Positions 1 to 64,000 of a DNA stretch of 64,000 nt are shown here, piece after piece; position 1 is the stretch's first letter, and each line of letters opens with the position of its first letter. The DNA is from Winogradskyella ursingii. Its GTDB lineage: Bacteria > Bacteroidota > Bacteroidia > Flavobacteriales > Flavobacteriaceae. A program made the position numbers and the translations under genes. Location: positions 558,001-622,000 of the forward strand of contig NZ_JABFDH010000002.1 of assembly GCF_013403975.1 (NCBI RefSeq), given 5' to 3'. The notes under the pieces were generated by a model, which had not been told where the DNA came from, searched no databases, and saw only the letters and a list, made by a program, of their open reading frames with translations.

Positions 1-2240
1 TCGCTGAGACTATTGATAGTATTCAGCCTCAACTAGCTTCTGCTTTTACCAGCACAAAAAAAATGTTCTTTGATTTAAGGTTAAAAAAAGCATTTTATAA
101 AAATATCACACCAGTTTCTGTCTTAAATGCCATACAAACCGAGCTATATCTTTTGAAAGAAGAGCAGAATAAAATGCTGATTTCAGAATTTAACACTATC
201 ATTCATGAAGAAATTAAAAATCAACCAACACCATTTATTTATGAACGGCTTGGGGAAAAATTCAAAAACTATTTTATAGATGAATTTCAGGACACCTCTA
301 AGATGCAATGGGATAATTTGGTACCACTCTTAGATAACGCTCTATCTGGCCCAAACGGCTCTGTAATGTTGGTCGGTGACGCCAAACAAGCTATTTACAG
401 ATGGCGTGGCGGAGAAGCTGAGCAGTTTATAAATCTATATAATAAACACACTAATCCATTTCAAACTGAGAAAGAAATTTTCGCGTTAGAAACCAACTAC
501 AGAAGTGCTAAAGCAGTGGTAGAATTTAATAATTCTTTGTTTAAATTCTTGGGTCAAAACTTTATTGGCAATCCCAATTATGCGGAGCTTTTTGAGAATG
601 CCATGCAGCACACAAATAGTGAAAGCTTAGGATATGTGAATCTCAACTTTTTAGATCTACAGGAAAAGGACGATAATGCAGAACCGTATGTGACCGAAAC
701 TATGCAGACTGTTCTAAAATGTAAAGAAAACGGTTATCCACTAAGTGATATTTGCATTTTGGTGCGCAAACGAAAAGAAGGTGTAGCTATTGCACAAAAT
801 CTTAGTGAAAATGGAATAAAAATAACTTCCTCAGAAACTTTACTTTTAAAAAACTCTGAAAAAGTAAATTTCTTAAATATCTTTTTAAAATTACTACTTC
901 AGCCTAACAATGATGTGCTTCAGGTAGAATTTCTTTCGTTTTTAGCCGAGCAAAATCACATAACAGATAGCCATAATTTTTTTACTACTCACCTAAAGAG
1001 AGAATTTAAAGCAACTTTAAAAAGCCTTGAGACAATAGATATCCATCTTAACATCAACGAGCTGTTACAGTTGCCTTTGTATGAGCTCTTGGAGAAACTG
1101 GTCAGAACTTTTAATATGAACGACCACTCGGACGCATTCCTTCAATTTTATATGGATGTCGTGTTGGAATTCGCCCAAAAAAATGACTCTGACTTAGTCG
1201 GTTTTATTAGTTATTTCGAAAAGAATGAAGATCGTTTGAGTGTGGTTTCTCCAAAAAATTTAGACGCGGTTCAGATTATGACAATCCATAAGGCCAAAGG
1301 TCTAGAGTTTCCTGTTGTTATATTTCCTTTTGCAGACTTAAATATTTACCAAGAAATAGAACCTAAGGTTTGGTTTCCAATGGATAATAGCGAAGTTGGA
1401 TTTGAGTCATTTTTAATTAATTACTCTAAAGATGTAGAACATTTTGGAGATGCCGGTAAAATGATTTTCGATACTCATCAATCGGAATTGGAACTGGATA
1501 ATCTTAATCTTTTATATGTAGTGCTTACAAGAGCTGTTGAGCAATTATACATTATAAGCAAAAAAGATTTAAACTCAAAAGGCAAACTAAATGAAAACAG
1601 CTATGCAGGCATGCTGATATCGTATTTGCAACATAGAGACCTGTGGGACGAAAACCAACCTATTTACGAATTTGGAACTTTGATTAAACCGCAAACAATT
1701 AATAACATCACAGAGGAATCCGAATCAATCGGATTTATTTCAACAGCAAAAGAAGAACATAATTTTAGTATTGTAACAAGATCTGGGTTGTTGTGGGATA
1801 CCCACCAAGAACAAGCTATTGAACGTGGTAATCTGGTTCATTTGGTCCTTTCTAAAATCAGGACAGTAGGTGATTTGGATTTTGAACTTGAAAATTTATT
1901 GACTTTAGGAGAGATTTCTCATAATCAATTAAACGATCTCAAACAGACTGTTGCAGCCGTTGTGTCTCACCCAAAACTTAGTCCATATTTTCAGGACCGT
2001 CTTCAAATTTATAACGAACACGATATCATTACGAGTACTGGTCAATTGTTGCGACCAGACCGTTTAGTGATTACAACTAATAATGAAGCTGTTATTATAG
2101 ATTACAAAACAGGTGAACCGAAACTTAATCACGGTACCCAATTAGGGGCTTATGAGAAAGTAATAACGCAAATGGGTTTTGCCGTCTCAAAAAAATTATT
2201 AGTTTATATAAATGAAGACATTGAGATTATTGAAGTCTGA
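1..2240 (+). CDS. AddA-type UvrD/RecB helicase-nuclease, 5' truncated
   Basis: The frame is open to the first base of the window, so the N-terminus (with Walker A) lies outside; the ATG at 63 is internal. It resembles the ATP-dependent exonuclease subunit that resects double-strand breaks. Superfamily 1 motifs appear in order: IDEFQDT (motif II, about 280-300), VGDAKQAIYRWRGG (III), LETNYRS (IV), TIHKAKGLEFPVV (V) and LYVVLTRA (VI). A C-terminal RecB-type PD-(D/E)XK nuclease follows: RGNLVH, then RPDRLV, IDYKTGEP and QLGAYEKV. The likely partner is the AddB-like gene at 5077, separated here by kbl and an OmpA gene. Confident as to family; the AddA assignment rests on the helicase-nuclease fusion and the nearby AddB-like gene. 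Confidence 0.9.
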   Translation, partial: AETIDSIQPQLASAFTSTKKMFFDLRLKKAFYKNITPVSVLNAIQTELYLLKEEQNKMLISEFNTIIHEEIKNQPTPFIYERLGEKFKNYFIDEFQDTSKMQWDNLVPLLDNALSGPNGSVMLVGDAKQAIYRWRGGEAEQFINLYNKHTNPFQTEKEIFALETNYRSAKAVVEFNNSLFKFLGQNFIGNPNYAELFENAMQHTNSESLGYVNLNFLDLQEKDDNAEPYVTETMQTVLKCKENGYPLSDICILVRKRKEGVAIAQNLSENGIKITSSETLLLKNSEKVNFLNIFLKLLLQPNNDVLQVEFLSFLAEQNHITDSHNFFTTHLKREFKATLKSLETIDIHLNINELLQLPLYELLEKLVRTFNMNDHSDAFLQFYMDVVLEFAQKNDSDLVGFISYFEKNEDRLSVVSPKNLDAVQIMTIHKAKGLEFPVVIFPFADLNIYQEIEPKVWFPMDNSEVGFESFLINYSKDVEHFGDAGKMIFDTHQSELELDNLNLLYVVLTRAVEQLYIISKKDLNSKGKLNENSYAGMLISYLQHRDLWDENQPIYEFGTLIKPQTINNITEESESIGFISTAKEEHNFSIVTRSGLLWDTHQEQAIERGNLVHLVLSKIRTVGDLDFELENLLTLGEISHNQLNDLKQTVAAVVSHPKLSPYFQDRLQIYNEHDIITSTGQLLRPDRLVITTNNEAVIIDYKTGEPKLNHGTQLGAYEKVITQMGFAVSKKLLVYINEDIEIIEV

Positions 2241-2292
2241 GTTTATCTACATATTTTTGAATAAATATTTGAATAAATAAAAAACCATTTTC

Positions 2293-3486
2293 ATGTACGG
2301 AGATATAAAAAATCATTTAAAAAAAGAAATAGAAGATATAAAAGACGCAGGTCTATATAAAAAAGAGCGGATCATCACGTCACCTCAAGGAGCTGAGATT
2401 ACATTGAGTACTGGTGAGACAGTACTTAATTTTTGCGCCAACAATTACCTAGGGTTATCATCTCATCCAGAGGTTGTTAAAGCTGCTAAAGACACATTAG
2501 ATTCTCATGGGTTTGGTATGTCGTCGGTTAGATTCATCTGTGGCACACAGGATATACATAAAGAATTGGAACAAAAAATTTCTGATTTTTATGGTACAGA
2601 AGATACCATTTTATATGCGGCTGCTTTTGATGCCAATGGAGGCGTTTTTGAACCACTTTTAGGAAAAGAGGATGCTATTATTTCAGATTCGTTAAATCAC
2701 GCATCTATCATTGATGGTGTAAGACTCTGCAAAGCCGCGCGATATCGCTATAAAAATAGTGATATGGAAGACTTAGAACAGCAACTCATTGCTGCCAATT
2801 CTAATGGCGCTAGATACAAAATTATAGTTACAGATGGTGTTTTTTCTATGGATGGCATCGTCGCTCCACTCGATAAAATATGCGATTTGGCAGATAAATA
2901 TGATGCAATGGTTATGATAGACGAATGTCATGCCACTGGCTTTATAGGAGAAACTGGAATCGGTACTTTAGAAGAAAAAGGTGTTTTAGGAAGAATAGAT
3001 ATCATTACAGGTACATTGGGTAAAGCCATGGGAGGTGCAATGGGCGGCTATACAACAGCCAAAAAAGAAGTTATAGAAATTTTACGTCAACGCTCCAGAC
3101 CTTATTTGTTTTCTAATTCGTTGGCTCCAGCAATCGTAGGAGCTTCTATAAAGGTTTTTGATATGCTCAAAAACGACAATTCTCTTAGGGATAAAGTGGA
3201 TTGGAATACCAAATATTTTAAGAAAGGAATGAAAGATGCTGGTTTTGATATTATAGACGGAGACTCTGCGATTGTGCCGGTTATGCTCTATGACGCCAAA
3301 CTGTCTCAAACTATGGCCAATATGCTACTGACAGAAGGTGTTTACGTCATTGGGTTCTTTTATCCCGTTGTTCCAAAAGAAAAAGCAAGAATAAGAGTAC
3401 AATTAAGTGCGGCACATAATAAAGATCAATTAGATAAAGCCATTGCTGCTTTTACCAAAGTTGGAAAAAAGCTAGAAATTATTTAA
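2293..3486 (+). CDS. kbl: Glycine C-acetyltransferase (2-amino-3-ketobutyrate CoA ligase)
   Basis: A 397-residue PLP enzyme of the alpha-oxoamine synthase family that interconverts 2-amino-3-ketobutyrate plus CoA with glycine plus acetyl-CoA, the second step of threonine breakdown via threonine dehydrogenase. The length is that of the family. Visible signatures are [10 protein letters not shown] near the N-terminus, the [12 protein letters not shown] segment, DECHATGF, and the PLP lysine in GTLGKAMGG at residue 244, the same number as in the E. coli enzyme. No threonine dehydrogenase gene is in the window. It starts 52 bases after the helicase stop and could be co-transcribed with it. AONS or serine palmitoyltransferase are less likely given the overall sequence. 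Confidence 0.93.
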
Positions 3487-3532
3487 AATGATTACAAACA
3501 CCTATTTTTAGGGCTTTGTAACAATATTTTTT

Positions 3533-3540
3533 TATATTTG
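3533..3540 (+). promoter_or_regulatory. Bacteroidota -7 element (TATATTTG) of the OmpA gene
   Basis: An exact match to TAnnTTTG, 70 bases before the OmpA start codon at 3611. A TTTG at 3515-3518 lies only 14 bases upstream, closer than the usual -33 spacing, so I support only the -7 element. A highly expressed outer-membrane protein with its own promoter is expected. Confidence 0.45.
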
Positions 3541-3610
3541 TCTTTGTTAATAATATTTAACAACTTACTTTTACCAACAATTAACACTTAAAATTAAAAT
3601 TAATTAGAAT

Positions 3611-5014
3611 ATGAAAAATCTTAGCAGATTATTTTTTGTAACCATACTTTTAGTATGCTTCAGCACATCAAATGCGCAAGATAAGAACAATCCATGGGCT
3701 TTCAGCTTAGGGGTTAATGCGGTTGACCCTTATCCTGTGGGAGAGGACACGCCTCAAGGTGACTATTTTGACGAGTATTTCAATGTTACAGACCATTGGA
3801 ATATTTTACCTTCAATTTCTAGACTTGCAGTTTCTAGATACTTAAGTGATGGCTTTGTATTAACCGTAGCTGGATCTATTAACAAAATTGATAAGTTTGG
3901 CACTAATTTGAATTCGGACGGTACTGAAGCTGGTACGAACAGTGTAGATGACTTAACATATTACGCAGTCGATGGAGCTGTAAGCTATAGCTTTAGAGAC
4001 TTAATCAATGGTCCTGGTGGCTGGGCTGACCCATATTTAGGTGTTGGTGGTGGTTACTCTTGGTTAGATGATATAGGAGCTGGTACTTTAAATGGAACTT
4101 TAGGTCTTAACCTTTGGGTTTCAGAAAAAGTTGCTATTGCTGCTCAGTCCACATATAAGCATTCTTTTGAAGATTACCTACCTAAGCATTTCCAACATTC
4201 ATTAGGTGTTACTTTTATGTTCGGTGGTGTTGATACGGATGGAGACGGAATCTACGATCAAGATGATGCTTGTCCTGAAGAAGCTGGTTTAGAAGCTTTC
4301 AATGGTTGTCCAGACTCTGATAATGATGGTATCCAAGATTCTAAAGATGATTGTCCAAATACTGCTGGTTTAGCTGAATTTAATGGTTGTCCTGATAGTG
4401 ATGGTGACGGTGTTATGGATAAAGACGATAAATGTCCTAATGTTGCAGGTTTAAAATCTATGATGGGATGTCCTGATGCTGATGGCGATGGTGTAGCTGA
4501 TGGAGATGATAAATGTCCTAACGAAGCTGGTCCTGCTGCTAATAACGGTTGCCCTTGGCCAGATACTGATGGTGACGGTGTGTTAGATAAAGATGATAAA
4601 TGTCCTAACGAAGCTGGTACTGTTGCAAACAATGGTTGCCCAGAAATTAAGCCAACAGAAGAAGTAATGAAGACTTTAAATGAGTATGCTAGAACTATCT
4701 TATTTGATACTGGTAAAGCATCTATTAAAAATGAGTCTGAAGAAGTTTTAGAGGCGATGATTGCAATATTTAAGGAATATCCTCAAGCAACATTCTCTAT
4801 CAACGGACACACTGATAGTGTTGGTTCTAAAGCTAACAACCAGTTGTTATCTGAAAGAAGAGCAAATTCAGTAAGAGATTACTTAATAGCTAACGGAATT
4901 GATAAAGCAAGGTTAACAGCTCAAGGATTCGGTGAATCTCAGCCAATTGCTGATAATAGCACCAGAAACGGTAGAAAAAACAACAGACGTGTAGAGGTTA
5001 AATTAACTAACTAA
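3611..5014 (+). CDS. OmpA-family outer-membrane protein with thrombospondin type 3 repeats
   Basis: 467 residues. The order is: a signal peptide of about 22 residues ending SNAQ; an N-terminal beta-barrel-like region to about residue 200; five calcium-binding thrombospondin type 3 repeats of the form DxDGDGxxDxxDxCP between about 205 and 345; and a C-terminal OmpA peptidoglycan-binding domain from about 355 ([10 protein letters not shown], then [21 protein letters not shown] and NRRVEVKL). The protein should anchor the outer membrane to peptidoglycan, with the acidic repeats as a Ca-stabilised spacer. It has its own -7 element and a strong terminator, so it is likely monocistronic. The repeat stretch also gives a long open antisense frame, which I take as an artefact. 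Confidence 0.93.
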
Positions 5015-5035
5015 TATACTTCTTAAATAAATAGT

Positions 5036-5066
5036 AAAAACGCTCCGAATTTCGGAGCGTTTTTTA
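5036..5066 (+). terminator. Intrinsic terminator after the OmpA gene
   Basis: A perfect 8-bp GC-rich stem (CGCTCCGA / TCGGAGCG) with a 3-base loop, flanked by an A-run on the left and a T-run on the right, 22 bases after the OmpA stop. The next gene starts 10 bases later. Confidence 0.9.
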
Positions 5067-5076
5067 TTTTTATAAA

Positions 5077-7845
5077 ATGGATAGTTTTATAAAAACCGTA
5101 TTAAAAGATCTAATTACGAAAGATCTAAAATTTGAAAACACTCATTTTATACTTCCCAGTAAACGCGCAGGTGTTTTCTTAAAACGAGAACTATCCGCAT
5201 TACTTAATGCCCCAATATTTTCACCAAAGATATCCAGTATTGAAGAATTTATTGAAGAGCTATCAGGTATTAAATCTGTTCCAAATACAGAATTGCTATT
5301 TAGATTCTATAAATCTTATTCTAAAATTACCAAGCCTTCAGAACAAGAGCCATTCGAAACTTTTGTTCAATGGGCACAAATAATATTGCAAGATTTTAAT
5401 GAAATCGACAGATATCTTATAGAACAAGAAAAAATATTCGACTACCTAAATGCTATAAAAGAATTAGACCATTGGTCCGTAAATAAACAACCTACTGACC
5501 TTATAAAAAATCATCTTAAATTCTGGAATAGATTAAAAGATTATTATTATGCTTTTACTGAGGACTTACTCAATTCAAAACAAGGTTATCAAGGATTAAT
5601 TTACAGAGAAGCGGTAGAAAACATAGAAAGTTTTATTGATAGTAAACCTCAGAAGAGACATGTTTTCCTCGGTTTTAATGCTCTAAACACTTCAGAATCC
5701 ATTATTATCCAAGCTTTACTTCATAGTGACCTGGCTGACATTTATTGGGATATAGATGAAGTGTTTTTCAATGATAATGTTCATGACGCAGGAATGTTCA
5801 CTAGGCAACATAAAAAGAAATGGACATATTTTAATAAACACACTTTCAATTGGATTGAAAACAACTATCGTGACTATAAAAACATAAAAGTTACCGGAAT
5901 TCCTAAATCTGTAGGGCAAGCTAAATATGTTGGGCAACTATTAAAAGAGATCTCAAAAACTAACCAAAAATTATCGAGTGTTGCGGTTGTTTTGGGAGAA
6001 GAAAACCTCTTATTACCATTATTAAATTCTATTCCTAAAGAGGTGAAAGCACTAAATGTGACTATGGGCTTGCCCCTAAGATTAATTCCGCTATCCACAT
6101 TGTTCAAAAATTTATTTCAAATCCACAAAAACAACGCAGATAAATTTTATTATAAAGACGTAATAGGCATAATCTCCCATCCATCGATTTATCCGCTCTA
6201 TCATACTACCTCAGGCAATGTAGCAACTTCAATTGTTGACCACATTCAAAAAAATAATTTAGTTTATCTGGCATTAGAAGATTTGTTGTCTGTAAACAAA
6301 TCCAAAAATGAAATTACACAACTACTTTTCAAAAATTGGGAAAACAACACTACTTTGGCTTTAGATAATTGCAGTCAACTCATTTTTAAAATGAAAAATT
6401 ATCATGAGGATCATAAATCATTAAATCGATTAGAGCTCGAGTACCTATATAGGTTCAATACAGTTTTTAATCAATTGCAAGAGCTGAACTTAAACTATAA
6501 GCAACTTGGCTCAATTAGTATTCTACATCGCATTTATCAAGAACTTTTAAGCACAGAGACGTTAGATTTTAAAGGAGATCCTCTGGAGGGATTGCAAATT
6601 ATGGGAATGCTAGAATCACGTGTGTTGGATTTTGAAACCGTTATTATCACTTCAGTCAATGAAGGAATATTACCTTCAGGAAAAACCAATAATTCATTTA
6701 TCCCTTTTGATGTAAAAATTGAAAATAATCTTCCAACATTTAAAGAGAAAGATGCAGTCTATACGTATCACTTTTATAGACTTTTACAACGTGCAAAAAA
6801 TGTTGTCATAATATATAATACTGAAATTGATGTGCTATTGGGTGGAGAAAAAAGCAGATTTGTTACTCAGTTAGAAGTTGAAAATATTCACGAAATAGAC
6901 CATAAAATACTAGCACCTGAAGTGCCAATGATCGCTAAACAAGTTAGACAAATTTCAAAAACCAGTTTGGTCATTGGCAAATTAAAACAAGTAGCATCAA
7001 ATGGCTTTTCACCGTCCTCGTTAACCAATTATATCAGGAATCCAATAGATTTCTATTATGACAAGGTTTTGGACATAAAAGAATTTGAAGATGTAGAAGA
7101 AAATATTGCGGCAAATACTTTGGGTTCTGTGATTCATAACACATTGGAAGATTTCTATAAAACCTGTATCGGTGATTTTTTGAATTTGGAAATACTAGAA
7201 TCTTTCAAAACGCTCATAAATAAAACTGTAACAAAGCATTTCAAGAAACTTTATAATAAGGGCGATTTTAGTTCTGGAAAAAACCTCATCATCTTTGAAA
7301 TAGCCAAAAGATATGTTTCTAATTTCATCAATTCAGAAATAGAAAGTGTCATGAAGGGAAATAAAATAAAAATTTTGGCCATTGAAGCTAACGAAACAAT
7401 TGAACTTAAAATCAAAGGTCTCGACTTTCCCACGAAACTCACTGGAAAGGTAGATAGAATTGACAGCTTTAATGGTGTCACCAGAATTATCGATTACAAG
7501 TCGGGCAAAGTTGAACAAAATAAAGTCGAGATTGTTAACTGGGAAGATCTCACCACGGATTATGACAAGTATAGTAAATCCTTTCAAGTATTGTGCTACG
7601 CTTATATTATGAATAAAAAAAACTTGATAAATCTACCCGTTGAAGCCGGTATCATTTCATTCAAAAATCTGAGGGAAGGTTTTCTTAAATTCGGCAAAAA
7701 GGATACTGCCAGAACCCGAACAAAAGAGCAACTTATTTCACAAGAAACCCTAAATGAATTCGAAAATCAGCTTCATCAACTCATCTTAGAAATTTTTGAT
7801 ACTAATATTAATTTCACTGAAAAAGAAATCAAAAAATGGAAATAG
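5077..7845 (+). CDS. AddB-like PD-(D/E)XK nuclease/helicase-like protein
   Basis: 922 residues, the probable partner of the AddA-type protein at 1-2240 in double-strand-break resection. The N-terminus (HFILPSKRAGVFLKREL) resembles the inactivated helicase core of AddB/RexB-type proteins and has no good Walker A motif. The C-terminal nuclease has the RecB-family set: His687 in GSVIHNTLEDF, Asp793 in TGKVDRID, Asp806 and Lys808 in IIDYKSGK, and a QVLCYAY segment. The segment equivalent to the Fe-S motif reads LTNYIRNPIDFYYDKVL, so the usual cysteine is an asparagine. A strong terminator separates it from the OmpA gene; the following hydrolase overlaps its stop by 10 bases. Confidence 0.82.
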   Translation: MDSFIKTVLKDLITKDLKFENTHFILPSKRAGVFLKRELSALLNAPIFSPKISSIEEFIEELSGIKSVPNTELLFRFYKSYSKITKPSEQEPFETFVQWAQIILQDFNEIDRYLIEQEKIFDYLNAIKELDHWSVNKQPTDLIKNHLKFWNRLKDYYYAFTEDLLNSKQGYQGLIYREAVENIESFIDSKPQKRHVFLGFNALNTSESIIIQALLHSDLADIYWDIDEVFFNDNVHDAGMFTRQHKKKWTYFNKHTFNWIENNYRDYKNIKVTGIPKSVGQAKYVGQLLKEISKTNQKLSSVAVVLGEENLLLPLLNSIPKEVKALNVTMGLPLRLIPLSTLFKNLFQIHKNNADKFYYKDVIGIISHPSIYPLYHTTSGNVATSIVDHIQKNNLVYLALEDLLSVNKSKNEITQLLFKNWENNTTLALDNCSQLIFKMKNYHEDHKSLNRLELEYLYRFNTVFNQLQELNLNYKQLGSISILHRIYQELLSTETLDFKGDPLEGLQIMGMLESRVLDFETVIITSVNEGILPSGKTNNSFIPFDVKIENNLPTFKEKDAVYTYHFYRLLQRAKNVVIIYNTEIDVLLGGEKSRFVTQLEVENIHEIDHKILAPEVPMIAKQVRQISKTSLVIGKLKQVASNGFSPSSLTNYIRNPIDFYYDKVLDIKEFEDVEENIAANTLGSVIHNTLEDFYKTCIGDFLNLEILESFKTLINKTVTKHFKKLYNKGDFSSGKNLIIFEIAKRYVSNFINSEIESVMKGNKIKILAIEANETIELKIKGLDFPTKLTGKVDRIDSFNGVTRIIDYKSGKVEQNKVEIVNWEDLTTDYDKYSKSFQVLCYAYIMNKKNLINLPVEAGIISFKNLREGFLKFGKKDTARTRTKEQLISQETLNEFENQLHQLILEIFDTNINFTEKEIKKWK

Positions 7846-8681
7846 AAAAGAACATCGTTTTAGAAAGACCTTCAAAAAAACCAATAGTTATTGATACATT
7901 TTATTCCAAAGACAAGCAGAATCAACCCATCGTTATTTTCTGTCACGGTTACAAAGGTTTCAAGGATTGGGGCGCTTGGAATTTAATGGCAGAAACAATT
8001 GCAAAAGCAGGTTTCTGTTTTATTAAATTCAACTTTTCGCATAATGGCGGCACGGTTGAGCAACCTATAGATTTTCCCGATCTTAATGCCTTTGGAAACA
8101 ATAATTATACAAAAGAGCTCGACGATTTAAATGATGTAATAGACTGGACCATTAACCAATACAAAAACAATAGAAATATAAATGTAAACAATATCGCGCT
8201 AATTGGTCACAGTCGTGGCGGTGGAATCGCTATTATACATGCGTCTGAAGATCAAAGAATATCTCAATTAATAACACTAGCGAGCGTTAGTGATTTCGGT
8301 ACCCGAACATATACAGTAGGCAATCTGAAAGAATGGAAACAAAACGGCGTAAAATATGTAATTAATGGCCGTACAAAACAAAAAATGCCACATTATATTC
8401 AATTTTATGAAGACTTTAAAACAAATGAAGATCGTCTGAATATTGAATCTTCTATAAAAAAAACTAACATTCCTATTTTAATCATTCACGGCAATAAAGA
8501 TACTTCCGTGGAAGTAAAAGAAGCAAAGACTCTTAAAAAGTGGTATCCAAAAGCAAAACAAAAGATCATTGAGAATGCTGACCACGTATTCAATACAAAA
8601 CACCCTTGGGATAAAAAGACGCTGTCAAATGAATTAAAAGAAGTAACAACTTCAATTATCGACTTTTTAAAGAAAAATTAA
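7836..8681 (+). CDS. Alpha/beta-hydrolase family protein (serine hydrolase)
   Basis: 281 residues with the alpha/beta-hydrolase fold: an oxyanion strand IVIFCHGYKGFKDWGAW, the nucleophile elbow GHSRGGG (Ser), the strand IPILIIHGNKDTSVEV carrying the probable Asp, and a C-terminal NADHVF carrying the His. No signal peptide, so cytoplasmic. It resembles dienelactone hydrolase or acylaminoacyl-peptidase-like esterases; the substrate cannot be read from sequence. The start overlaps the end of the AddB-like gene by 10 bases, which implies translational coupling. It ends directly against the convergent histidine kinase gene, with no spacer. Confidence 0.85.
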   Translation: MEIEKNIVLERPSKKPIVIDTFYSKDKQNQPIVIFCHGYKGFKDWGAWNLMAETIAKAGFCFIKFNFSHNGGTVEQPIDFPDLNAFGNNNYTKELDDLNDVIDWTINQYKNNRNINVNNIALIGHSRGGGIAIIHASEDQRISQLITLASVSDFGTRTYTVGNLKEWKQNGVKYVINGRTKQKMPHYIQFYEDFKTNEDRLNIESSIKKTNIPILIIHGNKDTSVEVKEAKTLKKWYPKAKQKIIENADHVFNTKHPWDKKTLSNELKEVTTSIIDFLKKN

Positions 8682-11042
8682 TTAGGCTACGCTGAGTTTA
8701 TGGTGTTTAATACATCCTTGCATTTTTTCCACGAGCAATTCTTTTTTAATAGGCTTGGTCATATAATCATTCATCCCTAATTCGAGAACCCGACGTCTGG
8801 TGTCCTCCATGGCATCTGCTGTTACGGCAATGATAGGAATACTTCCAACAACCTCGCCCAACTCACCACTTCTTATAATTGTCGTGGCTTCGTAGCCATC
8901 CATAATTGGCATTTGTAAATCCATTAACACCAAGTCATAAACCTCATTCTTTAGAGTGTCTATAGCTTCTTTTCCGTTGTTGACAACAGCAAAGCTTACA
9001 TTTATGAGTCCACCTAAAAGTTTTCTCATCACCATTTGGTTGAGTTTATTGTCCTCTACGATAAGTACGTGTAAAGGTTTTAGGGTTGAATTATTATCTT
9101 CGATAAGATCTTGTGTATCAATCTTGGCAACTTGTTTTAAGGGTATTTCTATAAAAACATCAGTTCCCTTGTTTAGCTCACTTTCAATTGTAATTTTTCC
9201 TTTAAATAATTTAACAAGGTGCTCTACAATGGTGAGGCCTAATCCTATTCCACCAAATTGACGCTTATGGCTTAATCTCATTTGGTTAAAACTATCAAAA
9301 ACCGTGAGTTTATTATCATCATCCATGCCCACACCTGTATCTGAAATCTGAAGGTAGAATCGAGACACATCATTAGGTTGATCCAGACACTTTAGTTTTA
9401 ACTTCACAGAGCCTACATTGGTAAACTTAACGGCATTAGCCAAAACATTATTAATAATTTGTACAAATCGATCTGCATCACCAATCAAGCTAGTAGGAAT
9501 CTCAGAATCCATTTCAAACCTATATTTAAGTCCCTTTTTATTGGCTTCAGATTTCCAATTATCGCTTATTTGGTGTAAAGCTATCGAGGGATTAAATGTT
9601 TCCTCGTGCAGCTTAAGTTCGTTCTTTTCAATTCTTTCAAAATCCAAGACGTCACTAACGCTACTTAATAAACTAATTGAAGCATTCTTAATAACTTGAT
9701 AATTTTTTCGAGTTTCGATACTATTATTCACGTCAGAAAGTCCATCCTCAACCATACCCATAATTGCATTAATAGGTGTACGCAACTCATGACTTATATT
9801 AGACATAAAAAATGTTTTCATTTCACTGATTTCTTCAGACTTTTTTAAAGCTAATGCTTGGGAGTGATCATTATCTTCTCTTAGCTTTCTAATTAAGTTG
9901 GTCATAGAAAGTGATAAGAAAATGACCTCAAACCCTGTTCCAAATTTCGAACTGTTCAATGTGTAAAAATTGCTTGGCAGAAGTCCAAGGTTATTCATTA
10001 CAAATCCCAAAAGTCCTACTACCAAAAAGAAAATACCAAAAGAAAAATAAGGGTCGACCCTCATCTTTTTGTAACGCATGGTAAATATAGAACTCAAGAT
10101 GAGAATAAGACTTAAAAGCCCATTGAGGTTACTTAAGGGATAGACGAGCTCTAAAGTAGCTGGACTAATAAATATCATAACAAAAAGTATTGCTATGGCC
10201 GTGTAAATTAAGCTATACACTTTTTTGAAAGCACTTAAATTCTCGTTGATATTTAAAAAGTATTCACAGTATTTCAACAGGTAATAATTAGAGAATAATG
10301 CTGCAATTAACACCATCCTGCTATTGACATAACCACCATTTGTAAAAAAATATTGGTAGATAAATCCATCTAAAGATGCTTGCATAAGTGCAATAGAAAA
10401 CACATATAGTCCATAGAACAAAAAGGCTTTGTTTTTTAAACTTTTGTAAAAGAATAGATAAATTAAGCCTGCCAATAACAAAACACCATAGAACAATCCA
10501 AGGAAAAGTTGTTGTTTATTGTTCTTATTTGTAAAACCACTTGGAGTATAGAGATTCAAAGGTAAGTTTGTAGTTTCACCATCACTTTTTATTTCTAGAT
10601 AAAATTCTTGGAGACTTTTTGCCGGCAATGTAAAATCAAATACGGTCTGTCGATGCTCAACATCTCGTTGAGCGAACTCAATTTGATCACCACTTCTATG
10701 GAGCTTTATGGTTTTACCTATTTGATATAAGTTAGCTATATCAGTTATTGCCCTAGCGGTTTCTAGATAGTATTTCTTATCAGAATTAGAAGAGTTTTCG
10801 AGTTGAAACCTAATCCAATGTGTATCTGAATTAAATCCAAAATCGTGATTCTCAGATTTTAAATCCTGATATTCTAAGCTAGATAATTTTAAGATATCTT
10901 CAATAGAGAAATCTAAATCACCCGTATTTACATATTCAGAATATTCATATAAATCTCCTTGAGACGTTTCAGGGTCGAAAGCCTTGTTTTGAGCATACAA
11001 AGTTGATGCTAATAAGTAGGTTATTAGTAGTAGACGTTTCAT
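8682..11042 (-). CDS. Hybrid sensor histidine kinase with 7TMR-DISM sensor and receiver
   Basis: 786 residues. The order is: a signal peptide (1-17, ending LYAQ); a periplasmic 7TMR-DISM extracellular domain (about 30-165); seven membrane segments (about 175-390); a short coiled coil; HisKA with phosphoacceptor His418 in NISHELRTP; HATPase_c with DTGVGMDD and FGGIGLGLTIV; and a C-terminal receiver with phosphoacceptor Asp708 in LVLMDLQMP. The extracellular domain often binds carbohydrate-like ligands in this family, but no ligand can be assigned here. No DNA-binding domain or adjacent response regulator is present, so output must go through a distant phosphotransfer partner or the receiver itself. 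Confidence 0.92.
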   Translation of the reverse strand: MKRLLLITYLLASTLYAQNKAFDPETSQGDLYEYSEYVNTGDLDFSIEDILKLSSLEYQDLKSENHDFGFNSDTHWIRFQLENSSNSDKKYYLETARAITDIANLYQIGKTIKLHRSGDQIEFAQRDVEHRQTVFDFTLPAKSLQEFYLEIKSDGETTNLPLNLYTPSGFTNKNNKQQLFLGLFYGVLLLAGLIYLFFYKSLKNKAFLFYGLYVFSIALMQASLDGFIYQYFFTNGGYVNSRMVLIAALFSNYYLLKYCEYFLNINENLSAFKKVYSLIYTAIAILFVMIFISPATLELVYPLSNLNGLLSLILILSSIFTMRYKKMRVDPYFSFGIFFLVVGLLGFVMNNLGLLPSNFYTLNSSKFGTGFEVIFLSLSMTNLIRKLREDNDHSQALALKKSEEISEMKTFFMSNISHELRTPINAIMGMVEDGLSDVNNSIETRKNYQVIKNASISLLSSVSDVLDFERIEKNELKLHEETFNPSIALHQISDNWKSEANKKGLKYRFEMDSEIPTSLIGDADRFVQIINNVLANAVKFTNVGSVKLKLKCLDQPNDVSRFYLQISDTGVGMDDDNKLTVFDSFNQMRLSHKRQFGGIGLGLTIVEHLVKLFKGKITIESELNKGTDVFIEIPLKQVAKIDTQDLIEDNNSTLKPLHVLIVEDNKLNQMVMRKLLGGLINVSFAVVNNGKEAIDTLKNEVYDLVLMDLQMPIMDGYEATTIIRSGELGEVVGSIPIIAVTADAMEDTRRRVLELGMNDYMTKPIKKELLVEKMQGCIKHHKLSVA

Positions 11043-11131
11043 GTTGGGGCATTAAAACTGAGTACAATCTAACAAAAAAACCTTAAATGAGGTTGTTTAA
11101 ATAATTTATTTATAAAATATAAAACTAATTT

Positions 11132-12493
11132 TTATACAAATGCACTATAACCAGTAATTGCTCGACCAACAATTAGAGAATTGATCTCCTTGGTACCTTC
11201 ATACGAATAAATCGCTTCTGCGTCTGCCACAAAACGTGCTACATCATACTCGAGTAAAATGCCGTTACCACCCATAACCTCACGTGCTCTGCTCACCACA
11301 TCCCTTGTGCGCATAGAACAGAAAACTTTAGCCAAGGATGCATGCTCGTCCGTTAGCAAACCTTGATCCTGCAATTCAGAAAGTCTATAGACCAAGGACT
11401 TCATTGCCGTTACATTGGCCAACATTTCTACTAAGTGGTTTTGAATAAGCTGAAATTTAGCAATAGGTTTTCCAAATTGTTCCCGTTTTTTGGTATATTT
11501 TAACGCGCTTTCGTATGCACCTCTAGCACATCCCAATGCTTGCCACGCCACGCCTGCTCTTGTCATTCGCAGTACTTTTGCAGTATCTTTAAAAGAATTA
11601 GCTTTTTGAAGTCTATCACTTTCAGGAATTTTACAATCCGTTAAAGTTATTAAAGCATTTTGCACGGTTCTTAAAGCCATTTTGTTTTCGATTTTCTCAG
11701 TCTTAAAACCGGAATTACCCTTTCTTACTAAGAACCCTTTGGCTTGGTTACTTTCAACCTCACGTGCCCAAATAATTATAACATCTGCAAATGTCGCATT
11801 ACCGATCCACTTTTTTTGTCCGTTTAAAACCCATTCATCACCAACCTTTACACACGTAGTTTCCATACCACCAGCTACTGCACTGCCCACATTGGGTTCG
11901 GTTAATCCAAAAGCGCCAATCGCTTCCATTCTTTGCATTTTTGGCAACCATTCTTGTTTTTGATCTTCGCTACCACAGAGGTAAATAGAACCCATCGCAA
12001 GCCCACTATGTACACCAAAAAATGTAGATATAGACACATCAACACGCGCAATTTCTTCAGCAATAATACCTTCCATTACAAATGGCAAGGCAGGACAGTC
12101 GTAACCTTCGTAAGCCACACCACAAATATTCAATTTTGCGAGTTTGGGTATAATATGCATCGGGAATTCTGCTTTATTCCAATACTCGTTGGCTATTGGC
12201 TCTACCTCAGTTTCCATAAAATTCCTGACCTTCATTTGAATGGCTCTATGCTCTTGACTCAGTTTTAAATCATATTCATAAAAATCACCATCAATCGGTG
12301 GCAATTTATGTTGTCCCTTCTTTGCTTTTTCTGTGAGCATTTTCATTAAGCCATTGAGCTGATTATCGTCTAATTCGCCCACAGATTTTACGATTTTAGC
12401 AAGGTCTATTTTCTCGGAAATTTTACCCAATTCGTCAAAATCTACCTGTTTCATTAAATGGGTAATCTGCTTTATTTTGTTGAAGAGTTTCAT
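11132..12493 (-). CDS. Acyl-CoA dehydrogenase family protein, glutaryl-CoA dehydrogenase-like
   Basis: 453 residues of FAD-dependent acyl-CoA dehydrogenase. The FAD-binding strand is GAFGLTEPNVGS; KKWIGNATFADVIIIWAR and LAKVFCSMRTRDVVSRAREVMGGNGI follow. The catalytic glutamate is in YSYEGTKEINSLIVGRAITG, whose wording is closest to the glutaryl-CoA dehydrogenase subgroup. An extra N-terminal stretch of about 55 residues precedes the usual domain start. It should oxidise an acyl-CoA in fatty-acid or lysine/tryptophan degradation and pass electrons to ETF. The gene stands alone, with no ETF or hydratase gene beside it, so the substrate is unproven. Confidence 0.88.
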   Translation of the reverse strand: MKLFNKIKQITHLMKQVDFDELGKISEKIDLAKIVKSVGELDDNQLNGLMKMLTEKAKKGQHKLPPIDGDFYEYDLKLSQEHRAIQMKVRNFMETEVEPIANEYWNKAEFPMHIIPKLAKLNICGVAYEGYDCPALPFVMEGIIAEEIARVDVSISTFFGVHSGLAMGSIYLCGSEDQKQEWLPKMQRMEAIGAFGLTEPNVGSAVAGGMETTCVKVGDEWVLNGQKKWIGNATFADVIIIWAREVESNQAKGFLVRKGNSGFKTEKIENKMALRTVQNALITLTDCKIPESDRLQKANSFKDTAKVLRMTRAGVAWQALGCARGAYESALKYTKKREQFGKPIAKFQLIQNHLVEMLANVTAMKSLVYRLSELQDQGLLTDEHASLAKVFCSMRTRDVVSRAREVMGGNGILLEYDVARFVADAEAIYSYEGTKEINSLIVGRAITGYSAFV

Positions 12494-12572
12494 GACTTTA
12501 AATTAAGCAATTAGTTTGGTTAAAAGCCTAAAATAGTTTAGAGAATTTACCTTAAGATATCTATCAGAAAGC

Positions 12573-12605
12573 AAAAAACCTATCGAGGTAACTCAATAGG
12601 TTTTT
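12573..12605 (-). terminator. Intrinsic terminator after tRNA-Ala
   Basis: The stem AAAAACCTAT / ATAGGTTTTT encloses a smaller GAG/CTC helix, and read on the minus strand it ends in a T-run. It lies about 25 bases beyond the 3' end of the tRNA. Confidence 0.7.
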
Positions 12606-12629
12606 CTATTTTAAAATTCTAAGAAATTG

Positions 12630-12703
12630 TGGAGAAGATCGGATTCGAACCGACGACCTCTTGACTGCCAGTCAAGCGCTCTAGCCAACTGAGCTACATC
12701 CCC
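12630..12703 (-). tRNA. tRNA-Ala (GGC anticodon)
   Basis: On the minus strand a full cloverleaf can be drawn: acceptor GGGGATG with CTTCTCC, D arm GCTC/GAGC, anticodon stem CTTGA/TCAAG with loop CTGGCAG (anticodon GGC, reading GCC/GCU), and a T arm with loop TTCGAAT. The acceptor stem contains G3-U70, the classic alanine identity pair, and the discriminator is A73. There is a T-T mismatch at 6-67. The CCA end is not encoded (the next bases are CAA), so it must be added after transcription. Confidence 0.95.
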
Positions 12704-12725
12704 TTTTATTAGTTTCTCAAAAATA

Positions 12726-13523
12726 CTATTTTAATCCACTTAATACCAAAACAGGAAACTTAGAACTGTGAAAATCTTTCTTTAACACCGTATCATCTTC
12801 CCAAAGTTTTGAGAAAAAGCCACGCTTGCGTCTGACTACACAAAGCATATCTGGACTTTGAGTTTTATGATGTTCCAAAACTGCTTGAAATGTTGTTGGG
12901 CTTTCGGTAATTTTTTTATCTGTAATTAAACTTTTTAATTCATCATTCAATTCAAAATCCTCTTTATTATGAAACGGTGTTTTTACCAATAATAGATTTA
13001 ACACTGCGTCAAATTTATCTTTTATGGATTTTAAAGGAATCAAAACGCCTTCTTTATGAATTATTGCCGACTTTAAAGCAAACAAAATTTTTGAGACTGG
13101 CTTAAACGTATAGCCTTCTGGGACAATCAAAGCAGGAATTTGTGTGCGCTTAATAATTCTTCCAGAGGTTTTTCCTAAATAGACTTGGTCCTTTACTGAA
13201 TTGGTTCTTGGCTCTAAAATAATTAAATCTACATCGAGAGCATTACAGACTTTCTCGAGCGTATCTATTAGTTTTCCCTTAAATGTTTTTGTGATTACCT
13301 CAACTCCTTTTTTGTCTATAGAAGCCACATGTTGCTCTAAAAAGGATTTAGATTCACGTTCCAAAATAGGATCTACTTTGATCATAGTACCTGCTTTGGT
13401 ATAAACATTATATATTTGGATCACATAAATTTTTGCACCAAAAGCTTTAGCAAAATCTACTGCATACTGCAAATGGGATTTTGCATTTTTTGAAGACCCA
13501 ACAGGAACTAGTATTGTTTTCAT
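12726..13523 (-). CDS. Universal stress protein, two UspA domains in tandem
   Basis: 265 residues. The first UspA domain (about 1-140) begins MKTILVPVGSSKNAKSHLQYA and ends with the nucleotide-binding region LGKTSGRIIKRTQIPALIVPEG. A second, more divergent UspA-like domain covers about 145-265 and lacks a clear G-2x-G-9x-G(S/T) motif, so ATP binding is likely limited to the first. Cytoplasmic; members of this family are induced by stasis or stress. It is divergent from the GNAT gene at 13571, and a -7 element lies 30 bases before its start. Confidence 0.88.
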   Translation of the reverse strand: MKTILVPVGSSKNAKSHLQYAVDFAKAFGAKIYVIQIYNVYTKAGTMIKVDPILERESKSFLEQHVASIDKKGVEVITKTFKGKLIDTLEKVCNALDVDLIILEPRTNSVKDQVYLGKTSGRIIKRTQIPALIVPEGYTFKPVSKILFALKSAIIHKEGVLIPLKSIKDKFDAVLNLLLVKTPFHNKEDFELNDELKSLITDKKITESPTTFQAVLEHHKTQSPDMLCVVRRKRGFFSKLWEDDTVLKKDFHSSKFPVLVLSGLK

Positions 13524-13552
13524 CTTTAAAAAATTTTAGTTTTTTGTCGCCA

Positions 13553-13560
13553 CAAAAGTA
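13553..13560 (-). promoter_or_regulatory. Bacteroidota -7 element (TACTTTTG) of the universal stress protein gene
   Basis: An exact TAnnTTTG match on the minus strand, 30 bases from the start codon of the stress protein and inside the 47-base divergent spacer. I find no TTG at the usual -33 spacing. Confidence 0.45.
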
Positions 13561-13570
13561 CGCATTATAA

Positions 13571-14071
13571 ATGATTCGGAAAGCAGAAGAAAAAGATATT
13601 GAGCCAATTTTGGATATGACAAAAGCTTGTGCTAAAACAATGATTTCCAAAAGAATATTTCAATGGAACGAGCATTATCCTAGCGAAGTCGCTTTTAGAA
13701 ATGACTTACAGAGAAATGAACTTTATGTATTGGAAATAGACGGTAGAGTTTGTGGCTCCATTGTAATTTCAACCTTTATGGATGAAGAATATATCCCAAT
13801 AGGATGGCTTACTAAAAACGTTAATAATATCTATATCCATAGATTAGCAATTCATCCAAAATATCAAGGAAAAGGATATGCACAGCAACTTATGGATTTT
13901 TCTGAAAATTTTGCAATAGAAAACAACTATACATCAATTAGATTAGATACTTTTTCACAGAATAAAAGAAACCAAAAGTTTTACGAACTTCGTGGCTACA
14001 AAAAGTTGGGTGATATTTACTTTCCGAAGCAAAGTGAATTCCCATTTCATTGTTACGAATTGGTATTTTGA
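13571..14071 (+). CDS. GNAT family N-acetyltransferase
   Basis: 166 residues with the GNAT fold: an N-terminal IRKAEEKDIEPILDM, the strand IYIHRLAIHPKYQGKGYAQQLM containing the acetyl-CoA pyrophosphate-binding Q-x-x-G-x-A loop, and a C-terminal NKRNQKFYELRGYKKLGDI, the usual signature of the last helix and strand. It transfers an acetyl group from acetyl-CoA to an unknown amine. Its stop overlaps the likely TTG start of the MATE gene, so the two genes are probably translated together. Confidence 0.88.
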   Translation: MIRKAEEKDIEPILDMTKACAKTMISKRIFQWNEHYPSEVAFRNDLQRNELYVLEIDGRVCGSIVISTFMDEEYIPIGWLTKNVNNIYIHRLAIHPKYQGKGYAQQLMDFSENFAIENNYTSIRLDTFSQNKRNQKFYELRGYKKLGDIYFPKQSEFPFHCYELVF

Positions 14072-15402
14072 GCACAAACATTACACTAAAGCAAATTAAT
14101 AGACTTGCAATTCCAGCACTTATTTCTGGGGTCTCTGAGCCAATTCTCTCATTGACTGATGCTGCCATTATTGGCAATATGGAAAAAAACGCGACAGTTT
14201 CTCTAGCTGCTGTGGGTATTGTCGCAACTTTTTTGTCCATGTTAATTTGGGTTTTGGGACAGACGCGCAGTGCTATTTCATCTATCGTGTCACAGTATTT
14301 GGGAGCCAATCAGTTAGAAAAGATAAAAAATCTGCCTGCCCAAGCTATTTTATTAATTACCGCATTGAGCCTAGTAATCATTGGTACAACATTTCCGTTT
14401 GCCGAATCCATTTTTAGACTTTATAATGCATCTGGAGAAATTCTCGATTACAGTGTAATTTATTACAGAATTCGTGTATTTGGTTTTCCTTTCACCTTAT
14501 TCACTATTGCCATTTTTGGCACCTTTAGAGGGTTGCAAAACACCTATTATCCAATGTTAATAGCTATTGTCGGTACCACATCAAACATTATTTTAGATTT
14601 TATTTTGGTATACGGAATTGAAGGCTGGATACCTGCTATGAATATTAAAGGTGCCGCGTATGCCAGTGTTATCGCACAAGTCTTAATGGCTCTGTTTTCA
14701 GCCTTTTACTTATTGAAAAAAACGGATGTACCTTTAATGGCCAAACTACCTTTTAACCCAGAAATAAAACGGTTCTCATTAATGATTCTTAACCTTTTTG
14801 TGAGAACTATTGCCCTGAATTTAGCACTGTATTTTGCCACAAGTTTCGCTACAAAATATGGCGAAAATTACATTGCAGCTTATACCATCGCCATTAACCT
14901 TTGGTTTCTTGGTGCCTTTTTAATAGACGGTTATGCCAGTGCAGGTAACATTTTGTCGGGCAAATTATTAGGCGCCAAAGCTTATAATACCCTTATCGAT
15001 TTAAGCAATAAACTCATAAAATACGGTATTGCCATAGGTATTGTTATTGCCATTATCGGCGCTGCTCTCTATTACCCTATTGGTAACATTTTTAGCAATG
15101 ACAATGAAGTACTCAACGAATTTTATAATGTGTTTTGGATTGTACTCGCCATGCAGCCTTTATGTGCTTTAGCCTTTATTTTTGATGGGGTTTTTAAAGG
15201 TTTAGGAAAAATGAAATACTTGAGGAATGTACTCTTATTTTCAACTTTAATCATCTTTATTCCTGTGATTTTCTGGACAGATTATCTCGACTTAAAACTT
15301 TACGGCATTTTTATAGCATTTACACTATGGATTATTGCACGTGGCTTACCGCTAATTATAAAATTCCGTAAAACCTTCAAAACACTTGCGCAAAACACTT
15401 AA
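14068..15402 (+). CDS. MATE family efflux transporter
   Basis: About 444 residues with twelve predicted membrane segments in two halves, typical of the MATE family of Na+- or H+-coupled drug/cation exporters. The N-terminus reads STNITLKQINRLAIPALISG, with the repeated half starting near NLFVRTIALNLALYFATSFA. I chose TTG at 14068, which overlaps the GNAT stop (TTGA), because it puts a normal MATE N-terminus next to the start. A TTG at 14050 would add six residues and overlap the GNAT gene more. No ATG is available nearby. Substrate unknown; a DinF-like subgroup is possible. Confidence 0.88.
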   Translation: MSTNITLKQINRLAIPALISGVSEPILSLTDAAIIGNMEKNATVSLAAVGIVATFLSMLIWVLGQTRSAISSIVSQYLGANQLEKIKNLPAQAILLITALSLVIIGTTFPFAESIFRLYNASGEILDYSVIYYRIRVFGFPFTLFTIAIFGTFRGLQNTYYPMLIAIVGTTSNIILDFILVYGIEGWIPAMNIKGAAYASVIAQVLMALFSAFYLLKKTDVPLMAKLPFNPEIKRFSLMILNLFVRTIALNLALYFATSFATKYGENYIAAYTIAINLWFLGAFLIDGYASAGNILSGKLLGAKAYNTLIDLSNKLIKYGIAIGIVIAIIGAALYYPIGNIFSNDNEVLNEFYNVFWIVLAMQPLCALAFIFDGVFKGLGKMKYLRNVLLFSTLIIFIPVIFWTDYLDLKLYGIFIAFTLWIIARGLPLIIKFRKTFKTLAQNT

Positions 15403-15435
15403 ATTTGGTCGATTTATCTACATTAAGTTAAAACT

Positions 15436-15534
15436 ATGGATATTCTTGGCTTTTTAGGTGGTAATGGATTGTTCTTAATTTTAGGAATTGTTCTTGTCGT
15501 CGTTTATTTCTATAACCGAAACAAAAGACGTTAA
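15436..15534 (+). CDS. Small single-span membrane protein (32 aa)
   Basis: A short ORF with an ATG start, 33 bases after the MATE stop. It encodes a glycine-rich N-terminus (MDILGFLGGNG), one hydrophobic segment of about 16 residues (LFLILGIVLVVVYFY) and a basic end (NRNKRR), which is a normal positive-inside single-span layout. It stops six bases before the convergent oxygenase gene ends. The composition and topology suggest a real small membrane protein, possibly co-transcribed with the MATE transporter, but I do not recognise a family. Confidence 0.5.
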   Translation: MDILGFLGGNGLFLILGIVLVVVYFYNRNKRR

Positions 15535-15540
15535 AATCCG

Positions 15541-16170
15541 CTAATGGGTTTTTAACCAACCTGTAATACTTAGGCGTTGAGTGTTTACAGGCTTAACTTC
15601 ATGCTCAATAATTTGGCTCTCAAAAATCACCACTTTACCTGGAAATGGATAAATAAACTTATCCTCTTTATCTAAATACAAAACGAGTTCACCACCATTT
15701 TCTGCCTGCCAATTTTCGCTGTTCAAATAACAGACGAAAGATAATTTACGTCGATCATCATTTTGAAAAGTGTCTAAATGGCGCTTATAAAATGTGCCTT
15801 TTGGATAAATGGCGTAGTGAAATTCCTTATGACCAATACCCATAAAACAAGTTCGATTTAAATAATCTTTTAAATCATTGATTTTTTTAAAAAATAATTG
15901 TTCCGCAGCATTACCAATTTGTTCATCAATCCAAAAAATGAGATCACCACGTACGGCTTGCTTTATAACTTCATTCGTCTTATTGCCAATTGCAGATTTT
16001 CTGAATGCATCCTCTTCAAAACGTATCATTAAAGATTCTCTCAACTTCACCACTTCATCTGAAGTAAAAAAATCATCGATGATACAAAACTTTTGCGCAC
16101 CAATGTCTGTGATGATTTTTTCATATAATTCGTTTTTAACAAACGGAATAGCTTCAAAAAGATGACTCAT
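15541..16170 (-). CDS. 2OG-Fe(II) oxygenase (prolyl-hydroxylase-like)
   Basis: 209 residues. The double-stranded beta-helix iron site is visible: the HxD motif in FYKRHLDTFQ, the distal histidine in ESQIIEHEVKPV, and the 2-oxoglutarate-binding arginine in NTQRLSITGW. The gap between the motifs fits the P4Hc/PKHD group. It should hydroxylate a protein or small molecule using Fe(II), O2 and 2-oxoglutarate, in the cytoplasm; the target is unknown. It is divergent from queD and convergent with the small membrane ORF. Confidence 0.88.
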   Translation of the reverse strand: MSHLFEAIPFVKNELYEKIITDIGAQKFCIIDDFFTSDEVVKLRESLMIRFEEDAFRKSAIGNKTNEVIKQAVRGDLIFWIDEQIGNAAEQLFFKKINDLKDYLNRTCFMGIGHKEFHYAIYPKGTFYKRHLDTFQNDDRRKLSFVCYLNSENWQAENGGELVLYLDKEDKFIYPFPGKVVIFESQIIEHEVKPVNTQRLSITGWLKTH

Positions 16171-16264
16171 ATCAAGTTTATATAAATTTACTTATACTAT
16201 TTTAGCTACGCCTAAAAAAAGCGGGCAAATGTAATGTAAAAACCAATTACTTCTACATTTATAA

Positions 16265-16272
16265 TATCTTTG
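16265..16272 (+). promoter_or_regulatory. Bacteroidota -7 element (TATCTTTG) of queD
   Basis: An exact TAnnTTTG match, 20 bases before the GTG start of queD. This predicts a very short leader and supports the GTG at 16293 as the real start. No TTG at the usual -33 distance was found. Confidence 0.45.
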
Positions 16273-16292
16273 TAACTTAAATAAAATTTAGC

Positions 16293-16745
16293 GTGAGCAA
16301 CATTCGTATTACAAAACAGTTTTCTTTTGAAACAGGACATGCACTTTATGGTTATGACGGCAAGTGCAAAAACGTTCATGGTCACAGTTACCGCTTAGAT
16401 GTTACAGTAATCGGCCGACCGATTGAGGACAATACCAATGTAAAATTTGGAATGGTTATAGATTTTAGTGATCTTAAAAAAATAATAAAGGAAGAAATTG
16501 TAGATGTGTTTGACCACGCTACAGTTTTTAATAAGAATACACCTCATGTAGAGCTGGCAAAAGAGCTGGAAAATAGAGGCCATAACGTATTGCTTGTAGA
16601 TTATCAACCAACGAGTGAGATGATGGTCGTTGATTTTGCACAAAAAATAAAACAACGATTGCCAAAAAATATACAATTGCATTCATTAAAACTGCAGGAA
16701 ACAGCCACTAGTTTTGCAGAGTGGTTTGCTTCAGATAATGATTAA
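16293..16745 (+). CDS. queD: 6-carboxy-tetrahydropterin synthase / 6-pyruvoyl-tetrahydropterin synthase family
   Basis: 150 residues of the QueD/PTPS family, which converts dihydroneopterin triphosphate to 6-carboxytetrahydropterin in queuosine synthesis. The zinc histidines are visible in ETGHALYGYDGKCKNVHGHSYRL (one in the first GH, two in HGHSY), with the catalytic cysteine in GKCKNVHGH. FDHATVFNKN and a C-terminal LQETATSFAEW complete the signature. It starts with GTG at 16293. The next gene's ATG overlaps its end by 8 bases. No other queuosine gene is nearby. Confidence 0.9.
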   Translation: MSNIRITKQFSFETGHALYGYDGKCKNVHGHSYRLDVTVIGRPIEDNTNVKFGMVIDFSDLKKIIKEEIVDVFDHATVFNKNTPHVELAKELENRGHNVLLVDYQPTSEMMVVDFAQKIKQRLPKNIQLHSLKLQETATSFAEWFASDND

Positions 16746-17535
16746 ATCCAGCCACATAACAATTCCCGCAGGAAAAAAAATATATTTTGCCTCAGACAAC
16801 CATCTTGGCGCGCCAACAACTGAAGCATCAAGACCGCGTGAAAAAAAATTTGTCGCGTGGCTAGATGAAATTAAACATGATGCTGCCGCTATTTTTCTTT
16901 TGGGTGATTTATTCGACTTTTGGTTTGAATATAAGACTGTTATTCCTAAGGGTTTTACAAGAACTCTAGGCAAGCTCGCCGAAATCAGCGATTCTGGTAT
17001 CCCAATTCATTACTTTGTGGGCAACCACGATTTATGGATGAATGGATATTTTGAAGAAGAACTCGGTATCCCTGTACACCACAAACCAAAAGAATTTATT
17101 TTTTCTTTAGATGTGGAGGCTCCTAAATTAAAAAACAAAACCTTCTTTATTGGTCATGGTGACGGTTTAGGACCTGGTGACAAAGGCTACAAACGGATGA
17201 AAAAGGTGTTTTTAAGTCCATTTTTTAAATGGGTGTTTCGATGGGGACATCCTGACATTGGTATGCGTATAGCACAATATTTTTCAGTTAAAAACAAAAT
17301 GATTTCTGGTGACGACGACGCAACTTTTTTAGGCGAAGAAAATGAATGGTTGGCTATTTACTGTAAAAAGAAATTAGAAGAAAAACATCGAGATTTTTTC
17401 ATCTTTGGACACAGACATTTACCGCTCGAAATTCAATTGAATGATACTTCTAAATATGTTAATCTTGGAGATTGGATTCAATATTATACTTATGGGGTTT
17501 ATGATGGGGAGCATTTTAAATTAAAGACGTTTTAA
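16738..17535 (+). CDS. UDP-2,3-diacylglucosamine diphosphatase (LpxH-like metallophosphatase)
   Basis: 265 residues of calcineurin-like phosphoesterase. All metal motifs are present: FASDNHLGAP (D-x-H), LGDLFDFWFEY, FVGNHDLWM, FIGHGDGLG and FGHRHLP. This pattern, especially GDLFDFWFEY, matches the LpxH group, which cleaves UDP-diacylglucosamine to lipid X and UMP in lipid A synthesis at the inner membrane. I chose the ATG at 16738 (overlapping queD by 8 bases) over a TTG at 16714, because the protein then begins MIKSSHITIPAGKKIYFASD. It ends in a 4-base overlap with the convergent MFS gene. Confidence 0.87.
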   Translation: MIKSSHITIPAGKKIYFASDNHLGAPTTEASRPREKKFVAWLDEIKHDAAAIFLLGDLFDFWFEYKTVIPKGFTRTLGKLAEISDSGIPIHYFVGNHDLWMNGYFEEELGIPVHHKPKEFIFSLDVEAPKLKNKTFFIGHGDGLGPGDKGYKRMKKVFLSPFFKWVFRWGHPDIGMRIAQYFSVKNKMISGDDDATFLGEENEWLAIYCKKKLEEKHRDFFIFGHRHLPLEIQLNDTSKYVNLGDWIQYYTYGVYDGEHFKLKTF

Positions 17536-18803
17536 AACTCTTCCATAGAATGTCTTTCGATATCTTCCCTTAAATCGAGCTGACTTAGCGGTTTATTTTT
17601 TACACCAATTATTGCAACTACAATTAGTGTCACAGAGCCACCGAGTATGACTGCTAAGGGCGCTCCAAAAAGTTTTGCAGCTATACCACTTTCTAGTGCG
17701 CCAAGTTCGTTGGAAGACCCGACAAACATAGAGTTAACTGCACCAACACGACCTCTCATAGCATCTGGCGTTTTAAGTTGAAGAATGGTTTGGCGGACTA
17801 CCATTGAAATCCCATCGAACACACCAGAAAAGAAAAGTGCCAAAACACTCAACCACAATAATTTTGAAGCTCCGAAAATGATCATACATACACCAAATCC
17901 AAATACCGAAACCAATAATTTCTTTCCTGTATTTTTTGTTATTGGAATGTAAGTTGTAGCCAGCATTGTTATAATACTACCTGAGGATAGTGCGGCATTT
18001 AAAAGTCCAAATCCTTTAGGTCCTGCATCTAAAACATCTTTTGCAAATACGGCAAAAATGGCAACGGCACCTCCGAATAAAACGGCAATCATATCTAAGG
18101 TAAGCGCTCCTAAAATAACCTTATCGTTAAACACAAATCTAATTCCTGCTTTTAAACTCTCCTTTACAGACTCTTTAGAACCTTTGTTTAAAACAGGCTT
18201 TTTGGTGATTCTGAACACCAAAATCAAAGCCAGTAATACCAAAAAGAATATTATGCCGAGTGTAAAATGCACTCCAATCCAAGCAATCAAGAAGCCACCA
18301 CATAAAGCACCAAAAACATTAGCTCCTTTCCATGTGCTACTACTCCAGGTTGCTGCATTTGGATAGGCTTTTTTGGGAACAATAAGTGCTATGAGTGAGA
18401 AAATAGTCGGCCCAAAAAACGCTCTTAAAACTCCACCAAAAAACACCAATGCATATATACCGAACAAAACGATGTTGGTCTCTAAAGTCGCTTCTACATA
18501 CTCTGAAGTTAACCAAAACAAGCCAAAACTTATTAGAGAAAATAACGCAATGCAAAGTGTAAATAAATTTCGTTTTTCCTTTTTATCTACAATATGACCC
18601 GCGAATGGTGCCAATAAAAATGCAGGCAAAAATTCACAAAGACCAATAATCCCAAGTGACAATGGATCTTCGGTTAAAGAATACACTTGCCATTCTATAA
18701 CTACAAACTGCATGGACCACCCAAAAACCAATGCAAAACGCACCAATAAAAATATGTTGAATTCTTTATAGCGTAATGCCTGGTATGGGTCGTTTTTTTT
18801 CAT
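17532..18803 (-). CDS. MFS transporter
   Basis: 423 residues with about twelve membrane segments. The loop after TM2 reads GHIVDKKEKRNLFTLC, the MFS motif A region (usually G-x-x-x-D-R-x-x-R/K), and a second related loop appears near MRGRVGAVNSMF. The overall look (ALRYKEFNIFLLVRFALVFGWSMQ at the start, MRGRVGAVNSMFVGSSNELGALESG late) is that of the MFS_3/EntS-like group of exporters. Substrate unknown. Its start codon directly abuts the stop of the upstream recJ gene, so both are likely one transcript. Confidence 0.88.
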   Translation of the reverse strand: MKKNDPYQALRYKEFNIFLLVRFALVFGWSMQFVVIEWQVYSLTEDPLSLGIIGLCEFLPAFLLAPFAGHIVDKKEKRNLFTLCIALFSLISFGLFWLTSEYVEATLETNIVLFGIYALVFFGGVLRAFFGPTIFSLIALIVPKKAYPNAATWSSSTWKGANVFGALCGGFLIAWIGVHFTLGIIFFLVLLALILVFRITKKPVLNKGSKESVKESLKAGIRFVFNDKVILGALTLDMIAVLFGGAVAIFAVFAKDVLDAGPKGFGLLNAALSSGSIITMLATTYIPITKNTGKKLLVSVFGFGVCMIIFGASKLLWLSVLALFFSGVFDGISMVVRQTILQLKTPDAMRGRVGAVNSMFVGSSNELGALESGIAAKLFGAPLAVILGGSVTLIVVAIIGVKNKPLSQLDLREDIERHSMEEF

Positions 18804-20495
18804 TTATTCTTTTATATCCTTCAATTTTAACTGCAAACTTGTATTGCCATTCCAATGGTTTTCATCAATAGAATAGGCTAGACTGAATGGTTTTGTGTTT
18901 TTAATTATATCAATTTTGGCCCCTAATCCAAAACCAATACATATAATCTTGTCATTGAACGATTGCGTAGCTGTAAATCGTAAATGCTTATCATCTTCAC
19001 CAACACATTTTCCCCAACCTGTATCTTTAATATTTTGTGACATAAACACTGGCGACATGTTTCCCGGACCAAATGGCGCAAATTGTTTAATGATACGCAT
19101 CAGTTTATCGTTGATTTCTCCAAGTTCGATTTTTAAATCCACTTTCAATTCAGGTGTTAAAAGCTTTGGGTCAATAGTTGATTTGACGACACTTTCAAAC
19201 TTGTTTTTAAAAGCTTCATAATTTTCAGGTAACAAAGTTAGTCCTGCCGCGTATTTATGGCCACCAAATTGGTCGATGTGTTCGCTACAAGCTTCCAATG
19301 CATTATAGACATCAAAACCAGAAACTGAGCGGGCAGATGCTGCCAACTTATCACCACTTTTGGTAAACACCAAAGTTGGTCTGTAATAAGTTTCAATAAG
19401 TCGAGATGCAACTATACCAATAACTCCTTTGTGCCAATCCTCGTTGTAAACTACAGTTGTAAAACCTTTCTGTTCTTTATTTTCGTCGATTTGTTTTAAG
19501 GCTTCTTCAGTAATTCGTTTGTCTGTTTCACGACGTTCAGTGTTATAGTTATCGATTTCCACAGCGTATTGAGCTGCCAAGTTAAAATCTGTTTCGGTTA
19601 ACAATGTGACAGCGTGGTTGCCATGTTTCATCCTTCCGGCTGCATTTATACGTGGTGCAATGATAAAAACTACATCAGTAATGGTCAATTCATCTTTTTT
19701 AGCCTCAGCAATTATAGCTTTCATTCCGGGTCTTGGGTAAGTATTTATTACCTGTAATCCAATAGACGCCAGTGCTCTATTTTCACCTACTATAGGCACA
19801 ATATCCGCACCAATTGCCGTGGCCACCAAATCAAGATATTCCACCAAATCTTCAACCGTTTGACCGTTTTTAGAAGCCAATGCCGTAATAAGTTTAAAAC
19901 CAACACCACAACCACAAAGCTCCTTAAATGGATAGTCACAATCTTCTCTTTTCGGGTCTAAAACCGCCACAGCATCTGGTATTTGATTACCAGGTCTGTG
20001 GTGGTCACAAATAATAAAATCGACCCCTTTTTCTTTAGCATATGCAACTTTATCAATAGCTTTTACACCACAATCTAAGGCGATAATCAACGAAAAATCA
20101 TTGTCGTCCGCAAAGTCAATTCCTTTATAAGAAACACCATAACCTTCGTCGTAGCGATCAGGAATGTACGTTGCAACACGTTCTGTTCTAGTTTTTAAAT
20201 ATGAGGACATTAAAGCTACAGAAGTTGTGCCGTCTACATCATAATCGCCATACACCAAAATATTTTCATTGTGCTCGAGTGCTTTTTCGATTCTAGCAAC
20301 AGCCTTATCCATATCTTTCATTAAAAATGGATCATGTAAATCGTCGAAACTAGGTCTAAAAAAAGTTTTCGCGGCTTCAAATGAATCGATACCTCGCTGT
20401 AATAAAAGTGTCGCAACGATATCATCAACTTGAAGCGCGTTCTTTAATTCTTCAATTTTTGAAATTTCAGGTTTTGGCTTTAGTGTCCAGCGCAT
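18804..20495 (-). CDS. recJ: Single-stranded-DNA-specific exonuclease RecJ
   Basis: 563 residues, the usual length. The DHH phosphoesterase core is clear: YGDYDVDGTTSVAL (motif I), ALDCGVKAID, DFIICDHHRPG (motif III, the DHH), LCGCGVGFKL and, in DHHA1, ASARSVSGFDVYNALE with QFGGHKYAAGLTL. It degrades single-stranded DNA 5' to 3' in recombination and mismatch repair, with Mn2+/Mg2+. It is transcribed with the MFS gene behind it. Confidence 0.95.
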   Translation of the reverse strand: MRWTLKPKPEISKIEELKNALQVDDIVATLLLQRGIDSFEAAKTFFRPSFDDLHDPFLMKDMDKAVARIEKALEHNENILVYGDYDVDGTTSVALMSSYLKTRTERVATYIPDRYDEGYGVSYKGIDFADDNDFSLIIALDCGVKAIDKVAYAKEKGVDFIICDHHRPGNQIPDAVAVLDPKREDCDYPFKELCGCGVGFKLITALASKNGQTVEDLVEYLDLVATAIGADIVPIVGENRALASIGLQVINTYPRPGMKAIIAEAKKDELTITDVVFIIAPRINAAGRMKHGNHAVTLLTETDFNLAAQYAVEIDNYNTERRETDKRITEEALKQIDENKEQKGFTTVVYNEDWHKGVIGIVASRLIETYYRPTLVFTKSGDKLAASARSVSGFDVYNALEACSEHIDQFGGHKYAAGLTLLPENYEAFKNKFESVVKSTIDPKLLTPELKVDLKIELGEINDKLMRIIKQFAPFGPGNMSPVFMSQNIKDTGWGKCVGEDDKHLRFTATQSFNDKIICIGFGLGAKIDIIKNTKPFSLAYSIDENHWNGNTSLQLKLKDIKE

Positions 20496-20548
20496 AGATT
20501 CTTTGGTTACGATTTGCTCAGGGCTTTATATTTTTACTGAATAACATA

Positions 20549-20732
20549 TTATAAAGGCTTGTTTTCAATCTTATTTTCTAGCCACGAAATATTATCCAAA
20601 TATAAAAATACTCTGTGCTCACAAGGATGGTTTTCATAAACTTTGAGCCTTGCATTCAAATCGTTGAATGTGTTATTTACGTCATACAGATAATTAACCT
20701 GAAGCCGTCAAATAAATTTCGCTTTTAAGCAT
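20549..20732 (-). pseudogene. Possible frameshifted small gene (about 61 aa), or a small ORF with a non-ATG start
   Basis: The 314-base gap between recJ and osmC holds, on the minus strand, a 52-codon stop-to-stop frame (20549-20707) with protein-like composition: it reads VNYLYDVNNTFNDLNARLKV, then YENHPCEHRVFLYLDNISWL and ENKIENKPL before TAA. It has no in-frame ATG. In a neighbouring frame an ATG at 20732 begins MLKSEIYLTASG and stops within the overlap, so a single frameshift would join the two into one small protein. Seen directly: the two frames. Inferred: that they were one gene. I do not recognise a family. Confidence 0.35.
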
Positions 20733-20809
20733 ATTAATTATGAGTGTCACAAAAAAAGCCTTCCACATGGTAGAACTACATAATTTAGAAATTCTAAGAT
20801 TTTATTTAA

Positions 20810-21238
20810 TTATTTTTCTGTTGGGTGATAAAATATCTGTGTTTCAACTTTTGCAAATCGTCTAAACATTTCCATAACACCACAATATTTCTCTACTGAA
20901 AGAATTACAGCACGTTCACATTTCTTTTTATTTAAATCTGAACCATAAAAATGGTAATTTACCTCAACAGAATGATAATATCTTGGGTGCTCATCTGTTA
21001 ATTCTCCAGAAACTTCGATTTTGAAATCGTCAATTATCTCTTTCATTTTGTCTAAAGTTGAAATGACATCGAGCGCAGAACAACCCGCCAAAGATGAGAG
21101 CATCATAGCTTTTGGTGACAATCCGAAACGCTCTGTTTGGCCAACGATGTTGGTATCCATTATTACTGATTTTCCACTTGGGTTGTCGGACTCAAAAGTT
21201 AATCCACCTTTCCAATGGGTTGTGATTTTATCTGGCAT
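20810..21238 (-). CDS. OsmC family protein
   Basis: 142 residues of the OsmC/Ohr superfamily of thiol-dependent peroxidases. Both redox cysteines are visible: LAGCSALDVISTLDKMK and VEKYCGVMEMFRRF. The active-site arginine of Ohr-type proteins is not obvious, so this belongs to the general OsmC-like group, and the peroxide substrate is uncertain. Cytoplasmic. It is divergently arranged with the AhpD-like gene at 21305 across 66 bases, so the two redox proteins may share regulation. Confidence 0.88.
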   Translation of the reverse strand: MPDKITTHWKGGLTFESDNPSGKSVIMDTNIVGQTERFGLSPKAMMLSSLAGCSALDVISTLDKMKEIIDDFKIEVSGELTDEHPRYYHSVEVNYHFYGSDLNKKKCERAVILSVEKYCGVMEMFRRFAKVETQIFYHPTEK

Positions 21239-21279
21239 ATTCTTTTAGTTTAAATTCCATAAATCCTATCTTGTACATT

Positions 21280-21287
21280 CAAAAATA
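21280..21287 (-). promoter_or_regulatory. Bacteroidota -7 element (TATTTTTG) of the OsmC gene
   Basis: An exact TAnnTTTG match on the minus strand, 41 bases before the OsmC start codon, inside the 66-base divergent spacer with the AhpD-like gene. The -33 element is not clear. Confidence 0.4.
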
Positions 21288-21304
21288 CCACTAAAAAAAT
21301 AACT

Positions 21305-21907
21305 ATGGCACTTGTAACTCCTTTGTCTGCAGAACACGATTTGGAAACCAAAAAACTGGCTGAATTCTTTAACGAAACTCTTGGATTTTGTCCTAATTCG
21401 GTATTGACCATGCAACGCAGACCTGCAATTTCTAAAGCGTTCATTAATTTGAATAAAGCTGTAATGGCGAATGAAGGTCGCGTAACCTCAGCCTTAAAAC
21501 GTATGATTGCCTGGGTAAGTAGTAACGCAACAGGTTGCCGCTATTGCCAAGCCCACGCCATTAGAGCTGCGGAACGTTATGGTGCCGAACAAGAGCAATT
21601 GGATAATATCTGGGAATACCGAACGCATTCAGCCTTTTCTGATGCTGAGCGTGCTGCTTTAGACTTTAGTTTAGCAGCAAGCCAAGTACCAAACGCTGTT
21701 AATGCGGAAATTAAAAAACGACTTTACGAGCATTGGGATGAAGGAGAAATTGTTGAAATGCTGGGTGTGATTTCACTCTTTGGATACTTAAACCGCTGGA
21801 ATGATTCTATGGGAACTGATATTGAAGAAGGTGCTGTTGAAAGTGGCAACCAATATTTGGGCAAACATGGTTTTGAAGTTGGGAAGCATGATGGGTCTTT
21901 GTATTAG
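21305..21907 (+). CDS. Carboxymuconolactone decarboxylase / AhpD-like peroxidase-related protein
   Basis: 200 residues of the carboxymuconolactone decarboxylase superfamily. The active-site helix reads ATGCRYCQAHAIRAAERYG, with the CxxC pair and downstream histidine characteristic of AhpD-like alkylhydroperoxidases. The layout fits the peroxidase-related subgroup rather than the true decarboxylase. It would act as a thiol reductant or peroxidase in the cytoplasm. The divergent OsmC gene at 21238 supports a peroxide or thiol role. Confidence 0.87.
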   Translation: MALVTPLSAEHDLETKKLAEFFNETLGFCPNSVLTMQRRPAISKAFINLNKAVMANEGRVTSALKRMIAWVSSNATGCRYCQAHAIRAAERYGAEQEQLDNIWEYRTHSAFSDAERAALDFSLAASQVPNAVNAEIKKRLYEHWDEGEIVEMLGVISLFGYLNRWNDSMGTDIEEGAVESGNQYLGKHGFEVGKHDGSLY

Positions 21908-21936
21908 TCTTCAGTCTTAGTCGCAGTTTTAAGCTT

Positions 21937-21964
21937 GTCATTCCTGCGCAGGCAGGAATCTCAT
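21937..21964. repeat. Dispersed palindromic repeat, ATTCCTGC/GCAGGAAT type
   Basis: GTCATTCCTGC, GCAG, GCAGGAATCTCAT: a palindrome framed by GTCAT and ATCTC, in the convergent gap between the AhpD-like and glycosylase genes. The same element recurs at 41496, 43844 and (half) 49216. Confidence 0.8.
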
Positions 21965-22041
21965 TCTTAGTTTGTAAGATTCTTTTTTTACCACTAATTC
22001 ACGGATAAAATTTATTTTTCACTGACCAAAACTTAAATGAC

Positions 22042-22617
22042 TTAATCGCCCAATAACTTTTTAACTTTTTTCCGCAACTCAGGCACAACCAATTCCTCAA
22101 ACCAAGGATTCTTTGCTTTCCAAAAACGATTAGTAGGTGATGGATGCGGAATTGGAAAATATTCTGGTAAGTATTCCTCGTAGCTTGAAACCGTTTCCGT
22201 TAACGTTCGCTTCATTTTATCTTTTAAATAATACTTCTGCGCATAGGCACCTATTAAAAGCGTCAACTTTACATTTTGCAATTTTTCTAATATCTGATTA
22301 TGCCATAATGGTGCACACTCTGGTCGTGGTGGTAAGTCTCCTGTTTTTGCTTTGCCAGGATAACAGAAGCCAATAGGAAGTATCGCAAAATTTTCGGGGT
22401 TGTAAAACTGGGTATCATTAACACCTAACCATTCCCGTAATTGTCTACCACTTGGGTCGTTCCAAGCTTTTGAAGATTGATGCGCCAGTCTGCCTGGTGC
22501 CTGACTTAACAATATGATTTTTGAATTTTTATGAGCACTTACAATTGGGTTTGGCCCTAATGGCAAATGTGCCTTGCAGATGTCACACTGACTTATTGTA
22601 CGAAGTAAATCATCCAT
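22042..22617 (-). CDS. Uracil-DNA glycosylase family protein, Fe-S type
   Basis: 191 residues of the family 4/5-like uracil-DNA glycosylases (COG1573). Motif A appears as ILLSQAPGRLAHQSSKAWNDPSG and the C-terminal motif as PIPHPSPTNRFW. Four cysteines have the spacing of the [4Fe-4S] ligands of family 4 enzymes: CDIC near the N-terminus, then two cysteines 16 apart in GFCYPG and RPECAPLW. The motif A residues (SQAPGR) differ from the GEAPG of classic family 4 enzymes, so substrate range may differ. Its start faces the flavoprotein gene's stop five bases away, so they may be co-transcribed. Confidence 0.85.
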   Translation of the reverse strand: MDDLLRTISQCDICKAHLPLGPNPIVSAHKNSKIILLSQAPGRLAHQSSKAWNDPSGRQLREWLGVNDTQFYNPENFAILPIGFCYPGKAKTGDLPPRPECAPLWHNQILEKLQNVKLTLLIGAYAQKYYLKDKMKRTLTETVSSYEEYLPEYFPIPHPSPTNRFWKAKNPWFEELVVPELRKKVKKLLGD

Positions 22618-22622
22618 AAAAC

Positions 22623-23984
22623 CTATTCTTCATCCTTAAGCATACTTTTTAAGTCATTCGCAAAAGATGGATATGTGAAAATCTGTTTTTTAAATTCGCC
22701 AACGGTCATATTATTATTCATTGCGAGTGCAAAAATATTAATGGTTTCATTGGCTTGAGGACTGAGTAAATGTGCACCAACAATTTCCTGAGTACGTTCG
22801 TTGACTAAAATTTTATACGCATACGCTTGTGTGTTTTCTTTTTCAGCATTATACCAATCTGAAGCGTCTTCACTATAGATTCTAACATTTTTATATCTTT
22901 TTTTTGCCTCTTCCTCAGTATATCCGACCATTGCTAATTGTGGCTGTGTAAAAACCACTGAGGGTACTAGAGGGTTTTGAAATTCCTTTGAATTTTCTTT
23001 CAAAATATTGTTTCCGGCAACATAACCTTGTAATCCCGACAATGGCGTTAACGGTAGAGATTTACTCGAAACATCACCAACAGCATAAATCTTTTTGTTA
23101 CTTACACTTTGCATAAAATTATTAACCAATACACCAGAGTCATCGGCATCGATATTGGCTTTTTCTAAATCTAGTTGTTCAATCGCTGGAATTCTACCTG
23201 CAGAGTTGATAACTATTCTCGCTTTTTTAGTTTTTGTTTTTCCCTTTCTGTTATAAGTAACGCGCAGATTCTTTTTCAATTTTTTAACTGAAGTTGTTTC
23301 TGCATTTAAGACGAATTTTACACCTCGGGATTTAAGTTCATTGGTTAATTTTTGCACTAAAAACGCGTCAAAAGGCGCTAAAATCTTATCACTCATTTCT
23401 ATCATTGTACATTTGCAACCCATGGTCGAAAGCATATAACAGAATTCCATACCAACATATCCAGAACCCAAGAAAATGGCTGACTTTGGGATTTTTTTCA
23501 ACTTTAATATGTCGTCACTCGTTTTAAGATAGTCTGAACCATCAATTTTTAATTCTCTAGGAATAAGGCCAGTAGCAATAACAAATTTGTCTGCCGACAC
23601 TTTTTTTCCTTCCACCATAATTTCATCATTATTAGTAAATTTTGGCGACTGATGGTACAGATCAATTCCTAAATCTGATAAATCTTTTTCTGTATCTAAT
23701 GGTACTGGTTTAGTAAAAGTGGATTTAAATTTTTGAACCGATTTCCATTTTATTTTTGGTGGCTCCACAACGCCCAGACCTTGAAGTTGTTTGGATTGTT
23801 GAGCCAAATCTGAAAATTGAAGTAGAATTCTTTTGGGGTCGCAACCTCGCAAAGAGCAAGTGCCGCCAAATTTTCTCAAATCTGCGATGGCAACAGATAA
23901 TCCGTTCTTAGCTGAAATTTCTGCTGCGGTTTGGCCAGCTATGCCACTTCCTATTACAAATACATCGTAGTGTTTGGTTTTCAT
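22623..23984 (-). CDS. NAD(P)/FAD-dependent pyridine nucleotide-disulfide oxidoreductase
   Basis: 453 residues. The FAD-binding GSGIAGQTAA, the redox disulfide in GGTCSLRGCDPKR (C-x4-C), the NAD(P)-binding GSGYVGMEF and the second FAD motif YAVGDVSSK are present, as in glutathione reductase and lipoamide dehydrogenase. The C-terminal dimerisation domain ends FTYPSFANDLKSML, where the classic His-Pro-Thr...Glu catalytic pair should be: His is Tyr and Glu is Asn. It is therefore not a standard lipoamide dehydrogenase; a quinone- or disulfide-reducing paralogue is possible. It is followed by the glycosylase gene five bases later. Confidence 0.85.
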   Translation of the reverse strand: MKTKHYDVFVIGSGIAGQTAAEISAKNGLSVAIADLRKFGGTCSLRGCDPKRILLQFSDLAQQSKQLQGLGVVEPPKIKWKSVQKFKSTFTKPVPLDTEKDLSDLGIDLYHQSPKFTNNDEIMVEGKKVSADKFVIATGLIPRELKIDGSDYLKTSDDILKLKKIPKSAIFLGSGYVGMEFCYMLSTMGCKCTMIEMSDKILAPFDAFLVQKLTNELKSRGVKFVLNAETTSVKKLKKNLRVTYNRKGKTKTKKARIVINSAGRIPAIEQLDLEKANIDADDSGVLVNNFMQSVSNKKIYAVGDVSSKSLPLTPLSGLQGYVAGNNILKENSKEFQNPLVPSVVFTQPQLAMVGYTEEEAKKRYKNVRIYSEDASDWYNAEKENTQAYAYKILVNERTQEIVGAHLLSPQANETINIFALAMNNNMTVGEFKKQIFTYPSFANDLKSMLKDEE

Positions 23985-24059
23985 AATCTCGATTTACGGT
24001 TGAAAAATACAGTATTTAAAGTGTGTGCGATAGTTCAAAGCATCAAAAGACTATCGCAT

Positions 24060-24731
24060 TCACTTTTTACCCGCTACGCAAATTACAATTTCGCCTTTAG
24101 GAGGTTTTTCCTTGTAATGATCCAGTACTTGTTTTGCGGTACCACGAATGGTTTCTTCATAAAGTTTGGTCAATTCCCTAGAAACTGAAAGTTGTCGATC
24201 TTCACCAAAATATTCGCAGAAATGTCCTAAAGTCTTATTAAGTTTATGCGGACTTTCGTAAAAAATAATAGTCCTGGTTTCTTCGGCTAAAGATAAAAGT
24301 CGTGTTTGGCGCCCTTTCTTCACAGGAAGAAAACCTTCAAAAACAAATTTATCGTTCGGCAATCCACTATTTACCAAGGCTGGTACGAAAGCTGTTGCTC
24401 CTGGCAGACAATCTACTTCGATACCGTTTTCAACACAAGCTCTAACCAATAAAAAACCCGGATCTGAAATGGCAGGTGTACCAGCATCGCTAATTATAGC
24501 AATAGAAAATCCCGACTTTAATTTTTCTATCAGTCCATCCACTGTTTTGTGCTCATTATGCATATGATGACTTTGCATTTGAGTAGAAATTTCGAAATGT
24601 TTCAAGAGTTTGCCAGAAGTTCTGGTGTCTTCGGCCAGAATTAAATCCACTTCGTTTAAAACCTCAACAGCTCTAAACGTCATATCCTTTAAATTGCCTA
24701 TTGGTGTTGGTACGAGGTAGAGTTTACTCAT
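24060..24731 (-). CDS. rsmI: 16S rRNA (cytidine(1402)-2'-O)-methyltransferase RsmI
   Basis: 223 residues of the tetrapyrrole-methylase-fold family. It begins MSKLYLVPTPIGNLKDMTFRA and shows LAEDTRTSGKLLKHF, AIISDAGTPAISDPGFLLVR and LPGATAFVPALVNSGLP, the SAM-binding signature of RsmI, which 2'-O-methylates C1402 in the ribosomal decoding centre. It ends earlier (KGEIVICVAGKK) than the longer proteobacterial forms, as is usual in Bacteroidota. It follows the DoxX gene in the same direction with a 36-base gap that contains a palindromic repeat. Confidence 0.93.
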   Translation of the reverse strand: MSKLYLVPTPIGNLKDMTFRAVEVLNEVDLILAEDTRTSGKLLKHFEISTQMQSHHMHNEHKTVDGLIEKLKSGFSIAIISDAGTPAISDPGFLLVRACVENGIEVDCLPGATAFVPALVNSGLPNDKFVFEGFLPVKKGRQTRLLSLAEETRTIIFYESPHKLNKTLGHFCEYFGEDRQLSVSRELTKLYEETIRGTAKQVLDHYKEKPPKGEIVICVAGKK

Positions 24732-24735
24732 ATTA

Positions 24736-24762
24736 ATTTCCCTATAAATCGGGAATCTTTTT
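24736..24762. repeat. Dispersed palindromic repeat, TTCCC...GGGAATCTTTTT type
   Basis: ATTTCCC, a short AT-rich loop, then CGGGAATCTTTTT, in the gap between DoxX and rsmI. Related copies with the same GGGAATCTT tail lie at 43743 and 44303. Confidence 0.6.
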
Positions 24763-24767
24763 TAAAT

Positions 24768-25124
24768 TTAATCCCTAAGATATTTACCCAAAATATATGA
24801 TGGAAAAATAACAATCAGTCCAACAAACGAAAATCCAAAAATACCATGGCCAGCAGTTTGATGTGCAATCGTAGCCAAAACCAAATTGAAAAAAAAGCCA
24901 GCGTAAGCCCATTCTGTAAGCCACTTACTTTTTCTGGAAAGTATGGCTGCAATCCCCAAAATTTTCAATATTGCTAGAGGAATAACGATATAGCTCGGAT
25001 AATTAAAGTTTTCAAAAAAACCTTTTACCATTTCCGTTTTAGTGAAATACATAAAAGCAGAATATAGAAATATGCCGCATAAAATAAGAGTGCATACACA
25101 ATAAACCATTTGTTTGGTTCGCAT
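24768..25124 (-). CDS. DoxX-like membrane protein
   Basis: 118 residues with four predicted membrane helices, the size and layout of the DoxX/DoxD-like family: a first helix MVYCVCTLILCGIFLYSAFMYF, then the loop FFENFNYPSYIVIPLAILKILG and late helix NLVLATIAHQTAGH. Inner membrane. Members are often linked to thiol or quinone metabolism, but the function here is unknown. Its start lies three bases after the stop of the upstream 255-aa gene, so the two are one transcription unit. Confidence 0.8.
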   Translation of the reverse strand: MRTKQMVYCVCTLILCGIFLYSAFMYFTKTEMVKGFFENFNYPSYIVIPLAILKILGIAAILSRKSKWLTEWAYAGFFFNLVLATIAHQTAGHGIFGFSFVGLIVIFPSYILGKYLRD

Positions 25125-25127
25125 CTG

Positions 25128-25895
25128 CTAGTTGAATTTGTTTTCTACAATTTCAATAAATCGCTCTTCATATTCTTCTTTGCCCTCCCAGTTATTGTAA
25201 TCCGGTTTCACCATTTCCTCAATCAGTTTTTTGGCTTGAGCCGAAGAATTTGCAGTGTTTAATTGCGAAATAACACGGTCGTAGTCTTCGTTTTTTCCAT
25301 CAAACAAATGCTTTATAAATGCAAGTTTATCGTTGAGTCCAATTTGTAACCCTTTACTTTTCAACTTGTCATTCAGTGATTTTTTAGCCAACTCAGCCTC
25401 ACGTTTTCTCGCATCTCCAATTGGCTCAAACTCTGGTATTTTCCCAAAATCTGCTGGTATATTTTCGAACTTTACGGACTGTGGTGGTTCCATACCTTTG
25501 TTTTCTGTAACGTTAACATCAGCCTCTTTTAAAAATGCATCAACAGCATGAGTTTCTTCGGGCATTTGCGCGACCATATCTTTTATTTTCTCCATTACTG
25601 GTTCCATGATGTCATCATCTTCAACCTCGTCCAAATTGATATAAACTTTGTCTTCAACTTCAATTGTATCACTTATTTTGTTGTTGAATGCCGTATCTAA
25701 CATGTCAAAAAATGAAGAGTCGTTACCAATGGTTGGCATATCATCCTCAAAATTTTCTTGTGCGAATTTTAGAACGGTCAATTTTTCATACAGTTTTGAA
25801 ACTTCTTCGTGCATTCTGTCCACATCTTCCTTTCCTTTCAGTTTTAGAATCCTGTGTGCAATGCTAACCAATTCTGATTCTAATTTCTTTTTCAT
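25128..25895 (-). CDS. Uncharacterised acidic flavobacterial protein (255 aa)
   Basis: I do not recognise a named family. The protein has no signal peptide or membrane segment. The N-terminal third is charged and likely helical (LVSIAHRILKLKGKEDVDRM, then KLYEKLTVLKFAQENFEDDM), the centre is very acidic (EVEDDDIMEPVMEKIKDM), and the C-terminal 100 residues (KKSLNDKLKSKGLQIGLNDK, then LAFIKHLFDGKNEDYDRVIS and DYNNWEGKEEYEERFIEIVE) look like a compact helical domain. That C-terminal domain is the most conserved-looking part. It is the first gene of a minus-strand unit with DoxX and probably rsmI. Cytoplasmic. Confidence 0.75.
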   Translation of the reverse strand: MKKKLESELVSIAHRILKLKGKEDVDRMHEEVSKLYEKLTVLKFAQENFEDDMPTIGNDSSFFDMLDTAFNNKISDTIEVEDKVYINLDEVEDDDIMEPVMEKIKDMVAQMPEETHAVDAFLKEADVNVTENKGMEPPQSVKFENIPADFGKIPEFEPIGDARKREAELAKKSLNDKLKSKGLQIGLNDKLAFIKHLFDGKNEDYDRVISQLNTANSSAQAKKLIEEMVKPDYNNWEGKEEYEERFIEIVENKFN

Positions 25896-26093
25896 CTGTT
25901 TTTGAATTTTTATTTTTAATAAAATGAAGAGAATAAAAATTTCTTCATCTTACTCTCGTATACTCTATTTTTTGTTTTAAGAGTTTATGAATCTATGATT
26001 TCAAGAATTCGCATAAAAAATTAAATCATCATTTAAAATTTGATAATGTAATTTGTTTATGTTCATTTCATCCTTTTTGCTTTTGTTTTTTAA

Positions 26094-26101
26094 TAAATTT
26101 G
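26094..26101 (+). promoter_or_regulatory. Bacteroidota -7 element (TAAATTTG) of tdk-alr
   Basis: An exact TAnnTTTG match, 53 bases before the tdk start codon. The nearest TTG sites upstream are too close or too far for a standard -33 element. The remainder of the 259-base divergent spacer (25896-26154) shows nothing else I can name. Confidence 0.4.
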
Positions 26102-26154
26102 CGCCACCTTTATACAAACGAAAAAAAGCACCTATTTAGTGCTAAAATTACGAA

Positions 26155-26802
26155 ATGTTTCTCGAAAATACGGTAAATCATAAAGAACAATTTGGATGGA
26201 TTGAAGTGATTTGCGGATCGATGTTCTCCGGTAAAACCGAAGAATTAATCCGTAGGTTAAAGCGCGCAAAGTTCGCGCGCCAAAAAGTGGAAATCTTTAA
26301 ACCTGCTGTAGATACGCGTTATGATGACGAGATGGTAATTTCTCATGATGCCAACGAAATTAGATCTACGCCAGTACCTGCTGCTGCAAATATTCCAATT
26401 TTAGCAGATGGATGCGATGTAGTAGGAATTGACGAAGCTCAATTTTTTGATGATGAAATAGTCCGTGTGTGCAATGATTTAGCGAATAAAGGGGTTAGAG
26501 TTATTGTTGCTGGATTGGATATGGATTTTAAAGGTAATCCCTTTGGTCCAATGCCTTATCTTATGGCAACCGCTGAATATGTGACTAAAGTCCACGCTAT
26601 TTGTACTAAAACAGGAAACTTGGCGCAGTATAGTTTTAGAAAATCGGCAAGTGATGATTTGGTTTTGCTTGGTGAAGTCGAAGAATACGAACCATTGAGC
26701 AGAGCTGCCTATTATAAAAGTATGCTCCGCGAAAAAGTGAGACAGATCAAGGTCAAAGATGCCGAAGAAATTTCTTCTAAAGAAAAACAATCTGATGTCT
26801 AA
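26155..26802 (+). CDS. tdk: Thymidine kinase (type II)
   Basis: 215 residues. The P-loop is [18 protein letters not shown], followed by the Walker B-like [12 protein letters not shown] and [14 protein letters not shown], all typical of type II thymidine kinases, which phosphorylate thymidine in the salvage pathway. The lasso region that normally holds four zinc ligands (CxxC twice) reads [17 protein letters not shown] and [11 protein letters not shown], so only one of the four cysteines remains. The kinase residues look intact. The alr gene overlaps its stop by 8 bases. Confidence 0.93.
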
Positions 26803-27901
26803 GGCGCAAGAAACCGTTCTGGAAATAGATTTAGGTGCACTGACACATAACTTCAACTATTTAAAATCGAAACTAAAGCGCGAAACTAAATTTTTGGCAG
26901 TCGTAAAGGCTTTTGCCTATGGTAGTGACTCGGTCTCTGTTGCAAAACACCTTCAGGATTTAGACGTAGATTACTTTGCCGTAGCCTACACTAACGAAGG
27001 AGTTGTGCTGAGAGATGCCGGTATTACGAAACCAATTTTGGTGCTTCATCCTTTACCATCGAGTTTCGAGACTATTATTGAGAGATGTTTAGAGCCAAGT
27101 TTGTACAATTCAAAAGTTTTAAATGAATTTATTGAAGTTGCATCAGCAAAACAGCAGCGTAATTATCCCGTTCATATCAAATTTAATACAGGATTGAATC
27201 GGCTTGGATTTTGGCAAACTGATGTGGATTATGTGGTTTCAAAATTGAAAGCTACCAGTTCCGTCGTTGCAAAATCTGTGTTTTCGCATTTAGCTGCAAG
27301 TGAGGATTTGGAAGAAAAAGATTTCACTTTAAATCAAATTGAAACATTCAAAAACATAGCCTCAAATTTCGAAAAACAAATAGGTTATAAACCTTGGCTA
27401 CATATATGCAATACTTCAGGAGTTGTAAATTTTTCTAATGCTCATTTTGATATGATACGTTGCGGTATAGGACTATATGGCTTTGGCAATTCAGCAAAAG
27501 AAGACGAAAACTTAAAACCCATTGCGAGTTTAAAATCTGTAATTTCTCAAATCCATAAAATTGAACCCAATGAATCCGTTGGGTACAATAGAGCCTATAA
27601 ATCCCATGGCTACCAAAAAACGGCTACAATACCAATTGGTCATGCAGATGGTATTTCTCGAATATATGGAAATGAAAAAGGCTTTGTCTTTGTAAATGAT
27701 AAAAAAGCACCAATAATAGGCAATGTTTGTATGGACATGATTATGGTAAATATCACGGATATTGATTGCAAAGAAGGAGATGAGGTAATTGTATTTGACT
27801 CTAATAAAAAAGCAGCAAATTTGGCTGAATCTGCCCAAACTATTTCTTATGAGATTATCACTTCAATCTCTCAACGAGTAAAGCGCCTGATTATAAAATA
27901 A
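26795..27901 (+). CDS. alr: Alanine racemase
   Basis: 368 residues of fold-type III PLP enzyme making D-alanine for peptidoglycan. The PLP lysine is Lys38 in [13 protein letters not shown], and the second catalytic base tyrosine is in [20 protein letters not shown] and [13 protein letters not shown] are family signatures. I chose the ATG at 26795 ([16 protein letters not shown]), which overlaps the tdk stop; an upstream in-frame start at 26759 would add twelve residues with no family match. Translational coupling to tdk is likely. Confidence 0.94.
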
Positions 27902-27984
27902 CTACTCTCAAATTAAATTTGTGACTTTTTTAACTATTTTAGTGTCTAACTAACATAATCATTAACTATTTAAAACACTAAACT

Positions 27985-28389
27985 ATGTTAAAAGAATTTA
28001 AAGAATTTGCAATGAAAGGTAACCTTGTGGACATTGCAGTAGGTTTTGTAATGGGTGCCGCATTTAAAGAGGTGGTGTCATCGTTTACAGGAGGCATTGT
28101 ATCACCATTAATAGGTTTAATATTTGATGCGGATTTCAAGGAGTTGAGGTATAAGCTTGATGAAGGCGAACTAAACGATGCGGGCGAAATAATCGGAGAA
28201 GTTTGGTTAGAATATGGTACATTCTTAACCAATGTTATTGATTTTATAATCGTTGCATTTGTAATGTTTATGGTGGTAAAAGCAGTGAACAATATGAAGA
28301 GAAAAGAAGAGCCAGCTCCAGAAAAGCCATCAGGACCAACTGAAATTGAACTGTTACAGGAAATAAGAGACGAATTAAAGAAAAATTAA
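27985..28389 (+). CDS. mscL: Large-conductance mechanosensitive channel
   Basis: 134 residues. The N-terminal helix and first pore helix read KEFKEFAMKGNLVDIAVGFV, with the glycine- and alanine-rich pore segment GFVMGAAFKEVVSSF. The second membrane helix is NVIDFIIVAFVMFMVVKAVN, followed by the cytoplasmic helix ELLQEIRDELKKN. It forms a homopentamer in the inner membrane and opens under hypo-osmotic shock. It has its own terminator and a gap on both sides, so it is probably monocistronic. Confidence 0.96.
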   Translation: MLKEFKEFAMKGNLVDIAVGFVMGAAFKEVVSSFTGGIVSPLIGLIFDADFKELRYKLDEGELNDAGEIIGEVWLEYGTFLTNVIDFIIVAFVMFMVVKAVNNMKRKEEPAPEKPSGPTEIELLQEIRDELKKN

Positions 28390-28426
28390 TTTTAAGCGGT
28401 CACCGCTACACTATAATTATTTAACC

Positions 28427-28457
28427 AAACCCAGGCGTAAAGTCTGGGTTTTTCTTT
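28427..28457 (+). terminator. Intrinsic terminator after mscL
   Basis: The stem AAACCCAG / CTGGGTTT (8 bp) with a 9-base loop is followed by TTTCTTTT. A smaller hairpin AGCGG/CCGCT precedes it at 28395-28407. Confidence 0.8.
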
Positions 28458-28576
28458 TCATGATCAATTGAGATTTTTTACAATTTTCGGATCTAATTTT
28501 TAGCATATTTTTATAGCTGTTTCAACTATTTTCACTGATAATTATTTTAATTTTGTCAACTAAATTTTTTTGAAAG

Positions 28577-29566
28577 ATGAAAATTGCAATAGTTGGCGCA
28601 ACAGGATTAGTTGGTAGCGTAATGCTTAACATTTTGGAAGAACGTAACTTCCCTTTGGATGAATTGCTTTTAGTAGCTTCGGAACGTTCCGTTGGTAAAA
28701 AGATTAAATTTAAAGGAAAAGACCACGAGGTTATCAGTATTCCCGATGCCATTAGCAAACGTCCCGACATTGCTTTATTTTCGGCTGGTGGCAGTACCTC
28801 TTCAGAGTGGGCCCCAAAATTTGCAGAAGTTGGTACGACCGTTATTGATAATTCTTCAGCATGGAGAATGGACCTATCAAAAAAATTGGTGGTTCCAGAA
28901 ATCAATGCCAATCAACTTACAAAGGAAGATAAGATTATTGCTAATCCTAACTGCTCTACAATACAGATGGTTATGGCCTTGGCGCCGCTTCACAAAAAAT
29001 ACAAAATCAAACGTATTGTTGTTTCAACATATCAATCTGTATCGGGCACTGGAGTTAAAGCTGTTGAACAATTGGAAAACGAAATTTTAGGCAAAAAAGG
29101 TGAGATGGCCTATCCTTATCCTATTCACAAAAACGCCATTCCGCATTGTGATGTTTTTGAAGAAAACGGTTATACAAAAGAAGAAATGAAACTTGTCCGA
29201 GAAACGCAAAAGATATTAGACGACAGGACAATTGCCGTAACCGCAACTGCAGTTAGGATCCCAACAGCTGGCGGACATAGTGAAGCCGTAAACGTAGAGT
29301 TTGAAAACGATTTTGATATAAATGAAGTCCGAAAACTATTAAGCGAAACCGACGGTGTTACCGTTCAGGATAATTTGGATGTGAACACGTATCCAATGCC
29401 AATGTATGCCAATGGTAAAGACGATGTGTTTGTGGGCAGAATAAGACGTGATGGTTCTCAACCAAATTCATTGAACATGTGGATCGTAAGCGATAACCTT
29501 AGAAAAGGGGCTGCTACCAATACAATACAGATTGCAGAATACCTTATAAAACACGATTTAGCTTAA
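28577..29566 (+). CDS. asd: Aspartate-semialdehyde dehydrogenase
   Basis: 329 residues. The NADP-binding start is MKIAIVGATGLVGSVMLNIL, the catalytic cysteine is in NPNCSTIQMVMAL, and the catalytic histidine is in RIPTAGGHSEAVNVEF. It reduces aspartyl phosphate to aspartate semialdehyde on the way to lysine/diaminopimelate, threonine and methionine. Length and motifs fit the Gram-positive-like/Bacteroidota type. No other lysine or threonine gene is adjacent. Confidence 0.96.
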   Translation: MKIAIVGATGLVGSVMLNILEERNFPLDELLLVASERSVGKKIKFKGKDHEVISIPDAISKRPDIALFSAGGSTSSEWAPKFAEVGTTVIDNSSAWRMDLSKKLVVPEINANQLTKEDKIIANPNCSTIQMVMALAPLHKKYKIKRIVVSTYQSVSGTGVKAVEQLENEILGKKGEMAYPYPIHKNAIPHCDVFEENGYTKEEMKLVRETQKILDDRTIAVTATAVRIPTAGGHSEAVNVEFENDFDINEVRKLLSETDGVTVQDNLDVNTYPMPMYANGKDDVFVGRIRRDGSQPNSLNMWIVSDNLRKGAATNTIQIAEYLIKHDLA

Positions 29567-29602
29567 AGCTATTATCAGGTTTCATTTAAGATTTTTTTAA
29601 GG

Positions 29603-29630
29603 TTGTTAAAGTGTTTTTTGAGTACATTTA
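29603..29630 (+). promoter_or_regulatory. Probable promoter of the prolyl oligopeptidase gene
   Basis: TTG at 29603-29605, a 17-base spacer, then TACATTTA (seven of eight matches to TAnnTTTG), ending 29 bases before the chosen start codon at 29660. An upstream TTG-type start at 29603 would put the promoter inside the gene, which supports the ATG at 29660. Confidence 0.4.
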
Positions 29631-29659
29631 GATTCAAACTCATAATAATTATTCCAACC

Positions 29660-31825
29660 ATGAAAAAAATTCTAATAGGTGCATTGGCACTTACTGTTTT
29701 TATCGCTTGTAAAACCGACAAAAAAGAAGTGGCACAAATTAAAGTAGATTACCCAGAAACAAAGACCGTAGACACCATAACCAATTATTTTGGCACCGAG
29801 GTTAAAGATCCTTACCGCTGGCTAGAAGACGACCGAAGTGAAGAAACTATGGAGTGGGTAAAATCTCAAAATGAGGTTACTGGCAATTACCTGGACAATA
29901 TTCCTTACCGCGAAGAACTCAAAGAGCGATTATCGACACTATGGAATTACGAAAAAATTGGTGCTCCGTTCATTGAAGGCGATTACACCTATTTTTATAA
30001 GAATGACGGACTCCAAAACCAATATGTCATTTATAGATATAAAACTGGCGAAGACCCAAAGACAGCAGAGGTGTTTTTAGACCCAAATACCTTTAAGGAA
30101 GATGGAACTATTTCCTTAGGCGGATTGAGTTTTTCAAAAGACGGAAACACATTAGCTTATGCCATTTCAGAAGGAGGAAGCGATTGGAGAAAAATCCTGA
30201 TCATGAATGCCGAAACCAAAGAAATTGTCGAAGATACCATCATTGATGTAAAATTCAGCGGCATGTCATGGTACAAAAACGAAGGCTTTTACTACTCAAG
30301 TTATGACAAACCTGAAGGAAGTGAACTTTCAGCCAAAACAGACCAGCATAAACTATATTATCACAAATTAGGAACACCGCAAAATGAAGATGAATTAATT
30401 TATGGAGGTGAGCCTTCAGAAAAACATAGATATATAGGAGGAAGCGTTACAGAAGATGACAGATACTTACTAATATCAGCGAGTGTTTCAACTTATGGTA
30501 ACAAACTTTTTCTTAAAGATTTAACCAAACCCGATGGTAAATTAGTAACTATTTTAGACAACAACGACACCAATACTTATGTCATCGAAAACGAGGGTAG
30601 TAAACTATTTCTAGTGACTAATCTAGATGCACCTAACCAAAAGATTGTCACGGTTGATGCATCCAATCCAACACCAGAAAATTGGGTGGATTTTATACCA
30701 GAGACTGAAAATGTTCTAAGTCCATCAACAGGAGGTGGTTATTTCTTTGCAGAATATATGGTTGATGCAGTTTCAAAAGTGAAGCAATATGATTACAATG
30801 GTAAATTAGTACGTGACGTAGAGTTACCAGGCGTTGGTAGCGCAGGTGGTTTTGGAGCCAAAAAAGAAGACGATGTATTATATTATTCTTTTACTAATTA
30901 CACTACACCAGGTAGTATTTATAAATACGATATTGAAAACGGAACTTCAGAGTTGTTTCGTAAACCAAAGATAGATTTCAATCCAGAAAACTATGAGAGC
31001 AAACAGGTGTTTTATTCATCTAAAGACGGGACTAAAATACCGATGATTATCAACCATAAAAAAGGTTTAGAACTCGACGGCAAGAATCCAACAATTCTTT
31101 ATGGTTATGGAGGATTCAATATCAGTTTAACGCCTAGTTTTAGCATCACTAATGCCGTTTGGATGGAACAAGGTGGAATCTACGCAGTTCCCAATTTAAG
31201 AGGAGGTGGCGAATATGGAAAAGCATGGCACGATGCAGGTACAAAAATGAACAAGCAAAATGTATTTGATGATTTTATTGCAGCAGCAGAGTACCTTATC
31301 GAAAACAAATATACGTCTAGTGATTATTTGGCAGTACGTGGAGGCTCAAATGGAGGACTGTTAGTTGGAGCAACGATGACACAGCGTCCAGATTTAATGA
31401 AAGTAGCATTGCCAGCCGTTGGAGTATTAGATATGTTACGCTACCACACGTTTACCGCAGGTGCTGGTTGGGCGTACGATTATGGTACTGCAGATGACGA
31501 TGAGAAAATGTTTAACTACCTAAAAGGTTATTCTCCTGTGCATAATGTTAAAGAAGGTACAGAATATCCTGCAACTTTAGTTACAACTGGAGACCACGAT
31601 GATCGTGTTGTGCCTGCACATAGTTTTAAATTTGCAGCGGAATTACAGAGCAAGCAAACTGGTGACAATCCAACCTTAATCCGAATTGAAACCGATGCTG
31701 GCCATGGTGCAGGAACACCCGTAAGCAAAACTATTGAGCAGTATGCCGATATTTTTGGATTTACACTTTACAATATGGGATTTGAGGTATTACCGAGCAA
31801 AACCAATCAAAAAGTAAAAGGTTAA
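29660..31825 (+). CDS. Prolyl oligopeptidase (S9 family), predicted lipoprotein
   Basis: 721 residues. The chosen ATG gives a lipoprotein signal, [17 protein letters not shown], with the lipidated cysteine at residue 17. A seven-bladed propeller follows (about 75-430), starting with the family signature [20 protein letters not shown], and then the alpha/beta-hydrolase domain. The catalytic triad is visible: Ser in [12 protein letters not shown], Asp in [13 protein letters not shown], His in ETDAGHGAG. It should cut short peptides after proline in the periplasm or at the outer membrane. It ends in a strong terminator. Confidence 0.94.
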
Positions 31826-31844
31826 TTCTTATTAAAAAATAATC

Positions 31845-31879
31845 AAAGCCCACTCACACAAAATGAGTGGGCTTTTTTT
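31845..31879 (+). terminator. Intrinsic terminator after the prolyl oligopeptidase gene
   Basis: The stem AAAGCCCACTCA / TGAGTGGGCTTT (12 bp) is followed by a run of seven T. It lies 19 bases after the stop codon and insulates the ABC ATPase gene. Confidence 0.92.
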
Positions 31880-31895
31880 ACGCTATTTTTGAACT

Positions 31896-32807
31896 ATGCT
31901 TCAAATAAAAAATGTCTCTTTCGGATATACTAAAACCAAAATTTTAAAGTCGATTGACTTCAAAGTTGAAATAGGAAAAAATCTCGCTGTTATCGGGGAA
32001 AGTGGCTCAGGAAAAAGCACTTTACTCAAACTCATTTACGGAGAATTTGATTTGAATGAAGGCCAAATTTTTTGGAAGGAAAAAGAGATTCTCGGACCCA
32101 AATTTAATCTCGTAATCGGTTACGATTTTGTGAAATATGTTGCCCAGGAATTCGATTTGATGCCTTTTACAACGGTTGAAGAAAATATTGGTGAGTTCCT
32201 GTCTAATTTCTATCCTAAAAAGAAACAAAATCGCACCAAAGAACTCATAAAAATCGTCGAACTAGAAGATTTTACTAAAACGAAAGTAAAAAACCTTAGT
32301 GGTGGGCAAAAACAACGTGTAGCATTAGCGAGAGCTTTAGCAAAAGAGCCTGAGATTATATTATTGGATGAGCCATTTAGCCATATAGACAACTTCAAAA
32401 AACAATCGCTACGACGTAACATATTTAACTATTTAAAAGAAAATAACATCACTTGTATTGTCGCCACACACGACAAAAATGATGTGCTCGGTTTTTCAGA
32501 TGAAATTATTGTGCTGCATGATAAAAAAATTATAGCCAATGAAACACCTGAAAATTTATATAGAGTTCCAAAGTTGCCTTTAATTGCTTCGTTCTTTGGT
32601 GAATTTAATGTTATCGAGCCATATGGAATTGTATATGCACACCAACTTACAATAGTTGAAGATTCAGACTTAAAAGCCGTAGTAAAGCAATCTTATTTTA
32701 ATGGAAATTTTTGGTTGATTGAAGCAAATTATAATTCAGAATCTATTTTTATTCAGCATAAATTTGAATTAGAAAAAGGATTTGAAATTCATTTCAAAAT
32801 TCAATAA
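31896..32807 (+). CDS. ABC transporter ATP-binding protein without adjacent permease
   Basis: 303 residues. The ATPase core has Walker A GESGSGKSTLL, the Q-loop YVAQEFDLMPF, signature LSGGQKQRVALARAL, Walker B IILLDEPFSHID and the H-loop VATHDKND. The sequence resembles importer-type ATPases (PotA/OpuA-like). A C-terminal extension of about 90 residues (after GEFNVIEPYGI) has a TOBE-like beta-rich look, but the match is weak. No membrane or substrate-binding gene is beside it, and strong terminators or long gaps flank it, so its partner is elsewhere. Confidence 0.88.
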   Translation: MLQIKNVSFGYTKTKILKSIDFKVEIGKNLAVIGESGSGKSTLLKLIYGEFDLNEGQIFWKEKEILGPKFNLVIGYDFVKYVAQEFDLMPFTTVEENIGEFLSNFYPKKKQNRTKELIKIVELEDFTKTKVKNLSGGQKQRVALARALAKEPEIILLDEPFSHIDNFKKQSLRRNIFNYLKENNITCIVATHDKNDVLGFSDEIIVLHDKKIIANETPENLYRVPKLPLIASFFGEFNVIEPYGIVYAHQLTIVEDSDLKAVVKQSYFNGNFWLIEANYNSESIFIQHKFELEKGFEIHFKIQ

Positions 32808-32900
32808 AATTACATAATTTCAAAAAATACTTGCTTTTTTAAAAAAAAGTTAATACTTCGTATTAAGGGCTCGATTTTTCAGAAATTGAAAAAATAAATT

Positions 32901-32931
32901 TTGAAAAGTCAAAAATTAATCTAAATATTTG
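32901..32931 (+). promoter_or_regulatory. Putative promoter of the leader upstream of the TPR-RtcB genes
   Basis: TTG at 32901-32903 (preceded by TT), a 20-base spacer, and AATATTTG at 32924-32931, seven of eight matches to the Bacteroidota -7 element. It would start transcription near 32938, about 40 bases before the leader ORF and about 170 bases before the hairpin-plus-T-run at 33081-33111. Confidence 0.4.
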
Positions 32932-32975
32932 CACTGATTCCAATCAAAAAGGAAGTCGAATTAAATCTAAAAATT

Positions 32976-33050
32976 ATGAGTTTATTTATAACATATCAAA
33001 ACGATCCAAAAGGAATTCTACCTTTTGTGATGCTTCGTGATTGTCATTAG
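32976..33050 (+). CDS. Putative 24-aa leader peptide upstream of the TPR-RtcB genes
   Basis: A short ORF with an ATG start after an A/T-rich stretch typical of flavobacterial leaders. It runs from MSLFITYQND, through PKGILPFVM, to LRDCH and TAG. The 24 residues use 17 of the 20 amino acids (only Ala, Glu and Trp are absent) and 21 different codons, including three leucine codons and both ATA and ATT for isoleucine. Its last seven codons lie in a segment (33031-33048) that can pair with 33071-33088, the same bases that form the 5' arm of a terminator. A role in attenuation is my inference; the ORF is too short to judge by itself. Confidence 0.4.
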   Translation: MSLFITYQNDPKGILPFVMLRDCH

Positions 33051-33111
33051 ATAAACTTTTCAAATTTATAAATGAAAGATCCGAAGCAAGTAAAACTGTT
33101 TCGGGTTTTTT
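33031..33111 (+). promoter_or_regulatory. Putative attenuator: mutually exclusive antiterminator and terminator
   Basis: The terminator form is CCGAAGCA (33081-33088) with TGTTTCGG (33097-33104): 8 bp with one G-U pair, an 8-base loop, then G and TTTTTT. The alternative form pairs TGCTTCG (33031-33037) with CGAAGCA (33082-33088), extended by GAT with ATC, a T-G wobble, and CATT with AATG (33045-33048 with 33071-33074), with one bulge and a small internal loop. Both forms use 33081-33088, so they exclude each other. The upstream arm lies inside the end of the 24-aa leader ORF, the classic layout for ribosome-mediated attenuation. The base pairing is seen in the sequence; the regulatory role is inferred. 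Confidence 0.45.
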
Positions 33112-33170
33112 GTTTTCAGTCGTTAGCAAGTCTGCTAAACATTTCCAAAACAGTTAAAATAAAAGATCAA

Positions 33171-33200
33171 CGTCATGCTGAACTCGATTCAGCATCTCAT
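33171..33200. repeat. Dispersed palindromic repeat, ATGCTGAA/TTCAGCAT type
   Basis: CGTCATGCTGAA, CTCGA, TTCAGCATCTCAT: a palindrome framed by GTCAT and ATCTC like the ATTCCTGC type. A related, reverse-oriented copy with a longer loop is at 45191. It lies between the attenuator-like element and the TPR gene. Confidence 0.75.
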
Positions 33201-33230
33201 TGAATCAAAAAATTAAAAGTAATTTAAAAA

Positions 33231-33251
33231 GACCCTGAAACTAGTTCGGGG
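33231..33251. repeat. Short palindromic repeat, CCCTGAA/TTCGGGG type
   Basis: CCCTGAA, ACTAG, TTCGGGG: a 7-bp imperfect palindrome 10 bases before the TPR gene start. The type resembles other intergenic palindromes here, and it could fold at the 5' end of the TPR mRNA. Confidence 0.45.
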
Positions 33252-33261
33252 AAAGAAAACA

Positions 33262-33792
33262 ATGGACACGAATTTGTTAAACAATTACGTACTTAAAGCT
33301 ATAGATGCTTATCCATACGATTTAGAGGAAACTGTAGAAAATCTAAACTACGCCTTGTCTTACGAAGCTAATAATGCTTATGCTTTGTATTTAATGGGCC
33401 GTTTGCAAGCCGAGCAATTTGGCGATTTCGTAAAAGCAAAACAATATTTCGCTGAAGCTTTGGCAAACAAGATGGATTTTCAAAAAGTGTATTCAAAATA
33501 CATTTTGGTGCTCATCTGGAACGAGGATTACGAAGAAACCCAAAAGCTAATCGACTTTGCTTTTACTGTAAAAGGATTAGACAAAGGTTTGGTTCACACA
33601 TTGCAAGGACAACTTTTTGAGAATCTTCAAAAGTTTAAAAAGGCTTTAAAAGCACATAAAAAAGCAAAATTGTTTGGGTGTAACAGTGATTTTATCTGCT
33701 ATGTGGATTCAGAAATTTCAAGAATCAAAAACAAGATAAAATCAAAGAAAAAGGCATCCAAACGTAAAAAAAAGAAGAAAAATAAAAAATAA
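33262..33792 (+). CDS. TPR-like protein with polybasic tail, upstream of rtcB
   Basis: 176 residues. Residues about 1-150 are helical and contain TPR-like repeats: ALYLMGRLQAEQFGDFVKAK with the next helix YFAEALANKMDFQKVYSKYI, then VHTLQGQLFENLQKFKKALK with AHKKAKLFG. The last 20 residues are almost all Lys/Arg (a KSKKKASKRKKKKKNKK type tail), suggesting RNA or ribosome contact. No signal peptide. I do not recognise a named family. It lies 225 bases upstream of rtcB on the same strand, downstream of the attenuator-like leader. RtcB also ends in a polybasic tail, so the two may act on the same RNA. Confidence 0.75.
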   Translation: MDTNLLNNYVLKAIDAYPYDLEETVENLNYALSYEANNAYALYLMGRLQAEQFGDFVKAKQYFAEALANKMDFQKVYSKYILVLIWNEDYEETQKLIDFAFTVKGLDKGLVHTLQGQLFENLQKFKKALKAHKKAKLFGCNSDFICYVDSEISRIKNKIKSKKKASKRKKKKKNKK

Positions 33793-33845
33793 ATTTCACT
33801 ACGCAAAAGCATTGCGCAATAGCGTAAAATATTTGTAGTGTAATT

Positions 33846-33875
33846 AAAAAGAAGTCTTTGGAATCAGACTTTTTT
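33846..33875 (+). terminator. Weak terminator-like hairpin between the TPR gene and rtcB
   Basis: AAAAAGAAGTCT pairs with AGACTTTTTT around an 8-base loop, ending in a T-run, 54 bases after the TPR stop. Only about three of the pairs are G-C, so read-through into rtcB is plausible. An AATATTTG element at 33828-33835 just upstream could be a second promoter. Confidence 0.4.
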
Positions 33876-33928
33876 AAGTAGCGCTCTGCCAGACGCTGGA
33901 GCTGGTAGGGCTTAATGAAAAAATAACC

Positions 33929-35427
<1,499 letters not shown>

Positions 35428-35429
35428 AT

Positions 35430-35461
35430 AGAAAAGCGTGCTTTTGTTGCACGCTTTTCTT
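35430..35461. terminator. Bidirectional terminator between rtcB and the T9SS cargo gene
   Basis: A perfect 12-bp stem AGAAAAGCGTGC / GCACGCTTTTCT with a 7-base loop, starting two bases after the rtcB stop. A- and T-rich flanks on both sides suit termination from either direction, and the gene at 35485 is convergent. Confidence 0.9.
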
Positions 35462-35484
35462 AAATATATAATTGTGTAAACTTA

Positions 35485-36303
35485 TTAGTTTAAAACAAAT
35501 TTAAATGATTTGGTTTGTCCTTGTGCAGTAGTTTTACCCAAATAAATTCCCGTAGACAAATTTGAAACCGATAAAGATGCACTATTTGAGTTTAATTTCA
35601 CCTCTTTAACCTCTTTACCAGTTAAGTCGTAAATTTTTATGCCTTCCATCATTGCTGAAGAATTCAGATTGAGATTTTTAGAAGTGTCAACGAAGTAACT
35701 AAAATCATTGAATAAAAAGTCATCTACCCCTAAGGTTTGTTGACCCGTTAATATAGGCTCACCTGCGACGGAATTATAAGCATAATCTTTTATTACTAGA
35801 GACGTTCTATCCACCGCTAAATCCACACGTGCCCAACCATAATGTGAAGCACCCCCAATATCAATCACCAGACCTAAATAACCATCAGTAACACCACCGC
35901 ACCAAGCACTAGAGTAAGCACAAGCCGTGCCATAGTAAAGTGTGCCACCAGTCCCAATTAAGTTGTTGTTTGAATCAACGGTAACATCTGCCGCAAGATT
36001 AGAGGGATACGCAAAAGTAGCGGTAAATCCGACAAAACCATTAGGCCCAGCAACTGCGGTACCTGCAGAATTTAGTGGCGATAAAAATGCCCCATAGGCA
36101 TTATTAGATATTTGAAAATCCGCCACACTATTTGCATCAATGTCTAAGTTAACAAATTCTGTTCCACCTGGTGTCAAAGTCACATCAGCGATATCAGTAT
36201 AAACAATTTGCCCAGCAGCATCGGTCATGCCCATAACAGCCGCCGAGAGCGCTCCGTATTTTAAAAGTTTTCTAGATAAGTCTCCTTGTGTAGTTTTTTT
36301 CAT
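35485..36303 (-). CDS. Secreted protein with T9SS type A sorting domain
   Basis: 272 residues. The N-terminus (MKKTTQGDLSRKLLKYGALS, then AAVMGMTDAAGQ) is a long signal peptide. The middle is a beta-rich domain of about 150 residues (YTDIADVTLTPGGTEFVNLD, with HYGWARVDL) that I do not recognise as an enzyme. The C-terminal 75 residues form a por/type IX sorting domain: MEGIKIYDLTGKEVKEVKLN, LSVSNLSTGIYLGKTT and a final TKSFKFVLN. The protein is likely exported through the outer membrane by T9SS and anchored at the surface or released. Its promoter lies in the 100-base spacer before the divergent ORF at 36404. Confidence 0.87.
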   Translation of the reverse strand: MKKTTQGDLSRKLLKYGALSAAVMGMTDAAGQIVYTDIADVTLTPGGTEFVNLDIDANSVADFQISNNAYGAFLSPLNSAGTAVAGPNGFVGFTATFAYPSNLAADVTVDSNNNLIGTGGTLYYGTACAYSSAWCGGVTDGYLGLVIDIGGASHYGWARVDLAVDRTSLVIKDYAYNSVAGEPILTGQQTLGVDDFLFNDFSYFVDTSKNLNLNSSAMMEGIKIYDLTGKEVKEVKLNSNSASLSVSNLSTGIYLGKTTAQGQTKSFKFVLN

Positions 36304-36403
36304 ATTATTGAATTTTAAATTGGTTAAACACTATTTTGAGATTTTTTAAGATAATTTTAGCCTGAAAATAAAAACTAAATCTCTTAAAAACAAGTATTTA
36401 CAC

Positions 36404-36553
36404 GTGAAAAGTAAAAAAAACCTTAAAAAACCGTCTTTTACATTAGATAATTTTCCCTTAAGCAGCTCCTTAGGACTGTTAGCTTATGGTGATATTGCAT
36501 TTAAAATGTGGAGAAAAGTTAAAAAAGAATATAAAAAGAATGAGCCAAAATAA
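36404..36553 (+). CDS. Small basic protein (49 aa), GTG start, overlapping the phosphodiesterase fusion gene
   Basis: A small ORF beginning with GTG, reading KSKKNLKKPSFTLDNFPLS, then SSLGLLAYGDIAFKMWRKVK and KEYKKNEPK before TAA. It has basic ends and a short hydrophobic middle. Its final 14 bases overlap the ATG at 36540 of the large gene, a typical coupling geometry. The composition is protein-like and the frame stays open further upstream (to at least 36362) without an ATG. I do not recognise a family. It could set the translation level of the large gene or be a small membrane-associated partner. Confidence 0.5.
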   Translation: MKSKKNLKKPSFTLDNFPLSSSLGLLAYGDIAFKMWRKVKKEYKKNEPK

Positions 36554-39071
36554 AAATAAGCTTTTACTAATAGGTTGGGATGCTGCAGACTGGAAATTAA
36601 TTGGGCCACTTATTGCAAAAGGTCATATGCCTGCTTTAAAATCTATAATAGATGATGGCGTTTATGGTAACATGAGCACTATGAATCCACCGTTTTCACC
36701 AATGCTTTGGACAAGTGTCGCAACTGGAAAAACTCCAGACAAACATGGTGTACAAGGGTTTATTGAGCTAATGCCAGACATGCAAGGTATACGGCCAGTT
36801 ACTACCAACTCAAGGACGACTAGAGCATTATGGAACATTTTTCATAATCAAGGACTTAAGAGTAATCTGGTTGGCTGGTGGCCTAGTTTTCCTGCCGAAC
36901 CTATAAATGGTGTTGTTGTTTCAGATAAGTTCCAAAAAGTGAGCAAAGACCCTAAAAAACCATCACCAATAATTGAGGGTTGCATACATCCAAAGGAAAT
37001 GGTTTCAAAACTCAAGAATTTAAGAATGTTTCCTCACGAGATTACAAGTGAACATATCCTGCCTTTTATTCCACAGGCTGCCAAAGTAGACCAAGAAAAA
37101 GACAATGGCTTAAGTGCTTTTGCTAAAATGATGGCCCAGACCGTTTCACTTCATAATGCATCCACATACTTACAACGAGAGACGGATTGGGATTTTATGG
37201 CAATTTATCACGATTATATAGATCATTTTTGTCATGCTTTTATGAAATTTCACCCGCCTCTATTGCCTGGTGTACCAGAGGAACGTTACGAGATTTATAA
37301 AGATTGTATAAACGGAGCTTATAGGTTTCAAGATATGATGTTGGGCCGCACATTAGAGTTAATAGATGATGATACGACCGTGATCATTATGTCCGACCAC
37401 GGGTATGAAGCTGGCATAAATCGTATTTTAAAAATGCCTAAACTTAATGCTGCTCCAGCTCTTGAGCATCGCCAATTCGGAATATTTGTGGCAAAAGGGC
37501 CTCATATTAAAAAGAAAGAAAAAGTTTTTGGACTAGGGCTTATAGATATTGCCCCTACTATATTGCACCATTTTAATTTACCTATAGGCAAGGATATGGA
37601 TGGCAAAGTAGCGCTGGACATATTCACAGAACCCAGAAAACCTAAATATATAAAGAGTTGGGATGACTTAGATGGTGATTTTGGCGAATCAGAAAAGGAA
37701 AAGGTCGATCGATATGATGATCAAGAGGCCATGGAACAACTTATTGAGCTGGGCTACATAGATCGGCCAGATGAGAAAAAAGAGGTCGCCATAAAAAAAA
37801 CCAAGTGTGATTTAAAACAAAATTTAGCCAGTGTGTTTTCAGGTAAAAAAGATTTTGCCAAGGCTAAAAACATTTTACTCGAGCTAATTACGGAAAAAGA
37901 GCCTATCGATATAGCACCATATCTGTCTGACCTAATAGCGATTTGTATTGCAACCAAATCTTATGATGAAGCGGAAAAGTATTTGAACCAGCTTAAAAAA
38001 CAGGAAACAACTATAAACTTTAACTACAATTTTATTGAAAGTGAGATACTAACGGGACAAGGGTTTTATAAAAAAGCCATAGAAGTATTAAAAAACATAA
38101 AGCTTACGAGGAGAAATAGCTCAGAATATTTCTTTAGACTGGGTAATTTAAATGCCTTGTTGGGTAATTACGAAGAGGCTAAAGGATATTTAGAAAATGC
38201 AATTGAAATAGAACCAGACAAAGCTAAATATCAACGCCTTATGGCTGAAATATATTATCAAACCAAAGAATATGAGGAGTCTGCCGAGCACGCCCTAACA
38301 GCCATTGAATTGGTAAAGTATTTTCCTGATGCTCATTATGTGTTGGGAAAAGCGCTCGAAAAACTTGGAGACTTGAAAAATGCCAAAATAGCGTTCGAAA
38401 CCGCATCAGCACTAAAACCGAAAACCTTTAGGTTAGCTGAAATTGCCAAAGAAAATATAAGTAATAAGCTTTTAAAAACAGAAAACAAACAAGGGAATTT
38501 AAGCTATTTGTATTATAAAAATCAAATTGTAATAGTATCCGGCCTACCAAGGTCAGGCACTTCATTAATGATGCAAATGCTCGATAAGGCAGGATTGGAC
38601 ATTTTAACTGATGGTAAGCGTAAAGCTAATGAATCTAATCCTAAAGGCTTTTATGAATACGAGCCTGTAATGAGTATTCATAAAGATAATGGTTGGTTAA
38701 CACATGCTCAAGACCACGTGGTCAAAGTGGTTGCGCCTCTTCTTAAACACTTGGATTTGCAATATCGTTATAAAGTTATTTTTATGACAAGAGATTTAGG
38801 TCAGGTTGTTGCTTCTCAACAGAAGATGGTCGGTAAGGATCCAGAATCCTATCCTACACAATTGATAAATAATTACAAAAAATTAATCAAATCTGTTGAT
38901 AATTGGAATCATAACCAACCCGGAGTTGAGCTAATACAATTAAACTATCTTGACGTTATAAATTCTCCAAAGCAATGTTTAGAAACTATAGAAAATTTTA
39001 TTGGTTTAAAATTAAACACTTCTGAGGCAATTAAATGTGTTGATAAATCTTTATATAGAAACAGAGTATAA
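36540..39071 (+). CDS. Alkaline phosphatase-family phosphodiesterase fused to TPRs and a sulfotransferase
   Basis: About 843 residues in three parts. (1) Residues about 8-390 are a type I phosphodiesterase/nucleotide pyrophosphatase-like domain: IGWDAADWKLIGPLIAKG, NPPFSPMLWTSVATGKTPDK (nucleophile region, with Ser), IYHDYIDHFCH and MSDHGYEAG. (2) Residues about 440-650 are TPR repeats (RLGNLNALLGNYEEAKGYLE, AHYVLGKALEKLGDLKNAKI). (3) Residues about 670-843 are a sulfotransferase-like domain with the 5' PAPS loop VSGLPRSGTSLMMQML. No signal peptide or membrane segment. I chose ATG 36540 (MSQNKNKLLLIGWDAAD) because an upstream start at 36486 adds residues of no family match. The substrate is unknown. 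Confidence 0.85.
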   Translation: MSQNKNKLLLIGWDAADWKLIGPLIAKGHMPALKSIIDDGVYGNMSTMNPPFSPMLWTSVATGKTPDKHGVQGFIELMPDMQGIRPVTTNSRTTRALWNIFHNQGLKSNLVGWWPSFPAEPINGVVVSDKFQKVSKDPKKPSPIIEGCIHPKEMVSKLKNLRMFPHEITSEHILPFIPQAAKVDQEKDNGLSAFAKMMAQTVSLHNASTYLQRETDWDFMAIYHDYIDHFCHAFMKFHPPLLPGVPEERYEIYKDCINGAYRFQDMMLGRTLELIDDDTTVIIMSDHGYEAGINRILKMPKLNAAPALEHRQFGIFVAKGPHIKKKEKVFGLGLIDIAPTILHHFNLPIGKDMDGKVALDIFTEPRKPKYIKSWDDLDGDFGESEKEKVDRYDDQEAMEQLIELGYIDRPDEKKEVAIKKTKCDLKQNLASVFSGKKDFAKAKNILLELITEKEPIDIAPYLSDLIAICIATKSYDEAEKYLNQLKKQETTINFNYNFIESEILTGQGFYKKAIEVLKNIKLTRRNSSEYFFRLGNLNALLGNYEEAKGYLENAIEIEPDKAKYQRLMAEIYYQTKEYEESAEHALTAIELVKYFPDAHYVLGKALEKLGDLKNAKIAFETASALKPKTFRLAEIAKENISNKLLKTENKQGNLSYLYYKNQIVIVSGLPRSGTSLMMQMLDKAGLDILTDGKRKANESNPKGFYEYEPVMSIHKDNGWLTHAQDHVVKVVAPLLKHLDLQYRYKVIFMTRDLGQVVASQQKMVGKDPESYPTQLINNYKKLIKSVDNWNHNQPGVELIQLNYLDVINSPKQCLETIENFIGLKLNTSEAIKCVDKSLYRNRV

Positions 39072-39166
39072 TCCATTTTAATAATAGGCTGAAGTTTTAA
39101 ACCTTTTAACCACAGAGCATAAAATCTTACAGAACTAACGGATTTTTGGAGTATTTGATAGTTTTT

Positions 39167-41428
39167 CTATTTGTCAAATTTCTTAAGCAAAGCAGGTAAA
39201 TAAAATATATCCGTTATTAAAGCAATAGCAACGGTCACAGCACAAAGCAAACCAAAATCCTTAACGGATGGCGTTGCGCTTGAGGCGATAATTAAAAACC
39301 CACCAACCAATGCGATTGTTGTAGAAATCAATGCGCTTCCCGTATAATTCATCGCATTATCCATGCGTTCTTTTGGTGAGCCTTTTATGTTTTTGCTTCG
39401 TCTGTATTTATGTACCAAATGAATGGTATCGTCCATAGCTATACCCAACATAATTGGTGTTATCATTGCCGTGGTCACATCAAGCGGAATATCTAACAAA
39501 CTCATAAAAATAGCTAAGACGGCAAGCGGCAGTAAATTTGGAATAAGGACTAGGAGTGTTGTTCTTAAGCTTTTTATAAAAATCCATAGGCAAAGAAATG
39601 CCACAAAAAAAGCTGCAAAAAACGATTTGAATTGGGTTTCCAAAATAAAATTATTGAGCTGTGCAAATACAACCGCAAAGCCGTTGATCTTCAGCTTGTA
39701 GTTTTCAGTATTAAAAGTGGCATTAAAATCTTGTTCAATATCCTCCAACACTTTTTCTAGTTCAGAAGTTTTCATTTCGCCCAACGTCAACGTGAAGCCT
39801 GCGGTTGATAAATCTTCAGAAAACAGCTTAAAAAAACTGTTATCATTACTATCAACTTCGGCCAAGGTGTTTTTTAATTTTGCTTCAGAAATGTTGGACT
39901 GAAATAAAACTGGAGTTCGCTTTTCTAAAAACGATTTTATGGTAATTACAGAAACAGGACTCGCAATTAAAGGGTTTTCTTCCAATTTGTTTTGAAAATC
40001 TTCAAGCTGTTTTATGGCATCTTTATTCAGTATAGCATCACCATTTGCTGTAGAAATATTGAGCTGTAAACGGTTACTTCCACCAAGTTCAACTTCAACG
40101 GTTCTTAAATCTTGTTTTGCTTTTCCTTCAGCCAAAAGATTACGGGAATTGGTATCAACCTTAACTTGAAAAATGGAATAAATCCCAAATAAAAGCACTG
40201 CCGAAAAGCCCACAATTATGGTCGTTTTATATTGGGAGGTCACAATATTAATCCAATTAATGAATGCATTTTGATTCCACTTCTTGAGGCTTAAAAGCGG
40301 TTTGGCCTTTTCAAAATTATGGGTCATAAAACTGAAGCCAATGATCGTAATAACATATACCAAAATAAAACTTAGCAATAGGCCAATACACGTAAAAACT
40401 CCCATATTCTTAAACGCTGGTAAAGGTGACAAATACAGCGCAAAATAACCCACAAATGTGGTCAACGTAGTGTAAAAACAAGGTGTAAGACTTTTTCGAA
40501 TGGCAATGGTCAACAGATCAATTTTGTTCAAAGATTGATTTAAAATCCCTTCTTTATGATAAATGTTAATGATATGCACCGCATCACTAACACTGTAAAC
40601 CATTAATATGGTCGGGATGAGCATAGAAATCATGTTCAGCGCAAAGCCCAATGATGTAATAAGTCCAAACAACAAGGTTATCGGTACAGCTACCGATAAC
40701 AGCGAAATAATTAAATACCGCTTACTCGGCAACATAAACAAGAGTAAAATTGTGATTACCAAAACGGTTAAAACACCAAAAGTTAGGCTCTCTTTATAAA
40801 TGCCTTTACTGTACGCTTCGTTTAAAACTGGCGGACCGGTTAAATAATAATTTGAAAATTCCTTGTCTAAGATTGTGCGTATTTCTCCAGCGATATCCTT
40901 CCGCTTTGCTTCAATCGTCGGTGTTGGATTTAATTGAATGTAAAAGAATTGGTTTTTATAATCTTTGGTCACCAATTGTGAAGTAATATTCGGCAGTTTT
41001 GAAAATAGGCTTTTTAAGCCCTTTTCACTTCTTTTTGAATTGTAGAGGTCATCAAAATTGATTTTACTGTTAGCATAAATAGGATATTTGGCTTTTGCCA
41101 AACTAAACGTCGTTTTAACGTAAGGTAAATTCTCAAAGTCCTTATGAAGATTTTTTAAGGTATTTATTTCGGTTTCACCAATGGCATTTTCAACAGGAAG
41201 CATGGCAATAAAGATTTCGTCCGAACCAAAATTTTCTTGAAAATCTATATAAGCTTTATAACTTGGGTCATCTTCTAAAAACCAAATTCCCAATGAATTG
41301 TCTACGTTGAGTTTATTGATGGTTTGATATGCTGACACAATCATCAAAATTGCGAGAACGGCAATAATTGCTATTCTAAATTTGATTATGGTTGATATGA
41401 TGTTTTGAAGTTTCCTCATTTTTGTCAT
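39167..41428 (-). CDS. MMPL/RND-superfamily exporter
   Basis: 753 residues with about twelve membrane segments in two six-helix halves, each preceded by a large periplasmic loop (about 45-210 and 430-600), the layout of the MMPL/RND superfamily. The sterol-sensing-like helices (SVSDAVHIINIYHKE and GIAMDDTIHLVHKYRRS) carry the acidic residues typical of proton-coupled transport. MMPL proteins often export lipids. It is the last gene downstream of the type III PKS block (next gene 63 bases away, with a repeat in the gap), so exporting the cluster's product is the natural hypothesis. Not proven by sequence. Confidence 0.85.
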   Translation of the reverse strand: MTKMRKLQNIISTIIKFRIAIIAVLAILMIVSAYQTINKLNVDNSLGIWFLEDDPSYKAYIDFQENFGSDEIFIAMLPVENAIGETEINTLKNLHKDFENLPYVKTTFSLAKAKYPIYANSKINFDDLYNSKRSEKGLKSLFSKLPNITSQLVTKDYKNQFFYIQLNPTPTIEAKRKDIAGEIRTILDKEFSNYYLTGPPVLNEAYSKGIYKESLTFGVLTVLVITILLLFMLPSKRYLIISLLSVAVPITLLFGLITSLGFALNMISMLIPTILMVYSVSDAVHIINIYHKEGILNQSLNKIDLLTIAIRKSLTPCFYTTLTTFVGYFALYLSPLPAFKNMGVFTCIGLLLSFILVYVITIIGFSFMTHNFEKAKPLLSLKKWNQNAFINWINIVTSQYKTTIIVGFSAVLLFGIYSIFQVKVDTNSRNLLAEGKAKQDLRTVEVELGGSNRLQLNISTANGDAILNKDAIKQLEDFQNKLEENPLIASPVSVITIKSFLEKRTPVLFQSNISEAKLKNTLAEVDSNDNSFFKLFSEDLSTAGFTLTLGEMKTSELEKVLEDIEQDFNATFNTENYKLKINGFAVVFAQLNNFILETQFKSFFAAFFVAFLCLWIFIKSLRTTLLVLIPNLLPLAVLAIFMSLLDIPLDVTTAMITPIMLGIAMDDTIHLVHKYRRSKNIKGSPKERMDNAMNYTGSALISTTIALVGGFLIIASSATPSVKDFGLLCAVTVAIALITDIFYLPALLKKFDK

Positions 41429-41434
41429 TTCTGC

Positions 41435-41459
41435 CTTTCGACTATGCTCAAGATAAACT
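41435..41459. repeat. Dispersed repeat, TTCGACTATGCTCAAGATAAACT type
   Basis: It resembles one arm of the TCTCGACTACGCTCGA repeat at 42434 and lies between the MMPL and phosphopantetheinyl transferase genes. Confidence 0.5.
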
Positions 41460-41491
41460 ACGGCGAGAATCCATTTTATTATAGTTTACAG

Positions 41492-42088
41492 TCATGAGAT
41501 TCCTGCCTTCGCAGGAATGACAGTACTCTCAAAAGCATAAGCACCAAAAATACCATGATGACTAATGCTCACGTTAATTTTATCCGAATCAAAACTAACA
41601 CTTGGAATCCCAAACTCTGATTTCTGAAATTTTAATTTTGAAATAGGAACCTGATATGTTTTTGAAATACGTTCCATCAAAGCCGCTTTGGTTTCACCAC
41701 TTTGCGATTTGTAATCTTTTACATTAAATGGAATGACTTCAGAATTCATTTTGAAAGGGTTCAACCGTGCTTCAGAAATTATATATTTTGAAGTTATTCT
41801 TGATTGTACGAAAAATTCAAAATCTTTGAAACGTACTTTTTGGTTTTCATTTTGAAATGAACATTCAAAAGATTTTGGATTGTAAAATCGGCTCGGGTTT
41901 AATTGTGTGTAAAGTTTATATGTAGCTTCTTTCATGGACCACAATTGCCACACTGTTAAAAACGGATTATCAGAATTTTGAATGTATTGTTGCTCATTTG
42001 GCGTAAACAATTTTTCTAAAAAGCGAGGTCGTTGCCAATTGGACGCTCGTTTTGCTTCAGCTAAATCAACAATATCATTGCCAACCAT
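41492..42088 (-). CDS. 4'-phosphopantetheinyl transferase superfamily protein
   Basis: 198 residues of the Sfp/AcpS fold: N-terminal MVGNDIVDLAEAKR (Mg-binding Asp), LFTPNEQQYI, and the central signature LWSMKEATYKL. It transfers phosphopantetheine from CoA to the serine of a carrier protein; the obvious substrate is the ACP gene it overlaps by one base at 42088. The last nine residues (VIPAKAGIS) come from a dispersed palindromic repeat at 41496-41521, so the native C-terminus probably ended earlier. Other family members usually end without such a tail. Confidence 0.88.
   Translation of the reverse strand: MVGNDIVDLAEAKRASNWQRPRFLEKLFTPNEQQYIQNSDNPFLTVWQLWSMKEATYKLYTQLNPSRFYNPKSFECSFQNENQKVRFKDFEFFVQSRITSKYIISEARLNPFKMNSEVIPFNVKDYKSQSGETKAALMERISKTYQVPISKLKFQKSEFGIPSVSFDSDKINVSISHHGIFGAYAFESTVIPAKAGIS
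41496..41521. repeat. Dispersed palindromic repeat inside the 3' end of the PPTase gene
   Basis: GAGATTCCTGC, CTTC, GCAGGAATGAC, the reverse-oriented copy of the element at 21937. It encodes the peptide VIPAKAGIS and is followed directly by the TGA stop of the gene. Confidence 0.85.
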
Positions 42089-42339
42089 TAGCTTTCCAGT
42101 TTGGAATTTATAATTTCCATAGCCGATTTCACATCGAGCATTTGTTCCATGTCTTCGTTTTCCAACCTTATGTCAAATTCATCTTCGATATCTAATATGA
42201 TGTCCACCAGATTTGCTGAATTTATTTTTAAATCCTTAACAAAATCAGTGTCTTCATTTAGGTTTTTAAAGGCTTCTTCGTCTTGAACGTATGGCGCAAT
42301 TATGTTTTTTAATTTAGGGATTAATTCTTCTTTGGTCAT
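42088..42339 (-). CDS. Acyl carrier protein (dedicated, cluster-linked)
   Basis: 83 residues, the size and helical pattern of an ACP. The phosphopantetheine serine is Ser41 in KINSANLVDIILDIEDEFDI; the normal D-S-L is N-S-A-N-L here, so it differs from a housekeeping AcpP. Acidic overall, cytoplasmic. It overlaps the downstream phosphopantetheinyl transferase by one base, which is a strong hint that they work together. It lies 123 bases downstream of the ketosynthase, across a strong inverted repeat. Confidence 0.9.
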   Translation of the reverse strand: MTKEELIPKLKNIIAPYVQDEEAFKNLNEDTDFVKDLKINSANLVDIILDIEDEFDIRLENEDMEQMLDVKSAMEIINSKLES

Positions 42340-42401
42340 AGCATGTTTTTGTATCGTAAAGTTAAGCTATTAATAAGACACATCAAATAATCCTTTCTGT
42401 C

Positions 42402-42451
42402 TTCTCGAGCGTAGTCGAGAGGTTTTTATGACGTTCTCGACTACGCTCGAA
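42402..42451. repeat. Strong inverted repeat between the ketosynthase and ACP genes
   Basis: The 16-base arms TCGAGCGTAGTCGAGA (42405-42420) and TCTCGACTACGCTCGA (42435-42450) are perfect reverse complements with a 14-base spacer. It would form a very stable hairpin in mRNA inside the operon and could lower downstream expression or protect the upstream part. It is a repeat-type element rather than a classical terminator, as no T-run follows. Confidence 0.85.
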
Positions 42452-42462
42452 CTGATAGTGAA

Positions 42463-43737
42463 TTAAACTTGAAGTCTTTTAAACACCACACAAGCATTAA
42501 CATCGCCAAATCCAAAACTCGCTTTTGCCATGATATCAAAGTTCATATCAAGTTTTTCTGTCGGAATTTTTTCGGAATCGATAAGTTCTTCAATTTCTGG
42601 ATGCAAATCTTCACAGTTGATGTTTGGTGCAATAAATTGTTCTTTGAGTTGAATTATGCTCGCCACACATTCGATTGTTCCAGCAGCAGCCAAACAATGG
42701 CCAATCATTGATTTAGTAGAATTGATATACGGAAAATCATTACCGTTTCTGTTTAACGCTTTTGTCCAGTTTTCAATTTCAAGACTGTCTTTTGACGTTG
42801 CGGTTAGATGACCATTGATCACCTCAACATCATTAGCATTTATTCCTGAATTTTCAATCGCTTTTATAATACATCGTTGAACTGCTTTTGGGTTTGGTGC
42901 TGTTAAAGTTCCTCCTTGCCGCTGACCTCCAGAATTGATTTCTCCTCCCAAAACCTCAGCATGAATTGTTGCTCCGCGTTCTAAGGCGCTTTCTAGAGAT
43001 TCCAAAACCATAGCACCTGCTCCACTTCCTGGTACAAAACCTGAAGCTGAAGCGCTCATTGATCTTGATCCTTGCTCTGGGTTATTGTTGTGTTTGTAGG
43101 TCATTACGCGCATGGCATCAAATCCGCCCCAAATATATGGTCCGTCATCACTGCAACTGCCCACTAACATGCGTTTGGCTTTTCCATTTTGAATACGGTC
43201 AAAACCCATTAAAAGTGCTTCTGTTCCTGTTGTGCAAGCTGAAGAATTTGTTGTAACCTGGTTGCCCAAACCTAACATTCCACTTAAATATGCACTTACT
43301 CCACTTGCCATAGTTTGTAGTACAACTGTGCTTCCCAATCGGCGCACATTGCCTTCATCGACTCCGTAAATGGCTTCACGAAATTTCTCAATTCCGGAGG
43401 TTCCTGTGCCAAAAATTAATCCTGTTTCATAATCCAATTCACTAGCTTCGTTTTTTTCAAAACCAGCATCTTTCCATGCATCTACTCCTGCTATACAGCC
43501 ATATAAAATTCCCGAACTATTAAATCCTCTCTGTTGTAAATTGGTAAAGTATTTTGATTTTAATTCGTCTGAAATATTGGGAACGCCTCCGATTTGGCAA
43601 GAAAAATTGAGGTCTTTTAGTTTTTGGTGGAATGTAATTCCTGATCTTCCACTTTTTAGAGCATCTGTAAATTCTGTGACTCCGACCCCATTTGGTGCTA
43701 CCACTCCCAAACCTGTTATGACTACTCTTTTTTTCAT
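42463..43737 (-). CDS. Beta-ketoacyl-ACP synthase, FabF-like
   Basis: 424 residues of the thiolase fold. The active-site cysteine is Cys168 in NSSACTTGTEAL; the two histidines lie in VINGHLTATSKDSLE and SMIGHCLAAAG. The N-terminus MKKRVVITGLGVVAPNGVGV is typical of FabF/KS-II proteins. It condenses malonyl-ACP with an acyl-ACP. Its place between a FabZ-like gene and an ACP, away from the housekeeping fabH-acc genes at 50383-53341, marks it as a dedicated chain-building enzyme. It lacks any fused module. Confidence 0.92.
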   Translation of the reverse strand: MKKRVVITGLGVVAPNGVGVTEFTDALKSGRSGITFHQKLKDLNFSCQIGGVPNISDELKSKYFTNLQQRGFNSSGILYGCIAGVDAWKDAGFEKNEASELDYETGLIFGTGTSGIEKFREAIYGVDEGNVRRLGSTVVLQTMASGVSAYLSGMLGLGNQVTTNSSACTTGTEALLMGFDRIQNGKAKRMLVGSCSDDGPYIWGGFDAMRVMTYKHNNNPEQGSRSMSASASGFVPGSGAGAMVLESLESALERGATIHAEVLGGEINSGGQRQGGTLTAPNPKAVQRCIIKAIENSGINANDVEVINGHLTATSKDSLEIENWTKALNRNGNDFPYINSTKSMIGHCLAAAGTIECVASIIQLKEQFIAPNINCEDLHPEIEELIDSEKIPTEKLDMNFDIMAKASFGFGDVNACVVFKRLQV

Positions 43738-43742
43738 GTCTA

Positions 43743-43768
43743 CTTCCCGTGAAAACGGGAATCTTTTT
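43743..43768. repeat. Dispersed palindromic repeat, TTCCC...GGGAATCTTTTT type
   Basis: CTTCCCG, TGAAAA, CGGGAATCTTTTT, immediately upstream of the ketosynthase start. Confidence 0.65.
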
Positions 43769-43779
43769 AATTAACTTAT

Positions 43780-43810
43780 ACCTACAAGGTATTGAAAATC
43801 TCGCGGGATA
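43780..43810. repeat. Dispersed repeat, ACCTACAAGGTATTGAAAATC type
   Basis: Part of a family with the ACCTGCTAGG/ACCTTGCAGG elements at 44338 and 61773. It lies in the gap between the FabZ-like gene and the ketosynthase. Confidence 0.4.
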
Positions 43811-43843
43811 TTTTAGTCATTGTGTTCATCGCTTTGCGATTAT

Positions 43844-43867
43844 GAGATTCCTGCCTACGCAGGAATG
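43844..43867. repeat. Dispersed palindromic repeat at the 3' end of the FabZ-like gene
   Basis: GAGATTCCTGC, CTAC, GCAGGAATG. The last codons of the FabZ-like gene (IPA) and its TAG stop (43855-43857) lie inside this copy. Confidence 0.8.
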
Positions 43868-44298
43868 TGTATCATGCCCGAAATTTTTCCACGTGCAACC
43901 AATTGCTCTTTTTCATTAATCATCTTTACATTACACTTCAATTTATTAAATCGAAATACTTCTTTTTCTGAAATGACAGTTACTTTTTCATTAGGCAAAA
44001 CCGGCAAATAAAAATCCATTTGATGTGACGTCAATGCTATTTGTGGGTTTGTGCTATCATCTAATTCATTTCTCATTAAAAATATTCCTAGACAAACTAA
44101 TCCGATTTGCGCCATGCATTCCGTTAATATAACGCCAGGCGTTATGGGATTGTCCTTAAAATGACCTTTGTAAAACGTTTCGTCGCTTTTAAAGGTGTAG
44201 TGGCCTTTGATCTTTTCTTCTGAAATTTCATCTATGCCATCGACAAATAGAAATGGATTTTGATAGGGTAAAAGGTTTATGATGTCTACTTTCTTCAT
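43855..44298 (-). CDS. FabZ-like 3-hydroxyacyl-ACP dehydratase (hotdog fold)
   Basis: 147 residues. The FabZ signatures are INLLPYQNPFLFVDGI and the helix YKGHFKDNPITPGVILTECMAQIG, with histidine in GHF and glutamate in TECMAQ as in FabZ. It dehydrates 3-hydroxyacyl-ACP to trans-2-enoyl-ACP. Its last residues (HIPA) and stop are supplied by a dispersed repeat. It lies upstream of the ketosynthase and downstream of the enoyl reductase, giving dehydratase, reductase and condensing enzyme together. Confidence 0.88.
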   Translation of the reverse strand: MKKVDIINLLPYQNPFLFVDGIDEISEEKIKGHYTFKSDETFYKGHFKDNPITPGVILTECMAQIGLVCLGIFLMRNELDDSTNPQIALTSHQMDFYLPVLPNEKVTVISEKEVFRFNKLKCNVKMINEKEQLVARGKISGMIHIPA

Positions 44299-44302
44299 GT
44301 TT

Positions 44303-44327
44303 GTAATTCCTGCGAACGGGAATCTTC
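44303..44327. repeat. Dispersed palindromic repeat, hybrid type
   Basis: GTAATTCCTGCGAACGGGAATCTTC, between the enoyl reductase and FabZ-like genes, combining the ATTCCTGC left arm with the GGGAATCTT right arm. Confidence 0.6.
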
Positions 44328-44337
44328 TTTTTGTTAT

Positions 44338-44370
44338 AGACCTGCTAGGTTTTTAAAACCTGCTAGGTCT
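44338..44370. repeat. Inverted/tandem repeat ACCTGCTAGG
   Basis: AGACCTGCTAGG, TTTTTAAAA, CCTGCTAGGTCT. The outer AGACCT/AGGTCT arms are complementary, and CCTGCTAGGT is present twice. It lies 10 bases beyond the stop of the enoyl reductase gene. Confidence 0.7.
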
Positions 44371-44380
44371 TTTGTCAGAT

Positions 44381-45175
44381 TCAACTTAAATGCTCCCCTC
44401 CATCTACTGGGATCACTGTTCCCGTAATCCAAGACGCTTCGTCTTTACTTAATAAATATACGGCATTTGCCACATCTTTTGGTTGCGTTAATTTCTTATT
44501 GGGATTTCGTTTTAAAGTATGCTCAATTATTTTATCGCTTCCAGGAATCATCCGTAATGATGATGTATCTGTAACGCCAGCCTGTATGCAATTGGCTTTA
44601 ATTCCGTATGGTGCAAACTCAAGTGCGACATTTCTCGTGATAGCTTCGAGCGTGACTTTGGCTGCTGAAACTGCAGCATAATTTGGCCAAGCTTTAGTAT
44701 TGCCTTCGCTTGTAAAACTTATGATTCTGGAATCTTCTGAAAACAGATCCGCTTCAAAAATAGTTTTTGTCCAATCATAAAGACTTATTGCCATAGCATT
44801 TATGGTTAAATTGAAATCATCATTTTTTAATTCTGGTTTTTCGTTTGAAACCATAGGTTTTAAATTGCCTTTTGCTACGCTGTGAACTAGAGTTCTGATC
44901 TTACCATTTCCTCCAAATATTTCTTTTAATTCTTCAATAACTTCATTTCGTTTTTCGACTTTAAAAGCATCTATATTAAAGGATTTAAACTTTACTCCTT
45001 CATTTTTTATAGTTTCAAATTCTGCCTGAATTTCGTCTTCCTGCAATCTCGAATTTCTGTGAACTATACAGATATTCATACCGTGTTTCGCGAGCTTTTT
45101 TGCTGTTGCCAAGCCTAAGCCACTACTGCCTCCCAAAATGAGTGCCCAATAATTTTTGTTTTTGAATTCTTTCAT
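44381..45175 (-). CDS. Enoyl-ACP reductase-like SDR (FabL/FabI type)
   Basis: 264 residues of short-chain dehydrogenase. The NAD(P)-binding start is ALILGGSSGLGLATAKKLA. The catalytic pair has the Y-x6-K spacing of FabI/FabL (YAAVSAAKVTLEAITRNVAL), not the Y-x3-K of FabG, so I call it an enoyl-ACP reductase rather than a ketoreductase. The C-terminal GVTDTSSLRMIPG and TGTVIPVDGGEHL also resemble FabL. I chose ATG 45175 (MKEFKNKNYWALILGG); an ATG at 45205 adds ten residues encoded in a dispersed repeat. It sits between the type III PKS and FabZ-like genes. Confidence 0.85.
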   Translation of the reverse strand: MKEFKNKNYWALILGGSSGLGLATAKKLAKHGMNICIVHRNSRLQEDEIQAEFETIKNEGVKFKSFNIDAFKVEKRNEVIEELKEIFGGNGKIRTLVHSVAKGNLKPMVSNEKPELKNDDFNLTINAMAISLYDWTKTIFEADLFSEDSRIISFTSEGNTKAWPNYAAVSAAKVTLEAITRNVALEFAPYGIKANCIQAGVTDTSSLRMIPGSDKIIEHTLKRNPNKKLTQPKDVANAVYLLSKDEASWITGTVIPVDGGEHLS

Positions 45176-45190
45176 ATTTTTAATAATAAT

Positions 45191-45233
45191 GAGATGCTGC
45201 AACAATCCGGATAGCTATCGGGACAGCATGACG
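45191..45233. repeat. Dispersed palindromic repeat, GATGCTG/CAGCATGAC type
   Basis: GAGATGCTG at the left pairs with CAGCATGAC at the right, enclosing a second palindrome around CCGGATAGCTATCGGG. It is a reverse-oriented relative of the element at 33171, in the gap between the type III PKS and the enoyl reductase. Confidence 0.75.
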
Positions 45234-45245
45234 AATAAAATTATG

Positions 45246-46298
45246 TCACCACTCTAACAAAATCCTTTGTGCTGAAAATCCGGGTCCAAAACTGAGCATG
45301 ATGCCTTTATCTCCTTTTGGTAAATCCCTGTCCATAAATCGCTCTAACACGTAAAGTACTGTTGCGCTACTCATATTGCCATATAATCGTAAAACCTCCT
45401 TAGTGTCGTCTATATTCTTGCCCAAGTCTCCGAATAAATCTTCAACAGTCTGTACTATTTTTTTTCCACCAGGATGAAACACCAAATGGTCTACGTCTTC
45501 AATGGTGAGATTATTTCGTTCTAAAAACGGATGAATTATTTTTGGGAAATGGTCTGCAATGGTTTGTGGTACCGATTGGTCTAACACCATTTGTAGTCCG
45601 GAATTTTTCAGCTTAAAACCCATCATGTGTTCGGCATCAAAGAAATGGTACATGGCTTCGTCTTTTATTTCTGGGCCTTTTTCCTCTTCATAAGATGATA
45701 AAATCACACTCGCACAACCATCTCCAAAAATGGCTGCGCTCACAATGTTTACCATAGAATAATCATCTAGCTGAAAGGTTGCAGTTGGAGATTCTACAGC
45801 AACTACAGCTGCTCGTTTATTCGGGTTGGCTTTTAGAAAATTCTTGGCATATATAATTCCTGAAACTCCTGCTGCACAACCCATCTCGGTTACTGGGAGA
45901 CGCACAATGTCTTGTTTCATTTCAAGATTATTAATAAGATAAGCATCTAACGACGGAATCATAACGCCAGTGCAACTCACCGTAATTATATAATCAATGT
46001 CAGTAGGTTTTAATTGGGCTTTTTTCAATGCTTTAAGCAAACTTTTCTCTGCTAATATTATCGCCTCTCTTGTGTAGATATCGTTTTTTTCCTCAAAAGA
46101 CGTTTTGTTGAAAACCTCTTCGGCATCCATTATGGAATAGCGTTTGTCTACTGCTGCATTTTCAAAAATCTTTAAGACTTTTCTTTTAAAACGTTCTTCT
46201 TTTCCATTTAACCATAGTTCCACAAAGGGTAAAATGTCTTTGGTCTCTCTGGTATATTTTGGTAATTGTTTTGCAACTGATGTAATTCTAACTGCCAT
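45246..46298 (-). CDS. Type III polyketide synthase (chalcone/stilbene synthase family)
   Basis: 350 residues. The catalytic triad is Cys141 in TEMGCAAGVSG, His275 in LVFHPGGKKIV and Asn308 in YGNMSSATVLYVL, with spacings close to plant chalcone synthase. It takes an acyl starter and condenses malonyl-CoA units, then cyclises the chain to an alkylresorcinol, pyrone or related ring; the product cannot be read from sequence. It is the centre of the 39167-48655 block: the methyltransferase at 46299 abuts its start, and the enoyl reductase, FabZ-like, ketosynthase, ACP and PPTase genes follow. Confidence 0.93.
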   Translation of the reverse strand: MAVRITSVAKQLPKYTRETKDILPFVELWLNGKEERFKRKVLKIFENAAVDKRYSIMDAEEVFNKTSFEEKNDIYTREAIILAEKSLLKALKKAQLKPTDIDYIITVSCTGVMIPSLDAYLINNLEMKQDIVRLPVTEMGCAAGVSGIIYAKNFLKANPNKRAAVVAVESPTATFQLDDYSMVNIVSAAIFGDGCASVILSSYEEEKGPEIKDEAMYHFFDAEHMMGFKLKNSGLQMVLDQSVPQTIADHFPKIIHPFLERNNLTIEDVDHLVFHPGGKKIVQTVEDLFGDLGKNIDDTKEVLRLYGNMSSATVLYVLERFMDRDLPKGDKGIMLSFGPGFSAQRILLEW

Positions 46299-47009
46299 TT
46301 ATTTTTTAATTAACCATTGGTAACGAAATGCCCATTTCCAGCGGATTTGTGATTTGAGGTGTAATTGTTGTGATATTTCTTCTAATTCTTCTCTCTTAAA
46401 AGCACGAAGAATAGACGTTAATCCATCTTGTTTTATCATTTGGTTAGTTATCACTAAACCTAATAATTTAAAGAGTCCGTAAGCCACTTTACTCCTTTGT
46501 AAGTCGTTTATAACCAATCCAATATTAGTATTTGTATATAATTTTTTTAGTAATGTCTTTATTTCCTCTTCTTTAAAATGATGTAGAAAAAGCGTTGTAA
46601 GTGCAATGTCAAAATTCAAGGTTTCAAATTGGCCCGAAAAAATATCAATACTTTTAAAACTTATATTGGGATATTCAGAAGATAGTTCCGAGGCATAAGC
46701 AATTGCATCTTGGTTGGCATCGATCCCTATTAATCTAAAACTATATTGATGTTTACGACCATATTTTGCGACCTGCCTTAGGATGTCTCCGTGTCCACAG
46801 CCCAAATCTATAATGGTATAGGTTTTATTTTTTGGCTGGTTTTTTAAAAGCTGCATAATGCCATCTAAAGTCACACGGTTTCCCCCTAACCATTTATTGA
46901 TATTGCCGAGTTTATCCAAAGTATCACGTAACAATTCCCCTTTCAGGGAAAAATCGTCCATGAGCTCAGTTTTATTACTTCGATATTTAGTGTTTATAAA
47001 TAAATTCAC
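46299..47009 (-). CDS. Class I SAM-dependent methyltransferase (cluster-linked)
   Basis: 236 residues. The SAM motif is IIDLGCGHGDILRQVAKYG, followed by a typical post-I strand FRLIGIDANQDAIAYA and the motif IALTTLFLHHF. It starts with GTG at 47009, overlapping the TAG of the FAD oxidoreductase by one base, and its stop abuts the type III PKS start. This position, between oxidoreductase and PKS, argues that it methylates the PKS product. No clear sign of O- versus C-methylation. Confidence 0.88.
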   Translation of the reverse strand: MNLFINTKYRSNKTELMDDFSLKGELLRDTLDKLGNINKWLGGNRVTLDGIMQLLKNQPKNKTYTIIDLGCGHGDILRQVAKYGRKHQYSFRLIGIDANQDAIAYASELSSEYPNISFKSIDIFSGQFETLNFDIALTTLFLHHFKEEEIKTLLKKLYTNTNIGLVINDLQRSKVAYGLFKLLGLVITNQMIKQDGLTSILRAFKREELEEISQQLHLKSQIRWKWAFRYQWLIKK

Positions 47010-48139
47010 TACGCTTTCATAGGTTTACCATGGGTCGTTTTAATGATTAAAGGAACTAAAAACGGAAACCACCTCAACATAATCAATAGTTTTGGAGCTA
47101 ACCAATTTTGCCTAAACAAATACGCAATTGTGTGGCCAATTTTTAGTCTAAAACTGAATGTCTGTTGCCAGCGTTTGGCATAATATTTCTCCAATTTTTC
47201 CCTGGATTCAATTTTTCCTTGAAGATAATCAATAATCAGCTCTGATGCTAATTGTGCACTTCTTATTGCCATTCCCATTCCATTGCCACACAAGGGATGA
47301 ATCATTCCTGCAGAATCACCACACATTATAATGTGGTTTTCTATTGGCTGTTTAGTTTCAAACGAAATCTGGCTGATCGTCAAAGGATTTTCAAATTGAA
47401 TTTCAGAATTATTGAAAATCTCTTTTAATGTTGAATTTTTGAACACTACTTCTTCCTGAAAAGATTCAATATCCTTATACTTTTTAAATGATTCAAAATC
47501 TGTAATATAGCATAAATTGATGTGGTTGTTTTCAACTTTTGAAACACCACAATATCCTCCTTTAAAGTTATGAAGCGCAACTTTATCCTCAGGAAATTTG
47601 CCTGAAACATGTATTTTAACTCCTAAATAGGGCGATTTTTTTTTAATAAATTTTCGATTGAATTGAACATCTAAATTAGACCGTTTCCCGAATGCTCCAA
47701 TCACGATTTTTGATTGGAATTTTTTATTTGATTTTGTTTCAACCTTAAAATTATCAGCTTCAAAATTTACATCAATTACAGAATCTTTAAGCACCTCAAC
47801 ACCTTTTGAAATTGCCAATTTGTAGAGTTGAAAATCCATTTCGTAACGGCTCATCCCGAAACCTCCGAGCGGTAATTTGGCTTTAATTTTTTTGTTATTA
47901 AGTGTGGTTAATTCAAAATTTGAAATGCTTTTTGCTCCGAATTCAAGTGGGTCAAAGCCTAAAAAATCTAAATATGGTAAAACTTCATTTGAAACATATT
48001 CTCCACAAACCTTGTGCTTGGGATACTCATTTTTTTCAATTAAAAGAACTTTAAAGCTAGATTGAGATAAGTGGATTGCACTACACAATCCGGCCAAACC
48101 ACCACCAATAATAATAACATCAAAATTCTGTGCCTCCAT
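47009..48139 (-). CDS. NAD(P)/FAD-dependent oxidoreductase (geranylgeranyl reductase/UbiH-like)
   Basis: 376 residues. The FAD-binding motif VIIIGGGLAGLCSAIHLSQ and the later MCGDSAGMIHPLCGNGMGMAIRSAQLA (with the GDSA-x6-G-x-G-x2-A pattern) place it in the geranylgeranyl reductase/flavoprotein monooxygenase family. It may hydroxylate or reduce the type III PKS product. A hydrophobic C-terminal stretch (ILMLRWFPFLVPLII) could tether it to the membrane. It abuts YceI upstream (start at 48139, YceI stop at 48140) and overlaps the methyltransferase start by one base. Confidence 0.87.
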   Translation of the reverse strand: MEAQNFDVIIIGGGLAGLCSAIHLSQSSFKVLLIEKNEYPKHKVCGEYVSNEVLPYLDFLGFDPLEFGAKSISNFELTTLNNKKIKAKLPLGGFGMSRYEMDFQLYKLAISKGVEVLKDSVIDVNFEADNFKVETKSNKKFQSKIVIGAFGKRSNLDVQFNRKFIKKKSPYLGVKIHVSGKFPEDKVALHNFKGGYCGVSKVENNHINLCYITDFESFKKYKDIESFQEEVVFKNSTLKEIFNNSEIQFENPLTISQISFETKQPIENHIIMCGDSAGMIHPLCGNGMGMAIRSAQLASELIIDYLQGKIESREKLEKYYAKRWQQTFSFRLKIGHTIAYLFRQNWLAPKLLIMLRWFPFLVPLIIKTTHGKPMKA

Positions 48140-48655
48140 TTACAAATTTTGATAGTGCACCACGTTTATTCTTGCCGTTTTGCTCATTATGAAACTACTT
48201 CCACCTACATTAAAATCTTTTCGATTGATTTCAAAATTTGAGATTATTTTGTATTGACCGTTTTGTTTTTCAATTTTAACCGGAATTGTAATTTTTTTTG
48301 TTTTTCCTTTTATGGTTAGATTTGATTTAACGATATAGTTACCATTGGATTTTTTGGTGATTGCGCGACTTTTTAGTGTTATGGTTTTATGCTTTTCTGC
48401 ATGAAAATAGTCTTCTTCCAAAAGATGTTCGTCACGACTTTCAATACCTGTTTCAATTGATTTTACCTGGATGGTTCCTGTTATTTTCTTTAGATTTTGA
48501 CTGGAATCGAATTCGGCATTAATGTCAAAAGTTTCAAAATGACCGTCAACATTTACACCCAAATTTCTTATTATAAAATCTATACTAGATTGATTTTGCG
48601 AAAAAGCAAAAGCACTAAAACAGATTGCAAAAATTAAGGTATAACGTAATTTCAC
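48140..48655 (-). CDS. YceI-like protein, secreted
   Basis: 171 residues with a signal peptide (MKLRYTLIFAICFSAFAFSQ) and the lipocalin-like YceI fold: IDFIIRNLGVNVDGHFETFD, GTIQVKSIETGIESRDEHLL and SNLTIKGKTKKITIPVKI. Family members bind isoprenoid or other lipid-like molecules in the periplasm. Its stop abuts the start of the FAD oxidoreductase, so it is the first gene of the type III PKS transcription unit and may carry or sense a lipid product. Its substrate is not known. Confidence 0.85.
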   Translation of the reverse strand: MKLRYTLIFAICFSAFAFSQNQSSIDFIIRNLGVNVDGHFETFDINAEFDSSQNLKKITGTIQVKSIETGIESRDEHLLEEDYFHAEKHKTITLKSRAITKKSNGNYIVKSNLTIKGKTKKITIPVKIEKQNGQYKIISNFEINRKDFNVGGSSFIMSKTARINVVHYQNL

Positions 48656-48718
48656 TTCCTAAAATTAATTTGTTAAGATACAATCTAAAAGTGAAATTTT
48701 TGGACGGTTTAACGTTTT

Positions 48719-49168
48719 CTAATGAATTTCTAAAATGGTGAATTGGGTTTCCCTAAATTTTATGGTCTCACCAGTTTCTTTTGAGATAAGCAACCTAGCG
48801 ATGGGTGTCGCTGACGAAATCGCAAAGTATTTCGAATCTTCTAAAGTAATTTCTCCAGCACTTATAGCTATAAAATAATTTACATTAGTCGTTTTTACAA
48901 TACTGCCCAAAGTGATTTTCTGATGCTTGGATTCGGGCTTTATTTTATTGAGAATTTGTTGTTGTGTTTCAATTTCGGCTAGCTGTTGTCCTGCTTTTTC
49001 TCTTTCTAGTTGCAACATGGCACGGCCAGTTTCATGCTTGTCTCCAGCACTGCTTTTGGTTTCGGATTGTAATGAGTTTTGAATGTCATTAATAGCTTTC
49101 TGGATGATTACTAAACGTTGACTTAGAAATGCTTGGCATTTGGTTTTGAGATGTTGTTTGGTGGTCAT
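48719..49168 (-). CDS. GreA/GreB-type C-terminal domain protein
   Basis: 149 residues. The N-terminal half is helical and coiled-coil-like (LVIIQKAINDIQNSLQSETK, LQLEREKAGQQLAEIETQQQ). The C-terminal half (ITLGSIVKTTNVNYFIAISA, SSATPIARLLISKETGETIK) matches the GreA/GreB FKBP-like domain that docks on RNA polymerase. It lacks a normal-length GreA coiled coil, so elongation-factor activity is uncertain. It lies 63 bases upstream of YceI on the same strand. Similar proteins are sometimes mislabelled as 3-oxoacyl-ACP synthases. Confidence 0.7.
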   Translation of the reverse strand: MTTKQHLKTKCQAFLSQRLVIIQKAINDIQNSLQSETKSSAGDKHETGRAMLQLEREKAGQQLAEIETQQQILNKIKPESKHQKITLGSIVKTTNVNYFIAISAGEITLEDSKYFAISSATPIARLLISKETGETIKFRETQFTILEIH

Positions 49169-49211
49169 TTTTTATAAATTCTGTTCCTAAACCAAGGTTT
49201 CTTTCAATTAA

Positions 49212-50345
49212 TTATGAGATTCCTGCTTTCTTAGAAATAAGGTCTGCTAATTCTTTACCAACCAAACTGCCTATGGCAATACCCATACCGCCTAAACGGA
49301 CTCCGCAATATACATTATTGCTTAGTTGTTTTACAATAGCTTTTTTCCGGTTACCAATTCCCATGATGCCAGACCAACTATGATCTATTTCAAAATTTGT
49401 GTGCGGTAAAATTGTTGTTTTTAAAAGTTCTTCAAGTTTATTTTGGATCTTTTTTGTTGTACCGAATTCTGTCGTTTCTTCGGTTATAAAATCGAGGTTT
49501 CTGCCTCCTCCCAATAGAATTCTATTGTCGATATCCCTAAAATAATAATAGCCTCTGTCCAGATGAAACGTTCCTTTTATTTCTAAATTTTTTATTGGTT
49601 TTGTAACAAGCACTTGTGCTCTGGCCGGTTTTACGTTTTCGTTCAATAATTTTGAAGCGAAACCATTAGTTGCTACTAGTAATTTATTGGTTGAAAAATC
49701 AACAGTGTTTGTTTTGATTTTTACACCATTTGAATCATCTGAAAATTCTTGGACATTACAATTATTCAAAATTTTGATTCCTAACGATTGTGCTTTGTTT
49801 AGTAAAGCGTTCATCATTTTCCCTGTATCTAATTGTCCTTCAAATTTATTGAAACATAAATTTGATTTTACATTTTGAAAGTTGAAAAGATTCTGTTTTA
49901 TCGAAAACACATTGCCGTTAAAAACGGGTTTTAGCAATTGATTGATTTTATCCTTTCGCTCAATGCAGGATTGATACAGTTCATCCTCGGAATTTAAGAA
50001 CAATTCGTAACCTCCTAAATTTTGATAATCTATGACTTTATCTCCCAAATTTTTACGGAGCAGATTTAATCCATTTATTCGTTTTTTGATCAATTCTAAA
50101 ACTTCATTTTCAGAATGTGTTTTTAAATCTTCAATGATTTCACTAAGACTTCCAAAACAAGCAAAACCTGCATTTTTAGTACTTGCGCCTTGTGGAAACA
50201 CACCTTTTTCTAAGACGATAATCTTTGCTGTTGGAAATCGGCTTTTTAGCTGAAGAGCACAATTAAGGCCCACAATACCACTACCTACAATAGTAAAGTC
50301 AATGTTGGTGAGCCAAGTTTTTATTTCCCAATAGGATAAATTCAT
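49212..50345 (-). CDS. FAD-dependent oxidoreductase of the DAO family
   Basis: 377 residues. The FAD-binding start is FTIVGSGIVGLNCALQLKSR, followed by LEKGVFPQGASTKNAGFACFGS, a typical D-amino-acid oxidase/glycine oxidase family pattern, and late RLGGMGIAIGSLVGKELADL. It would oxidise an amine or amino acid with FAD, in the cytoplasm; the substrate is unknown. Its final residues, KKAGIS, and the TAA come from half of a dispersed repeat at 49216. It faces away from the accC terminator, which lies 5 bases upstream of its start, so it is expressed independently of the acc operon. Confidence 0.85.
   Translation of the reverse strand: MNLSYWEIKTWLTNIDFTIVGSGIVGLNCALQLKSRFPTAKIIVLEKGVFPQGASTKNAGFACFGSLSEIIEDLKTHSENEVLELIKKRINGLNLLRKNLGDKVIDYQNLGGYELFLNSEDELYQSCIERKDKINQLLKPVFNGNVFSIKQNLFNFQNVKSNLCFNKFEGQLDTGKMMNALLNKAQSLGIKILNNCNVQEFSDDSNGVKIKTNTVDFSTNKLLVATNGFASKLLNENVKPARAQVLVTKPIKNLEIKGTFHLDRGYYYFRDIDNRILLGGGRNLDFITEETTEFGTTKKIQNKLEELLKTTILPHTNFEIDHSWSGIMGIGNRKKAIVKQLSNNVYCGVRLGGMGIAIGSLVGKELADLISKKAGIS
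49216..49230. repeat. Half copy of the ATTCCTGC dispersed repeat
   Basis: GAGATTCCTGCTTTC only; the right arm is missing. The end of the DAO gene runs into it, giving the peptide AGIS just before the stop. Confidence 0.6.
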
Positions 50346-50350
50346 AGTAT

Positions 50351-50380
50351 AAAAAAAGCTCCTAAAATTAGGAGCTTTTT
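50351..50380 (-). terminator. Intrinsic terminator after accC
   Basis: AGCTCCTAA / TTAGGAGCT (9 bp, tiny A-A loop), read on the minus strand followed by a run of seven T. It lies directly beyond the accC stop and marks the end of the yceD-rpmF-fabH-accB-accC operon. Confidence 0.9.
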
Positions 50381-50382
50381 AA

Positions 50383-51735
50383 TTAATCTTCAGTTTCTTC
50401 TTTAAGTTTAAAATCTTCCATAAACTTGGTGGTGTAATTTCCGGACAAGTAATCTGGGTGTTCCATTAATTGACGATGAAACGGAATTGTGGTTTTTATA
50501 CCCTCAATAACAAACTCATCTAAAGCACGCTTCATTTTGTTAATTGCCTCTTCCCTTGTTTGTGCTGTTGTAATTAGCTTCGCAATCATAGAATCGTAAT
50601 TTGGCGGAATACTGTAGCCTGCGTAAACATGCGTATCTAAACGGACTCCGTGACCACCAGGTGCATGAAGTGTTGTAATTCTTCCCGGTGAAGGTCTAAA
50701 GTCGTTAAATGGATCTTCAGCGTTAATTCTACACTCGATGGAATGTAATTGTGGCAAATAATTTTTCCCCGAAATTGGCACGCCTGCTGCGACTAAAATT
50801 TGCTCACGAATTAAATCGAAATCTATAACTTGTTCGGTAATCGGGTGTTCTACTTGGATACGAGTGTTCATTTCCATAAAGTAGAAGTTTCGGTGTTTGT
50901 CCACTAAAAACTCTACTGTACCTGCTCCTTCATATTTAATGTATTCAGCAGCTTTTACGGCAGCTTTGCCCATTTTTTCTCTTAATTCGTCTGTCATGAA
51001 GGGTGATGGCACCTCTTCGGTCAATTTTTGATGACGTCTTTGGATAGAGCAATCACGCTCAGATAAATGACAAGCCTTCCCTCGGGAATCACCAACAATC
51101 TGTATTTCTATATGACGAGGCTCTTCTATAAGCTTCTCCATATACATATCATCATTTCCGAAAGCGGCCTTGGATTCTGCTCTTGCAGATTCCCAAGCAT
51201 TCTGGAGGTTTTCTGGCTTCCAAACGGCTCGCATTCCTTTTCCACCGCCTCCAGCAGATGCCTTAAGCATTACAGGGTACCCTGTTTCTTTTGCTATTTT
51301 TTGGCAATCTTCAAAATTTTCTATAATTCCATCACTTCCTGGGACACAAGGTACTCCCGCAGCTTTCATGGTTGCTTTAGCATTTGCCTTATCACCCATT
51401 TTATCGATCATTTCTTCAGAAGCTCCGATAAACTTAATACCATGTTCTTCACAAATTTTTGAAAACTTTGCGTTTTCCGATAAGAACCCATAACCTGGAT
51501 GTATAGCGTCTGCATTAGTTATTTCTGCCGCAGCTATAATATTAGAAATTTTAAGATAAGATTGACTACTTGCTGGTGGACCAATACAAACGGCCTCGTC
51601 TGCAAACTTTACATGAAGACTGTCGGCATCTGCCGTTGAATAAACCGCTACGGTCTTAATGCCCATTTCTTTACAGGTTCTGATTACACGCAGTGCAATT
51701 TCCCCTCTATTGGCTATTAATATTTTTTTAAACAT
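50383..51735 (-). CDS. accC: Acetyl-CoA carboxylase, biotin carboxylase subunit
   Basis: 450 residues, the usual length. It begins [20 protein letters not shown], has the ATP-grasp motif [15 protein letters not shown], the [10 protein letters not shown] and SIQRRHQKL signatures, and [15 protein letters not shown] near the active site. It carboxylates the biotin on AccB with ATP and bicarbonate, in the first step of fatty-acid synthesis. It ends the fabH-accB-accC operon; carboxyltransferase genes are not in the window. Confidence 0.97.
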
Positions 51736-51826
51736 ATCTTTTGAGTTTAAGAGTTTATGGTTTAGTAGTTTATATGTTTAAATACTATCGATTTAAACGT
51801 TAAACTTAAACTTCTAAACTTAAAAT

Positions 51827-52312
51827 TTACGATGGGTCAACTAAAAATAATGGCTGATCAAATTCTACTGGGGAAGAATCATCTACCAATACCTTGACGA
51901 TTTTGCCGGAAACTTCTGATTCTATTTCGTTAAATAGCTTCATCGCTTCGATAACACAAAGTACATCGCCTTCTTTGATTTCTTTACCAACCTCAACAAA
52001 GACAGGTTTGTCAGGTGATGGCTTTCTATAAAACGTACCTATTATTGGTGATTTAATAGTGATGTATTTTGAATCTTCCGCAGCAGCGGCAGGTGCTGCT
52101 GGTGCTGAAGGTGCTGCAGGACTAGCTGCTGGTGCCGCAGTTTGCTGTGGCATGGCTGGCGCAGCTTGCATTGGTATTTGTTGTACGTATGTAGTTTCGT
52201 TTTCCGAACCTGTTCTAATGGTAATTTTAACATCGTCCATTTCTAACTTAACTTCGCTTGCTCCTGATTTAGCAACAAATTTGATTAAGTTCTGAATTTC
52301 TTTTAAATCCAT
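51827..52312 (-). CDS. accB: Acetyl-CoA carboxylase biotin carboxyl carrier protein
   Basis: 161 residues. The N-terminal helical part (MDLKEIQNLIKFVAKSGASE) is followed by an Ala/Pro-rich linker (about 60-90) and the biotinyl domain with the lysine in VIEAMKLFNEIES. The linker gives long spurious frames on both strands. It is placed between fabH and accC in the normal Bacteroidota order. Confidence 0.96.
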   Translation of the reverse strand: MDLKEIQNLIKFVAKSGASEVKLEMDDVKITIRTGSENETTYVQQIPMQAAPAMPQQTAAPAASPAAPSAPAAPAAAAEDSKYITIKSPIIGTFYRKPSPDKPVFVEVGKEIKEGDVLCVIEAMKLFNEIESEVSGKIVKVLVDDSSPVEFDQPLFLVDPS

Positions 52313-52345
52313 AGTTTTTAGATATTATGTTAGTTAGTTTTTGTT

Positions 52346-53341
52346 TTAAGAATTATAAGCCCATTTTAAATAAATTGAGCCCCAAGTAAATCCACCACCA
52401 AAGGCGGCAAATATTATGTTATCACCTTTTTTTAATTGTGCTTCGTAATCATGTAAAAGTAATGGTAAAGTGGCTGATGTTGTGTTTCCGTATTTTTGGA
52501 TATTCATCATCACCTTAGAGTCCTCTAAATTAATACGATTTGCTGTAGCATCAATAATACGTTTATTGGCTTGATGCGCCGCAAGCCATGAAATATCTGC
52601 GTTAGTTAAATTGTTTTTTTGCATGATGCGCTCCGAAACATCTGCCATATTAAAAACAGCATTTTTAAATACGGTTTTTCCGTCTTGAAACACGTAGTGT
52701 TTGCCTTCTTTAAATGTGTTTTCGTTTATTGGGTATGACGACCCACCATAAGTAGCCTGCAAAAATTCTCTGCCCTCCCCATTACTCCTTAATAATTCAT
52801 CTTGAAGACCTAAACCTTGTTCATTAGGCTCAAATAACACAGCTCCCGCTCCATCACCAAATATAATGCAAGTTGCCCTGTCTTTGTAATTGATAAATGA
52901 AGAGTTTTTATCTGCTCCTATAAGAAGTATTTTTTTATATCGACCAGATTCTATATAAGCCGAAGCCGTTGACATACCAAACAAAAAACTTGAACAGGCG
53001 GCTTCCAGATCATAAGAAAATGCATTCACCGCGCCAATCTGAGTGGCTGTATATGCTGCTGTTGAAGCTGCTTTCATATCTGGTGTTGCTGTACAAACGA
53101 TGACCAATTCGATTTCCTTAGGATCTAAACCTGTTTTTTGAATGAGGTCTTCTGCCGCTTTTATGGCTAAAAATGAAGTGCCCTTGCCTTCCTCCTTAAG
53201 TATTCTACGTTCCTTAATTCCGGTACGTGTGGTAATCCACTCATCATTAGTATCTACCATAGTTTCCAACACCTTGTTTGATAAAACAAAATCTGGAACG
53301 TAGCCTCCTACAGCTGTGATTGCTGCTGTGATTTTACTCAT
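52346..53341 (-). CDS. fabH: 3-oxoacyl-ACP synthase III
   Basis: 331 residues. The catalytic cysteine lies in DLEAACSSFLFGM, histidine in LAAHQANKRI and asparagine in YGNTTSATLPLL, the FabH triad. It starts fatty-acid synthesis by condensing acetyl- or branched acyl-CoA with malonyl-ACP. The rpmF-fabH-accB-accC arrangement identifies it as the housekeeping FabH, unlike the cluster-linked enzymes at 42463-45175. Confidence 0.96.
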   Translation of the reverse strand: MSKITAAITAVGGYVPDFVLSNKVLETMVDTNDEWITTRTGIKERRILKEEGKGTSFLAIKAAEDLIQKTGLDPKEIELVIVCTATPDMKAASTAAYTATQIGAVNAFSYDLEAACSSFLFGMSTASAYIESGRYKKILLIGADKNSSFINYKDRATCIIFGDGAGAVLFEPNEQGLGLQDELLRSNGEGREFLQATYGGSSYPINENTFKEGKHYVFQDGKTVFKNAVFNMADVSERIMQKNNLTNADISWLAAHQANKRIIDATANRINLEDSKVMMNIQKYGNTTSATLPLLLHDYEAQLKKGDNIIFAAFGGGFTWGSIYLKWAYNS

Positions 53342-53470
53342 TATTAGCTTTTAGGTTAATTAAAAGTATATTTTTTTGCTAAAAATCGGTCAGTTCTAAT
53401 CAATTTATTGCGTTTTTGGGCAATAATTCTACAAATTAAGCAGTTTTTGACTGATTCAAAAAATATTAAC

Positions 53471-53498
53471 AAAAAAAACGCTCACAAGTGAGCGTTTT
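53471..53498 (-). terminator. Intrinsic terminator after rpmF
   Basis: AAAACGCTCAC / GTGAGCGTTTT (11 bp) with a 2-base loop; on the minus strand it is followed by a T-run. It lies between the rpmF and fabH genes, so fabH-accBC expression may depend on read-through or on a promoter near 53345-53465. Confidence 0.85.
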
Positions 53499-53518
53499 AT
53501 TATATGCAAGCATAATAG

Positions 53519-53722
53519 TTATGCTAAATTTTCGTCTGTAGTTGAGTTGTCTATTAAAACTTGTCCTCTGTAATACAATTTACCTTCGTGCCAATGAGCT
53601 CTATGGTATAAGTGTGGCTCACCAGTTGTTGGGCAAGTTGCAATTTGAGGAACAGTTGCTTTGTAATGTGTTCTTCTTTTGTCTCTTCTTGTTTTTGATA
53701 TTTTACGCTTTGGATGTGCCAT
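53519..53722 (-). CDS. rpmF: 50S ribosomal protein L32
   Basis: 67 residues with the L32 start [20 protein letters not shown], then [18 protein letters not shown]. Only one of the four zinc-ribbon cysteines (in [11 protein letters not shown]) is visible, so this is a zinc-free form. It is followed by fabH in the same direction and preceded, eight bases away, by the DUF177 gene, a conserved pair. Confidence 0.96.
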
Positions 53723-53730
53723 TTTAAATG

Positions 53731-54270
53731 TTATTTATCCGTTAATAGTTTTTTTAAATTATTCCAGCGAGGATCAATATCCTCATCTGATTTTGTTTTG
53801 TTTTCCTTGTTAGGGCTTAATTCATCTAATTTTGATAGAATATCAGATTGCAATGTGCCATCTTCAACTCCGGGATGAATTCTTTTTGCCGGTACCGCCA
53901 ATATAATGAGTTCGTATATATATTGAGCCACATTTATTTCGTGCTCACCTTGAGGAATGATTAAAATGTCCTCATTATCATCATTATAAGCTTCACCAAA
54001 TTTAATCACCAACTTAAACTCTCCATCAATTTCTTGATTGTAGGGTTCGTTAGTTAGGTCGCAATTCACATTAACAGTTCCATTTGCCGAAAAGAACAAT
54101 TCTAAAAATGTTGTCTTTTTTTCAAACTTAAGGTCAACTTTAACATCAACTGCGTTAAATTCATCATATTCAAAATTCTGAAAGAACGTATTATCTATGT
54201 CGTAATCAAAATGATGCTCTCCAATCTTTAAACCCGTAAAAGGAATTATGTAAGCTTTTAATGCCTTCAT
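53731..54270 (-). CDS. DUF177 (YceD) family protein
   Basis: 179 residues from ATG 54270 ([20 protein letters not shown]). A four-residue longer form starts at 54282, but a -7 element at 54293-54300 would leave it almost no leader, so I prefer 54270. The central [20 protein letters not shown] and the acidic stretch with [20 protein letters not shown] are typical of the DUF177/YceD family, linked in many bacteria to rpmF and to rRNA accumulation. It is the first gene of the yceD-rpmF-fabH-accB-accC unit. Confidence 0.88.
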
Positions 54271-54292
54271 TACCACTCTCATTTTGAGCCTG

Positions 54293-54300
54293 CAAATATA
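54293..54300 (-). promoter_or_regulatory. Bacteroidota -7 element (TATATTTG) of the yceD-rpmF operon
   Basis: An exact TAnnTTTG match on the minus strand, 22 bases before the ATG at 54270. No TTG at the normal -33 spacing. It decides between two possible start codons of the DUF177 gene. Confidence 0.45.
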
Positions 54301-54349
54301 TAAATTTTAATTGTATTCTAAGCGAGATATAAACAATTTTTGTTCATAT

Positions 54350-55390
54350 CTATTTTTTGTGTTTTTTTAAGGGATCTTTACTATAATATTCAAACTCTGT
54401 TCTGTTTCTAAAAATTTGAATTGCCGTATAGACAGCTTGTTTAAAAGAGCTTTCGTCGGCTATACCTATTCCTGCAATTTCATAAGCCGTGCCGTGATCT
54501 GGTGAGGTGCGTACTTTAGATAAGCCTGCCGTAAAATTAACGCCCTCCCCAAAGGCAATAGTTTTAAAAGGTATTAATCCTTGATCATGATAGGAGGCAA
54601 TAATAGCGTCAAAATTCTTATAATTATTAGACCCAAAAAAACTATCGGCAGAATAGGGTCCATAAACCAATTTACCTTCAGATTTGATTTTTTCAATAGT
54701 TGGTTTTAAGATTTTATCATCTTCATCACCTATAACGCCGTTGTCTCCAGCATGCGGATTAATGGATAATACAGCAATTTTAGGCTTTCTGATGCTGAAG
54801 TCCTTTATCAAAGAGCTTGATACTGTTTCAAGTTTTTCACGAATTAGTGCTTCTGTAATATGTTCCGAGATGTCCTTTAATGGCACATGGTCTGTTAAAA
54901 GACCTACTTTTAAAGAATCTGTAACCATAAACATGAGGCTATTTCCGTTCAGTTCTTTAGCCAAAAAATTAGTGTGGCCGGGAAAATTGAACGTGTCTGA
55001 TTGTATGGTATGTTTATTAATTGGCGCAGTTACTAAAACATCTATTGTATTTTTCTTAAGTGCTTCAGTGGCGGCCTCTAAAGATTTAATGGCGTATTTA
55101 CCAATTGCATTATCTTCTTTGCCAAAGTTAATTTTAACGGGTTCTTTCCAAACGTTTACCACGTTCACTTTCCCGTGAACCAATTGTTCTGGTTTATCTA
55201 TATTAAAAAAGTTGATTTTACTATCTATTTGACTCTTGAAAAATTGCATGGTTTTGCCTGATGCAAAAATTACAGGTGTATTCAATTCCAACATTCTTGG
55301 ATCCTCAAACGTTTTTATTATAATTTCTGGACCAATACCGTTTAGGTCACCAACCGATATACCTACAATTATTTTTTCATCCTTTTTCAT
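54350..55390 (-). CDS. pdxA: 4-hydroxythreonine-4-phosphate dehydrogenase
   Basis: 346 residues. It begins KIIVGISVGDLNGIGPEIII and shows the metal- and substrate-binding histidines in TAPINKHTIQ, FPGHTNFLA, DHVPLKDI, SINPHAGDNG and SYHDQGLIPFK. It oxidises 4-phosphohydroxythreonine for pyridoxal phosphate synthesis. It is divergent from ribE, whose promoter lies between them; no pdxJ is in the window. Confidence 0.95.
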   Translation of the reverse strand: MKKDEKIIVGISVGDLNGIGPEIIIKTFEDPRMLELNTPVIFASGKTMQFFKSQIDSKINFFNIDKPEQLVHGKVNVVNVWKEPVKINFGKEDNAIGKYAIKSLEAATEALKKNTIDVLVTAPINKHTIQSDTFNFPGHTNFLAKELNGNSLMFMVTDSLKVGLLTDHVPLKDISEHITEALIREKLETVSSSLIKDFSIRKPKIAVLSINPHAGDNGVIGDEDDKILKPTIEKIKSEGKLVYGPYSADSFFGSNNYKNFDAIIASYHDQGLIPFKTIAFGEGVNFTAGLSKVRTSPDHGTAYEIAGIGIADESSFKQAVYTAIQIFRNRTEFEYYSKDPLKKHKK

Positions 55391-55420
55391 ATAATCACTT
55401 CTTCTATTTTTTTAATAAAA

Positions 55421-55453
55421 TTGAAAATTGGCTAACTTTTGTATTTAACTTTG
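55421..55453 (+). promoter_or_regulatory. Bacteroidota promoter of ribE (TTG / TAACTTTG)
   Basis: TTG at 55421-55423, a 22-base spacer, and the exact -7 element TAACTTTG at 55446-55453, 32 bases before the ribE start. Spacing is within the 17-23 range reported for flavobacteria. No FMN riboswitch is visible in the short leader. Confidence 0.55.
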
Positions 55454-55485
55454 CATCTGCAAATTTAACCAAATAAAGCACAACT

Positions 55486-56076
55486 ATGTTTACTGGAATA
55501 ATTGAAGATTTAGGAGAAATTAAACGACTAGAAAAAAACCAGGGTAATCTTAATATCACAGTGTCTTCATCTATTTCTCAGGAGTTAAAAATTGACCAAA
55601 GCGTAGCGCATAATGGAGTGTGCTTAACTGTTGTTGAAATCAACGGAGACAGCTATACGGTTACTGCCATTAAAGAAACACTTGATAAAACTAATTTAGG
55701 AGATTTAAAAGAAAACGAACAAGTTAATCTTGAACGCGCTATGAAATTAGGTGATCGTTTGGATGGCCATATTGTACAGGGCCATGTGGACCAAACGGCA
55801 AAATGCAAAAATATCATTGACGGAGATGGAAGTTGGATTTTTGAATTTGAATATGATGCGTCACTCAATAATATCACTATCGAAAAAGGCTCAATTACGG
55901 TTAATGGAGTAAGTTTGACGGTTGTTAACTCTAAACTCAATAGCTTTTCGGTAGCAATAATTCCCTACACCTATAGGCACACTAACTTTCACCAACTACA
56001 AGTTAATAGTATGGTAAACCTAGAGTTTGATGTAATTGGTAAATATGTAAAGAGGTTAAACGAATTAAGATCTTAA
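55486..56076 (+). CDS. ribE: Riboflavin synthase, alpha chain
   Basis: 196 residues made of two similar lumazine-binding barrels: MFTGIIEDLGEIKRLEKNQG starts the first, and GHIVQGHVDQTAKCKNIIDG the second. Conserved SVAHNGVCLTVVE and TVNGVSLTVVNS occur in each half, the expected internal duplication. It converts two molecules of 6,7-dimethyl-8-ribityllumazine into riboflavin plus a pyrimidine. It has its own promoter, and its stop overlaps the convergent small gene by 4 bases. Confidence 0.96.
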   Translation: MFTGIIEDLGEIKRLEKNQGNLNITVSSSISQELKIDQSVAHNGVCLTVVEINGDSYTVTAIKETLDKTNLGDLKENEQVNLERAMKLGDRLDGHIVQGHVDQTAKCKNIIDGDGSWIFEFEYDASLNNITIEKGSITVNGVSLTVVNSKLNSFSVAIIPYTYRHTNFHQLQVNSMVNLEFDVIGKYVKRLNELRS

Positions 56077-56267
56077 ATTGGATTTTTTAGGGACTTATAA
56101 ATTTTATAACTTCCGTAAATTATAGCCAAAATCAATAATACTATTACACCATTATCTATTGGAAAACCGGGTGGAGGAGGTGGCATAGGAGGAGGAGGTG
56201 TCTGAGAAACCGCAGACAGCCCTATAGAAAAAAATATGATTGAGGCAAATATTTTACTATTGTTCAT
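56073..56267 (-). CDS. Small secreted protein with PID-CTERM-like sorting signal
   Basis: 64 residues: a signal peptide (MNNSKIFASIIFFSIGLSAV, then SQ), a proline-rich spacer (TPPPPMPPPPPGF), the motif PIDNG, one membrane segment (VIVLLILAIIYGSYKIY) and a basic tail (KSLKNPI). This is the tripartite layout (motif, membrane helix, basic end) of the PID-CTERM group of flavobacterial proteins. The assignment rests on remembered family form. Its stop overlaps ribE by 4 bases. Function unknown; it may be processed at the PID motif. Confidence 0.7.
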   Translation of the reverse strand: MNNSKIFASIIFFSIGLSAVSQTPPPPMPPPPPGFPIDNGVIVLLILAIIYGSYKIYKSLKNPI

Positions 56268-56652
56268 CTTCCTAAATATGCTGTAAATTTATTAAAAAAA
56301 CTGAGCCAGCAAAATTTTTTTCGCTAAAAAACATCTTTTAAGAGCAAATATTATCGACGAAATGCATAATCTGTTGTAAATCCAGGGAAGTTTTCGTAAA
56401 TATTTAATACAAATATAATGTATTTTCTTGTTCACGTCCTAAACCGTTGTGCGTATTGTAAGTTAAGTTTGGTATACTTTGAAAACAGTTTATGTTTTTC
56501 CAAATATTAAAATTACGAAAAATCTATTCTAAAATATTAAGGCATTATTAGTAGTAGCCCAAATAGTACCGCTTAATATCTTTCAAAAGCCTATTCAGTA
56601 AAAGTTAATATTTTTTAGTTGTGCTTTTCGTGCCTCTATTGCACTTCGAGAA
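56268..56652. other. Non-coding stretch, nothing identified
   Basis: A gap of about 385 bases, AT-rich, without a convincing ORF, repeat or promoter on either strand, and with no RNA structure I could name. It ends at the terminator of the following tRNA. Confidence 0.5.
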
Positions 56653-56683
56653 ATAAAAAAACCCTTCTGAAAAAGAAGGGTTT
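56653..56683 (-). terminator. Intrinsic terminator after the CAT-anticodon tRNA
   Basis: AAACCCTTCT / AGAAGGGTTT (10 bp) with a 5-base loop and a T-run on the minus strand. It is 6 bases from the tRNA 3' end. Confidence 0.85.
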
Positions 56684-56688
56684 AATTG

Positions 56689-56762
56689 TGGTCCCACTTG
56701 GGCTCGAACCAAGGACCACCTGATTATGAGTCAGGTGCTCTAACCAACTGAGCTATGGGACC
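56689..56762 (-). tRNA. tRNA with CAT anticodon, probably tRNA-Ile2 (lysidine type)
   Basis: A full cloverleaf on the minus strand: acceptor GGTCCCA with TGGGACC, anticodon stem CCTGA/TCAGG with loop CTCATAA (anticodon CAT), and T loop TTCGAGC. Simple anticodon reading says tRNA-Met. The acceptor pairs C4-G69 and C5-G68 match the determinants known for TilS recognition of tRNA-Ile2, whereas E. coli elongator Met has U4-A69 and A5-U68. I therefore favour Ile2. Discriminator is A73 and CCA is not encoded. Confidence 0.9.
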
Positions 56763-56847
56763 TGCTGATTGTTATCAACGTCTTTATTCCTAAAGAGTCT
56801 GCAATATTACTACATATTTTAAAACTCCACAAGAAAAATAATTCAAT

Positions 56848-57252
56848 TTACTTTTCAATTTCTTGACATAATTCTACTAAAACCCCATTTGTAGACTTAG
56901 GGTGTAGAAAGGCTATCATTTTATTGTCAGCACCTTTTTTCGGTTCTTTATGAATCATTTCAAAACCCTCCTTGGTTAATCTTTCTATTTCTGTTTCAAT
57001 ATCATTTACCGCAAATGCAATATGATGAATCCCTTCACCTTTTTTTTCAATAAATTTAGCAATTGGACTTTCTTTGTCCGTGGCCTGAAGTAATTCTATT
57101 TTATTTGGTCCACATTTAAAAAAGGAAGTTTTTACACCCTCGCTTTCAACATCTTCAATTTTGTAATGCTCTTTTCCAAATAATGAAGAAAAAAGTTCAT
57201 TTGATTGGTCTATGTCCTTCACCGCAATGCCTATATGTTCAATTTTTCTCAT
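56848..57252 (-). CDS. mce: Methylmalonyl-CoA epimerase
   Basis: 134 residues of the vicinal oxygen chelate fold. It begins MRKIEHIGIAVKDIDQSNEL and shows IELLQATDKESPIAKFIEKK, GEGIHHIAFAVNDIE and the final FLHPKSTNGVLVELCQ. The metal ligands (His in EHIGIA, Gln/Glu in IELLQ, His in HHIAF, Glu in LVELCQ) are visible. It interconverts the methylmalonyl-CoA epimers in propionate metabolism. No mutase gene is nearby. Confidence 0.92.
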   Translation of the reverse strand: MRKIEHIGIAVKDIDQSNELFSSLFGKEHYKIEDVESEGVKTSFFKCGPNKIELLQATDKESPIAKFIEKKGEGIHHIAFAVNDIETEIERLTKEGFEMIHKEPKKGADNKMIAFLHPKSTNGVLVELCQEIEK

Positions 57253-57370
57253 GCAAAACTTGATTTAGTTTCCCTATAAAAGAAAACCTTATTGATAATT
57301 TATGATAGAAAATCTATTTCTTAACAGATATTTTCTACATTCAAAAATAAGATAATCCTTAAATATCAGC

Positions 57371-57378
57371 TACTTTTG
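57371..57378 (+). promoter_or_regulatory. Bacteroidota -7 element (TACTTTTG) of rbfA
   Basis: An exact TAnnTTTG match, 25 bases before the rbfA start codon. No TTG at the normal -33 distance was seen. Confidence 0.45.
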
Positions 57379-57403
57379 CAGATGATTAGTTAAAATAGTC
57401 ATT

Positions 57404-57802
57404 ATGGAAGAATTTACTCAGAGGCAGAAAAAAATAGGAGGTATACTGCAACAAGATTTAGCAGAAGTATTACAAAAAGCAGCTACTGATGGCGGTTTAC
57501 GTGGTGTCATCATTTCTGTTAGCAAGGTGAATGTAACTACAGACCTATCCGTAGCTAAGGTTTATCTTAGTATTTTTCCTAATAAAGAAGCTAAAGCACT
57601 CTTAGAGGGTATAAAGTCCAACAAACCATTAATTAGACATGAGTTGGCACAACGCACACGTCATCAACTACGTCGTATGCCACAACTTGAGTTTTTTATT
57701 GATGATTCTTTAGAATATATCGACGGCATCGAACGTTCACTTAAAGGCGAAGAAGACCCTATTGAAAATCCAGATTTGTTAGGCAAGCGTAAAAAATCTT
57801 AA
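57404..57802 (+). CDS. rbfA: Ribosome-binding factor A
   Basis: 132 residues with the RbfA signature: QRQKKIGGILQQDLAEVLQK, VSKVNVTTDLSVAKVYLSIF and HELAQRTRHQLRRMPQLEFF, ending DDSLEYIDGIERSL. It binds the 30S subunit to help mature 16S rRNA, especially in the cold. The permease gene starts with GTG at the base after its TAA, so the two are translated from one transcript. Confidence 0.94.
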   Translation: MEEFTQRQKKIGGILQQDLAEVLQKAATDGGLRGVIISVSKVNVTTDLSVAKVYLSIFPNKEAKALLEGIKSNKPLIRHELAQRTRHQLRRMPQLEFFIDDSLEYIDGIERSLKGEEDPIENPDLLGKRKKS

Positions 57803-59005
57803 GTGAATTTCCCATTATATATAGCAAAACGTTATTTGTTTTCTAAAAGCAGCAACAATGCTATAAACATAATGACGATGATTGCTTCGGGAGGAGTTAT
57901 CATAGCCTCGGCCGCACTTTTTATTGTACTTTCCGTTTTCGCCGGATTAAAAGATTTTAGTCTTGAATTTTCTTCTTTTGTAGACCCAGACTTAAAATTG
58001 ACGCCTACAACTGGAAAATCCTTTATTTGGAATGATACTGATAATACCGAACTATTAAAGATAGAGGGAGTTGAAGCTATTTCTACAGTTATTGAAGAAC
58101 GGGTAATTATTAAAACCGAAAACAAAAATCTACTTGCTACTTTAAAGGGTGTAGACCCTAATTATTTAAAAGTAACAAATATTGATTCTATGGTTACAAA
58201 AGGTAATTGGATTTCACATGAAAGTAATGAAGTGGTCTCGGGTTGGGGAATTTCTAACAATTTATCTTTTGGAGTTTTTAATTATTTACAACCTCTCTCT
58301 TTATATGTACCTAAACCTGGAAAGGGTCAGCCTAGCTCACTAAAAGGTGCTTATAATTCTGTATATGTTACCAATGTTGGGCTTTTTGATATCAATGAAC
58401 AGTTGAATAATGAGTACATATTTGGCGATATCCAATTAGCTAAATCGTTATTGAATTATACTGAAAATCAAATTAGCGCAATAGAATTAAAACTGATAGA
58501 AAACACCGATGAGGCAGAAATAAAACAACAGCTCGAAATGGTATTCCCAAATCGATTTATTATTAAGAATAGAGAACAGTTAAATGATGCTCTTTTCAAA
58601 ATGTTGAACACTGAAAACCTCGCCATATACCTCATCTTTACTTTGGTGATTATCATTGCGCTTTTTAACGTGATTGGTGCGATAATCATGATGATATTAG
58701 ACAAAAAGAAATCATTAAACACCTTGTTCAATTTAGGAACAGAAGCCAAAACCATAAAGTCCATTTTCTTTTTGCAGGGTAGTTTAATGACATTTTTGAG
58801 TGGCTTAATAGGTGTCCTGCTAGGATTGGCAATTGTGTCTGTCCAACAATCTTTTGAATTGGTAATGCTTACACCCGAGTTGCCTTATCCGGTTCGTTTA
58901 AACTTATTTAATGTGTTAATAGTGCTTGTTACCATATTTGCATTGGGAATTGTTGCTTCCAAAATTGCTTCACAGCGCATTACTGAGCGTTTGGTTAAGA
59001 GTTAA
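57803..59005 (+). CDS. LolC/LolE-like ABC permease (FtsX family)
   Basis: 400 residues: an N-terminal membrane helix (MTMIASGGVIIASAALFIVL), a periplasmic domain of about 200 residues, then three membrane helices (LAIYLIFTLVIIIALFNVIG, IIMMILDKKKSLNTLFNLGT before the second, LFNVLIVLVTIFALGIVASK last). This is the FtsX-like permease layout of LolC/LolE, which release lipoproteins from the inner membrane. The start is a GTG directly after the rbfA stop. A LolD-like ATPase is absent here, though the family's members need one. Confidence 0.85.
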   Translation: MNFPLYIAKRYLFSKSSNNAINIMTMIASGGVIIASAALFIVLSVFAGLKDFSLEFSSFVDPDLKLTPTTGKSFIWNDTDNTELLKIEGVEAISTVIEERVIIKTENKNLLATLKGVDPNYLKVTNIDSMVTKGNWISHESNEVVSGWGISNNLSFGVFNYLQPLSLYVPKPGKGQPSSLKGAYNSVYVTNVGLFDINEQLNNEYIFGDIQLAKSLLNYTENQISAIELKLIENTDEAEIKQQLEMVFPNRFIIKNREQLNDALFKMLNTENLAIYLIFTLVIIIALFNVIGAIIMMILDKKKSLNTLFNLGTEAKTIKSIFFLQGSLMTFLSGLIGVLLGLAIVSVQQSFELVMLTPELPYPVRLNLFNVLIVLVTIFALGIVASKIASQRITERLVKS

Positions 59006-59015
59006 GCGTTGAGTT

Positions 59016-60008
59016 CTATGCAAACTCATAATCAGAGAACTTCTCGAGCACTTCATCAAAAGCCGCAAATACATCTTTAGAATCGTCACTCGTTACCATT
59101 TTCATTCTATACTCTTTAAAATCAGGGATGCCCTTAAAATAGTTGGTATAATGTCTTCTTGTTTCAAACACACCTAGTTTTTCACCTTTCCAGTCAATTG
59201 ACATTTGCAAATGTCTTCTGGCGGCTTCAACACGTTCTGGCATTGAAATAGGTTCTAGGTGTTCACCAGTTTTAATATAGTGCTTTACCTGTTTAAAAAA
59301 CCAAGGATTCCCAATCGAGGCTCGTCCTATCATAGCTCCGTCAAGACCATAGCTGTCTTGCATTTCAACAGCACGCTCTGGTGTGTTAACGTCGCCATTT
59401 CCAAACACAGGAATGTGCATACGTGGATTATTCTTTACTTCAGCAATTGGTTTCCAATCTGCATCACCTTTGTACATCTGTGCTCTGGTTCTGCCATGTA
59501 TGGCAATTGCTTTGCAACCTACATCTTGCAAGCGCTCGGCGACCTCAACGATTTTAATTGAATCGTGATCCCATCCTAATCTGGTTTTTACGGTGATTGG
59601 CAACTTGGTGCGTTTTACCATTTCGGCAGTAAGCTGCTCCATGAGACAGATATCTTTTAAAATACCAGCACCAGCACCTTTAGAAACCACTTTCTTAACG
59701 GGACAGCCAAAATTAATGTCTATAATATCCGGATTCGATTTCTCAACAATATCAATGGTCTGTAACATGCTTTCCATATTAGCACCAAAAATCTGAATGC
59801 CAACAGGTCGCTCTTTTTCGTAGATATCAAGCTTCATCACACTTTTTGCGGCGTTACGAATCAGGCCTTCACTAGATACAAATTCCGTGTAAACCACATC
59901 TGCGCCTTGCTCCTTGCACAACGCGCGGAAAGGTGGGTCACTTACATCTTCCATTGGTGCTAAAAGCAACGGAAATTCGCCAAGTTCTATGTCTCCTATC
60001 TTAGCCAA
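59016..60008 (-). CDS. dusB: tRNA-dihydrouridine synthase
   Basis: 330 residues. It begins AKIGDIELGEFPLLLAPMED, with the active-site cysteine in INFGCPVKKVVSKGAGAGIL and FMN-binding VKTRLGWDHDSIKIVE and AIHGRTRAQMYKGDADW. It reduces uridines in tRNA using FMN and NADPH. The start codon is TTG at 60008; no ATG in frame gives a normal N-terminus. Its membrane-protein neighbour ends 11 bases upstream on the same strand, so they may be co-transcribed. Confidence 0.93.
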   Translation of the reverse strand: MAKIGDIELGEFPLLLAPMEDVSDPPFRALCKEQGADVVYTEFVSSEGLIRNAAKSVMKLDIYEKERPVGIQIFGANMESMLQTIDIVEKSNPDIIDINFGCPVKKVVSKGAGAGILKDICLMEQLTAEMVKRTKLPITVKTRLGWDHDSIKIVEVAERLQDVGCKAIAIHGRTRAQMYKGDADWKPIAEVKNNPRMHIPVFGNGDVNTPERAVEMQDSYGLDGAMIGRASIGNPWFFKQVKHYIKTGEHLEPISMPERVEAARRHLQMSIDWKGEKLGVFETRRHYTNYFKGIPDFKEYRMKMVTSDDSKDVFAAFDEVLEKFSDYEFA

Positions 60009-60019
60009 GTGTTCAATTT

Positions 60020-60427
60020 TTATGCAAAGCTACGCTTTTTTAGAATATTTTGATTTTTTAAGACCCAGAGCCCATAAAAACCAAGCAACAACTCTGCGAA
60101 CACACCAAGCTGATAGACTAATGTTGGAGTACCATCCATCAACCAGCTTAACACTCTTCCAAAACCTAAACCGAACATAAATACACAGTTGGAAAGTAAA
60201 GCAGCTTTTAAAAATTTAACTTTAAAAATCCCTAAAATCCACAATATAGAAAAGCCAAGATACAGGCCCATTATAGCTTTAAATTGGTTGTGTTCATCAA
60301 CTGAGTTTAATGAAATATCAAATGCAGAACTCGAGTTAAATCCGTAAATAATTGCCGCTGGCACAACCACTAAAACAGAAATAGCAAGGTGAATTTTTAA
60401 TATAATCTCTTGTTTTGTAATTTCCAT
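60020..60427 (-). CDS. Small four-helix membrane protein, DUF4345-like
   Basis: 135 residues from ATG 60427 (MEITKQEIILKIHLAISVLV); a TTG at 60442 would add five residues. Four predicted membrane helices, with the conserved HNQFKAIMGLYLGFSILWIL and FGLGFGRVLSWLMDGTPT that resemble the DUF4345 family. The function is unknown. It lies 11 bases upstream of dusB. Confidence 0.75.
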   Translation of the reverse strand: MEITKQEIILKIHLAISVLVVVPAAIIYGFNSSSAFDISLNSVDEHNQFKAIMGLYLGFSILWILGIFKVKFLKAALLSNCVFMFGLGFGRVLSWLMDGTPTLVYQLGVFAELLLGFYGLWVLKNQNILKKRSFA

Positions 60428-60481
60428 TTTTAAGTGTTTCAATTTAGCAACCTCTAATCTTTAGCGACTAACTTTTGTGGG

Positions 60482-61726
60482 CTAAAACTTAACCTTAGTC
60501 TCAATAGTTTCCTCACCACGTTTTACCGTAATCGAAGCTTCGTCACCTTGTTCAAAAACCGAAAGTGCTCGCATATAACTCATCATGTCATTTACGGTAC
60601 TGTCACCCAATTTAATTACAACATCTCCTTTTTGAAGACCAGCTTCACAAGCTGGAGTTTCCTCCCTTGTTCCATCTATTCGCATCCCCTCTCCATCAAA
60701 AAGATAATCTGGCACGACTCCCAAACCAACTTTAAAACGAGGTGTTTCTTCACTTTCATTTTTTGTTGTTCTAAAAGCCAGTTTTCCGTTGTCGTCTAAA
60801 TCTGAAATAATATTGAAAATATAATTTGATATTAGTTTCATCCCACCATAATTTAACTTTTCGGCATCATCTCCCGGTTTGTGGTAATCCTCGTGCTGAC
60901 CAGTGAAAAAATGCAATACAGGAATGTCAATTAAATAAAACGATGTGTGGTCGCTTGGTCCTACTCCACTTTCATTTTCAACAAGTTTAAATTTATCGTT
61001 ATTGGATTTTAAGGTCTGCTTAAAAATTGGCGAAGTTCCCGTGCCATAAACCGCCAAAATACTGTCTGCTTTCATGCGACCAACCATGTCCATGTTAATC
61101 ATATAGTTAATAGATTTGGCGTCAATTGTCGGGTTTTTAGAAAAGTAATTAGAGCCCAGCAAGCCCATTTCCTCTCCTGAAAATGCCATAAACAAATAAT
61201 TGTTTTTGTCTTTTATTTGAGCAGTGTCGTTCTTTATTTTTAATCGACTAGCTAAATTGAGCATTACTGCCACTCCACTGGCGTTATCATCGGCTCCATT
61301 GTGCACTGCTTTGTCTTTTTCTCTATACAAAGATCCTTCACCTCCAAAACCTAAATGGTCATAGTGCGCACCTATAACGACAGTAGTTTTAGCATTGTTG
61401 TTAATGAAACCAATAACGTTATTTCCTGTGATGGTACTATCTGCGTTGGTAGTAAATTCGACTTCCTTGTGAGGATCGGTTTTCGGTTTAAATGAAAAAG
61501 GTTGTAAAAATTTTTCTGTTCCCTTCTGCTCTAACCCAATGGCTTCAAAACGTTCGGCAATATAGTTTGCAGCTTCAATTTCGCCCTTGGTTCCCGTTTG
61601 CCTACCCTGTAGTTTATCATCTGCTAAAAACGCAACATCTTCTTCAATTTTTTCTTCAATAGCTTGAGGTTTGTATTTACAGGATAACGCCCCAACTAAA
61701 ACCAACAGAAATAATAATTTTTTCAT
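60482..61726 (-). CDS. M28 family metallopeptidase with C-terminal PDZ domain, lipoprotein
   Basis: 414 residues. A lipoprotein signal (MKKLLFLLVLVGALSC) is followed by the M28 aminopeptidase domain with both zinc sites: GAHYDHLGFGG, VHNGADDNASGVAVM, AFSGEEMGLLGS, NMDMVGR and VGPSDHTSFY. A PDZ domain closes it (ETPACEAGLQKGDVVIKLGD, with VKRGEETIETKV). It would remove N-terminal residues from peptides at the periplasmic or outer surface. It has a -7 element 20 bases before its start. Confidence 0.92.
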   Translation of the reverse strand: MKKLLFLLVLVGALSCKYKPQAIEEKIEEDVAFLADDKLQGRQTGTKGEIEAANYIAERFEAIGLEQKGTEKFLQPFSFKPKTDPHKEVEFTTNADSTITGNNVIGFINNNAKTTVVIGAHYDHLGFGGEGSLYREKDKAVHNGADDNASGVAVMLNLASRLKIKNDTAQIKDKNNYLFMAFSGEEMGLLGSNYFSKNPTIDAKSINYMINMDMVGRMKADSILAVYGTGTSPIFKQTLKSNNDKFKLVENESGVGPSDHTSFYLIDIPVLHFFTGQHEDYHKPGDDAEKLNYGGMKLISNYIFNIISDLDDNGKLAFRTTKNESEETPRFKVGLGVVPDYLFDGEGMRIDGTREETPACEAGLQKGDVVIKLGDSTVNDMMSYMRALSVFEQGDEASITVKRGEETIETKVKF

Positions 61727-61746
61727 TTTGAAATCTTACTTTTGCA

Positions 61747-61754
61747 CAAAATTA
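61747..61754 (-). promoter_or_regulatory. Bacteroidota -7 element (TAATTTTG) of the M28 peptidase gene
   Basis: An exact TAnnTTTG match on the minus strand, 20 bases before the start codon. No -33 TTG at a suitable spacing. Confidence 0.4.
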
Positions 61755-61772
61755 GGCAATATTTTAAAGCAT

Positions 61773-61802
61773 ACCTACTAGGTTTTCAAAACCTTGCAGG
61801 AT
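61773..61802. repeat. Dispersed repeat ACCTACTAGGTTTTCAAAACCTTGCAGG
   Basis: Near-palindromic (AGGTTTT with AAAACCT). It belongs to the same ACCTNCNAGG family as the copies at 43780 and 44338, and lies in the divergent spacer between the peptidase and the propeller lipoprotein. Confidence 0.6.
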
Positions 61803-61815
61803 AATTAAAGACCAT

Positions 61816-62928
61816 ATGAATAGTAAAACGTTTTTGCTTGTATCTTTTTTAATTTTTTGTTTTTCATGTAAAAATGAAAAATCCAAAAATTCAGGTTCTG
61901 GAACAGAAACAGTAATAAACCAATCAACCGATTCTTTGATTTACCCAGAAGAGACTCATTTTAAATCTTTGAGACAAGTCACATTTGGTGGCGATAATGC
62001 TGAAGCGTATTGGAGTTTTGACGATAAGCAATTGGTATTTCAATCTAACAACGCAAATTGGGGAGTTGGCTGTGACCAAATGTTTTTAATGGATGCCAAC
62101 GAAACTTTTATGGATAGTGCGCCACCACCAATGGTGAGTACCGGAAAGGGCAGAACCACTTGTGCCTACTTTTTACCCGACAACAAACATATTATTTACG
62201 CTTCTACGCATTTAAAGCAAGATGAATGTCCAGAAACTCCGTTGCGTAAAAACGGAAAATACATTTGGCCAATCTATGATAGTTACGACATTTTTGTGGC
62301 CGATTTAGAAGGCAATATTGTGAAACAATTGACTGATGAGATTGGCTATGACGCAGAACCAACTGTGTCTCCAAAAGGTGATAAAATCGTATTCACCTCA
62401 ACCCGTAGTGGCGATTTAGAATTGTACACCATGAATATAGATGGTAGCGATGTTAAGCAAATAACTAACGAATTGGGTTACGATGGCGGAGCTTTCTTTT
62501 CGCCAGACGGGACCAAATTGATTTTCCGCTCATCACGACCAAAAACTGAAAAAGAAATCAAAGAATACAAGGATTTATTGGCAGAAGGATTGGTTGAGCC
62601 AACTGAAATGGAACTGTACATCTGTAATGCAGACGGTTCTGATTTAAGACAATTAACGGATTTGGGCAATGCCAATTGGAGTCCCTTCTTTCATCCATCT
62701 GGTAAAAAAATATTGTTCTCCTCTAATTTTGAGGCTGAGCGTGGTTTCCCTTTCAATCTTTATTTAATTGATATCGACGGGAAAAATTTAACGCGTGTTA
62801 CCCACGGAGAAACTTTTGATGCTTTTCCTGTATTCTCAAACGATGGTAAGTATTTAGCTTTTTCGTCTAACCGAAACAATGGTGGCGGTCGGGACACCAA
62901 TCTATTTATTGCCGAGTGGCAGGATTAA
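61816..62928 (+). CDS. TolB-like beta-propeller lipoprotein
   Basis: 370 residues. A lipoprotein signal (MNSKTFLLVSFLIFCFSC) leads to repeated PD40/WD40-like blades: AYWSFDDKQLVFQSNNANWG, AEPTVSPKGDKIVFTSTRSG, DGGAFFSPDGTKLIFRSSRP, SPFFHPSGKKILFSSNF and AFPVFSNDGKYLAFSSNRNN. The TolB-type propeller is usually a protein-interaction or glycan/peptide-binding surface; no enzyme site is seen. Its partner is unknown; it is divergent from the M28 peptidase. Confidence 0.87.
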   Translation: MNSKTFLLVSFLIFCFSCKNEKSKNSGSGTETVINQSTDSLIYPEETHFKSLRQVTFGGDNAEAYWSFDDKQLVFQSNNANWGVGCDQMFLMDANETFMDSAPPPMVSTGKGRTTCAYFLPDNKHIIYASTHLKQDECPETPLRKNGKYIWPIYDSYDIFVADLEGNIVKQLTDEIGYDAEPTVSPKGDKIVFTSTRSGDLELYTMNIDGSDVKQITNELGYDGGAFFSPDGTKLIFRSSRPKTEKEIKEYKDLLAEGLVEPTEMELYICNADGSDLRQLTDLGNANWSPFFHPSGKKILFSSNFEAERGFPFNLYLIDIDGKNLTRVTHGETFDAFPVFSNDGKYLAFSSNRNNGGGRDTNLFIAEWQD

Positions 62929-62930
62929 AT

Positions 62931-64000
62931 TTATTGCAGATCTTTTAACCTTTCTCTTTCTTCCTCACTCGTGCTACGCTCATTAGTTTGAAGCTTTGTG
63001 TTTCCAAATTTGTAACGGAAGCCTAATTGAACGAAACGTGTGTCTACATCTACAAAACTCGAACTGGACTGATTGAGATAATCTGTTCTAGTTCTAAAAT
63101 TTTGATAATTAAATAAATCTCCTGCAGAAAGAGAAATGATTCCGTTATTTTTTAAAATACTTTTTGAAATACTGAGTTCTGAGATTAATCGCCCTTCTAC
63201 CGTTTGTAAATTTTGGAGGTTGTCACTAATCCATGTAAGGTTTAAATTAACATTTAAACTATTGTCTTCTAAAAATAAAGCATATGGTGCAATGATAACG
63301 AGGTTGGACCATTGATTCAATTCTACAAACCCATTGCCAAAATCTACTTCTTCTGTAATATTGAATATGGATACTGCCGAGTAAACTCCCCATTTAGCTT
63401 TATAATATTGAAACAGAAAATCAAAACCATAATCTACCATTTTATCAATATTGGTTGGTGTAAAGGCAATAATATTAGTTTCGTTGTTTTGTCGTGGTAA
63501 CTCTTCAATTGCACCAGAATAGTTGTCGTAATAAGCCTCAACAGTAAAATACTCTAAAAAGTTAATTCCGAAATTATAATGGTCTTTATAAGTTGGCGTC
63601 AAGTTTGGGTTACCGACCACGACGGTGTTTTCGTTCAAGAAAAAAGTAAATGGATTTAAATCGGTATAGCTCGGTCTTGTAATGCTCCTTTTGTAATTGC
63701 CGTAAATTGAGACCTCTTCAGCTATATTGTGAGATAAACTGGCGTTAGGAAACCAATTGAGATACTCTTGGGTGTTGAGCTCTCCCAAAGTTGGAGATTC
63801 GCCTTCGATATCTGTCTGCTCTACTCTAATCCCTAAGTTTAAATCCCACTTTTCCCAAGATTTAGAAAAATTAGCGTAGCCAGCAAATACATTTTCGTCA
63901 TAATTAAAGGCGTTAGAATTTGCCGTGTTTACAACCTCATTTCCATTTATTATGTCTAATCGAGTGATGTCACTCTCCGTATTGACATTAGAAAATTTTA
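62931..64000 (-). CDS. TonB-dependent receptor-like outer-membrane beta-barrel protein, 5' part outside window
   Basis: The frame stays open to the last base of the window, so this is the C-terminal part (about 356 codons) only. The visible region is beta-barrel: NFGINFLEYFTVEAYYDNYS, SRLDIINGN-like turns upstream, ISLSAGDLFNYQNFRTRTDY and VQLGFRYKFGNTKLQTNERS at the end. It matches the flavobacterial outer-membrane beta-barrel family that resembles TonB-dependent receptors. No plug domain is seen because it lies outside. The short acidic tail (STSEEERERLKDLQ) is typical of the family. Confidence 0.85.
   Translation of the reverse strand, partial: KFSNVNTESDITRLDIINGNEVVNTANSNAFNYDENVFAGYANFSKSWEKWDLNLGIRVEQTDIEGESPTLGELNTQEYLNWFPNASLSHNIAEEVSIYGNYKRSITRPSYTDLNPFTFFLNENTVVVGNPNLTPTYKDHYNFGINFLEYFTVEAYYDNYSGAIEELPRQNNETNIIAFTPTNIDKMVDYGFDFLFQYYKAKWGVYSAVSIFNITEEVDFGNGFVELNQWSNLVIIAPYALFLEDNSLNVNLNLTWISDNLQNLQTVEGRLISELSISKSILKNNGIISLSAGDLFNYQNFRTRTDYLNQSSSSFVDVDTRFVQLGFRYKFGNTKLQTNERSTSEEERERLKDLQ

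Follow-up and report, generated by a model that had tools for sequence, protein, structure and literature searches.

A putative leader-peptide attenuator ahead of RNA-repair genes in Winogradskyella ursingii and other Flavobacteriales

The sensing of cut RNA and the timing of the RNA ligase RtcB are described, in the portions of the literature at hand, for few systems, namely RtcR in enterobacteria and TrcR in Anabaena. In Winogradskyella ursingii, a gene for a TPR-like protein and rtcB are preceded by a short ORF and by RNA that appears able to fold in two exclusive ways, which raises the question of whether these genes are controlled by the translation of a leader peptide and, if so, what such a leader would sense. 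We analyzed this locus in a window of 64,000 nucleotides, the whole stretch of W. ursingii DNA covered by a preliminary description, and in related genomes. The comparisons make it probable that the leader acts as a ribosome-mediated attenuator of transcription, one that would respond when translation elongation fails in general and would then switch on an RNA-repair operon.

Attenuators of the trp and his type comprise a leader ORF and RNA segments 1 to 4, with segments 2 and 3 forming the antiterminator and segments 3 and 4 the terminator. Elements of this kind are predicted 5' of the TPR gene (Table 1). A direct count bears out the ORF of 24 codons, with 21 different codons and 17 of the 20 amino acids (A, E, and W are absent). 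The terminator, placed earlier at 33081-33104 plus six T, lies inside a larger predicted fold of 19 pairs and -19.5 kcal/mol, and the antiterminator that had been proposed to exclude it through common bases is recovered as a fold of 33031-33088 (-16.3 kcal/mol) that overlaps the terminator at 33078-33088, such that an intrinsic terminator and an exclusive antiterminator have a segment in common, as in an attenuator. The fold of the 178-nt leader beats all of 200 shuffles (z = -4.9). The terminator is absent from the output of a simple consensus terminator scan, and an Rfam scan of the leader yielded no match reaching the gathering score; the four sub-threshold matches (E 0.2-0.7) are all far under theirs. 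Both elements of the promoter-like pair named in the preliminary description were found, in what we take to be the Bacteroidota-type promoter consensus (TTG ... AATATTTG), and a similar element precedes the leader in relatives. Of 85 leaders, 82 have a TTTGC in the 130 nt that precede the ATG, a count made with a loose pattern and without a control. By a simple consensus scan, promoter-like sites are not in excess: the one at 32901 is among 9 matches, and shuffles average 14.5.

Table 1. Features of the W. ursingii leader and of the genes that follow it (positions in the window)
Feature	Position	Strand	Details
Promoter-like pair	32901..32931	+	TTG 32901-32903, AATATTTG 32924-32931
Leader ORF	32976..33050	+	24 codons and stop; peptide MSLFITYQNDPKGILPFVMLRDCH
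5' arm of a leader-internal helix rivalling the antiterminator	32978..32998	+	partner strand in the MFE fold, 33038-33058
Hairpin within the ORF, directly 5' of segment 2	33004..33031	+	predicted fold
Segment 2, upstream arm of the antiterminator, in the end of the ORF	33031..33042	+	GCTTCG 33032-33037 plus extension
Intrinsic terminator (predicted)	33070..33115	+	core 33081-33105; T6 33106-33111; segment 4 GTTTCG 33098-33103
Segment 3, common to antiterminator and terminator	33078..33088	+	CGAAGC 33082-33087
TPR-like protein, first gene after the leader	33262..33792	+	176 aa; Pfam TPR_19/TPR_12, E about 1e-4, under curated cut-offs
RtcB RNA ligase	34018..35427	+	469 aa; PF01139, 128.9 bits, cut-off 27

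Taken together, sequence comparisons indicate that the W. ursingii leader is genuine and conserved well outside its own genome. A strict motif (GCTTCG-N22..52-CCGAAG-N5..18-TTCGG-N-TTTT) occurs, in one copy each, in 30 of 299 Flavobacteriaceae genomes (W. ursingii included), and its reversed pattern, the control, in none of the 299. In all 30 genomes an ATG ORF runs across GCTTCG and stops 16-25 nt past the start of this element. The TPR gene is present in 28 of the 30, compared with 32 of the 269 remaining genomes of the family. A search from the TPR side (E <= 1e-15) retrieved 60 of the 299 genomes, 28 of them with the strict motif. Reading 26 of the 32 others revealed 21 intact divergent leaders (18 single leaders of varied core and three tandem ones), two that look decayed (L283, which lacks the T-run, and L289, which lacks a clear segment 3), and three loci where no leader was recognized 5' of TPR (L284, L288, and L291, the last near a contig end); six genomes with weak TPR matches (E 5e-18 to 4e-16) lay outside this reading, part of which was done by eye (L282, L283, L287, L289, L296, and segment 2 of the tandem loci). 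In the tandem loci (L290, L292, and L293), two successive attenuators stand 5' of the operon. Each comprises a terminator and an ORF that is 28-35 codons long (one with a GTG start), and GCTTCG is replaced by cores such as CTCGGGT and AGAACCG. A leader is also present at all three TPR loci taken from other families (L294-L296).

Among near relatives, the TPR gene was detected at E <= 0.001 in 27 of 60 genomes (W. ursingii included), and a leader was found at 20 of 20 TPR copies of relatives (12.5 kb around each). Within the genus there are at least three forms of the leader peptide, MSLFITYQNDPKGILPFVMLRDYR-like, MLKHKVAFQNLSYDLESFTRLRYFL-like, and MFHIKTDKSMVGELGSLAYTLRDIFPDK-like, with the same layout and few shared residues. 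In 395 genomes of the phylum, the strict motif has 15 matches: 5 fall in the family and 7 in a single further family of its order, and 3 come from outside the order, the matched sequence of these 3 being unlike the leader. A motif scan of an 84,980-species collection gave at least 117 stretches; among the 80 loci listed, 46 were kept as leaders, a choice that leans on the answer because they were selected by taxon, ORF, and genes. Genera among the kept leaders listed include Chryseobacterium, Aquimarina, Tenacibaculum, Capnocytophaga, and Algibacter. TPR, RtcB, or PrfH lies 3' of the leader in 44 of the 46, within the available sequence; the exceptions are L182, with only another operon protein in 1,088 nt, and L189, with nothing in 444 nt. 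The 34 dropped loci include chance ORFs (L166 and L198) and a weak release-factor match (L122). Also rejected was a locus of Gelidibacter maritimus (L167; Flavobacteriaceae), whose four motif matches are copies of a GCTTCGGAGCTGGAGG... repeat without a leader ORF.

Two signs of function that the preliminary description had proposed to look for in relatives, a conserved short ORF and compensatory changes in the stems, are both present. The pattern search yielded 98 leaders that collapse to 87 unique ones, and 82 of these have an ATG at -53, -56, or -59, that is, in one frame. With three further leaders whose ORF has another frame (L177 and L191) or another length (L056), an equivalent ORF lies over the antiterminator arm in 85 of the 87, the remaining two being cut by contig ends; shuffled sequence yields such an ORF in 21 of 1700 cases. 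As for the alternative frames, frame 0 occurs in none of the 87 and frame 1 in two, and the start distances point to L177 and L191. No frame is preserved in the spacer 3' of segment 2 (the remainders split 47, 21, and 19), a count on which relatedness among the leaders has a bearing. Codons of 22 close relatives differ from those of the W. ursingii leader by 43 synonymous and 88 non-synonymous changes (W. ursingii's own changed codons included), and the residues of the peptide are not under purifying selection. What selection appears to keep is the frame and the length of the ORF, including the position of the stop, as the residues drift, which supports the view that the leader ORF behaves as a translated one.

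Covariation of the stems was assessed in 107 of 109 rows, leaving out L279 and L282, where the automatic finder had misplaced the segments. The 2:3 pairing extends past a one-base bulge in 63 of the 107 leaders and lacks the extension in 44, with no case of an extension without a bulge or with a longer one; the main types are GAT/ATC (26), GAC/GTC (18), and GGT/ACC (14). Two of the three extension pairs sit at positions that the search pattern leaves free, and 30 of 61 distinct rows pair, compared with a mean of 21.1 and a maximum of 28 in 2000 shuffles. Core bases are set by the search pattern in most rows; in rows found through TPR, the first core pair, usually G-C, is replaced by A-U in L269 and L280 and by U-A in L272 and L287, and segment 4 changes along with it in three of these four. 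L273 and L276 have A-C at this position, and the core 2:3 stem has a mismatch in L273, L276, L270, L271, and L283. The totals of the segment finder (646 and 649 of 654) are inflated because the finder selects the best pairing.

At the level of the group, a segment 1 that pairs with segment 2 may exist as well. Between segment 2 and the 18 nt that precede the start codon, pairing reaches -8.39 kcal/mol in 29 representatives (shuffled, -4.12; sd 0.33) and -7.14 in all 85 leaders (shuffled, -3.43), and this pairing falls under its own 5% shuffle level in 20 of the 29 and 45 of the 85. GAAG stands at the start codon in 23 of the 29 representatives and 57 of the 85 leaders. Lineages that bear it seem to possess a four-segment, trp-like attenuator, with GAAG complementary to the antiterminator arm; it is missing or weak in W. 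ursingii and its close relatives, where the leader-internal helix occurs instead and its 5' arm is a possible counterpart of segment 1. The hairpin 5' of segment 2 averages -7.25 kcal/mol in the 29 representatives, compared with -4.19 in shuffles (z = -8.3 for the mean), and 12 of them reach z of -2 or below singly; in W. ursingii it could possibly serve as a pause hairpin.

The architecture just described and its association with repair genes are well supported by these comparisons, and an attenuation mechanism is strongly suggested. A ribosome that reaches the stop codon of the leader would cover GCTTCG, upon which CGAAGC would pair with GTTTCG and RNA polymerase would halt at the T-run. Were the ribosome to stall early in the leader, GCTTCG would stay free to pair with CGAAGC, which would block the terminator, so that TPR and rtcB would be transcribed. 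If no ribosome is present, the terminator would form and the leader would fold on itself, in many relatives via the GAAG at the start codon. We infer from this layout that the leader is expressed, in which direction it switches, and what it responds to, the candidate signals being damaged or missing tRNAs, damaged ribosomes, and ribosome inhibitors.

The peptides are richer in different residues than chance would have it. In 38 representatives drawn from 114 peptides, with mutual identity below 40%, there are 15.21 different residues per peptide, compared with 14.13 expected (sd 0.24; 0 of 5000; z about 4.5). A set of 29 representatives has 14.97, compared with 13.73 for pooled composition (sd 0.27) and 13.24 for genomic windows (sd 0.30), neither reached in 2000 trials. 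Against stop-free dinucleotide shuffles the values are 14.45 and 13.29 (sd 0.26; 0 of 200), and for the part 5' of segment 2 only, 12.72 and 11.25 (sd 0.24; 0 of 200). All these figures refer to representatives picked by identity, which are not phylogenetically independent, and to nulls without the requirement for a hairpin in the ORF. The excess fits the earlier proposal of a leader that samples almost every tRNA.

As to the genes under the leader, W. ursingii encodes a single RtcB; no PrfH over the cut-off was found in its genome, and a slipin search, run without a positive control, came back empty. Across 51 mapped loci (two mapped twice, 20 chosen by TPR, with gene counts limited to the sequence available per locus), we found TPR in 49, slipin (PF01145) in 30, RtcB (PF01139) in 30, and PrfH in 8 (by TIGR03072; the one member checked was above the cut-off), with RlaP (PF10127) and an RNA 2'-phosphotransferase (PF01885) identified in single representatives. 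Genes for tRNA follow in 27 of the 51 loci, at least five of them in 8 loci and up to 20 consecutively in L120; between 9 and 22 lie 3' of TPR in L120, L056, L057, L059, L060, and L031. In 13 of 20 relatives, TPR is followed at 2.2-5 kb by an RtcB with 86-91% identity. The position ahead of TPR and rtcB thus stands as first described, and the restriction to rtcB as the partner does not: the leader appears to belong to a wider RNA-repair operon of TPR, RtcB, PrfH, slipin, and in some cases tRNA arrays, with TPR as the most constant member. At L100, the leader precedes not repair genes but an acetyltransferase whose best match is AAC(3)-I, at 87.2 bits against a cut-off of 200.

Several other features of these loci deserve mention. 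Some array tRNAs were called with unusual anticodons, for example, Tyr(ata). A conserved protein of about 104 aa (cluster C10; L121, L120, and L057) occurs in 7 mapped loci, and its tested member has no Pfam match; nor does a protein of 612 aa encoded between TPR and RtcB in the L042 operon, for which a TROVE label was dropped for lack of Pfam support. An upstream ABC transporter was considered as an operon partner and rejected, since in none of the 20 relatives read does it adjoin the leader. An intergenic repeat at 33171-33203 (GTCATGCTGAACTCGATTCAGCATCTCA) recurs at seven other places in the W. ursingii genome (E <= 0.0012); the idea that the terminator is a mere flavobacterial repeat, one of which lies just 3' of it, was rejected, as a search of the same genome found no second copy of the whole leader. 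The gap between TPR and rtcB (33793-34017) contains another TATTTG-like promoter and a hairpin with a T-run (AAGTCT...AGACTTTTTT); similar elements follow TPR in L016 and L017, as judged by eye, and possibly are the remnant of an array's control region.

Could the leader instead sense a single amino acid, such as Leu or Arg, in the classical manner? The only widely conserved residue pair, L-R, does lie near the end of most peptides, but in that frame L-R is the translation of the pairing segment GCTTCG itself; the pair is missing from L177 and L191, which have their ORF in another frame, and L290, L292, and L293 have other cores. Residue variety above chance is the opposite of single-residue runs, and the genes controlled are for RNA repair rather than biosynthesis, so that neither an enriched regulated residue nor biosynthetic genes 3' of the leader were found, and we regard an amino-acid-specific attenuator as very unlikely. 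A drug-specific arrest peptide or uORF, on which a single class of antibiotic would hold ribosomes at a single site, would be in line with the AAC(3)-I-like acetyltransferase at L100 and, by the available text on it, with the response of PA5471.1 to ribosome-targeting antibiotics; given that no arrest motif is conserved among the 38 divergent representatives, such drug specificity is unlikely.

Two other readings dispense with the peptide. The strong fold, the hairpins within the ORF, and the lack of purifying selection on the residues would suit a riboswitch or T-box-like RNA in which the ORF is incidental, but the start, open frame, and stop are similarly placed in all 85 uncut leaders despite sequence drift, and Rfam gave no match at the gathering score, which makes this highly improbable. 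Promoter and terminator could also bound a small RNA of about 175 nt that is independent of TPR and rtcB; this we hold to be the most doubtful of the possibilities, considering the antiterminator covariation and the fact that, at nearly all loci read (L100 excepted), the leader precedes repair genes in the same orientation, even though gene order and neighbors vary. An attenuator responsive to general elongation failure remains our preferred reading.

Like trp- and his-type attenuators, the flavobacterial leader combines a leader ORF with a 2:3 antiterminator and a 3:4 terminator; unlike in those, its peptide has no single-residue run and more different residues than chance. RtcR, which controls rtcBA in Salmonella and E. 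coli, is a sigma-54-dependent activator protein, and its control thereby differs from attenuation. In the part of the source available, rtcB is induced by damaged tRNA (PMC10272220). The same partial text places a trn tRNA operon, rtcB, and a slipin gene of Anabaena in the TrcR regulon, which is relieved by translation-targeting antibiotics (PMC10272220); the combination of tRNA array, rtcB, and slipin resembles that found here, but, as far as this text goes, Anabaena uses a protein repressor and scattered loci, whereas the flavobacteria would use a leader peptide and one operon.

The closest parallel is PA5471.1-armZ in P. aeruginosa, where, in the accessible portions of two papers, leader-peptide attenuation is proposed for an RtcB-like gene beside PA5470 prfH: complete translation would allow the 3:4 terminator, and stalling caused by antibiotics or by loss of Cca would prevent it (PMC12057347, PMC13041342). 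The suggestion that the flavobacterial leader is a new kind of control for rtcB is therefore overtaken in part: the control is not new in every respect. By description, the two are functionally analogous, each with a short leader ORF 5' of an RtcB-like gene next to prfH; the flavobacterial one differs in its occurrence in Flavobacteriales, the frequent TPR gene in first place, slipin, some tRNA arrays, and a variable residue-rich peptide. The E. coli topAI uORF is reported to sense several classes of ribosome-targeting antibiotics and, in the sections at hand, governs a toxin-antitoxin transcript (PMC12121999) rather than RNA repair. RtcB-PrfH (RFH) operons are described, in the part seen, as having accreted TPR and nucleotidyltransferase genes to prfH-rtcB, much like the accessory TPR gene here, and that part is silent on regulation (PMC6514570). 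A paper on RtcB2-PrfH contains no word starting with "leader" (PMC9223846), and the available text of a flavobacterial transcriptome paper offers leader-peptide clues for amino-acid operons and does not contain "rtcB". Among the matches listed for the open-access literature, in the text displayed, there is no leader for rtcB or prfH in Flavobacteriales. What is new, beside the P. aeruginosa precedent, is the clade-wide spread, the residue-rich variable peptide, the operons with tRNA arrays, and the tandem copies.

We further suspect, with about even chances of being right, that these leaders represent a class of attenuators with peptides selected for variety, in effect a general trial of ribosome and tRNA pool that is kept across Flavobacteriales despite rapid turnover and that releases RNA-repair enzymes, and in some lineages reserve tRNAs, when any tRNA fails. 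Residue variety is thereby suggested as a design rule that is open to codon-by-codon testing, and the leader could be used in Bacteroidota to report on tRNA-cleaving toxins and on damage to ribosomes. If the attenuator reading holds, RNA damage would be sensed across much of one bacterial order by the ribosome itself in the act of translation, and this sensing would be tied to repair enzymes and, in certain lineages, to spare tRNAs.
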